This document shows positions 1 through 64,000 of a stretch of 64,000 nt of DNA, piece by piece (positions within the stretch are counted from its first letter, which is position 1; each line of letters begins with the position of its first letter). The stretch is taken from assembly GCF_026914265.1 (NCBI RefSeq), contig NC_069136.1, positions 2,024,501-2,088,500 on the forward strand. Reading direction: 5' to 3'. The position numbers and the translations under genes were made by a program. A model generated the notes under the pieces. That model saw nothing but the letters and a program-made list of their open reading frames with translations. It did no database searches and was not told the origin of the DNA. This DNA comes from Mya arenaria. Its lineage: Eukaryota; Mollusca; Bivalvia; Myida; Myidae.

Positions 1-1535
1 GGTTGGATGGGAAGTATATAGCGACTACCTACATGACGGACGGAGGGTTGGATGGGCAGTATATAGCGACTACCTACATGACGGACAGAGGGTTGGATGG
101 GCAGTATATAGCGACTACCTACAAGACGGACAGAGGGTTGGATGGGAAGTATATAGCGACTACCTACATGACGGACGGAGGGTTGGATGGGAAGTATATA
201 GCGACTACCTACATGACGGACAGAGGGTTGGATGGGAAGTATATAGCGACTACCTACATGACGGGCGGTGGGTTGGATGGGCAGTATATAGCGACTACCT
301 ACATGACGGGCGGAGGGTTGGATGGGAAGTATATAGCGACTACCTACAAGACGGGCGGAGGGTTGGATGGGCAGTATATAGCGACTACCTACAAGACGGG
401 CGGAGGGTTGGATGGGCAGTATATAGCGACTACCTACAAGACGGACAGAGGGTTGGATGGGAAGTATATAGCGACTACCTACAAGACGGACAGAGGGTTG
501 GATGGGAAGTATATAGCGACTACCTACATGACGGACGGAGGGTTGGATGGAAAGTATATAGCGACTACCTACAAGACGGACGGAGGGTTGGATGGAAAGT
601 ATATAGCGAATACCTACATGACGGACGGAGGGTTGGATGGGAAGTATATAGCGACTACCTACATGACGGACGGAGGGTTGGATGGGAAGTATATAGCGAC
701 TACCTACAAGACGGACGGAGGGTTGGATGGGAAGTATATAGCGACTACCTACATGACGGACGGAGGGTTGGATGGGAAGTATATAGCGACTACCTACAAG
801 ACGGACGGAGGGTTGGATGGGAAGTATTTAGCGACTACCTACATGACGGACAGAGGGTTGGATGGGAAGTATATAGCGACTACCTACATGACGGACGGAG
901 GGTTGGATGGGCAGTATATAGCGACTACCTACATGACGGACAGAGGGTTGGATGGGCAGTATATAGCGACTACCTACAAGACGGACGGAGGGTTGGATGG
1001 GAAGTATATAGCGACTATCTACATGACGGACGGAGGGTTGGATGGGAAGTATATAGCGACTACCTACATGACGGACAGAGGGTTGGATGGGAAGTATATA
1101 GCGACTACCTACATGACGGACGGTGTGTTGGATGGGCAGTATATAGCGACTACCTACATGACGGGCGGAGGGTTGGATGGGAAGTATATAGCGACTACCT
1201 ACAAGACGGGCGGAGGGTTGGATGGGCAGTATATAGCGACTACCTACAAGACGGGCGGAGGGTTGGATGGGCAGTATATAGCGACTACCTACATGACGGA
1301 CGGAGGGTTGGATGGGCAGTATATAGCGACTACCTACATGACGGACGGAGGGTTGGATGGGCAGTATATAGCGACTACCTACATGACGGACGGAGGGTTG
1401 GATGGGCAGTATATAGCGACTACCTACATGACGGACGGAGGGTTGGATGGGCAGTATATAGCGACTACCTACATGACGGACGGAGGGTTGGATGGGCAGT
1501 ATATAGCGACTACCTACACGACGGGTGGTATTTGA
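1..1535 (+). repeat. 45-bp minisatellite, about 34 copies, resembling a carbonic anhydrase exon
   Basis: About 34 head-to-tail copies of a 45-bp unit, cut by the window's left edge. Because 45 is a multiple of three, one frame stays open for 510 codons and reads a 15-residue repeat, MTDGGLDGKYIATTY. A second frame is also free of stops. Common variants between units are M/K, K/Q, D/G and G/R, nearly all amino-acid changing; a silent change (ggg/gga before aag) is rare. The peptide resembles MTGGGLTGQYNALQL in the CA exon at 1,879-2,036, in the same frame, and the DNA aligns with exon bases about 1,920-1,963. The array lies just upstream of that exon, in the position of an intron. I read it as non-coding DNA seeded from the exon, though translation as an insert is not excluded. 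Confidence 0.95.
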
Positions 1536-1720
1536 CTTTTCAATATGAAGCGATCACTTTACCTTCATCACGGATGCAGGGCTCCCTGGATAGTACATAA
1601 CGACTGCCTACAAATAAAGGTCAGAGGTATTACTGCAAAGTATATTGCAACCACCTACATGACGAGCAGAAATTTAACTGTACAGTAGAACGCCTAAGCA
1701 GGTATAAAAAATTGCCGAAC
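1536..1720 (+). repeat. Decayed copies of the 45-bp minisatellite
   Basis: Past the regular array, at least three degenerate copies can be followed (around 1,571-1,612, 1,618-1,664 and 1,665-1,710). Parts of them are closer to the CA exon than the main array is: ctccctggatagtac and aactgtacagtagaacgcc against exon ctcactggacagtataacgcc. They therefore look like intermediates between exon and minisatellite. At about 1,757-1,782 a further stretch resembles the exon's opening bases. Confidence 0.75.
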
Positions 1721-1878
1721 CAAATGATGTATACGTTCATTTCTTTTTTAAGTTTAAATGAGCATTATCGAGGCTAACGTCTGGCAACTTGTAACTGAAT
1801 CAACGGTTTAAGGCACTGTCGCTAAATTAGCTGTGAGGCCCTTATATTTGCCCCATATACATACCTTTTTGTACACAG

Positions 1879-4670
1879 TTCAAATGAGCATCAGCGATGC
1901 TGAAATTGGAAACATCCACATGACAGGCGGAGGGCTCACTGGACAGTATAACGCCCTACAGCTTCATTTCCACTGGGGACCCAATGACGACGAGGGCTCA
2001 GAACACACCTTCCGGGGGCATCAGTTTCCCTTAGAGGTAGTAACTTACGTAAAAGTAAAGTACGTATGTAAGTCATTACGTAAAGATCTATATAAGTATT
2101 TTCTTGTACAGCCGTCCAAGTACGCCTGGACATCGAATATATTTGTTATTGTAAATGATACCACGACATTCTTGTCGAGATTGTTTCAAATATTTGAATT
2201 TGTCCGAGGTGTCAGGATTTTTTTGATGTTAGTTATTTCTAATTTTCTTATATGAAAAAAACATGTTTTATGTGTTCGTAGTGGTTTGTGTTTTAAGCTA
2301 TACGTATCAATTGTTTACTTCTATTTAAAATTAAAGGATATACTGTCGTAAGTTACAAGTAATCAGCGATGCTGAAATTGGTTGCTAACCACAAAATGCC
2401 GAAACGTCGAATTAAAGTATGACATTCATTAGATCAAGACTATCCTTTGCAGGGTGCATAGTAAAAAAATCCAAATAGAAACGAAACAGTCTCATGGCTG
2501 ACATTAAGCCACACTTGAATTTTAAAAGATTGGAGAGGACCTTTGGCAACAGTTTTTGCTACTTTAATATATCAATATACATCTGTTTTTGTAATATTAT
2601 CAAGTTAAGGCTGTGTTAAATCTTACTTTGAAGTAATAGTGCATATTTAAAGATCAGTAACGTAAATGAAAAAATAACCGAGTCATAAAGCCACCACTAG
2701 GCATTCTCAAAAGAGTAGTTCATGTGAAAATACATATATCAGGAAGTCAACAGTACGCAGAAGCTCGCATCATGGCATAAGTGGATCGAAGCTTTATTAA
2801 ATCGTTTTATGTAACGCAGGAATCGGGAAGAAACAAAAACATTATATTCGTGGGGGAGCGTAGTTACACACCCGTATATCGAGGGGTGAAAGCGAAAAGG
2901 TTCTATCTTCTCATTTATTTAATGTCACTTAGAACCTTTTCGCATTCACCACTCGATATGAGATTATGCGTAATGTTTTGTTTTTTACACATTACAGATG
3001 CACATTGTGCATATGAAAGATGGGGTAGCAGATCTCCCTACTGCCCTCAAACAGTCTGATGGGCTGGCGGTGCTCGGATTCTTCTTCGCGGTATATTCTT
3101 GTTATTTCACAGTTTGTCAACTGATGTGTTTCGGTGGTACATTATGTTGTTTTCTCTGAAGAGATCGATAAAGGACCAATATTAATATAAAACAAATATT
3201 GATAAAGGACCCATGTTATATAATCGAGCACGTCTTCCAGCAAGTGCTTTGATTGTTACTCCATTATTGGGCAGGCAACCACCACAATCGGTCACGTCCT
3301 TCAGCAATTATCACTGATGGTGCTAATGATTTAGGCGTTATTACAACCACCACAATCAGTGACGTGCTCTAGTAAATATCACTGTCCGTCAGTGTTAATG
3401 TAATTGGGGTAATTATAACCACAACAATCGGCCAAGTCCTACAGAAATCATCACTGATTATGCAAATGCTTAAAGGGTTATTACTCAAACCATGATAGGT
3501 CGCATCTTATAATATTTTATTGTTATAAAGGTTATTTATACCACCACAATCGGTCATGCCATACAGTATGGTAAATTAAAAGGGGTTATTTCTCCCCTTA
3601 CAATCGGTTACGTCCTACAGCAACCATCACTAATAATGCAAATGCTACAGATGTTATTACTATCACCACACTCGGTCATGTCGAACACATGATTGCGAAA
3701 CAGTGGCTCCAGCTCTTTTAGGAGCTGTGTATAAAAAAAGAGCAAATGACACTTCCGACTTAGAGCCAAAAAACGGATATCATTATAAAATGTTAGTATG
3801 ACTCGTTTTTTTATCTAATATCACAATTATGAGAGCTTATTTGAGAAATCGGGGAATGCAGTGCCATAAAAATATGTTTAATCTTCACACGTATTTCGGT
3901 TATTTTGTAAACATTTTTGTTTATGGAGTTATAAAACCGATTCTCCCATCAACCACATGCATGTTTACAAAAGAAAGTAGAACATTTTCACCATTTTCAG
4001 CTGAATCTCACTCAAGAAGCTTACATTTAAGATAAAAACAGTATTATCGAGTGCTTTTATTTTGTCGGGAATTAAAATGACCGCCTGTTTACCGGAGCCA
4101 CTGTTTCGCACCCATGGAACAGTAATCATCACTGATTGTGTTAATCATATAGGGATCATTACTCCCACAACAATCGGACACGGGCTTTAATAACCATCAC
4201 TAATAAGTTAATAACGGTTAAATGTCTGAATAAATTGCAAATTTTATTTGCAAGATTTCTTCGTATTAAGCCAAAATGAGTTAATTACAATAAAAAATCG
4301 AAACAAAAAGATCCATTGGCATTCTTGTTTTGTAGATATTATATATATATGTCAATAATTTTACCATTCGGTAAACAAACCTAGCACCCGTTTCAAGTAG
4401 TAATGGTAATACAAATACAGATATCTTATAAAGTAATTTCATAAAGCACACACTAGCAATTCACGGCATTCAAATATATTTGGAAATAAAAAAGGAAATA
4501 TACACTGTACATGTACATGTATAAGCGTTTTGTTGCTTCAATGGTTTTTATTGAATGATGGTTGTATAACTTTGTGTTCACAGATAGATGACCACGACCA
4601 AGACAACTCCGCCATTGCCCCACTGATCACAAAACTAGCGGACATTCCATACAACGGTACGGGAAAGAAT

Positions 4671-4711
<41 letters not shown>

Positions 4712-7007
4712 TGATGCTTTTGCGAGCACCAACAGGCTCCCGTTATGACGCCACGTGTATTTATTGTCTTTAAAGTATTCAATGTGTTCGTCATGACTAG
4801 GTGACTCAAGGGTGCTGGACCTGGATTTCTCGGCCCTGATGCCAGCGACCAGCACGGACTTTTACCGCTACAACGGTTCACTGACTACGCCCAAGTGTAA
4901 CGAGGCTGTTGTCTGGACGATATTTGAGCACAAGAACCTCATCTCGTCTAAACAAGTATACAATTATATTTGTGTGTATTTTAATACGCTCGTTGGTTTC
5001 CATCGACAGATACAATACCTTTTTCAATAGAAGCACGACTATCGTTAGGGTCACTTCACATAGTGGTACCGTACGCGACTATTTATCGATTGGTACAATA
5101 CCTTTCTGCTTTATGCACAACTAACGTTCGCGTCCCTTCAATGAGTAGAACAATACATAATTGCTTTATGCTGACCATTCGTGTCATTTCACAGACTGGT
5201 CAAAACATTTCACAGACTGGTCTAGCAATTGACATTTTTCAAACGGTACTTCTTTACTAACACATTTATCAAAATTGAGGTCATTTTTTAAAGTAGCGGA
5301 ATATTTATTTTTATTATATGCCTATCAAATTCCTTTTCCATATCCAACAGTGAAAATACAGCACGGCGTATTGAAAAAATTGTATCGTGATACTGTCATT
5401 TTCTGATTTCGTATCATGCGAGTACCGTGTGTATTCTCGAAACCTGTCAACTTTTAAATACATTAAACTATCTAACTTTACTCACGCTCCAGAAGCATGT
5501 AAATATTCAGGAACATGATTCTCATGTTCTTCAAAGAACCATGAGGATAAGCATGAAGCAGAGAACACTTCCAATCTATCAAGATAGCTACTTCAGTGAA
5601 CTAGTTGTTCTCCATTTCGAAGTTCATGAATTGTTACATTAATGATTATCCATGTTCATTATCATAAATGTGAGCAGATCGCCAATATAAAGAAGAATTC
5701 GCGTCATCGATAGAAATAGCGATTGACTCACGAACTTCCCTCAATTATGCATATTATTATCGTCAAAAAATCCCACGTATATATACTTCTTTTTTTTAAA
5801 GGCCGCGTTATGTCTAGAGGAAACGACGATTAGAGTATACTCGTAAAATAAGTACCGCTTTTTGATGTTTTTTTTGTGCTGTGGCATTTAATAATAGCTA
5901 TTTTATTAGCATTTTGTTAATTTTGCTCAAATATAAAATAGTTTGTTCTTATTTTGCTCTATAAAGTGAATTATGTAACTTCTGACTTCGTTTGGCTGTA
6001 GTAGCCTCCCTTGACATTCATTACACAAACTACGTTAACACATTCGAATTCATACGCGCATTTGACAGATGGCGGCAAAATTAAATCAAATTGAAACCAA
6101 AAAATAAAGAGGAATAATTAAATAGGCAGGTATATAATAAATGGAATATTACGATAAAACGATTTTCTGGTGACCTGCATCACGTCTCGTTCGGTGAGTA
6201 AACATGTATCCGTCTCGACCTGCGGTCTCGACGGATACGTGTTTACACACCGAACTCGACGTGATACAGGTCACCAGAAAAGCGTCCTATCATAATATCC
6301 CCTATATAGCATACATGAAAAAAGTTATTTGTAGAGTTGCATTATGAATGAAGTCGTATCTCATTTGGCATATGGCCATGCGTTTTACAGGTATTTCATG
6401 TATCGAAATAACGTGTTGAATCTTAATGTCAATCATTCGGATTAAACGAGAAGCAGTTAAAAATGCCAGTGAAATAAATACACCAGAAATAAATATAGAA
6501 GGCTCGATGACAATTCATTTAACACGATTGTTTTTTTTCACGACCTGAATCAAATTTCATGCAACAACCGGTTCCTCAGTTTCATCTCGTTTGCGTTGTG
6601 GACTTGACGGATACGCGTTTACCCACCAGATGTTTGTAGGAGTACTTCTTGTTTTCGGGCATTTCTATAATAATGGATAAATCGTATTTTCAGTACAACG
6701 TATACTATACAATTATATCTTATATATCATTGTTTCTAAAATGCCAACCATAGTTAGAGCCCGGAATAATGTTCAAATGCATTACCGTCATATGGATATT
6801 GTTAGAATACTAGTCATAGCACTTCTCAAGGATATATTGCTTTATCTAATACAGATGGCAGCTTTCCGAAGCCTGCACAAGAACACACAGGGTTCCACAA
6901 ACAGCTTACTGACCTCAAATTATCGTCCTGGGCAAGCGCTCGGAACTAGGACCGTAACGAAGAGTTACATCACAGGTAATAAAGTCTATGCTTGCCCGCA
7001 GATGTGA
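1879..7007 (+). CDS. Alpha-carbonic anhydrase, gene A (3' part)
   Basis: Zinc enzyme that hydrates CO2; five exons read as the C-terminal two-thirds of an alpha-CA: 1879-2036, 2998-3090, 4584-4656, 4801-4955 and 6855-6975 (or reading on to a stop at 7005-7007). Phases agree at every junction. Zinc ligands are visible: LHFHWG supplies two histidines and EMHIVHM across the first junction the third; GSLTTPKC holds the active-site threonines and the cysteine that secreted CAs pair with an N-terminal one. For exon 4801 the AG at 4799-4800 was chosen because only it keeps frame, giving NGDSRVLDLDF. The N-terminal exons must lie left of the window. The last exon (MAAFRSLHKNTQ...) either ends TKSYITGNKVYACPQM or splices at 6976 to an exon I could not find. 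No decay is seen. Confidence 0.9.
2877..2958. mobile_element. Short fold-back element in CA gene A intron
   Basis: Imperfect palindrome with arms of about 29 bp (tatcgaggggtgaaagcgaa and ttcgcattcaccactcgata) around a 24-bp AT-rich loop. It lies 40 bp upstream of the exon at 2,998. A related but diverged stretch lies at about 55,363-55,450, so it belongs to a dispersed fold-back (MITE-like) family. Confidence 0.65.
3279..4215 (+). repeat. Degenerate tandem repeat, about 60-72 bp unit, interrupted by an insertion
   Basis: About eight diverged copies of a unit containing ccaccacaatcggtcacgtc and a run like catcactgattatgcaaatg, starting near 3,279, 3,346, 3,417, 3,489, 3,541, 3,591 and 3,661. 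The last copy resumes near 4,130 after a 415-bp inverted-repeat element. All lie in the CA gene A intron between exons 2,998 and 4,584. No coding signal. Confidence 0.75.
3695..4109. mobile_element. MITE-like element with 16-bp perfect terminal inverted repeats
   Basis: Starts GCGAAACAGTGGCTCC and ends with its exact reverse complement. It is 415 bp long, AT-rich and without a coding region, and it interrupts the surrounding tandem repeat, so it is younger than that array. The inner part of the terminus, CAGTGGCTCC, resembles hAT termini, but no matching 8-bp target duplication is visible. The family is therefore left open. Confidence 0.75.
4671..4711 (+). repeat. (ATC)n microsatellite
   Basis: Pure ATC run of about 41 bp in the short CA gene A intron between exons 4584-4656 and 4801-4955, 15 bp past the splice donor. 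Confidence 0.98.
5003..5230 (+). repeat. Degenerate tandem repeat next to a CA gene A splice donor
   Basis: Three diverged units of about 65-70 bp, each with a run like tacaatacctttctgcttta and a segment like cgttagggtcacttca, begin about 50 bp past the donor at 4,956. The donor-proximal bases (gtatacaattat ... cgctcgttggtttcc) may be a further, more diverged unit. Confidence 0.55.
6142..6301. mobile_element. Long palindromic fold-back element
   Basis: A 160-bp near-perfect palindrome with arms of about 75 bp meeting at tgcggtc around 6,218. The left arm starts ggaatattacgataaaacga and the right arm mirrors it. It is transposon-like (fold-back MITE), inside the last CA gene A intron. A half-copy lies at about 6,535-6,632 (gacttgacggatacgcgttt), so the family is repeated. 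Confidence 0.85.
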
Positions 7008-7097
7008 GGCTGAGATCTCGCAAACCGGCTTAAACCTCGAGTGAACACCAGCTCAGCAATCACATACTGTTGTGACAACGTTGTCATTACAAAGTTT

Positions 7098-7485
7098 AAT
7101 TTACACCTCAACTTCCATTCCTTAAATGAACTACCTTTGGGCAATTGCGAATAAACGCAAGATCTTCGGAAATGTTCGGATCGCGTATAAATATAAATTG
7201 AAAATTGTTTATCTTGTTATTGTTTGTCTTGTGTCAGCAGGCCACGAAAAACTATAATCAACATGTTGGAATGTTTAAAATATGATATTTTAAATGTATT
7301 GTTGTCATTTGCGTTTCAGTTTTAAAGTTATTTAAGGTATCAGCTATGATTATTTTTCCCGGGTTATTGTGACGTAATATTATAAACTGTTTCCGGTTAT
7401 GGTCGGGTCGTCAAAATTAAAGATGGGGTGAGAAAGTGATTAATGTCATAATCGGGGATAGAAAACCATGCACTATAAAGTTGTT
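7098..7485 (+). repeat. Dispersed repeat, copy 1 (partner at 37,247-37,740)
   Basis: Begins tttacacctcaacttccatt and runs through a conserved block tttccggttat-gtcgggtcgt to atcggggata. The same order of blocks occurs at 37,247-37,740 in the same orientation, with indels between. No terminal repeats or coding region recognised. The rest of 7,486-8,049 is AT-rich and shows no gene; it contains several repeats of the word acaacgttg/cgttg. Confidence 0.75.
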
Positions 7486-8049
7486 ACAATGGTGTATGAA
7501 TATTATGTATTGGATGCCAAAGTAACGTTGTCACAACGTTGTAAAAAGTTATGATTTGTTGGGTTGTTTCTTGCATTGTCAAATGCAAAACTTACAATAT
7601 AAGCACACACATAGCAGCTAATGTATTACTTTTTTGATGAATTCACGCTGCGCAAGTTAGTGTTAAATCTATGCCAAGATGATAAAAGTTCATTGTACAA
7701 AACGGAAATAAACTTTATGTTAAAAATGGTCGATTATGATAAAAGAAATCAAGTGTTTAAACTCATATTATTATTTTATTTCTTATTTCGAAACTGCTTC
7801 TATCCAAATGACAAGGAACATGTTGTCACAACGTAAAGACGTTTTTTTATTTAAAGGAAAACCGCGAAAAAAAAAATATCTCAAGGTCTTTAACGCAACG
7901 TTAGCACAACGTTAGCCTAACGTTGTACCATCACTAAATTAACGTTTTTATTTTGATATTTGCTCATTATTAGAAACTGCCCTGAATTGGTTATTCAATT
8001 ACTCATAAATGAAATGATAATTAGTAGAAAATTGTTTCAAATAATATAT

Positions 8050-8342
8050 TTTTAATGCAATATTTGTACACTAGATACGGTACTTACATGAGACAAACGT
8101 TTTCGAGGAGAAAAACAACAAAAGTATTTGCCCGCGTGATCGGGCTAATTTAAACTAAAAATCTGATTCAAAATATGTATTGTTCGTCACACTACTTTAC
8201 AAAATACATGTATGATAAGCATCCTAATAATTTTTGAACGGGACATGACCATGTACATTGATAGATTGCAAATACATTATTGTCGTACATCCCTGACACC
8301 GGCTAAAATGTTGTATCGTCAAAGAATCGATTAAGGCATAAA
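8050..8342 (+). repeat. Left arm of a 2.3-kb inverted repeat
   Basis: About 290 bp that reappears as its reverse complement at 10,062-10,340: tgtacactagatacggtact, gaggagaaaaacaacaaaag, gcaaatacattattgtcgta and acaccggctaaaa are shared. The same blocks also occur, more diverged, downstream of the three C1q units (for example 21,331-21,750). The arm is therefore a piece of the C1q 3'-flank repeat without a C1q gene. Confidence 0.8.
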
Positions 8343-8615
8343 TGAAATGATAATTAGTAGGAAAAAATCAAATAAATGTTGGCACTTACGTGCTGCGACA
8401 GCGTTATATAATAACCTTATCATGATTCAACCACACACAACGTTATTCTTACAGTAACGTCCTGAGCCTGAGTTTGAGACATCGACTTATAAAAAAAATG
8501 GTTGAAAAATCGTATTACAGGACCAAATATTGTCGAAATCTGTTTCTTATATTCAGGCACACACATTTTGTCAAAACCAATTGTTAGTATATGTATTTTG
8601 AATCATTTAAAGATG

Positions 8616-8921
8616 CACTCTTACTCCCAGATAAGATTAACCACAATAAATAATATTGTTTTAATATTCCAAATAGGATGAATAACTGTCGAAAACAATG
8701 ATTCTAATGAAGGATACCGAGTTTAATTTAAAAGAAATGAGAAAAAACATGGTATTTCTACCTTATGAGACTATAGTAGACCACAGTAAATATTTAGCAT
8801 TCACCAATCATTATATATGTTTGCTCTTTCTGCTATAAAATACACGGTTACAATCTTGTTATTAATAGTTTCCATAAATGCATTATTTAGTAAGTAATTT
8901 AAGGTTTATCACTCAAAATGT
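8616..8921 (-). repeat. Dispersed 300-bp repeat family, copy 1
   Basis: On the minus strand this reads from actacttactaaataatgca to ggagtaagagtgca. Related copies lie at 23,010-23,317 (+) and 36,262-36,577 (+), with shared landmarks ttggtgaatgctaaa, aaggtagaaata, ggtatccttcat and aaaacaat. No terminal inverted repeat or RNA polymerase III box was recognised. Beyond it, to 10,061, lie diverged repeats (gtgaatatggaccta-like words at 9,010-9,250) but no supportable gene. Confidence 0.8.
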
Positions 8922-10061
8922 ATGAATGTTATACATGTGTATGTATTGATTTTGAATAAGGGTGTCACTTTAAGAGTTTCGTCTTCTGAGCCTGTGTATC
9001 AAACTTAAATTTAAGACGTAAGTGAAATATGGACACAGGGTTCGTATTAACTAATGTCTTAAAGTCGAGTTTGAGACATGAAGTTTGATCAAATTCATCC
9101 ATATCACTCGTATTTTTGGTAATTTCAAAATCAATGCTTTTAAATTCATTATTTTTTTAATTATCAAAGGTTTGCAGTTTTGAGTCTCGAGTTTCAAGCT
9201 CAGAATCAAGGTGTTAGTGAATATGGACCTAGGACCCATTCTCTCGAAATATCTTAAGAATGACGAGCCTAAGTCTCTTATTTCAATTAGCCAACTATTA
9301 TAACTCCTTATTACACAAACACATTTTGTAAAGGATTTTCTATTCACTTTTGAAATAGTTGTTCCTCAAAACTAATTTAAACACGGATTGTTCAAAACTT
9401 TACATTTTTGGCTTTCCTCACCCCTTTTGCAATTTGAAAGACCTTAACTTTGATGTGTTTTTCAACAATTTCAGAGAAGTTTTACAGTTGATTACTTCAA
9501 ACATTCGCCTCTGGGTTTTAAAGGACTTTAAATTTGACCTCCATTGAATATTGAACAGCCCTATAGATAAGCAGGATTGCCCATCATAATGTACACTCTT
9601 GACCATCTATAAGAAGGGCAACATAACAGCATAATCACACAGGACAGTTAGTTATCATACTATAAATAACTTAAATGATCACAGGTGAATGAGACAGAAC
9701 AAAGAATGCATGCTTTTTGTTGTTTTTGTGACACTATTCATGATCCACATCAACAAGAGACTATGATAGAAAAGAATGCCTGCATTCTTCACAGGTGTAA
9801 TTCTGGTAAATGTTTCTCATACACACATCCCATGCAAACACTGATACAACTGCAACTTTAATATATCCTGCCCTTGAAATGTCATTTAGTGGCGGTGAAT
9901 TGAAAAAAGGGTTTACTCATTAATTGTAGGAATGGACATTGAAAGCCAATTTCTTGAGTGATGACTACATGTATGTATAATTGGCGTTAAATCATTGTTG
10001 ACAGCGGCAAAACGTCTCTACAGTGCAGTTATTTTGTTTTCTCCTTCGGGATCATGAAATA

Positions 10062-10340
10062 TGCCTAAATCGATTCTTTGACGAAACAACCTTTTAGCCG
10101 GTGTTGTATGACAATAATGTATTTGCAATCTATCAATGTACATGGCCATGTCCCCTTCAAAATAGTAGCATGTTCATCATATTTTGTAAAATAGTGTGAC
10201 GTACAATATATATATATTGAATAAGATTTTAAAAATAAACCCGATCATGAGGGTAAGTTCTTTTGTTGTTTTTCTCCTCGAAAACTTTATCACATGTAAG
10301 TACCGTATCTAGTGTACAAATATTGCATTAAAATGTAAGT
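10062..10340 (-). repeat. Right arm of the 2.3-kb inverted repeat
   Basis: Reverse complement of 8,050-8,342. The pair encloses about 1.7 kb that includes the dispersed repeat at 8,616. The arms have diverged by substitutions and small indels, so this is not a fresh palindrome. Confidence 0.8.
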
Positions 10341-11404
10341 CGAAGTGATGTTATTCGTTAACGTGGCTTAGAAAGCCACGGGCTTCCAACGATCAATCGT
10401 CGAATCCTGTTGTCAGCTATCAAGCAAAAACTTTGTTTACAAGTTGTTAACTGTAGCACGCACATTATGTACGAAATGAAAATACAGTGGCTGCATTATA
10501 TTCTCTTTTGGGGGGCACGATCATAAACAAATAAAATGCACTATTAAGCTTAATGAAAGAAGACTTTCCTTTTTACAGACTGCACAATCTATCACTTCAT
10601 ACACGGAGAATTATGTATATTTCATTCACGCGTTTTTAATTCATGAAGGATGAACACGCAGTGGCAGTACGCGTTTTCTTGTCGTAAAATATCAACGTCA
10701 CAGATATTAGTCCCTAGTGTTAATAGTTCGTGTACTTCACTACATTGGCATAGATGTAGAGAAAATGTAATTCCAAATAAAGTTTTATCCATGGTTGCAT
10801 TATGGAGAATGAAGTTATAAGATTGCTTGTGCTACAAAAGCCCATATATCACGTCTTTATTCTTATTTCGTTTGATCATGCTGATGTTAGGTTATATATG
10901 ATATCGAATATTTCTTAATACTTTGTACCTTGAAAGTCGCTCTTGTTAAAAATATCCTCAAATAACCAGAACATGTTTATGTGTGTTAAGAGCACAAGCA
11001 GCAAGGTTCAAAGCCCGAACAGACACTCAATGAGAGAAAACTCACTATACACATAATGCAGTGTAGCAATAAGAATGAATACAATTAGTGTTCACATTTC
11101 CTTTCAGCTTATGTGGCAAGTCAATTTTAATTATATTTTCAAGCTTTAGCTTAACGCAAGATAAGTTCAGTAATTTAATAAAAACAAAAACAACAATGAA
11201 CAATAACAACACTAAAAACAATATAACAATTGCCAACAACAATTACAACAACAACAATTCGAATGATATGATTTAAGGGAAGGCGATTTTGTACTAAAGT
11301 TGTTACTTACCCTTTTGTGGTTTGTTTATTTTTTATCAATTTTTTTATATAGAAGCTGTTTAAAAGAAACAGGCACTTTAAGTTTAAATCAATGGTTTTT
11401 TCAG
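10341..11404. other. Gap before CA gene B; AAC-rich run, no gene recognised
   Basis: AT-rich DNA with a low-complexity AAC/AAT run at about 11,190-11,266. The signal-peptide exon of CA gene B should lie upstream of 11,405, but none could be supported. A hydrophobic stretch near 11,088-11,160 begins with GTG, and its possible donor has the wrong phase. Confidence 0.6.
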
Positions 11405-14400
11405 ACGTTCCTGATGACTACACCTGGGGATATCATGGCTATGAAGGTACTGTCTAAGCTTCAAGAGTGGACGGGGGTTGCAAATCGAAGGATCGATATA
11501 AGCGCCATATTTATAGCAAATGCATTTATGTTCAACTTCGTGTTTACTTTAATTGGTCTGAACCTTTTTACAACATCTAATCCATCTTCCTGGCATGAAT
11601 CTGATTATTTTCAAAGCAGAAACTCCAATTTCGACCTTGGAAAATATCTATAGAATTGTATGAAATCAAATACAGAAAAGCGCATTTCTGGGTATTTGTT
11701 TGTTGTGGGCTTATGCATGTAAGATAAAGAAATATAAACTACAACAACATTTTACAATTCTTACCAACTTTTACAACCTACGTTATACTGTAGCTGTATT
11801 TCTATCCCATCAGGAGCAGACACGTGGGGCTTGTACTACCCTGACTGCGCCCTAAAAAGGCAATCACCCATCGATCTCCCAAGCCCAATCAATATGACCT
11901 TTGACACCAGCCTACAGCTTGATACACTGATGTTTAACAACTACGAGGTGGACTTTACCGGGAAGATACATAACAACGGGCACTCTGGTAGGTACTGTCT
12001 TTCATAACAACAGACCCTCTGGTAGGAAATGTTTTCCATAACGTCGGTCACTCTGGAAGGTAATATTTTCCATAATAACGGGCACTCTGGTAGGTAGGTA
12101 TTAAACGACAACATCCCTCTGGTAAAAATATGTTTTCCATAACAGCGGACACAGTGGTAGGTAATGTTTTCCATAACAATGGGCACACTGGTAAGTAATA
12201 TTTTTCAGCTGTTACACAAATAACAATTGCCAACATTTTCTTAGTTCCATCAGTCTAGAAATAATTGCAATATCAATATAATGTTTGAGTAAAAAGAATC
12301 TTTCTATCTAAACACTTCTAAAGCCAGACTTTGACAGATCAAGAACTACGTATTCAGACTTTTTGTTCTTCAATGTTTAATGACAGCGCATATTTCCTAC
12401 TTCCTAATTTAAGTATACCCACACTCTAGAGCCCAATCATTCGTTTGAGCAACACATTGCGAGAGTTTCAGATGCTGATCATGATATGTGTATTATCCAG
12501 TGCAAGTAGACATCCCTTCCTCTGCCGACCTTCATCTGACTGGCGGCAATCTAGGTTCCACATACAAAGCGGTGCAGCTACACTGGCATTGGGGCGCGGA
12601 CGATACCACCGGCTCCGAGCACACATATCAATCAAAACACTACCCTCTTGAGGTAGGCTAGATTCTATGTAAATATTGCCCTGTAAAACAATATCTCATT
12701 TCTTTGCGAACAAAACAGATTGGAGTTCATTTCGAAGTAGGGAATATACAATAAAAATACCCTTTGATACCAGCTACGTGTGACCCATTCCGTTATTTTC
12801 CACACCCAGTTGCCGCCCTATCGGTTACCGAGATGGTTTAATATTTTGAGGTAAAAAAACCCACAGCAAGTTTGCTTATACCATTGTCCTGACATAAAAT
12901 GTTTCCGGATATCACTCACATGTATTGCAACAGTTCTCAAATATGATACACCATACTTGCTACATAAGTTGCGAGCAGTATTTTCACCACAAGATCGACT
13001 ACGGATACTTTTGAATGTTTATCAACATTGTACCAAATATTACTACCATAGATGCTTGCCATATATTTCAGCTTCACATTGTCCACTACAATACTGCCTA
13101 TCGGAGCCTTGCCAGCGCCGTTTCGCAGTCAGACGGTCTTGCTGTCGTAGCCTTCTTCTACAAGGTAATATATTGTACATTGTTATGTTTCATTGTCCAT
13201 GATATTCTCGAGGTATTACATTGGTCATGGTTAAGGTCCGCTGCCGTAGTCTTCTTCTGCCAAGTATAACATTAAACATGGCTAAATTCCGCTATCGTAG
13301 ATATCTTCTCAGGGTATAGCATTGATTATTGCAAAGGTCCGCTGTCGTAGATATCTTCTTAAGGTATAACATTGATTATTGCAAAGGTGCGCTGTCGTAG
13401 ATATTTTCTCAAGGTATTACATTGATCATGGTTAAGGTCCGCTGTCGTAGGTTGTGTTGCATAAAGTAAAGGTCCGCCATTGTAGGGTTTTCTTCCAGGT
13501 ATAACATTAAACATTGTTAGGTACTTTAACCAGGTATTACCTTAAACTCGATGAAGGGCAAAGGCTATGAGGTCTAACAATGCACATGGCGAATGGCCGT
13601 TACGGTTCGCTCTTCTATTATGTATATCATTAAACATGGTTACGGTACTCTGTCCAAAGTAACGAGGGCTTACGTTCAACCGGATAAAGGTCCGTCATGG
13701 AAGACTTTTTCTACCAGGTAAACATGTCACATGACTAAGGCTCTCTCTTAAGGTTGTGAGGTCTTACATTGTGACTTAAACATCGATTACATTTTGATTA
13801 CCAGCCATAATATATTAAAAGTAGTCGATTCCAGTTTATAGATTAAATTTCTCATAACATTGATACTGTTTAATGATCATTACTACAATATCTCGCACAG
13901 TATCGACAACATGCCATATCGCATAAGTCATTACGGATTTACGGCCCATAGCTTGTCGAATTTGACAATGTCCACTCTCTAGATCTTTGAACACGCAATT
14001 TTTAAAGGCAACTTTAGTATGACAAAATTCTGATACAACGAAACCACTAATCGTGCAAAAGATTTGAGTTCTAGTTTGAGTTTCAACTGAACTGCTATTT
14101 TGTATAACTTTTGTATGCTAGTAATATTATATCAATCCTGAAATATTTCTAAATCATTTGTTGAGCCTTTGTTTACATAAACCGCTGTCCACCAGATTGT
14201 TTGTGTTAATTTTATTTTACTATCCATGACAGCTCCTTTGATATTTTGACAAGTGAATTTCATAATTGTCAATCAAAATTGTTGCAGAAATTAAATATAC
14301 GCATTCGGATCTTCCAGCATGTAACACTATTTGGGTTGGGTACCGTTAAACATTTAACGGCCATCGTTGAATAATCACACAAGTTTTACAATATATTACA

Positions 14401-16333
14401 ATAATGTTATCTATACACTCTTATTTACAAATAAACATCAACGTCAGCATCTCTTAGTACATGTCTATGGAAGTTAATACAAATATTCTTAATCATGTAA
14501 TGCATTAAGATTTGTATTGATTATGTATAGGTTCGCTTTATTTGTTATAAAAAAAGATCACTATTTTCAGATTGACGCAGACGACAACGCAAACTATGCC
14601 ACTCTGATATCGGCGCTTTCAAACGTGCAGTACAAATGTAAGATTGACCGACATACTTCATAATTATAATAACATATCATGTTTCATACTAGTTCTTAGC
14701 TGATTAATCTAACTTAAAAGCTTCAAATTCATTAACAGTTCATAAAATTGTCGTTTTTAAGCTCGATGGCGTCGATTTGAGTGTAAGATCGTAAGATATT
14801 TCACCGAGTGAGCACCAAAAGCTATATTTTACGAGTGACGTAGCCACGAGTGAATTATTTACTTTTATTTGTCACGGGGTGAAATATTTGCGATCGTACA
14901 CTGAAACATCCAATTTTTCTTGTAATCGTATGCTAAAAAGAATATAATATTGATAGTTTATTGTAGTTTTTAAGACAAGCGCACCTAATGGTATGCGAGA
15001 GGAACGTCATTTCGGAAATGACGTCGTTCAAACTGTGTCCCAGTCATGTGTGCGCTAATGTTCGATCTGGACATGAGAATGGGCTTAATTTTCAAAACAG
15101 TGAAAATATCGAATTAGTATTTGCACTGTTTGAAAAAGAGAAATATTTTTTATTCAATTATAGATCTCTATAAACTACTGAAAAACATATAACCAATTCA
15201 TTTAAATGCAAATAATTATCATCTGACTAACACAAGCATGAATTTGGTCGTATCAAAGGTATTCCGAAGATGATGATTTCATCGGAATATGGTCATATGG
15301 TCATCAAAGGAATTGCGACAGGAGTGTAGATTTAGCTAGATATTTGATAGTTATGTAACATGAGTATATAGCAATACATTTGAATAGCGGCCAAAACGTA
15401 CAGTGTTTCGATAAACGTCCGGGACTTGACCAACAGTGCACTTCCGATCGACGGCATGACGGGCACCAAAATGACCTACTTCCGGTATCAAGGCAGCCTA
15501 ACCACACCCTCCTGCTCTGAGGTGGTCACATGGACAGTTATGCTGGACCCAATCCAAATCAGTTCCACTCAGGTGAATAAAGACGTGTATTTTCCAATAA
15601 TTCGATATTTTAGAATTGACCCATTTGTTATTCAAAACAATGTCGAAATATAGGACATTCCCAATTTCCTCATCGTTGTCGCCCTGGTTCTTTCCCAGTA
15701 TTCATAAGTTAATCTTTGCCAAAGCTGATTACAATGTTCAACTACCAGCCAGACACTGGATTTCAATTCAAGTTAATGGTCAGTTTCCTCAGCATCCTTT
15801 CATGTAATGGCCCTTGTGTTGACCAAATTTACCCTGTTCCTTGTCTTATAATATTATTATAGTCAATCAGCGAAGATCCGCCTTAAAATAACCGGCACTT
15901 AAAATTTTATGAACTTGACTTCCCCGCATTAACGTTTAACGCCTTTGATCACCATATATTTTATTTATTGCTAAGGTAACTGTCTTACTAAATGTTTAAT
16001 CGCTTCGCAGTTTTGGTTTAATAAGAAGACAACCACCTTTTATCAACATCAGGAACGATTTCGTCGTAATGTGTCATTTGCAGAGCATAACCAAAGTATA
16101 TGTCAGCTTCATCCTTTATCCTCGTGTCAATTGATTTAAATTTCCAGTTGGCGAATTTCCGGGAGGTTTCCCACATTGAGTCAGGAACCATTGGCACTCA
16201 TGACAAGATAGATAAGAACTACAGGCCCGTACAGGCGCTGAACGGAAGGACTGTGTACAAGAGCGCCGACATCAGCGCTTCCGGGCGCGTCAGGCCCACG
16301 AAGGTCAATACAAGATCAAAGTTAATCGGTTGA
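11405..16333 (+). CDS. Alpha-carbonic anhydrase, gene B (secreted type, lacks first exon)
   Basis: Seven exons give 298 residues of a near-complete alpha-CA: 11405-11446, 11814-11987, 12501-12652, 13072-13164, 14571-14637, 15388-15572 and 16148-16333; all phases agree. Landmarks in order: [26 protein letters not shown] with the proton-shuttle histidine; VQLHWHWG with two zinc histidines; ELHIVHYN with the third; GSLTTPSC with the active-site threonines; [16 protein letters not shown]. Cysteines in YYPDC and TTPSC match the disulfide of secreted CAs. Exon 15388 uses the AG at 15386-15387 because the nearer AG breaks frame. The C-terminus, [20 protein letters not shown], is hydrophilic, whereas gene C ends in a hydrophobic tail; splicing at aag|gtcaat (about 16,302) to another tail is possible. 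A signal-peptide exon is expected upstream but was not found. Confidence 0.93.
11970..12195 (+). repeat. 34-bp tandem repeat made from an exon end plus its splice donor
   Basis: Seven units of about 34 bp start near 11,970, 12,003, 12,038, 12,072, 12,106, 12,137 and 12,172. The first contains the true 3' end of CA gene B exon 11814-11987 (cataacaacgggcactctg) and its donor gtaggt. The following intronic units repeat both, for example cactctg|gtaggtag, cagtg|gtaggt and cactg|gtaagt. The repeat therefore presents several donor-like sites in a row. Confidence 0.9.
13141..13500 (+). repeat. 50-bp tandem repeat seeded from a CA exon 3' end
   Basis: The exon end gctgtcgtagccttcttcta, with its donor aag|gtaata, is followed by diverged copies at 50-bp steps (gctgccgtag at 13,240; then 13,291, 13,341, 13,391 and 13,441). 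Most keep a cttct-caaggta-like donor region followed by acattgatcatgg-like intron sequence. More decayed copies run on towards 13,760. Confidence 0.85.
14766..14912. mobile_element. Fold-back element in CA gene B intron
   Basis: Arms read tgagtgtaagatcgtaagat-atttcacc and, on the other strand, tttcagtgtacgatcgcaaa-tatttcacc, with cacgagtg-type words between. This is the structure of a short non-coding inverted-repeat transposon. It lies between exons 14571-14637 and 15388-15572. Confidence 0.7.
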
Positions 16334-18722
16334 GAAAGCAAACCATTTGCTTCTGATTTCTGTTGACTGTTACATGTACTTCAATTCGTTTTCTCTGTTT
16401 TATCAGTGTTTTTATTGTTTTATTGACTTATTTTATATCCGCACATGTCGGATTATGAAAACATATTTTCTTGTCGCATAGTAAAACATTGATGTAGTTT
16501 TGCTTTGTCTAAATTATGTTTAATTTACATTTGATGATGTGTCACGTTAATTATAGGAGTATAAATGCGTAAAGCTACATTGACATTGTCTTAAATTTAA
16601 CTAAAAGTATTACATACGAATTCATCATTGTGTATTAAACCGATTAACCTTAAATTGAAAAATACTTAAAATTATTTGAATGGTCATATTTTGTAATGCA
16701 TTCTGTGCAAAACTATCAAAATTAGATAAACACACATGTTATCCCAAGAGCGCAGTACTTGTTTTCAATTCGCCCGTCTTCATTTTGATGCGATGAAAAC
16801 TCCACAGAAAGGCTTAGCAGACCCAAACTCAAACCCAAACCCAGCTAATCCTCCAGTACAAACTAAATTATACCAAATATATACACACGTTTCTTCGGAA
16901 GTAATAAGAGGCATTGGTCTAATACATGAATTTCAATAGCATGAAATTCGCCTTTTATTTGTACCGCCATGAGATAACCCAGTTATGTGAATTCCGGGCT
17001 AAATATATATTGTATTTTTGTTTTTGTGAACACATTTAGTCTTGAGTAAATAGAACGGGGATAAAAATACTATATATTAAGAGGGAATTATCTGGAGTTT
17101 TCAAAACAAACAATTAAGCTCAATGTTATTTTTCTCTCTAGAAACATAGGTTAATCAAAGCACGAATGCGCTGAAAGACTATCTGCGGGCAAATATGTAA
17201 GAGTTGCAATTTTTATTTGAACAATGGGAATGGATGAAGGGCACATAGATACAAATGAAAAGAGCGCTTGTACCCAAATTGGACGAGGAAATAAACATAT
17301 CTATATCTATTTTATGGCGTCTTGTGTCATTTTGTTTATGTAAACGTCACTTCAGTCGTTATAATCCCCCATCCGCATGTATTTAATGTTACAATCCATG
17401 CCCCTTTCAATCTTTTCTAAAGGCTTTTCGTTGCTTTGATTAGATATCATACGATAGTAAAGTATAATACGTTATATAATTTTTATTATACCATTTACTT
17501 TTATGAACATACATGTTTTGTTTAAGGAAAATCATTTGTTTAAAACCAACTTCAGCAATAATTCAATACAAAATGCACAGCTTATCACTTCAGTCGACGT
17601 ACCCCCCATTCCCATGTATTTAATGTTATAATGCATGCCCCTGTCAATCGCTTCTAAAGGTTTTTCGGTGCGTTGATTAAATACCATACGTTAAGAAAGC
17701 TTTATGAACATACACGTTTTAATTGTTTAAGGAAAACGATTTTATTTTACGAGCAACTTTAGCAACAACTCCTTTCAAAATGCAGTGTTTTCAGACGGTC
17801 GTTTTCCCGCGGTGAGGACAAACATGTCGTCAGTTAATGTATGTAGAAACTATGTTTAGAATATCGGTCAGTTAATGTAGTTGAAACTATTTTAGATTAT
17901 CAGAAATTGTCTGTTCTAAGAATGAGAATATGATTATACTTGTGCTGTTATGAATGCTTCGCACTCTTTGGGTGTTGTATAGGTTTAATCCGAACTACTT
18001 TGCTTCACCAAACGTATGCATAACTCACTGTCGTATCAGGGCATGTGTGCTAATATAAATTGAAAGCCTAATGTCTAAAAATATGCCAAGAATACACCGA
18101 AACGATGCTTTTATGCATAAAAATGAAAAAATCTTATGAGAAATATCGCCTTCAAAAAACGCCTAAAATTCCTTAAAATGAATAGTATTTTGTTATTGTG
18201 TAGTAGGTAAATCATAATATTTGAAGCATTACAAAAATAGCAACGCGAAACCTGAGATACAACTATTTTGACACTCAGACAATTATTTTTGTTTGTTATC
18301 TCATAAAAGAAATATAAAAAATGCACCATTACAAATAAGCATGCTTCAGGGTCACGTCAGATTATAATAACAAACCCTGCAGGCGATGAGACACTTGCGG
18401 TCGGTGATAATTTCTGGAACATCTTGGGCTAAACTCAATGTGGATATCATTATGTTACCTTCCTACCAGAGCCTCCATTATTTTGACCACAATAATCTGA
18501 TAAATATAGCGATCTAAAAATAGTTATATTCTGCTAAAAATAAAACGCCGGGATACAGAAATATAGCGCGGAAATAACCGAACAAGCAAGAACTCAAACT
18601 CGGACTGCAATACAACTAATTTATTTTTATGGTGTCGACGTCATTCTGATAAACATAGAGCGCATTGAGACAAAAAAGGGCTAAAAAGACATGAATAGAA
18701 GTAGTTCTTTGGAGTTTGCGGT
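16334..18722. other. Intergenic, no gene supported
   Basis: About 2.4 kb of AT-rich DNA after CA gene B. Two diverged copies of a 170-230 bp segment occur at about 17,340-17,560 and 17,585-17,770: catccgcatgtatttaatgt and cccattcccatgtatttaat, each followed by a catgcccct-tcaatc-cttctaaagg block. Open frames are short and resemble nothing recognised. Confidence 0.5.
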
Positions 18723-18760
18723 CTTAAGACTGCCGGCGCGCATGCGCCGATAGTCTTAAA
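18723..18760. other. GC-rich palindrome containing GCGCATGCGC
   Basis: An imperfect palindrome (ttaagactgccggcgcgcat then gcgccgatagtcttaa) stands out in AT-rich surroundings. Its core GCGCATGCGC is the consensus of the NRF-1 promoter motif. It lies beside the possible small exons at 18,779-19,015, so it may mark a promoter, or it may be a small fold-back repeat. Confidence 0.5.
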
Positions 18761-18778
18761 CCTCGAGAGAAGCTTACC

Positions 18779-19015
18779 TGTCTGACCTCGGGGTAGTCGT
18801 ATTTATATTGCGATAACAGTGATATAAACTTACTAACCATGTCAAAATATCCTTCGAAAACACCAGATACTCAAAGAATCCGCCATTATATTCCGCAATG
18901 AACCTGTCCCTCACATTCCGAAAAAAGTATAACGTTGGAGCTCCTGATGTTGGAGCTTTACAGCGAAATAAGATAAACGGACAGTTTACGGTGAAATCAG
19001 GAAAATGCCGAGAAG
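18779..19015. other. Possible short exons on both strands, gene unknown
   Basis: On the minus strand an ATG near 18,841 opens MVSKFISLLSQYKYDYPEVR, ending in cag|gtaagc at 18,778. On the plus strand an ATG near 18,899 opens MNLSLTFRKKYNVGAPDVGA and runs to gag-aag|gtgagt at about 19,015. A third open frame crosses the same region on the minus strand (YFFRNVRDRFIAEYNGGFFE). They cannot all be real. I do not recognise any of them, and a dispersed repeat is equally possible. Confidence 0.3.
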
Positions 19016-19421
19016 GTGAGTTGTTGAAAAAAGTTCAAATAATTATGGCTTAAGTAAGTTGGATCACTTATGTATATTTTCATGTGATATAAATGAAGCG
19101 CTTATATTGCTAAACTGCAAAAATTGCAAACCCTAGCCCCACCATTGAAGCAGTAACAGTACGCTCATAGCTATGATACCCCAAGCTGTAATCATTTGGA
19201 TTGTCTGAAATAATCAAGAACATCATATAAAGAAAATTCAATGGAATAAATACATTTTTTTCTGTTTCCTATATTTACAACTTACTGCATTTTATCATTT
19301 CAAATTGTTTAAAAATGAATTTATAGTTTTCCTGTATGTACCTAATACTTTTGATAAAATATAATTAAAATCTACTTGCCACAACTCTTGAACTGAAATG
19401 TGTACTTTAACCGTACAAAAT

Positions 19422-19730
19422 GTTATTGCTACACTGCAATACTTCCATGTTGCCTTGACTCTCGAGTTTACTCTCGTTCCCCGCCCACTTTTTCACTATG
19501 GGAGACACTTAACTTTATACAGTGTTATTGCTACTCTGCAATACTTCCATGCTGCATTGACTCTCCAGTTGACTCTCATTCCCCGCCCACTTTTTCACTG
19601 TGGAAGACCCTTAACTGTATACAGTGTTATTGCTACACTGCAATATCTCCATCCTCGCTTGACTCTCCAGTTGACTCTCGTTCAGTGTCTGTTGTGAACT
19701 TTACCATTGTGCTTTGTGCTCTTAACTCAC
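19422..19730 (+). repeat. 102-bp tandem repeat, three copies
   Basis: Three units start gttattgctac at 19,422, 19,524 and 19,626, with shared blocks caatacttccatg, ttgactctc and ccccgcccactttttcact; the third is truncated. It lies about 0.4 kb upstream of the first C1q gene. Confidence 0.9.
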
Positions 19731-20097
19731 ACTTTCAATCTCTTGTAGGATATAAAGGATTCGAGGCAAATATTCGAGCATACCAGAAATGTCAACAATG
19801 TTTTAAATATCATTAAAACCTAACATCACCATAATAAAAACTTAATGAATATGGGATTTTGTCGAACAAGCAAATATGTAACTTTTTTGAAAGCTTAAGA
19901 TCAGGATTTTAAAGACTATAATTCAAACATGCTAATATGATGTTGCTGTATACTTGTTATCACATTTTGTTTATATCTATGTCAGTACAGTGAAGTATAA
20001 GCACTCTTAATTAGGGCCAAATATCTTATTACGATAAGAGAACTAGTCCATGCACAGCTTGGTCATCCTTGATAAATTACACACTCGTGAACTAATT

Positions 20098-21229
20098 ATG
20101 AAGTCAATAGGACTGATTCTTTCTCTAATAGTTGGCATATTGTGTGCACAAGTATTTGCTGAGGACACTACTTCATTAAAATATGACATTTCTGCTCTAC
20201 AAAGCGCTATGGGCCGTGTTCTCAAACGTCTGGATGACAGGGACACCCAGATTAATTCCCTTAAAGATGACGTGGAACGTCTAACATTGCTTCTCGCCGA
20301 CCAAGACGCAACAATAAGTGAACAGAACTCCCGGATTCAACATCTCGAGGGAATAATTCGCAGTAAGAGCGACGAAAATCATAATACGTCAGACGCGATT
20401 TCTGGACAGGGGCACGTGTTATCGTCAGGATCAGCTGGCAAGTCAGCTCCTGCCCGCAAGGCAGCGTATTACAACGGTATAATTACACTTGCAGATTTCG
20501 AAATGGCGGTTTATATTTAAATACAGTATCCAGATTATTCCAAATCAAAATATACCTTTCGTGTTGCTCCTTATATGAACGGATGTATTCTGTCGTCTGT
20601 AAAAAAGCAAAGGCTTCCATTATTAAGCTTAATACTTGTACTTTATATTTGTCTATAGTATCGCCCTTAAAAGAAAGATATGCGGCATTCACTGGGTAAA
20701 CTTGCACTGAATTTAAACATCGTACACAAACTGCGTGTTACAATATAAATTGTAAACAAGTGTTATTTGTTTGATAGCTTACAACAGGATGCGCCGGGAG
20801 TACATGGGAAGCCCCGTCGCTTTCCTAGCCACGTTAGCGAATTCCATCACGCACGCTGGAGCACTTCAGCCAATCGCCTTTGATCGTGTCGTTACGAACG
20901 TAGGCGGTGCTTACAACGTACATCTGGGATCGTTCGTCGCCCCGGTTTCCGGTATCTACGTGTTTTCTACCACCTTACTTAGTTATCCAGGTCATACGAC
21001 ACACTTCCGATTTGTCAAGAACAATCAGGCCGTCAGTCACTTGTATCTGAAAACTTCGCCAGGTCAATACGAAACAGTGTCGCAGACAGTTGTTCTCCAG
21101 CTCAACAAAGGCGATGATGTCACGATCAGAAACGAAGACCCAGATGAAGCATTGCATGGCGACAACTACAGTACCTTCGCTGGCTTTCTTATCTGGGAAA
21201 CAGAAAACACCCCGGCAATCGTTGGGTAA
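20098..21229 (+). CDS. C1q-domain-containing protein, copy 1
   Basis: Two exons, 20098-20476 and 20778-21229, encode 276 residues. The ATG at 20,098 was chosen over an in-frame ATG at 20,050 because it places a clean signal peptide at the N-terminus (MKSIGLILSLIVGILCAQVFA, cleavage before ED). Residues about 27-95 form a heptad-rich coiled coil (LQSAMGRVLKRLDDRDTQIN and on). A Ser/Gly/Ala linker follows. Exon 2 is a C1q head: VAFLATL, GSFVAPVSGIYVFSTTLL, NKGDDVTIRNEDPDEAL and STFAGFLIWETE. There is no collagen repeat, as is common in bivalve secreted C1q proteins; trimers held by the coiled coil are likely, with roles in recognition inferred only from the family. It is the first gene of a tandem pair. 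AATAAA follows at 21,249. Confidence 0.95.
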
Positions 21230-21248
21230 TGACTGCACTATCTATTCG

Positions 21249-21258
21249 AATAAATAAA
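21249..21258 (+). promoter_or_regulatory. Polyadenylation signal of C1q copy 1
   Basis: Two overlapping AATAAA hexamers begin 20 bp after the stop codon. Copy 2 has one at the matching place, and the broken third copy has aataaaagc. Confidence 0.75.
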
Positions 21259-23009
21259 AGCTTGCATATGATCTTGCTTTTTACTGTGTCTTCCCACTGC
21301 TGGTTTACACTAACATTAATTTTTAACGCAAATCTTATACACCCGATACGGTACTTAAATGTGACATATGTTTTCGAGGGAAAAACAACAACAGGGTTTA
21401 TCCTTACGATCAGATTAATATGTCCATTTTGTGTTGACTAAAATAATCGAAAAAAATATGTTTTTAAATATATAAAAGCGTCCGCATATTAACAATATAT
21501 GATACATATGATACTTTTTCCTCAACGGGACTTGATAATACAATGAAAATCACATAGATAAGCTTATTAGCAAACCAGTTTACCATGACTCTGTAATGAC
21601 TACGAAATAAATGTTATTCTGACTGAGCTAATACATGCTGGAAGTATGATCCCCCGGGAGCACATCAATCAACCAAAGTATGATAACAACAATCTGAATA
21701 TTTTCATTTACAGATGACACAATCATCATTGTCAAACATCCATAGCACCGGCGTATGTGGTGTCTCTTCCAAAAATCATCAAAACACATTAATTAACCGG
21801 AAGGACAAGAAATCAAATATCACTGTGGCCTCATTTTGTTGCTGCCAAAGTTTATTTAATGCCAATAGACAAATAAAGATAACCAACTTTAAACGTATTG
21901 ACGATGAAAATAGAAAATGGCTTTTACAATTGTTCGTTTGACATATGCTCCAAGAAAAAATTCCTTACGGACTCATACGTTACATGTTTTCTATGCTCTC
22001 TCCTTTCGAATAGGGATACTCGGCAATGAAACAAATAATGCTGGAATAATATGATATCCAATGTGTTTTTGTTTATAAAAAGCTGTGTAGCCATCACCTT
22101 TTGAAATGACCACACTGGTGGTCATTAGTTTTATATTCTTTTTCCACCAATAAGATAGATGAAAGGAGTAAATTGTATTGAAGGGCTTGGGGTAGTGCTA
22201 GAAAACATAGCGGCCAATCAAAGCTGACGTTTGATAAACAGAGTATATTAACTATTCATGTATCGTTAGACAACAGCAGCGCTGAATGGAGCCTCAGAAT
22301 CAACTGTGGTTGAGATGTGATTTGCGACCGACCAGCCGCTGGTGTTAAACACAACGGTGCAAAGCAGCCCATGCGCGGCAATAGTTGTGAGTGGCAAGCA
22401 ATTACATCACATGCTTCTCTCTGAGGGATAATAACAAGCGTTGATTATTTTTTGAATGATGCGCAAAAGAACTTTTTAAGTTCGTCTGCTTTTTCTTTTA
22501 AAACGAAGTTGGTGGATTGCGTCATCTCCGCGTTGGCGTTTGATCATTACTAAATTGTTATTTAAAGTAAGCTTATGGAATTGAGTACACTTATTTCGAG
22601 TGTTAAACAGTCCGCTGTTGGTGTTCGCTTTAAGATAATCATGTTATATATTTTGTTTTAGAACACCTCGTTTTAGAACATGAAATTTCTCTCTTTGTGC
22701 CTTTCTTATGCATTGTAACTTTCAAAAATATATAAAGTTTATATAAAATGCAATTATGTTCCATCAAATATTATTTTGTAACTCCATTTTAAAATTGGAA
22801 ACAATATACATACTAGAACATAAATGAAACAAACGAATAAAATAAAAATTCAACATAACTAAGAATTGAATTTCCAGAAGTTTGCAGGGGCGTAAGCAGC
22901 GTTACGCACGTACGCACGTTAAATTGTAACAATATTGTATGCAACTTTGAAAACAGTGTATTCTAGAACTAATAGGAAAACTGCTTTACGGACTATACTG
23001 GGATATCAA

Positions 23010-23317
23010 CTTTGTCTTACATCTTTCACTACTTACTAAATAATGCATTTATGGAAAATATTAATTACTGATAACAGAATTATAACCGTGAAGCTTGAAA
23101 CGTAAGCATATTAAATGATTGGTGAATGCTAAAAGATTTACTGTGATTTACTAACGCCTCAGAAGGTAGAAATACAGTGTTTTCTGCACCTTTCTTTCAA
23201 ATTAAACACGGTATCCTTCATAAGAACTATTGTTTTTGACATTTATTCATCCTTCTTGGTATACTAAAACAATAGTTTTAATTGTGGTATTCTTATTTGA
23301 GAGTAATCTTAAATTAC
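23010..23317 (+). repeat. Dispersed 300-bp repeat family, copy 2, nested in the hAT element
   Basis: Matches 8,616-8,921 (other strand) and 36,262-36,577 from actacttactaaataatgca onward. It lies between the hAT terminus and the start of the transposase remains, so it is either a later insertion or part of this hAT family's non-coding sequence. Confidence 0.75.
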
Positions 23318-23579
23318 CAGTCTAAATAAAAATATTGTACGAGTTTTTGTAACCATGTTATTTCTATCTATGTCACATAGTTTAAAAATATTGTGTAAGC
23401 CAAATAAATTGTATTGTCCGTACACTAATAGCAATGTAGAGCCAATACTACAAAACGCAAAGGTTTAAATTCAAACCTTACTGCACGTATTTTTATTTTT
23501 ATTTTTTCAATTTATAAGTTTGTTTGCGGGAAATTCAGAAAAATACAATGTCATTGGTTTGTTAGCAATACTGGCTCCG

Positions 23580-25565
23580 CTATTCACAGTGCAAGGAGGG
23601 TGTGTATTGTGCTACGTTCTATCTGTTTGGTGGGAAGGACGTCGCCTCCAAGCAAAAGTCCCTCACGGCTGTAGCTGTGACAGACCCTAGCAATATCGGG
23701 AAACTGATAAAGATCCATGAATCGAAGCAAAATACAGTCCTTTAGGATCATCTGACTAACTGCAGTACACGAAATAAATACACCTCCCCTGATATTCAGA
23801 ATGAGCTGATCAGCATCTGTGGAGCGCTCATCAACAAGAAATTCGTAGACGCTTGCAACTCAGCTCCATTCATTGGCTTTATAGCAGACGAGGCAACCGA
23901 TGCGGCTACAATGGAGCAAATGGCTCTTGTTTAGAGGTACGTGGAATAGTGTCAAGCAAAGCAAGTACAAATTAAAAGTATAACATTTCGTTATAGACGG
24001 AAGTACGTATGTTTACTTGGTTGGTAATACAATGTATGCAAAGTAGCAAAGCCCAGGCCCTGTGTGGATAGGTAATTTAGTGTATATAAAAACCAGTGCA
24101 CCCCTTCAGCGTCGAGCATGCTTTTCTCTGACGGGATCTGTGGACCTTATTGTTTGACGTCGCACGTTACACCTTACTATATATCTGTGTTTGTCAGTAG
24201 CCTTGAAACTATGAATTTCCATTAATATCATCTATTGCATTTCAGATATTTTGATCGCAGTCGTAGAAAAGTATGTGAAGATTTTCTGGCTTTTGCCACA
24301 TGCGAAGCAACTACCGGTGAATCTCTCGCCAACTTACGAGCTGCCGGAGTGAACGTCCCTGCAATGAGAGGCCAAGGGAACGACGGGGCCGCAAACATGT
24401 CTGGCTGTCAACGCGGTGTTAAATCCCCCATAGGTAGTTCCAAGGGCTATTTATACGCACTGTAATGTTCATTCCCTGAATCTGGCAATTATTCACGCGT
24501 CAAAAGAACCCCACACGAGAAATATGATGACGACCGTCCAGGAAATTGGCTTTTGTTTCGGCTACATGACCAAGCGGCTATTACGATTTCAAGAATTACT
24601 TGGTGATAGTGATGCGGATCGGGCTGAAATGGAAAGGAGGACCAAGCTCAGAATTTTGTGCGAGACATGGTTGGCTGCCAGGGCAGATGCCCTTTTCACA
24701 TTCAAAGCTGCCTTTGGGACGGTTGTCGCACACTTGAGGATTTAGCTCTGCACAATGATGCCAAAGCTGGCGCTTATAAAGCAACTATAAGGCAGTTCAG
24801 CTTTATAATTACGCTGGTGACCGTAGAGCATGTTCTATCTGCATGTGTGCTTCTCTCCAAACAGCTTCAGGCTTCTTCGTGCGATCTGCTGCAAGCTGCT
24901 GTTGAAGCTAAGTTTGTAAAGACTGAAGTGGAGTCAGAACAAAATGAGCTCGTGGTATGGCAAGCGCTGTTTGATAAAGTCAAGGAAATGGCCAGCTCCA
25001 TTGATGTTGATCCAACGTGTTGGACGACAGCAAAACCACCCTAATGCACCGGCTGCTAACGCATTTGATTACTGGCGGGTAAACATATATCTGCCGTGTG
25101 TTGACCACCTACTTACGAAACTTAAGCAAAGACTTTTACAAAGAAATGGGAGGTATGTTATACAGTATATTTTGCCAAATCGCATACGGTATCTCAGTGA
25201 CCAACGTGCAAAGGAAATTTTCACAGCAGCACAGGAAGACCTAGCCGTCAACAAGGAAACGTTTGTGAGAGAATGTCAGCACTGGAAAACCCGATGTGAG
25301 CATACTCAGCTTCCACCAACGCCGTCTCTAGAAAGTGTAGTGATCGATCTGCCGGAAGGACTATTCCCAAATGTTGCTCGGTGTTTCCATCTACCTCCGC
25401 CAACTGCCTCCGCCGCTCAGTAGTATGAGACGTCTCAAAAAGTACTAGAGATCCACCATGACTACTGAACGCATGTCTGGGCTTGGTTTTTGAATGTCCA
25501 TTGAGACAGATAACTCAATGCAGCAACAGTTGTAGACATATTGCCCAGAGGGAGAATACTGGCAT
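23580..25565 (+). pseudogene. hAT transposase (DUF4371/ZMYM-like), broken, with one intron
   Basis: Reads as a hAT transposase of the kind related to zinc-finger MYM and THAP-repressor proteins. Landmarks: YSQCKEGVYCATFYLFGGKD at 23,580; FIGFIADEATDAATMEQMAL at 23,870; EATTGESLANLRAAGVNVPA with MRGQGNDGAANMSG at 24,305-24,410; VHSLNLAIIHASKEPHTRNM at 24,470; DYWRVNIYLPCVDHLLTKLK at 25,070; and RSTMTTERMSGL at 25,450, the start of the C-terminal dimerisation region. Between 23,937 and 24,245 lies an intron-like gap, ag|gtacgtg to tttcag|a, that rejoins ..LV(stop)RYFDRS.. in phase. In-frame stops (23,742, 23,931, 25,468 region) and at least three frame changes (near 24,420-24,465, 24,745 and 25,020) show that it is dead. 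Confidence 0.85.
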
Positions 25566-26278
25566 TACTTTTTGATGACAACTAAGCTACAAATTTCCTA
25601 AAGATTTATATCATTATAAAAAGAAGGTAATCTTAAGTAAGCGTTGCTTCTCTGTGCTCGATGGTTTACTGAGCCTTAATCAATCACTTGGTTAGTACAA
25701 GATCGCTGCCTCGAATTTATAAATCCTTCCAAATACACTGCGCTCACCATTTATTTCCATTTTACCCCGGGGAGGCTCCCGACCAGAAACAGGGGGATCC
25801 TCTCCCCCTTTCGTGCGTAACATTCAGTCAAGCCTGGCTACACCCCTGGTTTGTACTAGTTTTATACATGATTACGTTGTAATGATGCTATAATGATATG
25901 CGTGTCAAGATACACAAGTTCTAGACGATCAGAATGTCATTTTTAGAAGGTTTACATTTGATGCAATAAAATACTATGTGGAACATCAATCACCGCATTG
26001 AAATATACATAACAAAAGAGTATCCGTGTATAGGTTGTAACTTTATCATTCACGAAGTTTTTTATTCAAATAATTGACACGTGTGTTCGGTGCATACATG
26101 CTTTCGGTATATAAATTGTTGCTATATTCTTGTCATTACATTTTTATATCTATGCCAGTGCATGAAAGTTAACGAAAACGTTTAATAAGGGCTTGACCTC
26201 TGTGACGTACATATATAGCGATAAGAGAACTAGTACATGCTATGCTTGATCATCTTTGATAACACTGGTGAATTAATT

Positions 26279-27255
26279 ATGATGTCGAAAGGACTGTTTT
26301 TTTCTATACTATTTGGCCTATTGTGTGCTGAAGTATTTGCTGAGGACATTTCCTCTTTTAAAGATGAAATATCTGCTCTACAAAGCGCTATGGGCATCGT
26401 TCTCGGACGTCTGGACGACAGAGACACCCAGATTAACTCGCTAAGAGATGATGTGGAACGTCTAACATTGTTTCTCGCCGACCAAGACGCAACAATAAGT
26501 GAACAAAACTCCCGGATTCAATCTCTCGAGGAAATAATTCGCAGTAAGAGCGACGAAAATCATACTACGTCAGATGCGACTTCTCGAGAGGAGCACGCGC
26601 AATATTCAGGACCATCTAGCGGGTCAGCTCCTGCCCGCAAGGCAGCGTATGACAACGGTATAAGTACACTTGTAGTTTCGAAATGGCGGTTTATATTTAC
26701 ATACTGCGCTAAATACAGTATACAGATTATTCCAAATTAAGATACTAGTATACATTTCGTGTTACAGTATATAAATTGTAAACAAGTGTTTTTTGTTTGA
26801 TAGCTTACAACAGGATGCGCCGAGAGTACGTGGGAAGCCCCGTCGCTTTCCTAGCCACGTTAACGAATCACATCACACACGCTGGAGCACTTCAGCCAAT
26901 CGTCTTCGACCGAGTCGTTTCGAACGTAGGCGGTGCTTACAACGTACATCTGGGATCGTTCGTCGCCCCGGTTTCCGGTATCTACGTGTTTTCCACCACC
27001 TTACTTAGCTACCCAGGTCACACGAGTCACTTCCAATTTGTAAAGAACAATGATTTCGTCAGTCGACTGTTTCTGCACACTTCGTCAGGTCAATACGAAA
27101 CAGTGTCGCAGACAGTTGTTCTCCAGCTGAACAAAGGCGACGATGTAACGATCAGAAACCAAGACCCAGATGAAGCTATTCATGGCAGCAACTACAGTAC
27201 TTTCGCAGGCTTTCTTATCTGGGAAACAGAAAACATCCCGGCAATTGTTGGATAA
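26279..27255 (+). CDS. C1q-domain-containing protein, copy 2
   Basis: Two exons, 26279-26657 and 26804-27255, give exactly the same exon lengths (379 and 452 bp) and protein length (276) as copy 1. Signal peptide MMSKGLFFSILFGLLCAEVFA; coiled coil with the same register (LQSAMGIVLGRLDDRDTQIN); C1q head with FVAPVSGIYVFSTTLLSYPG and FAGFLIWETENIPAIVG at the end. The intron is 146 bp against 301 bp in copy 1. Differences cluster on the head surface, for example KNNDFVSRLFLHTSSGQ against KNNQAVSHLYLKTSPGQ. An upstream in-frame ATG at 26,237 is less likely because it would precede the signal peptide. Intact. Confidence 0.95.
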
Positions 27256-27281
27256 CGGCTGTGTTATCAGTTGTCCATATT

Positions 27282-27287
27282 AATAAA
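27282..27287 (+). promoter_or_regulatory. Polyadenylation signal of C1q copy 2
   Basis: AATAAA 27 bp after the stop codon, at the position matching copy 1. Confidence 0.7.
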
Positions 27288-29170
27288 GGCTTGTGAACAT
27301 TAATTTGGGTTTTATATGTTTGCCCTCTGCTGGTTAACACTTCAAACAGGTTTTAAGGTCATGTGTGCACACCTGACAAGGTACTATTAAACAGGTGAAA
27401 ACACTTAATGATTTATCAACTTAATCGCGTTGATATTTCCCACGTGTTGACTAAAATCAGCTAATTAAATTTCAAAATTTCTCTCAAAAGTGTGCAATGT
27501 ATGACTATCAGGTTCTTTTTTTTTTCCAAAACGGGCCTTATTAATACGATGCAATCAGCAGAAATAAACCAAGTAGCCAACCACTTCACTTCACTTCAGA
27601 AATCTCGGAAGCATATATTTCAACAACACTCTGAGCATGTTTTTTTGATAGATTTAAGGTTCATCATTGTTATACATCGCTAGCACCGGCTAAATGAGTG
27701 ATATCTTTCAAGAACCATCCGGACACATTTAATGATCCCAAATGACAAGAATAATTAACTTAACTGTGGCTACAGTTTGCCGCTGTCACACATAATTAAA
27801 CGCCAGTAAACCAATAAGTGTACTCAACTTATAATTATTGTCGATCGATGTATATATACATTTTACTGTGTACCAGGAATTAAGAAAATAGTTCTGAAAA
27901 TTGTTCGATTTTCATATACTCGAGATATATCTTGCCAACGAATTTGCACATACCGAACATGTTGAGTATTACACTAACCTTTCCTATTACCTTTCGGTAG
28001 CACCTTTTGCAATGATCACCAGTGTGGTTATTATGTTTATATTCCTGAAGGTTCTTCAACCATTAGGAATGAAGGAATGAGATTTATGTGGTCATTGCTC
28101 AAGAAGTTGGATTGAAATGTCCATTCCTTTACGTAATACGGTCGTTTGTTTCACTTAACAGGCGTTAAAAGGCAATTTAAGGGATATGAAATGTCAACTT
28201 TCTGATATTGACAGAAACATAAGAGGTCAATCAAAGTTGAAGTTTGTTGATCAGTGTATATGATTTATTTATATATTATATGAGAAGTGATTTACGACTG
28301 ACCAGAAGTTGTACCACCCGGTGGTCTTAGCCGCGAACGTCTTCGGGTGGAATTTAGTACCACTGTTACCAGAGACATTACGGAAATGTTTATAAACTAG
28401 CTTTAATACTAGATGAGGTTTGTCCTTTAATTGATACAAAGTCGGATGTTTGCGTTCGCTTAAAGTACCTTTGTTATATATTTACTTTCGTACATGAAGT
28501 TGTCATTTCGAACATTTTACATGCAATGTAAATTGGAAAACTAAACTGAATGTTTGTTTATATAAAAGGCAATAATGTTCCTTTAACGATTAAACAAACC
28601 TTGATGATGTCTCTCTGGACGCCAAAAAGTTATTATTCGATATTAAAATTGGAAACCTTGTACAGATTATCAGGTAACCTTAAATCGCATTTGATAAATG
28701 ATATAAAAAAATAAAACATGAGCTTAACATGACCGAGATTTAGAGCTCCATAACTATGCAATCGTTTTATTTATTTATACGTTTTTAGAATGCTATATTC
28801 ATATGTGTAACAAGTTATGCAAGTTCTAGACGACCAGATTGTTATTTCTATGTTTAGAACACAACCAGAGTTAATGCTATGTTCAACGACATGCGCCGTC
28901 GTTTTAGGTTTACTCGTATAAACATCCAAAATGGAAAACAAGACACTATACTTACAGTGTACGTCCATTTTTTACTCATCGGCACACCATCGAAAGACGT
29001 GTTGTACGATTTTTCAACGCACAGTAAAATGTTATGGATCCAATCATTGCTGGCATTGATATATGCTCAACGATAGAGTATTCGTGTATGTGCCCTAACT
29101 TTGTCATGTACGGAGGAATCTTTATAAGAAAAATGGCAGATGTGTTCGGTACATGTGTCACGTGCAAGAC

Positions 29171-30120
29171 CCCCGGGAACTAATTTCCATGTCACCTTTT
29201 AAGAGTTTAATCATTATATGCTGCATTTATGCACATGTATAGAGTATAATTGGCCGTTTCCGGGGTGTAATTTCGTCACTAACGTTATTGAGCATGCGAG
29301 CAAGCTATCTGTGCCTTTTTCACTCTAGTGTTTATCAGAAGCAGTCTATTTATGATTCGTTATTTTTGGGGTCATGTTTGCTAATCATATTAACCTGTTA
29401 ACGCGTTTTCCACGATGGTAAATTATATTGTGATGTAAGTGGAGTATCGTGTTTCACTTTGTAAGTGATACTCCACCTACTTTACTCTTATGAGTTGTAG
29501 ACACGGCCGGAATTGGTGTTACCTACCTGTGGCGGGTGGAAATTATAAGACCGAGAAACGGGAACGATAGCGGGTAGAATCAACTTTCTTTCTTTTTTTT
29601 AAACGAAAAACGAAAATTTGTATCATGACATATATGCGGTAGAAGTTTGCCCCTACCCAAACTTGGATGCGGAATTCAGATTCGAAACAGGCTTATAGCC
29701 AAGTCCTTTACAACGAGTACATGACTGGTCAAATGGTGGTGTAATACATTCGGTGGTAAGTGGGCGTGTCACCATCAAACCTGGTTAACGTACTAAGCCT
29801 TCTTCAGACCAGTGAGTAGTAGACCAATTCTAAATTTGGGGTTTGTACCGGTTTTGGGCATTATTTTAAAATTATTGTGGATAGAACTGGGCTTGTCTCC
29901 CAGGGCAAGAGGTAAGGGTCGTTATTGCGTAAATACGGTTTTTCATTCGCTAATAACGATATGAAATCAATCATTTGTTCGAATCGGTAAGAAAATACAT
30001 TGTTATAAGGACATTCCGTTACAACGATCAATTATCAACCGTTTCCGGAATAACCATTTGTTCGTTACATATCAACCACGTTACAAGTACATGCTTTAGA
30101 TGTCTATCTTTAATGCATAT
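29171..30120. other. No gene; fragments of a degenerate satellite
   Basis: Contains a perfect-looking short hairpin (taagtggagtatc ... gatactccacctac at about 29,437-29,482) and words also found in the satellite at 33,800-36,030, such as gtgggcgtgtc, gagtagtagacc and ggggtttgtaccggttttgg. No coding signal. Confidence 0.5.
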
Positions 30121-33100
30121 GGCGTGAGACCACAGTTATTTTTACTATATGTTTCATATAGACACTAACCTGGCTTTTGACTTTATACACACCCCAATTG
30201 AAAAACAAGGACATGGCATCTCTAGAACAATTTAAGACACAAAATATAATCACAAGAAAACACCATGTTGACCATTGACCCGACTGTCAAAATTGAGTTC
30301 AAATATATAACCCTTCCGCCAGGGAGTCAATCGGCTACAAACAACTAATTTTCAGACTTCCACAAGCTATGATTTTTCCAATATTTACATTGAAAACTAT
30401 CAATTTCTGCAATAGAGTGTCAAATTCAGTCAAGTTCTCTGGAAAAAGAACATTTTTTGCTTCTTTTTCATTCAATTTTAATAAAATATTGATACTTGAA
30501 CACAAGCACTCTTTGTTTCTGTATTCACATCCGGATCTTGGTCAACGGGGGGCAGATAACTGTGGTCTTGAGCCTATTTAAGCAACATTTTTTCAGAAAC
30601 AGACTACAAAACTCCTATAGTTCAGCTTCAGCCTATATGCAACACATACTGAAAGTTTGGCAATGATATATCAAACACTAAATGAATGAGACAAGTATTA
30701 GCACCTGTGGTATTTTCATAAAAAGCAGAAACAGCCATTTCCCTCTAATGTTAAGCCGCAAACCTTTGAAGATCCATTATTTCCTTATGCATTGGAATAA
30801 TTTGACCAAGTAAAGTTTTCCTTGTAGCTTTTAATGGTGTCTATAGAACAGCACCACAAAACTGGCCTGCCTACTCTTTTAAGATTTTGTTCTAAGCAAA
30901 ATAAGGTTTTTCCACTTCATCGGCTTAATGTTTTATATAAAAAATGACATAGAGCCAAACTGAAATGCCTCAACTTGTCAAAATTTTGCTTTTCTGGTCC
31001 ACTTATATACAAAGGTAACAGAACTGTCCAGTTTAACACAAGAAATTTAGTGATCATGTGTTAATAGACAGTCTAAACAACACTATATGCCAAATTGTTG
31101 GCTTCCGGGACAAATGGCGCAACAAAGGAAATGGCAAAAAACACACCAAAACTTAAAGATTCATGACAACTGCTAGTGTTTTCATGTATGAGGTGGCTAC
31201 ATGATGTAGAAAATGCAGAGATAGCATTATTATGCCCATTTTTAAAAAAAAATTACTTTAAGAATCTGTTTTGAAGGCTAGATTTGGCATTAAATTCAGA
31301 GTACAGCACTTCACTATTGTCTATAAGATGCTTATTTACACCTGATTTGCTATAAATCTCACTCATTGGAATCATTTACACACAAACAAGTACTACAGAG
31401 TTGACTAACATCTTCATTCTTCTGAAATATTGGATTCAGAGCTGCATCTCCTGGATTCAGATTGCAGGACTACCGCCTGGGGAAAAGGCCGCAGCTAACT
31501 GGAGCTTATTGGCACATCATGATCTGCAAGCAAGACACAAAAGCAATGTTTTACACAAATAAAACTATCTGCCACTACTGTTAAAGTTTGAAAAAGGCCT
31601 GTAAACACTCATTTGAGGCATACACAACCTTTAATATAGTCATAAATGTGATAAATATGCAGAAAAGTTCATGAATTCTAAGATTTTCAGGACAAATTTA
31701 ATAGAATATATAGTCTTTTGGACATTTTGCAATCAGTTTTTAACAACTCAAAGGTAAATCCTCATCTTATTGAGTACCCAGATGCATTTTGCAAGCATTC
31801 AAACCAGACATGCTTAGAATTTCTTCTTACTTGGAGATGGTATTCCTTTCTTGAAAATCCTTGCCGAGAGCCGGTATGGAAAACCACACGAGACCACAGT
31901 TTTACCAGCACTGGTTCTTGTCCTTGAAAATTCCTCTGTGGCTACAGCAACCAGGCTGGCTATTAAAATAAGCAATAAATTAGGGTTTTTAAAACATTTA
32001 TACTGTATTAAGGTTGTGTTTTTTAATGCATTAAGGGAAAAGGCTCTATTCTTTATGAAAACTGCTCACTTTTTATTTATTTTGCCTTGAGAAATGTCAA
32101 GTTTTTCAATAAATAAACTGAATAAATGAATGAATTAATGAATATATATGAATGATTGATAGAATGAATTAATGAATTAATGAAAGGTGGCATTATTTCT
32201 TTGAAATTGGGATCTCATTGTGTTGCTGTGATTGTTAAAGTATATGTTTTCTTGTCCATAAGCTGAAACTCATATGCACACTAAATAAAACATCATTCTG
32301 CATCCTATGTGCAGTAAGTTTTGTTTAATTGCTTATAGAATTTGCAATTATTGTAATGTTTGCTAAAAAGAGCAAACAAAATGTGTGAATAGATGCACAA
32401 TACAGACCAAAGACTGATACAAGTCAGCAGTTTCATTAGAAAATAATATTATTATCAAAGCCACATCAGAAATGATTGACAACATGAAAGAAATTCATTT
32501 AGGAATGGAACAAACAGTCTCAATGGGCTTATATGACCAAACTGTCTCACTTTGTACTTCAGTTTGGATACCATTTTCTAATATATTATCTTGAAGTACT
32601 TACAAATTACAGCATGTTGGCAAACACCAAGTACAGCTTGGCCTCTGGTGGGCAGCTTGGTGGGGGGGGGGGGTCTTCAACAGACAGTTCCTCCTGGGTC
32701 TGCTTCCTATGTTATAAAAATCCCTCCATTTATACTTTGGAATTGAAAGTGAGGCTTTCATTCATTAGTAACCATCATTTGGAACTATTTCCAAACATTA
32801 AATTGAAAGTGAAAGTAGTTTTTTTTAAAAATGTCAAAAATATATAAGAAAATTATATATTATTAATTTATATTATGTAATATAAGATTTTCACATTTCA
32901 TACTCAAACACCAATATTCTATGGCTAAGCACTGTCAACTGGCCAAATTTCAACCAGATAGCTGTATAAATTAAGAATTTATAACAATTTAAAATAGGCC
33001 ACCCCTCCAAAAGCTTCCTCTATATCAGGCGTGAGACCACAGTTATTTTTACTATATGTTTCATATAGACACTAACCTGGCTTTTGACTTTATACACACC

Positions 33101-33481
33101 CCAATTGAAAAACAAGGACATGGCATCTCTAGAACAATTCAAGACACAAAATATAATCACAAGAAAACACCATGTTGACCATTGACCCGACTGTCAAAAT
33201 TGAGTTCAAATATATAACCCTTCCGCCAGGGAGTCAATCGGCTACAAACAACTAATTTTCAGACTTCCACAAGCTATGATTTTTCCAATATTTACATTGA
33301 AAACTATCAATTTCTGCAATAGAGTGTCAAATTCAGTCAAGTTCTCTGCAAAAAGAACATTTTTTGCTTCTTTTTCATTGAATTTTAATAAAATATTGAT
33401 ACTTGAACACAAGCACTCTTTGTTTCTGTATTCACATCCGGATCTTGGTCACTGGGGGGCAGATAACTGTGGTCTTGAGCC
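30121..33481. mobile_element. 3.36-kb element bounded by 454-bp direct repeats
   Basis: Two equal 454-bp direct repeats (30,121-30,574 and 33,028-33,481), differing at only about half a dozen bases and without indels, enclose 2.45 kb. Each repeat itself starts GGCGTGAGACCACAGTTA and ends with the near-complement TAACTGTGGTCTTGAGCC. ATAT flanks the whole element on both sides, while the inner flanks differ (tatt, atca), which favours insertion as one unit. The inner part shows no gag, pol or transposase-like frame. It could be a non-autonomous LTR-type element or a DNA element with long terminal repeats; the close match of the repeats says it is young. Confidence 0.75.
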
Positions 33482-33799
33482 ATATCGCCCTTAGCGCATT
33501 TTGTTATTAAAACGTCTTATTTCTAAATGCGGCGGTCCAGCATGGATAGAGGTTATGTAATATTAACTAATCGTGGAGGGTACACCTCTGTTAGGATTTC
33601 CTATCAAAATTACAAATATATATTAACAATTTAAACTAGTGAAAAGGAATTGTTTTCACTGTTATTATTACTGATTATCATCACAATCAAATAAAACACT
33701 TAAAACTGGTATGCTGTTTTACTTGGAGATTTCCGAAGTGAGTTTTGAACAACTGATAATAGTTATAAAAAACATTGCGATATAGTCGACTAAGACTTC

Positions 33800-36030
33800 C
33801 TGACTAACCCGTGTATTCTGGACATTACTTTTACACCACGTTCCACGATATTTTTCATCGTGTCATCATTTGCGAGTGCTTTTAAACATTATGGGGAGGT
33901 AGTCGGGAGTGTCCTATTCAAGACGTATTAGGTTGTTGTCCGTTTACTTCACTCTCATGAGAACCAGATCGAACAAAAACATCGAGTTTTGTGGCGCATT
34001 TGGGCCGTGTCCCCTGCAACAACTAGTAAATGGTATTCCGCCTACTTCACTCTTGGGAGTACCAGACCCAGTCGGACAACGGTTGTTTGTGGATTTGGGG
34101 CCAATTTTGCGAGTGATATTAATATCTTAGTGACCTATATGGGGTGTTAGCTTGGCGTGTCCCCTACTACACCTACTCCTATTTAACCCTATTGAGAAAC
34201 AGATCAAGCACGCAAACTGGTTGTGTGGTGATGTTGGGTCAACTTTCCAAGTGTTTCGAACGAGTTAACAAACTTTCATAGAGTGGTGAACTATATAGAA
34301 TGATAGGTGGGCGTGTCCTATTCAATAAAAAGTAGCTGCTACTGCGTCTTATGAGTACCAGACGCAGCCAGAAAATGGGATCAGTGGTCATTTCGGTCCA
34401 TTTTTTCGAGTGCTTTCATTGCGTTTTCCAAGACTGGTAACTTATATGGGAAAAAGGCTTTGTACTTCGTTCTAGTAGGAACCTGACTTTGCCAGGAACC
34501 GGATTTTGTGGCATTTTTTCGGACCTACTTTGGTAGCGGTTTTAACGAGTTAACGAGTTTACCCAGAGTGGTGAACGTTGTTCGTGTTTTTAAGTTGTAT
34601 ACGGAACCAGTTGAACACGTTAAGCGAGAAATTATTCTCGCGCTGTGACTTAACTTAATAAGTAAACTATATTGTTTATACAAGTCAACTTATCTTAAAA
34701 TGGTTAGATCTCTCAATAGTTCCTGTTTTGTAAGATACAATACAGGCTGCAGCGCAAAGTAATTAGTTGCGAGGCTTATGCAAGCGCTTCAACTGCACGA
34801 TGTATTTACGAACAGGAAGTGTGTGTCTCACCGAACGGCAGTGGTTGGTTTTGATAAAGATGTCTTGTAAAAGTATATTTAAGTACATGTACTTCAATTT
34901 TACAGAAACCTAGTCACGAACGTCGCGAGACGCTTAATAGACCATAAGATAAACATGTGAGAACGGAAGAACAAATAATGATACAATTTGAAACGCTAAA
35001 TCATAGCGTGACTCCCGGCTTTTCTTAAAGCCACTAAGGGCTAATCAGAGTTTTTATGATCTTCTAAGAGATACTTAAACGCAAAAAGATACTTGATACT
35101 CACTATAAAATGTAATAATGTAAGGAAATGAGCTATTATGAAAACATTTAAAATTCAAAAAGAAAGTTTATTTTCAAGTTTGTCTTTTCTATGCGTATTA
35201 TTAAAACACTATTAATGAGATCTTCCATCATCATAGGGGTCTCGACAAAGGCGTTTAGATTTTTAGAAGATTTAGACAAGTAAAAATTATACTGAATTTT
35301 AATTACACATTGAATTTAAAGCATCTGGTATGACAAGGGTCGAAAATACCCGTAAAATTGCAAAACAAATGTATTGCTATTTTTTCAAGAATCATCATAA
35401 TTTGAAACTCTTGAATTAGAGTGTGAAAGTTTATATGATTTTATCAGGTTTTATTATCCGCCTAATTCATTCAATGAGTTTCAGGCTAAGCCGAAAAGGG
35501 TTTTGTTTTTATTTCAGGCCCGTCGATATGCCGGAACTTTAAACTCGTTAACTCATTTTCCAAAAAGTGGTGACCTATATGCGGTGGAAGGTGGGCGTGC
35601 TCCTACAACACCAACTAGGTAGTACGCCGTCTGTTTCACTCTAGTGAGTACCAGACTTAGTCGGAACACGGGTTTTGTGTCGATTTTGGGACATTTTTTG
35701 GAGTGCTTTAAACGTGCTAACGAGTGTGTTTCCAGAATATTCACCTAAATGAGCGGTAGATAGGCGTGTCCCCTACAACACCTACTATGTGTGTACAAGA
35801 CCCAGCCAGTAAATTGATCTTGTGGCGATTGGGGCCATTTTTTCAGGTGCTTAAAACGAGAAAACGAATGGCGACCTATATTGGATGGTAGGTGGGCATG
35901 TTCCCTACAAAACATACTAATTTGTACTCTACTAACGTTTTCTAAATAAATTAACGAGTTTTCTCAGTTGAGTGATCTTTTGGGGTGGTATGCATGCGTG
36001 TCGTACTCAGAACCAATTAAACTAGATAAG
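33800..36030 (+). repeat. Degenerate satellite, unit about 170-190 bp, interrupted
   Basis: Repeated blocks in a constant order: gtgagtaccagacccagtcgg, gggttttgtg-cgattttgggccattttttcgagtgcttt, aacgagttaacgag, gtgg-gacctatatgg and gtgggcgtgtcccctacaac. At least five units are seen at 33,830-34,640 and three at 35,500-36,020. Between them 34,640-35,490 is AT-rich unrelated DNA without a gene. Outlying fragments occur at 29,240-29,900. Confidence 0.75.
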
Positions 36031-36261
36031 CAAGGAAACGTTCTCGACCGAGTAATAAATATATAGTTCCGACCAAAAACAATATCTGGCCGGAAATTGT
36101 TTAACTTCGGCCAGAAAAAAAAGATCAAGCATGATTTAATGTTTGCTCCGGCCGTAAAACTGTTCTGGCTGTCCGGCTAACTTGACGCATCTATTGTGCT
36201 TTTATCTGAAGAAAAATTGAATGACCTTTCAAAATCAATACATACACATTTATAACAAATA

Positions 36262-36577
36262 TAAAATTTGAGTGATAAAGCTTTAACTACTTACTAAATA
36301 ATGCATTTAAGGAAAATATGAATTACTGAAAACAAGATTGTAACAGTGTTTTAACAGCAGAAAGTGCAAAAATATTAAATGATTGGTGAATGCTAAAACA
36401 TTTACTGTGATCTACTTTAGTCTCCTAAGGTAGAAATAGCGTGTTTTATGCACATTTCTATCAAATTAAATTCGGTATCCTTCATAAGAATCATTGTTTT
36501 CGATATTTATTCATCCTTTAAGGACTATTAAAACAATATTAATAATTGTGGTAAATCTTATATGGGAGTAAGAGTGC
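36262..36577 (+). repeat. Dispersed 300-bp repeat family, copy 3
   Basis: Matches 8,616-8,921 (other strand) and 23,010-23,317. It extends left to gagtgataaagctttaacta, as in the reverse complement of copy 1. The rest of 36,030-37,240 shows no gene. Confidence 0.8.
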
Positions 36578-37246
36578 CTCTTGAAACTTTAAAAAGAAAT
36601 GCAATACAAATGTAAAAAGGCTGCTAATAAACCTACACTTGAGACCCGGAAGATTTACATACATCTAAAACACACAATTAAATATCTCCAGTATCAGAGT
36701 GCAGTAGCTAGTGGGCTCTTTTTGAGAAGCGTAAACTTTTAATAACGGAGTTTTATGAGCTTTAAGGAAAATTATTGGTAGGTATGGAAAATGCATGACG
36801 AGCAAGAGCCTAACCGCGAATTCGTAAATATTTTCCATTAGCAACATTCATTACCATTAAATTTCGCGGTGTCTGAATCAGTTTAAAAAATTATCTCCTT
36901 AAACATTTTAAACATTTTTGATCAGTTTTGTCATCTAAATTTATTATACCTTAATATACGTTTAAAAACTTGAGAGCCTAAATTAATTGAACTTTTTATT
37001 TCAATCTTACGTGAGTGTTTGCTCCAAATTACTGTTTAGCTCGACTGAACTTCTTTTCTGAAGTTCAAAAGTTCGTGGAATTGTCGAACCTCATGTTGAA
37101 TGCATTCAATAAATTAAACATGCATGTATTATATGTACGAATTAAAAGAATATATTAAATAGTTCAATGATATTTTAATAGAATGTGAAACTAGTGTTTA
37201 TGATATACATCCTAAAACTGCAGAAATAAAATATTATATAATATTT

Positions 37247-37740
37247 ACACCTCAACTTCCATTCCTTAAATGAACTGCCTTTCGGCAATTGCGTTCATCA
37301 ATCGATGAACGCAACATCTTCGGATATGTTCGGATCGTAATTCATTGCATAACAATATACATGAAAGCTATTGATCTTGTTATTGGTTGTATTGTGTCTG
37401 CAGGTCCCGTAAAATATAGATCAACATTTTTAAAAGTGTTAGTTTATTATATTTTAAATATATTGATACCAGAAGTGTTTCAATTTTACGTTTTAAAGTG
37501 ATTTCAAGTGGTTGATCTTTTCCCGCGTTATTATGACGTCATTTGAAAAAAATGTTTCCGGTTATAGTCGGGTCGTTCTATTTACAGAATGGGTAAGAAC
37601 GGATTACTGAAAGGTTTTCTTAAATGAAATGAAGTATTTTTTTAACAATTCTTGAATGAAATAATGAACTATTGGTGTAAATATAAGGAATGAATTGCGG
37701 GGTTGATGTCATTATCGGGGATATGAACGCGTATTACACT
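37247..37740 (+). repeat. Dispersed repeat, copy 2 (partner at 7,098-7,485)
   Basis: Shares tttacacctcaacttccatt, cttcggatatgttcggatcg, tcttgttattg and tttccggttatagtcgggtc with copy 1. It carries an extra small inverted repeat (gcgttcatcaatcgatgaacgc) at about 37,288-37,310. It lies about 0.9 kb upstream of the receptor gene's first coding exon. From 37,741 to 38,611 nothing further is recognised. Confidence 0.75.
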
Positions 37741-38611
37741 ATTTTCTTCTTCTCAAGTTTGACAGAGTGTGGCATTCATTACTCTTGATTTTCATTCCAT
37801 ATTCGATATAAGCAACACAACTATAACAAGGCCACTTCAAGTGGATATATCACTTAAAGGAAATTATTTAAACTGGGTAAACTACAGTTTATGCATTCTG
37901 TGCTCAAATATGTCAATTGCTGATGCTTTGTGATTCCATATCATATTTGTACGATTTGAAAGTGTTTAGTGAGTTTAGAAAGGGCATCCAAAATGTACAA
38001 AGAAATGCAAACTGCAAAAACCTTATTCAAAATGTATGTTTGGTAAATTGTTTTACATTGAAGACATAGCAAGAATAACCCTTTCATATGATACAAATCA
38101 ATATTTGGTCATCGGGCATACTAATTAAACATTTTTGCAATCGGAAACTATCTATATGACATTCCCTGTAATAATAATGATAAATGAACTTTCAATTTCA
38201 CCATTCTTAATGCATTCGTTTTCTGCATATGCTGAAAAATTATGAACTCTAATAAATTTTACATCTTAAATATATTTTTTACTGAAATGTATTAAATATG
38301 AAATCCATGACAAACGTTTTTTGATGCAAGACAGGTAATAATGCTTTTATTAAAGTAACTGCTCATTGTCATGAACTTTACTTCCTAGTTGCATACACCT
38401 TATAACAAGCTGAATATAAAGTTATGTGTAACACTGTTTAACACCAGCGAAAATCAATTCAAGTGATGTAGATCATCATTGGTTAATGTTTTAATAAATT
38501 AAAATTAATACTTGCTCATGGATGCAGAAATTTTTAGGTAAATTAATATAGATAGTTTCATTGGTTGTTTGTATATGTTTGATGAGCATGTGTTTCTTTT
38601 TTATTTTACAG

Positions 38612-41600
38612 AACTCGTTATATTTTGGTTTCAAACCATACATGATGAGCATTTTGAAGTTCGTCGTGGTTTTGTTCATCCTAAGCGTATCTACTCATAC
38701 TGGAGCAAGTGGTAAGATGTTGGTTATGTACCATTCCATTACTGCAATTGGAACAGAGTCATTTTTATTACATTTATGTAGTGTTCGACAGTACACAAAC
38801 ATTTTAGGGCAAAGTATAATTATACATAATATTGGTATTACAATTAAGCAAATATAGCTTAAGTGTGTACCATTTTGCGCTCGCCTGTCTTGTGAGATAG
38901 AACATATTACCTGCGTGGTCATTTCGTACGGAATTTATTATACTTTTGATTTGAATCCATTATTTTGTTAAAGTCAATTGACTTTTAGAATCAAAACAAA
39001 AAAGCAATGATTTAAAATTAAAAAAAAAAAAAAACAATTTTTGGCATCAACTTGATTCCCCTTTAAAAATCCATGTAATCAAATTAAAAATATATCTGAA
39101 AATTATGAAAATCAGCCAAAGTAGTTTACGCACATTATTATGCTCTTCTGGATGCTTGAGCATACTTTTGAAAAGTTCTACTTTTGGTTGACTTGTTTCT
39201 CTATAAGTCAAAAGATTCATAAGAATTGTTCAAGAGGCTTAGTGCAATCAGTTATTAATTTCTTTATTCGTAAATCAAAACAATTAGAGTTTGTGACTAT
39301 TAACGAGCCTAAACGAGGTTTTTCCAATTTCAGTAAACGCGCTTCATAAATTTTGTATTAAATGACCACGAAAGTGATATATAATGTTGTATCATATATG
39401 CAATACTTACTTTTCGGATCTATATAACCAGTATATAGCTTTGTGTATTACGCAAGTAAAATATAACAATATCAATCGGCATATTTGCAAACAATTTAGT
39501 TTGTAACACAAATTACTTACTAAGAAATACACCCACATCAGACAAGAAAATAAAATTAATCATCGTATAATCTTAAAAAGCACTCGTTAATAAGAAGATC
39601 ATTTATATGACAATGGCTATAGTGTCTTGATTTCCAAACACATATAAAAATAAAAGTACATAACATTTTGGAATTCAACGAATATCCTAATTATGTTTTA
39701 ATTATAGTACGAAAACTAATCCATTTTCCAATGCTTGTAAATGTAAATGATATTATTTAACATATATTAAAATGTGGTCAAAGAAACAGCATGTCTTCTG
39801 TCAACTGTTGTACGTATTGGACAAAAATGGTCAGCGTGTGGATTGTATTTTGTCTTTTGGTACAAAGAACCTCGCGTTGAAGATTTCAGATTAAATATAC
39901 ACACGGAAATAGAAATAAAAAATTTCGAAATGTATGATTATAATTACAGCGGTTTTCAATAGTAAACCATCCCAGATTGTTAAAAAGTGGCATAGACAGA
40001 GTTTCAATAGGCCACTGTTACAAGATTCTGGCGGCTCTATATTGAATTGATATTCAAGCTAGATCCAGTATCTTTTGCCAAGACTATACAGCAGTTACCA
40101 TAATCTGTTAGGACAAATGAGTCGTAATAGTTGTCCATGTCTGTTGTTCAGAAAGGTGTCAGTCTTTCAAGACATTAATATTCGTATAAAGTATTGTGCA
40201 TACTTGGTTTATTTGTGAATTCCTTTATATCATTTTCAACCACACTATCGTTTACTTGAAAATTGAAAATATGATAATTGTGTCAGTTGATTGTTTCTAA
40301 CAAGCATCTATTCGTTTTTATGATATTTTCTGCCATATTATTTCTTTTGAACCATAGTTGTAAACTTTCTTAGTTGCAGAATATGTTTCTATTTCTCGAA
40401 CATTAAAACCTGACACATAAAAGATTGAGTCCTCAGCATGTAAGTCAATGTTTAAGAAAATGACCTTGATCAAGTCAATATCATTTATATAAGTTAAAAA
40501 GAGAATAATTTAGAATAATTGTCCTTCAATGTTACGTTCATGAACAATATTTTATTACAATATTTGTGTTTTATCAGTAATGGAAATACGTGTCGTTCAA
40601 ACTCATACATAAATGAGAATTCATCAACCAATGTACATTCCTCTTTTCATGTCTAGTTTTCCAAGAGGGAAGTATATTATGGACTGACAACAATGACACC
40701 ATCTACTACACAAATCAGACACAATATTGGGTCTCAGATTCTGATATATCATTAGTAAGTAGGAATTGCCTTTACCTTTGTTAAAATCATACTACTATGG
40801 ACATTACAAGGGACAATACGACTGCGTTTTAATCATTTAGGTTGTATTTGACTCGAGTTTGTTTGGGTTTTTTTTCAGATAAAAAAGCCCCCTTTAATTA
40901 TATGCATTACTGGTTTAAATTATTTTATAGACACATGATTCCATATTGAAATTTATTTTAATGACGCACTTTTTTATTTTATGACGTTGTTTTAACATGC
41001 AATGGTACTTGTTATGAGTTGACGTCAGCACAGTGGAATATGGCCGTATAGCACTGGAGTGGAATACGGACAACCTACATTTGCAATATGTATTGTGTAA
41101 CAGCATGACCTTTCGCTTCGCCCATATAATTAATTTATTTATGCCTGGGTGTCAATTTATATCTAGCTACTAAGTGGCCGAAATGCCATAGCGTTTTTGT
41201 TTATAAGAGCTTCATTACAGTTAACGTCAGGTGTCCATTGGACATTCTGAGAAAAGATGGTAGTGACAATCGCCTTAGCATCTGTTTTAGATGGCCCCAA
41301 AATTTGAATGATTATTATCAAAGGTCCGGTGTTTTGCTTAACTCACATTGTACTTGGTACTATCGACGATAAAAACGACATCGATCCAGATCATCTGCTA
41401 ATGTCTGAATTAAGTGCTGTCCAGAAAAAAAAGTTTAATTTTCCTGTTTACTAACATTCTGTCAAAAGGAGTTGGCCTAGCTAAATCAAGTCTCTTGATT
41501 GACAAGCCCCCTTTTTGTGGCGATAGCCAATAAAATTATCTTATTATTGTCATGTTAGGATAAAAGTATCACATGATCACATTAAACTATGAAAGAGAAG

Positions 41601-44600
41601 TAGGAACGCTTTCTGAATGGTCAACTGTACTTTTTGGGGTCGTTTTGAAGTATACGCTTCTGCAGCTTGAAATCAGTCAGTTTTCTCCCAGCTCAAGCTT
41701 TTGAGAATTTTTTTCAAAGAAGCTAAAAACGTACATGCTGTTATTGGCTTTCAATGTGAGGGTTTGTTGACCGAGTTTATGGCAGTCTGCTTCTGGTTAA
41801 AGTCTGAGAGTCTCCTTTGCCCTTGCTTAAGCAACTATAACATTTGACAACTAATAAAAACTTATTATCGGATGTGGTTGTTTTTTACTTTATGATATAC
41901 GGTTGAACGGCAGAGTGGATGGATGAGTGTGAGATTGCTACAGGCCTTAAATTGTTGCGAGAGTGCTTCAAGTGTTTGTGCAATTATGACCGATTATATA
42001 ACGTACAAATATTATTAGCAGTAAACACACATATCCGGCTTGGTGACTAACCACACCGGAAATCGAATTAAGAATGCCTTGGTTAAAAGATATTTCCCCA
42101 ACCACTGCGCTTACCGGACACACTTTTGTCAAAACAAATATGAGCTCATGCCTTTTTCAGAAATATGGCATATTACAATGGGATAAGTTGGCCAACGGGT
42201 ATGGTCTAGCAGTAGATACTCATGCTAAACAAGTGGTTGTAAGTGATCCAGGCAACAAGTTTCTGGGGATATTTGACCCCAATAGTAATTTTGGAACAGT
42301 CTTCTACGTTGGAACATCAAAAGGTACAATGTACAAAATGAGGTGATTTAAGTAGTTTTTGTATAAGATATCACCTACTACTCAAGCTAATATATTAATA
42401 ATATTGTACCTTATATTGGATTTAAACAAATAGCCCATATCATGTCAACAACAAAAACAACAAAAACCAGCAGCAACATCGAAAACAACTAAATACATAC
42501 ATACAGTAGTTACATAAATCGAACATGTGCTAATATTTATGATCAAACTATGGGCTCTATTACAAGAATGTTAAGCACGTTTAAGACCTTTCTATAACAA
42601 ATTCCATACCCCTCTGCTAATAAACTGAAATGCCTTTCTTTTGTTTTTCAACCTCTTGCAATGTGTCACTGTACGGATTTATTTTGTAGGAGTAGGCCAA
42701 GTGACGATAGACTGGCGTGCGCGTAACGTATACTGGGCAGACGGCGGATACGGCTGGATAGCTATGAAGCCGCTCCCTAAAAACATTTCTAGACACAACG
42801 GACTCGATACCAGGATGAAAGTTGTCGTTGACCAACAGCTCGACACTCCGACAGGGATTGTTGTCCACCCACATGCCTAGTGAGTCTGAAAATACACAAG
42901 TTTTTATGCATTAAAAACATTTGGTATTATAATTTCGCCATAACTATGGAGCTGACTATTTCTAATTTAAACGAACTAATGTAATTAATTAAACCATTGT
43001 GTAAATGGTAATAAATGCAAACAACATCAGTAGCATATGTTGTGATGTTCAAATCTTAGTTGACCGCAGACTCACCCGTCACGTGTTAAAGCCCATTGGT
43101 GAAATAGTCTAGTGGTTAAGGTGTCCGCCTCTCACTCAACAGGTTGAGAGTTAGATCCCCACAAAGGGTACTTTGTGATTGCCTCTAAAAAGGGCTATAA
43201 GTACTGGTATACCCGGAAAAAGAACTCGAGGGGGATTTATATCAGCCTTCAGCTGTCTTTTCAATTGAGCTAAAATAAATTTGTATTAACTAAATGTTAT
43301 TTTAAGTTATCTTATTGTGGGTGACGTTTGCCAATGGCGATCAGACATTGTTCACGCTTATTTGTTGTGGTCCTTTGGTTTCTTGCATTTTAACGAAGCT
43401 TGTCTGCTGGTACGCGGATTGTCTGTCAGGAACTGTATCTTCTTATAAGTTACATATATCAACGATATGTTGACCAGGCAGACAGTTTATGGATAATGGT
43501 TTCATGATCCGTTCTGGACGGATGAAGCACAGCTATGCAATTGAATGCGTTGAAAAATACATGGTATGTATTTACTCCTTTTCAGCTATCTGTTTTGGGC
43601 CGACGCCGGTAAGCGGCCAAAAATTGAGAGGTCAGATTTGACCGGAAATAAAAGGAGAGTAATTATTTGGCAGAGCCTTATAACCCCACGGGCACTTGCC
43701 ATCCACCAGCATGATAATGGTGACAAACTCTTCTGGACGGATGAGGACAGGGGGACCATCGAGTTTTGTAACCTTGACGGCACTGGGAGGAATATATTAA
43801 TTTCGGTTAATTCACTTCGCTTCTTTGGTCTAGATATTTTCAAGGTGAGGTTAAATTATGATAAAGAGTATCATTTAATTATATTGAGACCTATACGTTG
43901 TATTATATACAGGACATAGCACGAGTTGTCGTTTAATAAGGACTCTATTAAATTGATAATGATAATAAGGAACGATGTAAAACTACTGCATTACGTATGT
44001 CCGAACAAATCGTCATATAATCGCTGTATAAACTGGAATATGAATAAAACATACAAGTCTAAAAATGGTGAAAGCCGATACACAGAAGCCAACGGGCCCG
44101 ACATATTATGAGGCGGACACTTTCCCACTTCAACTAACGATAGATGATGGTTTTATTAAATTATTATTCAATGGTTACGATTCACAACCACAAGGGAGTT
44201 TACCTAGCGCGTTAAATACGATTCGGAATTGATCATAGACATAATAATTACAGAAAATAACATGATACTTACTTCTAAATATACACAAAATCAAGATAAA
44301 ACAGAATTATTATGCATAAAAAATGTCAATCATAAACTGAAGATACACGTTTTGAGTTTTCTCTTGAAGACGATTCAAATCAAAAGGAGAAAACACATGA
44401 ATGAAATTGTACTTAAATGTAAATCGTCCATCCTTATACATCAGAAATTGATTCTTATAAAGTGTTTTCTCAAATATTTTGTTTTTCAATCCGATACTTG
44501 TGGTTTATTTTTCCGCATTAGATCGTGAAAGTTCGCACGTTTCCGTCAATATATCGGAAAGGAAATAACGTTCGTTTTGTCAGAACAGCGGTCTTATCAA

Positions 44601-47600
44601 AACTATATTATGACTTTATTTCATAATAGCGACGTCATTTGTGAAATAAATTTTTTCCAGTTCCTTTTTATTACGTTCTTTTTCACAGGGGTTTGTCTTC
44701 TATACAGCCTACACAAAAGATCCAAGTTTAAACTTTACTGGATACATCCAGATAGAAAACACGGACAAACAGTCTTTCAGGAAATACGACAAACGATGGT
44801 TCCACTTGTCGGTGTATGACAAAGCATCCCAGCCCCGTGATGAATCGGGTGGAAGTTGCGAAAGCTCATTTATTAATTGTAGCCAAATTTGTACACACGA
44901 AGATGATGTTGGACACCATGCATGTCTATGTTTAGATGGATACCAGCTTGACAATATCCGGGGAAAACTATGTTCAGGTACGCTCTCATCAGCCAATTGC
45001 ATAAGACTTTCTTAAGTTGTCCTTACGTTATCCTTAGGTTAGTTTTTGCATTTCAATGATTTGATTGGTCAATTTTTGGATAAATATTGGCCAATCAATA
45101 CTTAAAAAAAACATGAAATCCTACAATAAACACATATTGCCTTGACTTGACAGTGTAACATACACATTTGGTTTCAATCATCAGGCAGAATCATACAGAC
45201 ATTTCGTTTTAACAGTTCTGTGAGTGTATTTTGGAATTCATCAAGTTCATTCAACTACTATTTAAATATGTTTTTTTTTAAATGTAGAAATGTTATATAC
45301 GATATTTTATGTTACTGTTTTACATTTCTTTCAGTTATCGTGGTATATCTGTATATCATGTGGATTCAAATTATTAAGCGTTTGTTCGTGTCATGGTTAG
45401 AACGGTACTTAAATGCATAAGATATGTTTAAGGAAAGTATGCGCTTAACCTTTTTTGCAGACAGGGGATATAACGTCGAGAGGCACATGCTGTTTACTAA
45501 CTCTCACTCTATTTGCGCTATCGCCATCAACGCTTTCAACGTTCACAACACATCTTCCTCTTACAACTGCAGTGTTGTCAAGGATTCGCACGGAAATATT
45601 ACCAGGTTATTGGTGGGGAAATACTTATTGAAAGAACTTTATTAGCGGAGCCATAATAAGTTATCTTGTCATTGGCTGCAATGTTAAATGTTGATTGTAA
45701 CACAATGCGGTCTTGCGTATGCACGTGATCATAATCTTAGGGAATTACCTAGGCAACGAGGGTAGCTAGGTGAGATCACGTGGATAAGACGTAGTTTAAA
45801 TATTGAGGTGAGCGCCGATCGCCCGTAGCTCCGAGAGTCTGGTTCTTGCTTCTAAGCTAGGAAGTAGTATTGTTTTTTTATCTCGAGCTAGAGATTCGTA
45901 GTTATTCCACAGATATTTGATGACTTGTAAATACAATGAAGAACTTTAAGGACTTGTTTTAAACATAAGGTGACACTGGACAATTGTGTCACATTGATGC
46001 CTGGTGAACCGATATAATGTTGATACCATTTGAAAGGTTATTGCTTGCTTTTTACTAATAGGCAAAATCATCGACAGAAAATTCACCATAAACCAAGTCA
46101 TCGCAGTTAAATTTTTGTTCTATATTTCAACTGAAACTGGATGTGAAGTGTTCGATTTTGCAATATTTCAAAGCCAAAAAGCTTGTTTGTAATATGTTTG
46201 TTGTACATTTGTACATGGTCTTTCCCTACACATGCAGCCCAAACAAATGATACGAAAATAGTAGAGGGTTACCAGGCATAAAACATCGCACTTCTGTATA
46301 TCGGATACCTTTAGGAGTACAGTGTACCGACTAAATTGAAGATAAAACTGAGTGAAAGTAAAAGGTAGTCGTTGTAAACAATACGCATTTCACATTGTAT
46401 GTCCAGTTTGTCTGTCGTTATATAAAGCAGTTATAACGGCTGACAATGATAGCGTTAAACGTTTGAGAAACGACACATTGTATTGCAAATAAAGCTTTTA
46501 TGAGAATGATTTAGATGCATACATGTATTTTAGATCCTCTCTTGGTTTATATAACGGCTGACAATGTTATCTTAAACGTTTGTGAACTGACATATTGTAT
46601 TGCAAATATAGCTCCTTTTAGCTTAGACTTTCGAATTTAGTATATCTTTTATAAGAATGATTTAGATGCATACTTGTATTCAGATTTTCTCTTGATATGA
46701 CGGGAAGAAAAATATTCTTCTCGAACGGTACACATATTTTCGAGCAAACCCCATTCCACAATGATTTTCGCATCGTTCACTCGACTGACGAATCAAGAAC
46801 GGTAACAGGTAATAAGTATTTGATATTAGGATGTCAGCTCATACAATATATTGGTAGTATGCAGGATATGTGAATATAAGTAATAGTTAGAAAACGTGAA
46901 ATAAAATCTTAATGATTACGAAAGGGCGGTGTGAGCTCATTGGGAATACAACCTCTGTTATTTTTATAAGACGATATTTTAACGACAATAACATTTTGAA
47001 TTCGTTGATTCCATTTAATAATACCCTTCTAACATACATATACAATACTTTGTTTCCAGATATGGACTTTGACTGGATATCACACCGCTTGTATTGGATT
47101 GAAAGTAGTTCCGGCACATTACATTCGATACTGCCTTACGAAAGTAGCGCGGCCGTTACATTGAAGACCCTTTCAAGTGATCGGATAATTACAAATCTAG
47201 CTGTTGACCCTCATAAAAGGTTAGTATTTTTTATATATTAACTATAAACGTACGGGCTAATAGGCAATACGCCTTATATCTTATATTCTTACATATTGAT
47301 AAATGTTGGGAAAAGTATGAGGTTGGTTACACAAGGTTTCGCTGACCGTTCGAAGGTAGAGGTATATTGATTCGTGTGCGGTCGATCAATGCTGTTCCGT
47401 ACGCGGTGTCTCGCTCGTTCAAAGGTACAGGTATTTTTATTCGTGTGCGGTCGATCAATGCTGTTCCGTACGCTGTGTCTCGCTCGTTCGAAGGTACAGG
47501 TATTTTGATTCGTGTGCGGTCCATCAATGCTCTTCCCTACGTTGTGTCTCGCTCGTTAAATGAATGTTAGGCATTGTGCCTAAAGATATTTGGCTACTGG

Positions 47601-50600
47601 ACTGTTAGCTTGTAGTATTGTAGGTTATATTTTAATTATAATTTCGATAAGTATCAGCAGTTTTTTCAGAATGAACAAAAACGAGCAAAACAAAATAATT
47701 GTCTACAATTAAGTTACGTGTTTGTACAATGGCTTATATAATGATCATTGTTGAATATATATTTTAACATATACGAGAAATATCAGTCCCTTCTACCGAT
47801 AATAAACGTCGAGTGTCTGGATTGCCACTCAAGAGTGACCACCAGAATTTAACACGGATTCTACTCCCTACAGCGGCGACTGTTTTGCTCTTTTTATTTG
47901 CTGTTTATTTCTAAGATTAATTTCTCACACGAATACTAGGTCGTTTTCTATTTTGTGTTTTATTTATAAAGTATAGGACCGACAAATATTGTATTCTAAT
48001 TTCCAGGAACATTTATTTCGTTACGAGAGGGACTACTGGGCAATACTCATTAAACTTATACGATGTAGCAAATGAGGTCGTCAGTCAAGTTAAAGCTAGC
48101 AATTTACAAATGCCAACTGATCTTGAATACGACCGGCTGCAAGAAAGGTAAACTTCCGAAAATGCGTGCGTGTGTGCGTGCGTGCGTGCGTGCGTGCGTG
48201 TGTGTGTGTGCGATAGTAGTTTGATATGTAATATTTCTTTATTTAAATATTTTGAATTACAGGCGCGAACATTTTAGCAACTATATATATATATAACATT
48301 TTGATTTTATATCAAAACTACTACGAAGATATCATCGACAAAACAAGAATTACATATGAATAAGAATCAAGCATAACATATACATTCGATGTATTCTTAC
48401 TATCCCTGTGAAACATTTGGAGAGTTGAATGATTTGGGGTTAATTATGTAGAGATCAAATTGAACATTACAGATTAGTTTGGAACGATAATGGCGGTTTT
48501 ATTGGATTTCTGACACTGGGTGATAAACAAAAGATCTCATTTAAGGAATCGGCTGGAAACAAAAGAAGGCATGCGGTTACTACTTACAAGGTATTATTTT
48601 TATAATATTTTTTATATATTTAAGATTGGTTTTGAAATGAAAGATATAAATATCAGAGATGATTATTCTAGTATCAATAGTTTTATTTCGTAACGTTGTA
48701 TATATTCCTTATTTTAAAAAGCATTCTCATTGCGAATAAATCTGCATGTCTTTCGATACAGATATTTGCGTTAACATAGTAACGTGCAGGGGCTTAGAGC
48801 TTTTGTCGTATGAGGTAACCTCACGTTTGCTCAAAAAGAAGAATGTAGCGCGCAAACGTCACTCATGTAGGGTAACTAATTGACATGAACTTTTATACGT
48901 CCAAATAATGTCAATAGGAATCTTGCTTAACAAATACTTCAGCAGAGTACTCCGAATGCTGAATGCTGAAATAACATGGACCCTGGAAACATATTTAATT
49001 TAATAGTCAAAATGTCTCAAAACCTTAGGTCGTCCGTGGAGTATTGAAATAGCAAATAATAACATTTAACATGTTTATTCAAGTTCAAACATCATCAATA
49101 ATTTATATCATAAATTATTCCTTAATTTAATAAAATAATTCGAAAGAATCGAATGAAATATAGGGGAATAATTCAAAGGATAAAATATCATGAATTGAAT
49201 TAAAATGTCAACGAGGTAAGCAAAGTTAAAGTACATGTACATTAAGGACAAAGGGCACTACAATATGGTATTCACTGGGTGTTCCTTCAATTTAAAGGAA
49301 GACCATAACTCGACCGTAATACTGTATATGGTAACTGGCAACCATTAGCCACCAATATCATATCTTCTCAAAGCAATGTGATCCAAACATTCAAATCACA
49401 TGTTGAGTAAAGTTAGCACTATGCTATTTTTGCATTTTCCATTTGTTGTGTTCTTTCAGAAGTTTGTAATTTCTTCCACCGAAGAAGAGGACCGCCATAT
49501 CGACGTGTTATATGAAGGCGACAACTCAATTATCTACTTGTCATTTAAAAAGAGTTATCACCCTTTCGTCCATGATATGCATGTGTATGATACCACTTTA
49601 CAACCTTCTGAGACAGGTTATTTACCTATTTATACGGTAACATACAAAACATGTAGTTCTTGCCATTATATAAAGCCCTTTGAATTGTAGTTTGCGAAAA
49701 GTTCGTTGCATTATTGAACACCATAAATCATATTTTTTTAAAAATATTTTTGTATTGCATGCAGAATGATAATTATTTACTCCTACAGGTCCGTGTGATG
49801 TTAATAATGGTGGATGCGAACACTTCTGCCTTCCCCATTCAACCAAAGAGTGTGCTTGCAAGCTGGGATACACGTTGTCTTACGGAAAAAAATGCATAAC
49901 AAGCACATTGAAATCAGATTTTTTTATAATACTTGACCAAGTTCATGGCAGACTCTACCAGGCAAATAATGACGCAACCCACCTTTCTGACGTTGTCGCT
50001 CTTGAGATCAACGAGAACAATACTCCGGCAGCCCTTGCGTTTGACAGCAACACCAATACAATAGCATGGGTGGACAATTCTGATGTTTCAAAGACGGTGA
50101 GGACAATGACTATTGGTGACACGGAGGAAAGGAATTTGGATGTTCGTAAGTATTTGCTTGTGTCCTTTAAAGAGAATTAAATATAGAAAATTGTTTCTCA
50201 AATGTTCAAACTCCAGGGAAAGGCGTTGACAAAACAGGGTAAGTCGATTCGGGATGTTTGATGTACATACATTTTGAAAGTAAGCAGATTCTGTTTGATT
50301 GGAACTGTACATTGGCAGAAATGAAAAGTGCAACGTTGTTAACACCCACTGGTACTAACTTCAGCAGAACTCTATTTACAAAAATCATTAAACAACATTC
50401 AATCCCCCCGAAAGTTCCAAAGAGAAGCTTCTCCAGCGGGAGAATATGGTGCAGTGGCAGTTACGAGCATTACTGATTTGACTAAAACGTATTCTTACGT
50501 TTGTTTTAATGAGAATCATGACTGTGACTACCAGAGCATTAGCATGGTAGATTGTAAATTTAAATGTTTGTGATCAAATAACTATACTAATTCAATGATA

Positions 50601-53600
50601 ATTTCAAATCCCGATTCTTTTTTCCACAGTTGTCGAAAATGACGGGTACTTAGCCATTGATTCTTCAACGGGGAACGTGTACGTGTTGACGGGAAACATA
50701 ATATCCGTAGTGAACAAGCATGGGAAAACACACAACCTTATTGACAAGTCAGCAGACAGCTCCATCAAAATGAAGTCTATTGCTCTTCTTTCGTCAAAAG
50801 GGTATGGTGTTCTTAGTGGGATGCTGTTGTTCTTACTATTGTTGTTGTTGTTGCTGCTGCTGCTGTTGTTGTTGTTGTTGTTGTTGTATGAAAAAAACGG
50901 CACGCATGTTGGACTTGAGTAATATCTTCATGTATGGATAATATTAATATTTGCGAAACATTGCCTAGTTATATCGACAGAAGAAAGCAAAAAGGTTGTA
51001 AATGGACTGTGTTTCTTTATTAAATGAAACTTTAAATACTAAACTAACGGACAAGAATTGTCTCTGGAAATTTTGCTTTATACCTGCATCATGTACTTCA
51101 AAGATTAAACGTCATTTAATCGAACTACCTTTTTTGTTCCGCGTGTATTTACCATGTGTCTAGGTCATTGTAACTTCAAGTAACACTTGTTTTACTTTAG
51201 AAAAATGGCGTGGATTGAGGAACACTATTCGTACAATGTAAAATCATGGGAGGTTTACAGAGCAAGCATGGACGGTACAAAACGTCGAGTAGTCATTCGT
51301 TCTACTGGAAAAATAACAGACATTGTCTTTGATACAGAGACAGGTATGCTCATCCTAAATGTCTGTGTGTCTCATACCACTGCTATCATTGAACATTAGA
51401 CTGTTATTGTTATACTTTAAATGTATTTTGTGTGTACGGAGGTTCTTCCAATCAAAATTGCTTGTACGTAACAAAATACCCTCCTCATGACATAGATATG
51501 TTTTATTTACTTTATTATTTTGACTCTTGATTGTATTAGTAATTTGTTTGAAGCATCATATTTTTCCTCAGTTCTTGATATAAAATTGAAACTTAAAAAA
51601 CGTTTGTTTTTGTTTGTATCATTTGTTAACAAAATAACAATTTTTGCCTTGGAGTTCATACGCCATAAACGGAAGAGACGAAAAGGAACACATCCTTATA
51701 TTAAAAATTTTCTCTGTTTAAATTAAGGTGAGTGGTTATACTGGTGTGAAAACACTGGGGATAAGGTTGGCAGGGCTCATCTGGAAGACGGTACACAAGA
51801 AACGGTTTACCAGGCAAGAGGTCTCCACCCTATCGCGTTGGATGTGGCGGGAGAGTTTGTGTATGTCGTACCACGAGCTGGAAGGTAAGTGGACACAACC
51901 AATCTAGTGTGCGTGAGAAATAATGCTGAAGGCAAATCTTTTAGTCACTCTTGAGGTGTAAAACGATAGTTTATATCTTAACTAAATTCATTTGCTAAAG
52001 GTTTACCATATAACTACCAGCTGTACCTACAATATATTGTAACGTGTGACGTCAAAGACGCAACAGATCTCTTCAGAGAAAAGCATCCTCGACACTGAAG
52101 CGTCCGCTGGTCATTATATACAGTAAATTCTCAACTCACACAGAGCCCGGGCTTTGCTAATTTGAATATTACCAACCAAGTAAGCATACGTACTATGAAC
52201 GCACTTTCGCCGCCTACAGCGGACCGTTACATTATATACCTCATAAATGATTAGAACTGAAAGAAATACTTATTTTTACAAAGCCAAATTTTCAAAACAG
52301 TTTTTCACATAATCGGGCTATGTTGCATTTACCCTTTTTTTACCCTAAACTATTTTTTTTTCAGAAAGATCTTCCGAATGACATCGGCCTACGATAGTGG
52401 TCAACAAGTTGTGTTCGAGAATCCTTTGCTTGGGTCTCTCAATAACTTCTTCGTTTCGCATTCGGGTAAAAAATTAATATCATTTTGAATTTGACTTTTA
52501 ACACTCGTTAAGCATATTTTAAAAGCTTCATTTGTTGAGTTAATTTAATCGAGCGTTCAACAGAAACAGTTTTAAAAACATTACAATATTAGTACTGGGT
52601 AATTCCTTTAAACAATTGTTTTGATAAATCTTCGATTTATTATGACAAGCAAATATCCAATGTCAACGTCTAAACAATTGTTTGTGGCAAATGAGTAATT
52701 TGAAATAAGTTAATTGAAATTTGACTTCAGTTTCAGACACAAATCAATTTTATAAGTATAATATCTTCTCGCTTTTAATAACTAACATACTATCTTCAGA
52801 TACAGTACCACCTCATTCCAGCTGCGCCGATTGCAATGGCGGTTGCAGCGATATATGTCTGCCTGACGGTCCGAATGGACGCACGTGCGCGTGTGACGAC
52901 AGCGATGAGCAAACGGATGACACAAATTGTAAAAGGAGTAAGTTGTTCAGAAGATTATAAACCAATGATGTATTAATTATTCTGTTAGTCTGAATATTTT
53001 AAGTCCAGTCACTTGATGAAAACCGTTTAAAAACACAATTTAAAACATTTTCCTACGTCATACAAGTTAATTAATAAATACAATTTAATTAATATATATG
53101 ACACAGAATAATGTTCAGGGTGCATGATCATATAATTAGACACATGCAAATACAGTTTAAAGGGGGTATATTTGGTATATCCGTTTAGTTGGTTGTTCTG
53201 TCGGTCGACTGTTTGGAAAGGTTTGTGCTTTTGTTCCATGTTTCTTGTTTGTGATTTTTTGTTTTTGTGTTCTATGTCTTTGGTATTTATCCTGTGCCAT
53301 TAAACGGGGTTTATGTTAAACTTTTGGCTACTGAGCTTGTAGTTTTTTATATAGATATTGTATTGCGAACCTCTCCCAAAAGTTTAGAGTTATTACCCTG
53401 ATACTTGGTACACGTTACAACCATGATGTATATCAGTGCCTGATGTTAATTCTATGACCTACGGCCATTTCGTCTGAGGGTCAGTTGCGAATGTGATTAT
53501 TTCACGTTATATTCGAGTTAGTAGAACGAACTGTCGCCACAGTTTAAGAGGTATCACTCTGATATTTGGTACGTGATAGTGCCTGGCATATTACTCGTGA

Positions 53601-56600
53601 CACACAGCTATATCGTCCTAGAGGTATGTGCGCTTGAATATGACTTTTATTCTTTTTGCTCTATGGGAGTTAGTAGAACGAACTGTCCCCTCAGTTTAAG
53701 AGGTATCACTCTGATATTTGGTACGTGATAGTGCCTGACATATTATTCGTGACACACGGCTATTTTTCCTAGAGTCATGTGCCCTTGAATATGTTTTTTA
53801 CTCTTTTGGCTTTATGGGAGTTTGTGGAGCGAACTACTCTGACAGTTTTGGAGATGTCACTCTGATACTTTTTTGCACGTTGTCACTATTATGGGTAATA
53901 GTGCATTACGTATCTTTCTTGACCCATCTCTTATCTCGTTTTCATTGACCCCGTACAATTCTTTTTATGTGCCCTTGAACATCAGTTTAAGGGGACTCGT
54001 TCATGTTTTGTAAAATGTACTTTTTTATGACGCTTATTTTATTTTAATATTTTCCTGAATCAATAAATACTGTCCCAAGGCGTCGTATGTGGCTTTTCAT
54101 CACTTCTGTGATGTGTTATTAGTTTTGATTTTCTTGAAATAATCCTTTCTTCTCCATATTTGCCATCCTTAAATAAAGACAAAACAAATCAGTTTTTCAT
54201 GTTTACTAAAAAGGTGAAACCAGATTGAATGTATCTCATGCTATTCTGCGAATGTACTTTAAATATCTTTAAGAACAGTAGTTTTAGAAAAACAAAATTA
54301 TTAATAGCACAAATTGCCAGCGTAAAGCAATTACTTATAACATTATTCATGTACCTTTCGTCACTATCATGATCTCAAAAGTAGTCTCAGCCTCGATATG
54401 TCTCTCCAAGCGGAGACATATTTTGTTTTAAAAGTGTTAACTGCTGTTGCTCATGTATACTGTCATCACTATTTCAGTGAACGCGTTGTTAACAACTATG
54501 TGCATCTATGTTTCGTGTAATTTATTGCTCACGTTGCATACTATAGTTATTTAGTACGTTTCTTCATTGTTCAGCCTCTCGCTGTCCTGTCATTGAGGAG
54601 GAGTCTATATCCGCTCTGGTGGATTGTTGCCCCCAACAACCAGACGCTCTATGCTTAGTCACGTGTGCAAACGGGTACATGCCTGCGTCTCCCTTCAAAC
54701 TCAAATGTCTGCCTACAGGATGGAACGCGTCATTAGGTGCTATATGTACAGGTAGGGAAATATTTCTTCTAAAATGAAAACAACCTATTCAAACGAAAAA
54801 GAATGATAATACAGAATGTTCATGAAAATTAAAGATAGGATTGTTGAATATAATGAGTAATTAGCAGATTATCATGACAAGTACAGTAGACAACGTACCA
54901 CAGTAAGGCATTATTGGTGAATAAATCATATATATCCTAGTTAGTTATCAGGAGAGTAATTAGCAGATTCTCATGCTGATAACATTAGACAACGTACAAC
55001 AATAATACATCGCGTTGCTGTTATTGTATCAATCAAAATTGCACTATGCATCCCTGCTTCTTCTTGCTTGAAGATATAAAACAAATTATCTCATTAGTAT
55101 TAATTAAATAGTTCATAGAATATATTTATATATTAATTATAATAAGTTATCATTTAAATGATGGTTCAATACCTTTACCTTTATTTGTTTTATGCGTTTC
55201 AACATCAGCTACACCTCCAACGGAGCTACCAATCATTGCCATGGCAGCGGGCGGTGGCGGAGCGGTGACAGTAATTGTCAGTATAATTGTCGTCGTGTGC
55301 ATCTGCCGCAGGAAAGGCAAAAGGTAGAGCCGGTCAGATATGCTTTAAATTTGTATCAGGGAACATATCGAGCGGTTAAAGCGAAATGATTCTTGCTGCG
55401 TCTTTATTCAATGTCACCTGAGACCATTTCATTTTGACGCCTGAATGTATACATATCTGCACATTGAGATGCATTGTTTTTTGGTTTGGTCTGAGTCAGA
55501 ACTCTCTTACATAGTGTACCATATCCGAGGTACCAATATGTCGTTTGTCGATGTCTGGTAGCCCCATATTATTTTTGTATCATATGAAAGGGCTTTTTGA
55601 AATGTAGTATATATATATTTATTATATGGGGTCATTAAAGTTTAAAGAAAGTACCAATAGCTCGATGACATGACAAGCTTATTTCAACCTTAAATGCTTA
55701 TTGACAGTTAGAAGATTGCGACAAATACTTACAACAACATCTTACTAGTTGACAGCATTATCAATACTGTTTTCAGAGAAGACTCTCTCTACGCGCCTAT
55801 TACCAGCCTTGGCACTGTCAGTAATGATGAGCTGATGGCTAGTGACCGTCATGGTTGCAGCACAGCGGCGGAAATTGTTGGTCCGACAAGCACGGCAAAA
55901 TCTCCCAGGTAAGCGAATGAAACATTCACATAACAATTGGTACAACACAGCCAGATATAGGCGTTTATGTGACCGCTTGCTGAAGCGCTTTTAGCGTCTC
56001 TTTGCCATCGTCTTCAACCAAAAGTTGTTTTGGACGTACCGTCAAGTTCATCGACTCATGAATAAAACATGTAAAGTATTTTGATGTTATTCTATGTCTG
56101 TTGTGTTAAATTTGTTTGGATAAATTGACGGTAATCGAGATTTTGGCGGCTTTCTTGGATTATTTGTGTCATTTTTTAGGAATGGATGTACCCGAATAAT
56201 CGCGTGTTAATTTGTATAAAAGTAAATTTATGCAAATGACATGAAAGCAAAATGTTAAGGGCCTCCATGAACCTTCAGGTTTTTTTCATTTTTCACTTGC
56301 CATATACTTCACTAAGAAATCTTAGTCATAAACGTTACGCTTCCTAAGGGTGCTCAATGACATCCGTGATGTTACGGGGAGTTCACGCCAAAAACAAACG
56401 GGGTAACGCCTCGAAATTTATCCTTTGAAATGGGGCTCTGGTGTATTCACAGTAACAGTGCTGTACATACAATTACTGTCAATTACCAATCTCAATCCAA
56501 CTGATGCTTTTGACATACTTTGAGTTTACGGTGTGCTTCAGAGGGATCTTAATCGCAGAGAGTATTTATGTGTATACACCTATTGCTCACTTAGACACAA

Positions 56601-57117
56601 TGCATCAATACTGAATATTGTTTTCAGACGACTCACCAAAGACGAGCAAGCAGATGGCGGTGAGTACAATAATCTTGGCGAGGCTGCAATGGCGGTTATG
56701 TCAGTTGAACTTCCGAAGAAACGTACTAAGGGAGAGAGTCGACTCACACACAGTTATCAGCCTTTTCTTCCATCCACGGACCTTACGTATATGAACGTTA
56801 CGCCCGAGGATGGCTTTACGAGGCCTGATTATCCTTATCCATCAAGTGGGTATCCTTATAATGGGCCGAATGATCGAGCAGACGATGATGACGATTATCT
56901 TACGCCATGCAATGGTTCGAGAGCTGGTGCTGAAAAATCAGATCGATTAAGGGATGAATATGTTACTGGCTGGCAGGAGGCTGGTGAAGATTCAATAAGA
57001 ATGTATCAAAATGAGACAGTGTTTTTTGATCGCAATAATGGCCTACACACGCGCGTGTCTTCAAGAGATGAAGCACCCCCTGCACATGCGCGTGGATTCC
57101 ATACCAGCAGAGAGTAG
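38612..57117 (+). CDS. Single-pass receptor with three YWTD/EGF modules (LRP-like)
   Basis: Twenty-two exons join in phase to 1,298 residues. Exons: 38612-38711 (ATG 38642), 40657-40754, 42161-42323, 42690-42879, 43586-43844, 44689-44977, 45461-45605, 46684-46808, 47060-47219, 48007-48147, 48473-48590, 49460-49616, 49789-50145, 50630-50801, 51201-51343, 51728-51884, 52365-52465, 52800-52937, 54575-54751, 55209-55323, 55777-55908 and 56628-57117. Order: signal peptide; propeller and EGF (to 356); propeller and EGF (to 674); propeller and EGF (to 992); Cys-rich module; membrane helix at about 1062-1086; 212-residue tail. The plan resembles LDL-receptor-related proteins and EGF precursor, but no LDL-A repeats were seen. 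LRP relatives bind ligands at the cell surface for uptake or signalling; the ligand here is unknown. An upstream 5'UTR exon is likely, since an AG acceptor precedes 38,612. Confidence 0.93.
38642..38711 (+). CDS. Receptor exon 1: signal peptide
   Basis: Reads [20 protein letters not shown] then GAS and ends in phase 1 at g|gtaaga. A hydrophobic core of about 12 residues after one lysine is a typical secretion signal. The next exon (40,657) completes a valine and continues [12 protein letters not shown]. Confidence 0.85.
40657..44976 (+). CDS. Receptor exons 2-6: first YWTD propeller and EGF1
   Basis: Blade motifs seen are [21 protein letters not shown] with KIERSDLTG (the classic LDL-receptor blade) and LFWTDED with [13 protein letters not shown]. 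The EGF-like module at 44,857-44,976 reads [18 protein letters not shown] then [12 protein letters not shown] and a final LC: six cysteines in LRP order. Exon ends fall in phases 0, 1, 2, 0 and 1. Confidence 0.9.
43090..43290 (+). mobile_element. tRNA-derived SINE
   Basis: Box A-like tagtctagtggttaagg (43,105-43,121) and box B-like ggttgagagttagatccc (43,142-43,159) are spaced as in a tRNA, followed by a non-tRNA body (actggtatacccggaaaaag, aactcgag) of a kind found in mollusc SINEs. It lies in a receptor intron (between exons 4 and 5). It is not a tRNA gene, because the acceptor stem does not close. Confidence 0.85.
45461..49895 (+). CDS. Receptor exons 7-13a: second propeller and EGF2
   Basis: The most canonical blade is [20 protein letters not shown] in exon 9, ending NLAVDPHKR. 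Other blades are weak ([33 protein letters not shown]). EGF2 at 49,789-49,895 reads [24 protein letters not shown] and KKC. Two phase-2 junctions in a row split AGG/AGA arginine codons, a pattern that recurs across this gene. Confidence 0.88.
46433..46698 (+). repeat. Tandem duplication carrying a copy of a 3' splice site
   Basis: Two copies (about 46,433-46,551 and 46,552-46,698) share ataacggctgacaatg, cattgtattgcaaat, aatgatttagatgcatac and tgtatt-(c/t)ag-at-t/c-ctctctt. The second contains the true acceptor and first bases of receptor exon 8 (ttcag|attttctcttgatatg). The first holds a ghost acceptor (tttag|atcctctcttggttta). Confidence 0.8.
47345..47560 (+). repeat. 69-bp tandem repeat, three copies, in receptor intron
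   Basis: Units start cgttcgaaggtagagg at 47,347 and then at 47,416 and 47,485, sharing attcgtgtgcggtcgatcaa and tgctgttccgtacgc. As 69 is a multiple of three, both strands stay open across the array; this is a length effect, not evidence of a gene. Confidence 0.92.
48164..48212 (+). repeat. (GTGC)n/(GT)n microsatellite
   Basis: Compound simple repeat 17 bp after the receptor exon 10 donor. Confidence 0.98.
49896..52937 (+). CDS. Receptor exons 13b-18: third propeller and EGF3
   Basis: Blades: [38 protein letters not shown] with [23 protein letters not shown] with [10 protein letters not shown], and [13 protein letters not shown]3 (52,826-52,930) reads [20 protein letters not shown] then [17 protein letters not shown]. 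Its end is rich in Asp/Glu, which can resemble the acidic end of an LDL-A repeat, but the cysteine order is EGF-like. Confidence 0.88.
50838..50887 (+). repeat. (TTG/CTG)n microsatellite
   Basis: Simple repeat of TTG with a central CTG block, 36 bp past the receptor exon 14 donor. Confidence 0.97.
53215..53350 (+). repeat. Dispersed repeat, copy a (partner 60,440-60,590)
   Basis: Shares ttccatgtttctt, tgtttttgtgttctatgtc, gtgccattaaacg-ggtttatg and ggctactg-gcttgtag with 60,440-60,590. The order and spacing are kept. No boundaries with inverted repeats seen. Confidence 0.8.
53363..54000 (+). repeat. 152-bp tandem repeat, about four copies, in receptor intron
   Basis: Units share gagttagtagaacgaactgt, cagtttaagaggtatcactc, tgatatttggtacgtgatag, gacacacggctat and gtgcccttgaatatg. 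Best copies start at 53,515 and 53,667; the unit at 53,818 and the one before 53,515 are diverged. Lies between exons 18 and 19. Confidence 0.9.
54575..54751 (+). CDS. Receptor exon 19: cysteine-rich, sushi-like module
   Basis: Reads [41 protein letters not shown] and AIC. A starting CP, a C-x-NGY and a final GW...C suggest a CCP/sushi fold, but the doubled cysteines (CC, CLVTC) make this uncertain. The phase 1-1 exon could be gained or lost without changing frame. Confidence 0.75.
55209..57117 (+). CDS. Receptor exons 20-22: membrane helix and tyrosine-rich tail
   Basis: Exon 20 holds [25 protein letters not shown] followed by the stop-transfer RRKGKR. The 212-residue tail has many tyrosines. 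S-L-Y-A-P-I (Y1097) and L-T-Y-M-N-V (Y1190) fit the ITIM pattern [SIVL]xYxx[ILV]; E-Y-N-N-L (Y1149) and Y-M-N-V fit pYxN (Grb2-type SH2) and Y-x-x-hydrophobic endocytic signals. There is no NPxY, the usual LRP uptake signal. A DDDDD run lies before YLTP. The stop is at 57,115. Confidence 0.9.
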
Positions 57118-59344
57118 ATGGTCAAGATGGTCTAATCGACCGTTTATTATGTCCTTTAGTAGTTAAACTTCTGCTTATTTCACCAGAATGGTTTCGCGCT
57201 CAATGAAACGTACGCATTCATAAACATGCTTTCTGAAACGTTGAATTTTATGAATATCTCCCGCTCCTCTCATGCCAATCAACAATATACTTATTTATAT
57301 ACCAGGAAGCTCTGAAATGCGGATGCTGCATTGTTGAAAATTTATTTGATCGTACTAACGTCAAAAAGGAAGTATCCGCAAACTTGTACGTTTGGTTCGA
57401 TATAAATCTACATTATGTCCGATCATCCGTCGAAAACATAATGGATTTTTTTTCGAAATACCATTCGTCACTGTTACGCGTACAACGCCAAGAGTCATCG
57501 TCAATAACGAACCGTCAGCTGCATACAAAAGAAGCGAACGACAGTCGTTTATTTTTAGACATATGAGTTCATCTAATCTGACCGGATTTCTCGAATGGTC
57601 TTAATTGTAACAATCTTAAGTAGCTTATTTTATTACGCCAAAATTCTTAATTAAATGGGTTTATCATGATAATTATAAAGATAATTTCCTAAAGTGGAAA
57701 ATCGTAAGAATGTAAATATAACAAAACTTTTACCAAAACAAAATAAGTGAACTTTAGCTGATATTGTTATAAGGGAATTAAGATGTTTCGAAAAATTGTT
57801 GAACTATCTTGATGAAAGGATTGGTTTTATATCTGACATATACAGCATTATTGAAAAGAACAACATTTTTGTCAATTATATTAATTCTTCAGTGCAGCAT
57901 TCTTTCTAATCATTGTAGCAAAACAAAGTGAGAACTTCAAAACACTTATATACTCTTGAACGCTCTGGAGTACCAAGAAACCTTTAATTCCATACATATT
58001 AATTTAGTTTCATATATTTCATGAACCTTCTGTAGACTTTACATATTTTACATTGTAGATCAGCTGTAAGAGAGTTATAAATATTGTTTACAAGACATAT
58101 ATAATATCTGCCCATGTTGTTGACTGTGTATTTATTATACATCTTTGCATTGTATATTTGCATTGTATATCATACTGTAAAATTGTTGATAATGATAGAA
58201 ATGATTGTGAAGAAGAATGTATTTTAATCTTGGAAAAGATGTGGTCCAAATATAGTTGTATAAATATAAATTACAATTATGACATTGTATTTTAATTCAA
58301 ACTTTGCATGTGTAAACTCGTCAATGGTGATTTACTTCCGCCAGATAAAGATTCCTTTAAACAGTATTCCTTCCTTTTCTTTACATTAAACAGATACATT
58401 ACTATATATAATTTTCATTGTATAATTTAACCAACAATTATGGTCTACTAGATTTACTTAAAACATATCGTCTTCCATTAACATGTTGTACCAATTCGTG
58501 ATTAATGTTACTTGTTCACCATTGCGACTTCAAATACATAAGATCTTATAGTTTTAGGTTTTCTATTGGACAAACTCTCGTTATTAGATGTGTAAATTCT
58601 TTACATGCGTACTAAATATAGTTGAGAGTATTACTGACATTTATACTTATAATATTAACACACTGGGTAAAGGTTTTTTTTTCACATGTGGTATAAGAAC
58701 TGTTTAACAACATGCGGATAACGTCATAACGTTATCATCACACGATAAGTCTACAGCCTAGTATGTTGCGTCTTTGACACGAGAGTCTGTGATGTTATTG
58801 CTATCTTCCCCTTGGAGGAATGGGAGATAATTGTGGACTATCGAGGGTTTTCTTTACAAGAATGACGTATATTTCGCGCCCATGTATCCTATTGCATAAA
58901 CCTCAGTCTTTTATTTTCGGAGCTATACCACATTAATTATCAGTTCGAGTTTAATACAACCAATACACCTTCGGGATCATGCCAATACAGCTAATCTCGG
59001 ACACATAGCTGGGCCAATATGAAATCAGCTAATTAATAGCATCATATTAGTTTGGTAGTGACTGTTGTACCTCTACCAGTACATAGGAGTTGAGCGGAAA
59101 AGGCCGATTTTCCATGACCGCATGATGCGTAACAAGCAAGCGTTTCCGTTTCTATTGCATAACCAGCCGTCCGTTTTGATGCTTTTCCATAACTGCATGT
59201 GCATTTTCATTTTCATTTAATGTTCCGTTGTTATAAACATACAAAACATGTACTTCTACAATTACATTATAACTACTAATATACGATCGGTTTTGGATCG
59301 ATCGGGTTAAATTGTACATACACATTTTCATAAAAAATAAAGAT
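57118..59344. other. 3' flank of receptor gene; no further gene seen
   Basis: AT-rich DNA that probably holds the receptor's 3'UTR. A clear single polyadenylation site could not be chosen. No repeats with defined ends were recognised. Confidence 0.5.
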
Positions 59345-59645
59345 TCAGCAAATCGTCTTCGACCGAGTCGTAACGAACGCAGGCGGAGCTCACAACGTGC
59401 ATCTGGGATCCTTCGTTGCACCTGTAACGGTTATATACGTGTTTTCCACAACGTTACTAAGCTACCCAGGTTATACGAAACACTTCCAATTTGCCAAGAA
59501 CAATGATTTCGCCAGTCGCATGTTTCTGCACACTTCGCAGATCAGAAACGCAGATCCTGGCGAAGAAATACATGACAGCAACTTTTATATCTTCGCTGAC
59601 TTTCTCATGTCGTAATTTAAAATCTGCCTAGCCATCGTTGGATTA
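59345..59645 (+). pseudogene. C1q-domain fragment, copy 3 (truncated)
   Basis: Matches exon 2 of the C1q genes from QIVFDRVVTNAGGAHNVHLG through VYVFSTTLLSYPG-like text to FADFLMS. There is no signal peptide or coiled-coil exon and no start of exon 2: homology begins mid-exon at 59,345. An internal stretch corresponding to GQYETVSQTVVLQLNKGDDV is missing, and the GFLIWETE ending is lost to an early stop at about 59,613. Downstream aataaaagc and the shared 3' flank show that it is a decayed duplicate of the whole unit rather than a retrocopy. Confidence 0.88.
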
Positions 59646-60439
59646 TGGCCGTGTTATCAGTTATCTGGAAAAATAAAAGCTTGTTTACACGATCTTCGTT
59701 TTACGTTGTCTTCCCTCTGCTGGTTAACACCTTTAAAGCAGTTTATGTACAACCTTCAACGAACATGTATCACAAGTTATCGAGGAAAGAAACAACACAA
59801 TAATTTATTTTCTACGATCAGGTAGATTTGTCCACGCTGGGTTGATTAAAATTACCGATTCTTTAAAATCCATTTTGAAACATCTTACGGCGCAGACTAC
59901 TAACACAAGCTACACTTTCCTCAACGGGACTTACAATACAATGGAATCTACATAGATAAGCTTAGTAACAAACCAGTTTACGATGACTCTGTTTAAAGTC
60001 ATGACTACGAACAAATGTTATACTGACAGCGAAAAGCTCATTCACACTGGAAGTGAGATTCTCTAGTATCACTTAAATCAATCGAACTATGAAAACAACA
60101 ATCTTGAACATGTAAATTGACAGATGATAAAGACATCACTGCCATACATAGCTAACACCGGTTTAAGGGATGTTTCTTCCAAGAATCATTAAGACACATA
60201 AAATCGTCCGGAAGGACAAAAAATTACATTGTGGCGACATTGTGCCGCTGCCACACACCATTTAACGCAAAATAAACCAAAAAAGATAAACAACTTTAAA
60301 GTCATTGACGATGGAAAAAGATAATGGCTTTTGTTCGATTGACTTATGCTCAAGAAAAGATTTTCCTTAGAGATATCTTGACAATAAAACAAATACTCGA
60401 ATAATATGATACCCGAAAAAATGATATTAAATGTTATGT

Positions 60440-60590
60440 ATGTGTTGTTTGTGGAGTTTTGTGTTGTTGCTCCATGTTTCTGGTTAGTGATTGTTTGTTT
60501 TTGTATTCTTTGTCATTGGCGTTAACCCGGTGCCATTTAACGTGGTTTATGTTTAAACTTGCGACTACTGGACTTGTTTTTGTAGTTGTT
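60440..60590 (+). repeat. Dispersed repeat, copy b (partner 53,215-53,350)
   Basis: Contains tgctccatgtttctgg, gttaacccggtgccattta and ggtttatgtttaaacttg in the same order as copy a. It interrupts the C1q unit 3 flank. Confidence 0.8.
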
Positions 60591-61400
60591 CATATACATA
60601 TTAAAAGCTGCGTAGCCAACACCTATTGCAATGAACACTAGTGTGGTAATTATTATTTTTTTTATTTTCTTGAAGCTTCTCCCACCATTCATATAGATGG
60701 AAGGAGATTTCTGTGTTCCTGACACAAAAAGTTGGTGTTCTATGTCCATCCCCACAATGATAATGACCGTTTTTCAACCGCAGTAAATGGGAATTTAAGG
60801 GCTTGGGAGTAATCAACTACTGGAATGCCAGGAAACATAGGGGTCAATCAAAGTTGACGTTGGACGAACAGAGCATATTAACTATTCATATATCATAAGA
60901 CAACAGCAGCGCTTAAAGGAGCTTCAGAATCATCCATGGTGGAGATGTGATTTGCGACCGACCAGAAGTTGTAACAGCCACTTGGGTAAGAAACAACGGT
61001 GCATAGCAGCACACGTGCGGAAATACCTGTGAGAGGCAAATAATGACTTACTTCTCTCTGGGGGATAATTACTAGCGTTGTTAATTTCTTGAATGATGCA
61101 CAAAAGAACACTTTTTAGTTCGTCTGCTCTTTCTTTCACAAGAAAGTTGACGGATTGCGTCATCGCCCGCGTTGGCGTTTGACTATAACTAAAATGCAAT
61201 TCAAAGTATGCTTATTTAATTAAGTACACTTTTCCCCAGTGTACTGAAGGCTGTTGGCGTTCGCTTATGATACATTTTTTCTGTATTACGTTTACGTACA
61301 GCTCTGTTTAGAACACAAAAGTATTTATTTTTTGTCTTTTTCGTGCAATGCAAATCAAGATTAAAAAAAGATAAGTTTATATAAAATGCAATGTTCTTTT

Positions 61401-61401
61401 A

Positions 61402-61459
<58 letters not shown>
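61401..61459 (+). repeat. (ATT)n microsatellite
   Basis: Uninterrupted ATT run of about 59 bp within C1q unit 3; absent at the matching places in units 1 and 2. Confidence 0.98.
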
Positions 61460-61461
<2 letters not shown>

Positions 61462-61860
61462 ACTTAATAGACCATGTTAATGTAGGTAACCCTGTACAGA
61501 CTAGAAAGTAAGCAGTGTGTACTAGTTTTATGTATGGAATACGTTGTGATGATGCTATAATGTTATGTGTAGCAAGTGATGGAAGTTTTAGACAGCCAGA
61601 TTGTATTAAGAACTTTAACATTTAACACAAGACATAGTCAATTCTTTGCTGAACTGCATTCCCCGTCTTTTTTAGATTTACTCGTATTATCATCCAAAAA
61701 TGAAATCATGAAATCATACTCACTGTTGTGTCAATTGGAACTACAACGGAAGACGCGTTGGGGGATTTTCAACGCATAACAAAATGTTATAGTCCAATGA
61801 TTGCCCGTATTGATATATGCACAACAAAATAGTATCCGTGAACTATCAGGGGATGACATA

Positions 61861-63270
61861 TGCTTAAAGTTTATGCCAGCTCTTCTTGAATGTAGGCATA
61901 GTAGTTACTGAATAAACAATTGAACTGAATGACACTTCGGGGGCATTCGTCACTTACTACGACAGCTCTTGTATCTATATTGAAATATTATCATTTACAC
62001 GAACATGTCCGGGTTATCAAATGTCATTGTCTTGTCAAGTGTTTATCCACTGCATTATGTGTTAATCGACGGTGCCAAGCTCACATAGCTTCTGTTTCGT
62101 AAAACATTTTGCCTGAAAGATATTTTAGACAATGTGTCTTGTCTTAATTAAAAATACTTACTGAATTATGTGTAGTGCATCCAAAGTATGTCGCCATACA
62201 TGTAAAACAACACAACTTTGATAACACTTTATGGACATTGAAGTGTCTACTTCATGTAGCCACTTAGTGCACGGAGATTTTCTGAAGCTATTACACAATT
62301 GTATATGAAATGATAATATTAGAACTGAAAGGAGTGTACCTCGACTCAAGTAAGCTCACTAGATATTAACAGTTCTTTCCAGACGGGGCGTGTCACCGAA
62401 AATCGCTCTTAACGAGAACGCAATAATATACTCTGGTGAATTACGAACGGTATGTACTGTTGCACAGGAGTTGTACCTAATACGTATGTAAAACTTGTGT
62501 GTTTTCAAGCGTTGTTCGTGTAACGTGTCTATTTGGCTTGTGACCACAGGGAACAATATCAAGATCGGTTGGGCTGCTTACTTGGTCGGTGGAGTTTTCA
62601 TTGCATCATCTTGAAGATGGACGTACATATTAAAAACGAGTAAGGTGTTCTTGGTATTACATGTGTATTTCTTTATTCTCAGTCGTAAAAACGAATGAAC
62701 ATAGTACAACAATTACATATAACAGTATTGACATAGCACACCATTGAGACAAAGTACAGTATTTATAAACATCGCTAAATTTATCGTACAAGGAATTCAT
62801 TTAAAAATTAACACCACTTTAATAAGCTTAAATTCGCCTTCAATTGACGGATAATCGGTTTAATACAAAATGATTGTTTTAACTATATAATATCATTCAA
62901 CAGTCTCGAGGACTTACAGATAATTTATATACAATGCCAGTCTATCTAACAAATAACTTGACGTGACGTCACTACATATATAAATTATACATAATTTAGA
63001 CAAAGCAAAATTCCATCACTGTTTTACAATGAGACAAGAATACTTGTCAAAACGGGATGTGTGTTAAATAAAAAGTCATTGTTTAACAGAGATAATACAA
63101 CATGCACGCATATAAGTTTGTAACAATGCGCCTTTTTAGTTGCCCTATAAAAAGTTGATAAAAGTAAATGGTTTGCTTTATCAATAAATGTACTTCAGTC
63201 CATTTGCATTGGCCTCATGAACTGGACAAACAATAAGACGCTGTTACGGAGTATTAAGGTGCATGGTCAA
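61861..63270. other. No protein gene; 3' side of CA gene C
   Basis: AT-rich. On the minus strand it probably includes the 3'UTR of CA gene C, with a possible AATAAA at 62,672-62,677 about 600 bp past that gene's stop. Nothing else was recognised. Confidence 0.5.
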
Positions 63271-63471
63271 TCACAGAAATGTCATACACACTAGTAACAT
63301 AAAGATTATCGTCGGCAGGGCGGCCATGATGCGCCCGGAAGCGCTGATGTTGGCGCTCTTGTACACTGTCCGTCCGTTTAGCGCCTGAACGGGCCTGTAG
63401 TTCTTATCTATCTTGTCATACGTGCCAATGGCCCCAGACTTAATGTGGGAAACCTCTCGGAAGTTCGCCAA
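63271..63471 (-). CDS. Alpha-carbonic anhydrase, gene C, last exon (membrane-tail form)
   Basis: Acceptor ctag|ttggcg at 63,472-63,475 opens [20 protein letters not shown], then [26 protein letters not shown] and MAALPTIIFMLLVCMTFL before the stop. This is the terminal exon of an alpha-CA and is nearly identical to gene B's last exon up to ISASGR. The hydrophobic end after a small-residue SASG site fits a GPI-anchor signal or membrane tail, as in membrane-bound CAs. The catalytic exons lie beyond the right edge of the window; gene B's matching intron is 575 bp, and here 529 bp are left. Confidence 0.9.
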   Translation of the reverse strand: MANFREVSHIKSGAIGTYDKIDKNYRPVQALNGRTVYKSANISASGRIMAALPTIIFMLLVCMTFL

Positions 63472-64000
63472 CTAGAAAACCAAAGCAATTCACGCGTTAT
63501 TTGATGATGAAGCTGACATATACTATCGCTATGCAGTACAAATCACCTAGTAAAACAAAAATGTTCCTGATGTTGTTATGTTTTTATGGTAAGCACCCGT
63601 TAGTATTTTATGTTTAACTCTGCCATTATCTAACTACTATTTACAACTCTGCAAAGCGATTAATGATTTAGTAGGACAGTTATCTAAGTAATAAATTGAA
63701 CATTTGGTGATCATAGGCGACATTTGCCTAAAGTCACGGAGCGAACAATGCGAAATACGTACAAATTAGACAACTCTGATGTAGACACAATCAATGGACA
63801 GCTACCCATCACGGATAGCAGGCCCGTTTTTATTTTTTCAAACTCCGGTTTTCGAATGCTTAAGACAGAGAAATCAACTGTCAAATGTGCGCGCTCTATG
63901 GAGAACTCATAAGATATGGACTTATCCGAATTTGAAGACTAAACCTTTACAAGAGATGTAGTACCGGCCAGTAGATTGACTGAGCTTCACTGATTGACAA
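63472..64000 (-). other. Intron of CA gene C, homologous to gene B's last intron
   Basis: Reverse-complement blocks match 15,930-16,147: agtatatgtcagcttcatc, caacatcaggaac, taactgtc-tactaaat and taatcgctt-gcag. The duplication therefore covers at least the last intron and exon, in inverted orientation. Confidence 0.75.

Follow-up and report, generated by a model that had tools for sequence, protein, structure and literature searches.

The window analysed here, a stretch of 64,000 nucleotides from the bivalve Mya arenaria (C15:2024501-2088500), opens within the intron between exons A and B of a carbonic anhydrase (CA) gene, G1. It belongs to an assembly of 1.216 Gb in 18 contigs, in which the genome searches reported below were made; one of these contigs, C18 (17,947 bp), carries COX1. 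G1 is identified as an alpha-carbonic anhydrase gene by its PF00194 match and by the zinc-ligand histidine motifs HFHWG (exon B) and HIVH (exon C), and a three-exon query that includes exon B aligns to human CA XII. A CA search of the genome returned 127 exon matches. The cluster on C15 holds genes of two types: type I comprises G1, G5 and a third gene, and type II includes G2, the neighbour of G1, as well as G4 and G6. Exon A of G1 is at C15:2020883; exon C of G1 is absent among the matches of the genome search and was recognized by eye. Features of the two genes within the window are listed in Table 1.

Table 1. Exons, arrays and decayed exon copies of CA genes G1 and G2, in window positions
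Feature	Position	Strand	Basis
45-bp array, distal part, intron A-B of G1	1..1524	+	TRF
Decayed array unit	1566..1605	+	nhmmer E=3e-5
Last copy at the 3' edge of the array	1643..1694	+	nhmmer E=1e-3
Decayed copy of 3' splice site and 5' part of exon B (G1)	1730..1827	+	nhmmer E=1.5e-3; z=6.9
Exon B of alpha-carbonic anhydrase gene G1, unit source ~1918-1963	1879..2036	+	PF00194 1.1e-13; splice sites read
Exact 20-bp piece of exon B, following intron	2362..2381	+	genome pattern search
Exon C of G1	2998..3090	+	read by eye: acceptor TTACAG, MHIVHMKDG.., donor GTATAT; aligns to CA XII
Exon A of type II CA gene G2	11814..11987	+	PF00194 match; sequence
34-bp array of G2, unit = last 19 bp of exon A + 5' splice site	11969..12204	+	TRF; z=10.7
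Exon C of G2	13072..13164	+	PF00194 match; sequence
50-bp array of G2, unit = 3' end of exon C + 5' splice site	13205..13450	+	TRF; z=5.7

Elsewhere in the window, a 139-codon open frame (19397-19816) runs over a 102-bp (34-codon) tandem repeat, 5' of a C1q-domain frame, and has no Pfam match. Two C1q-domain frames (20756-21229 and 26782-27255) each follow a frame of 157-168 codons with only sub-threshold Pfam matches. In the region 43554-50180, one frame is of LDL-receptor class B type and another has weak EGF-like matches; together they are possibly an LRP-type gene. Among the CA exon matches outside C15, some on C4 have identical scores and lie 3.6-4.4 Mb apart (68.3/72.7 and 73.7/77.3 Mb), and near-identical matches on C3 lie 2.2 Mb apart (53.5/55.7 Mb); C4 also has a 5.19-kb triplication. 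These repeated matches are either recent segmental duplications or unpurged haplotypes.

Intron A-B of G1 is occupied by a 45-bp minisatellite, of which the window holds 33.9 copies with 96% matches. A reading made from the sequence alone (hereafter, the sequence-only reading) had reported this array at the start of the window, where it is real but only part of a far longer structure. On the 5' side it reaches beyond the window, with a distal part that begins at C15:2023687 and an older part at about C15:2021246-2023214, the start being about 3.3 kb ahead of the window; a profile search gave 98 unit matches in the intron in all. Across the G1 region there are 99 unit matches, all on the same strand, and some of the G1 units are 32 bp in length. 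The intron of the third type I gene contains 18 matches to the 45-bp unit. On the minus strand, a 241-codon open frame lies antisense to the array (828-1553) and probably arises simply because the unit has no stop in that frame.

In the genome searches the unit is restricted to this cluster. With up to 3 mismatches allowed, the core pattern matched 65 times in 1.216 Gb, always within the two arrays or in exon B of G1 and G5, and the reversed pattern matched nowhere in the genome under the same limit; a pattern search of viral contigs gave 0 matches. The whole-genome search found the 45-bp array in two genes only, G1 and the third gene. Looking for the unit at other loci, as the sequence-only reading had advised, thus yielded nothing outside the CA cluster, and a dispersed genomic satellite was rejected.

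Within the cluster, the unit resembles exon B, which has the TTTTTGTACACAG acceptor before it and GTAGTA after it. Alignment with exon B scored far above dinucleotide shuffles, with z=5.5 for the unit in the window, 7.9 for that of the older upstream array and 14.5 for that of the third gene's array, and 0 of 300 shuffles scored as high for each of the three units. When aligned with six further cluster exons, these units reached a z of at most 3.8, and the match is limited to exon B among the seven exons tested. The translations of unit and exon are identical at 9 of 15 residues in one reading frame, which bears out the in-frame similarity first noticed by eye, and the first unit at the 5' edge of the array agrees with exon B at 29 of 33 positions. 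Over 326 kb of CA loci, an HMM of the unit found, beyond array units and their decayed pieces, exon B in three genes: G1 (6.2e-7), G5 (2.9e-5) and one CA gene on C4 (0.029). When both strands of the merged CA loci were scanned with an HMM of the acceptor and exon B, 120 matches had E<=1; 97 are inside the array limits on the strand of the gene, and the remaining 23 comprise copies of CA exon B, array units that are decayed or at the edge, dead exon copies in G5 (2.3e-4 and 9.6e-3) and G1 (1.5e-3), and a 20-bp piece of the exon.

The core of the array is homogenised, and the copies at its edges are decayed and more exon-like. The decayed intermediates that the sequence-only reading had described at 1571-1710 were recovered as two copies (Table 1). 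The tail of the copy at the 3' edge scores 18.0 and 18.5 against exon B of G1 and G5, respectively, compared with 9.0, 10.5 and 16.0 against the three array cores, and this copy has AAGCAGG in common with one of the dead exon copies in G5 (copy 1). A further copy, at 1730-1827, had been missed in that inventory; it includes the 3' splice site as well as the 5' part of exon B, and its reverse strand gives z=-0.3. The array lies, as first supposed, in the intron that adjoins its likely source. The 20-bp match on the other side of the exon also held: it is exact, sharp-ended and 472 bp away in the other intron, and at up to 1 mismatch the genome search found 2 matches, this piece and exon B itself.

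By exon B, the closest match of G1 is G5 (89% protein identity). The corresponding intron of G5 has no 45-bp array and carries two decayed copies of the 3' splice site plus about the first 100 bp of exon B. Copy 1 scores z=10.1 over dinucleotide shuffles, and copy 2 scores z=5.7 with the G5 exon and 9.1 with the G1 exon; the dead copies in G5 and G1 have scores of 22.0-27.5, compared with 19.5 for the best of 1293 control tiles. Chance resemblance between unit and exon was rejected on these control tiles, the shuffle z values, the HMM matches and the genome pattern counts. In a MAFFT alignment of the three type I introns, G5 dead copy 1 falls onto the first array unit of both G1 and the third gene. 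This position and the exon-like copies at the 3' edge suggest that the array lies within a dead exon copy. What is left of the exon 5' of the first unit, in G1 as in the third gene, is so decayed that it does not reach significance alone (z of -0.2 to 1.9).

We regard G5 as the likely pre-array state. It is conceivable that G5 lost an array instead of never having one, because its intron is nearer to that of the third gene (alignment score of 91, compared with 61 and 48 for the other pairs) and exon A, with 161-162 identities in each comparison, does not separate the three sister genes. The exon-like tail that follows the unit in G5 speaks weakly against such a loss. The third gene is incomplete: exon A at C15:1963506 is followed by the 45-bp array and then by an N run (L010), and its exon B, which was not found in the assembly, may be inside that run.

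Arrays derived from exons recur at exon edges elsewhere in the CA family, on three chromosomes. The 34-bp array of G2 starts within exon A and has 7.0 copies; its counterparts in G4 and G6 have 22.6 and 15.4 copies. The same three genes share an array of 50 or 51 bp built from the end of exon C and its donor. In three C9 genes, a 55-bp array that repeats the donor begins within exon A, and the paralogues differ in copy number in this one assembly (42.9, 29.5 and 22.9, with about one extra copy in a fourth gene). An 83-bp array on C8 is built from the acceptor end of exon C with at least 41 bp of that exon; 38 of 44 positions match in the copy nearest to the exon, and the units have AC in place of the acceptor AG. 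On C3, just 5' of exon A, there is a single unamplified and decayed copy that comprises the acceptor with about 80 bp of this exon. In whole-genome DNA searches, the matches listed for the 34-bp and 55-bp arrays all lay within the respective gene group, and the match counts are lower bounds; the two arrays, which involve the same exon edge in different gene groups, could share an origin. Four of the five unit types (34, 51, 55 and 83 bp) include the splice-site region, and these units, like the dead copies of acceptor and exon, span an exon-intron boundary, whereas the 45-bp unit does not. Other arrays at these loci, with units of 68 bp (3276-3484; L012 3306-3766), 102 bp (19407-19683), 69 bp (47347-47557) and 55 bp (L012 762-1787), gave z<3 against the seven CA exons and, to that extent, do not appear to derive from exons. 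The 68-bp array is common to G1 and G5, 3' of exon B.

We consider it highly probable that the 45-bp array records repeated tandem duplication in the immediate vicinity of exon B, which would have occurred in two steps. Before G1, G5 and the third gene diverged, a segment made up of the 3' splice site and roughly 100 bp from the start of exon B would have undergone at least two tandem duplications into the 5' intron; purifying selection would have retained the copy adjoining the rest of the exon, leaving the others to die. Within dead copy 1, an internal segment of 45-46 bp would then have been duplicated and amplified by slippage or unequal exchange, which would account for the 98 unit matches of G1 and the 18 or more of the third gene, while G5 stayed free of an array. 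The array cores would have become homogenised and the edge copies would have kept exon-like letters. We infer this mechanism, the order of events and their neutrality from a single assembly. The real exon appears to have kept both splice sites intact, which makes it most likely that the array is neutral intron filler under neutral turnover; the tandem splice sites could act as decoys.

That the repeat came first and the exon took up its sequence is extremely improbable. The shared segment would be identical whichever came first, and array and exon are in one frame; however, exon B is a standard alpha-CA exon by its CA XII alignment, its PF00194 score and its relatives on several chromosomes that have no core-pattern array (its protein has 18 matches in its own genome, itself included, whereas the array was found in only two genes), and the intron copies carry a splice acceptor. 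With G5 having the exon and dead copies but no array, the direction from exon to repeat, which had been conjectured at the outset, is supported. A coding role was also weighed. In nacrein-like shell proteins a repeat domain lies inside the CA domain, and the array could by analogy encode 15-residue repeats that enter the CA protein as a spliced cassette: the unit amounts to 15 codons, the distal array is open for 742 codons in one frame and the proximal array is fully open in two forward frames. Any stop-free 45-mer, however, gives an open array, and the stop in the CA frame of 16 of the 18 units in the third gene, the 32-bp units in G1 and the fact that no pyrimidine-rich acceptor was seen by eye at the array edges make a coding cassette very unlikely.

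Placement of the exon copies by template switching or templated end-joining, in place of slippage or unequal exchange, is a rather unlikely course overall. The exact, sharp-ended 20-bp piece in the other intron resembles a templated insertion, but the array copies run head-to-tail on one strand and in several genes adjoin the exon edge without a gap, as from tandem duplication. There is an even chance that exons are not special at all, and that local duplication is rampant with exon seeds simply staying readable under selection, a situation compatible with origin from the exon. The examined loci contain 61 arrays of period >=18. We compared 77 CA exons in these loci (of the 127 matches) with 400 random windows outside arrays, looking for local copies within 6 kb; the counts are drawn from CA genes in a single assembly. 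Same-strand local copies of any kind were found for 11 of 77 exons and 76 of 400 windows, so exons are not enriched, and opposite-strand copies for 1 of 77 and 26 of 400 (the one exon, on C12, has a 27-bp match and is also among the 11). In a first control, with windows permitted in arrays, 136 of 400 had same-strand and 33 of 400 opposite-strand copies. Against this, a copy inside an array was found for 9 of 77 exons but only 7 of 400 windows (p=2e-4, a value that is too strong because the exons are partly paralogous and represent about five seedings), and most unit types contain a splice-site region. Seed preservation could yield both the excess of array seeds and their splice-site content.

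Ordinary intronic VNTRs are tandem arrays with a homogenised core and a copy number that differs between paralogues. The clam array is like them in these traits and unlike them in that its founder has been identified as the neighbouring exon. It is rare for the founder of a minisatellite to be known. In the clam, selection still acts on the seed as part of the exon, and what appear to be earlier stages survive in paralogues. If duplication from exon edges is the correct reading, the CA family would present successive grades, namely a single dead copy, dead exons in tandem, and arrays with a nested unit or with tens of tandem 5' splice sites, and would offer a natural series for testing how exon duplication leads to intron lengthening and new splice sites.

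The closest known systems are the mirages of lancelets, which are described as minisatellite-like tandem duplications of 5' or 3' intron/exon boundaries; they lie in the intron next to the true exon, have units of about 10-160 bp and have cluster edges that escape homogenisation (PMC3087553). The genes in which they are described there include Adh3, the globins Gb6 and Gb9, troponin C and PGBD5 (PMC3087553; PMC3902484). The clam arrays are similar in having tandem same-strand copies in the intron by the exon, a homogenised core and divergent edges, and by sequence those of 34, 51, 55 and 83 bp agree with the description of mirages. What sets the clam arrays apart is the bivalve host, a different gene family in which seeding occurred several times, an array with 98 unit matches and the presence of stages among paralogues. 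The 45-bp unit departs further from mirages in that it is wholly internal to the exon, lacks a splice junction and appears to lie within a dead exon copy that is itself mirage-like. The sequence-only reading had held that exon-seeded arrays are rarely described. The phenomenon is known in kind from lancelets and recurs within the clam CA family; no report of mirages outside lancelets surfaced in the CC-licensed literature searched, which is weak evidence of absence. A potato RdRp gene reportedly gained an intron by tandem genomic duplication (PMC4974935); it is like the clam genes in having a tandem duplication within a gene, but in the clam an existing intron was filled and no new intron is shown. 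Compared with lancelet mirages, the recurrence, the visible stages and the exon-internal unit are new, as, probably, is the molluscan host. Whether introns of animals other than lancelets grow recurrently by mirage-type amplification of exon edges, which would then be no oddity, is close to evenly balanced, with the odds leaning slightly against. If it is general, tandem duplication of splice sites would be tied to intron growth and possibly to intron gain, and the carbonic anhydrase genes of the clam would serve as a test case outside lancelets.
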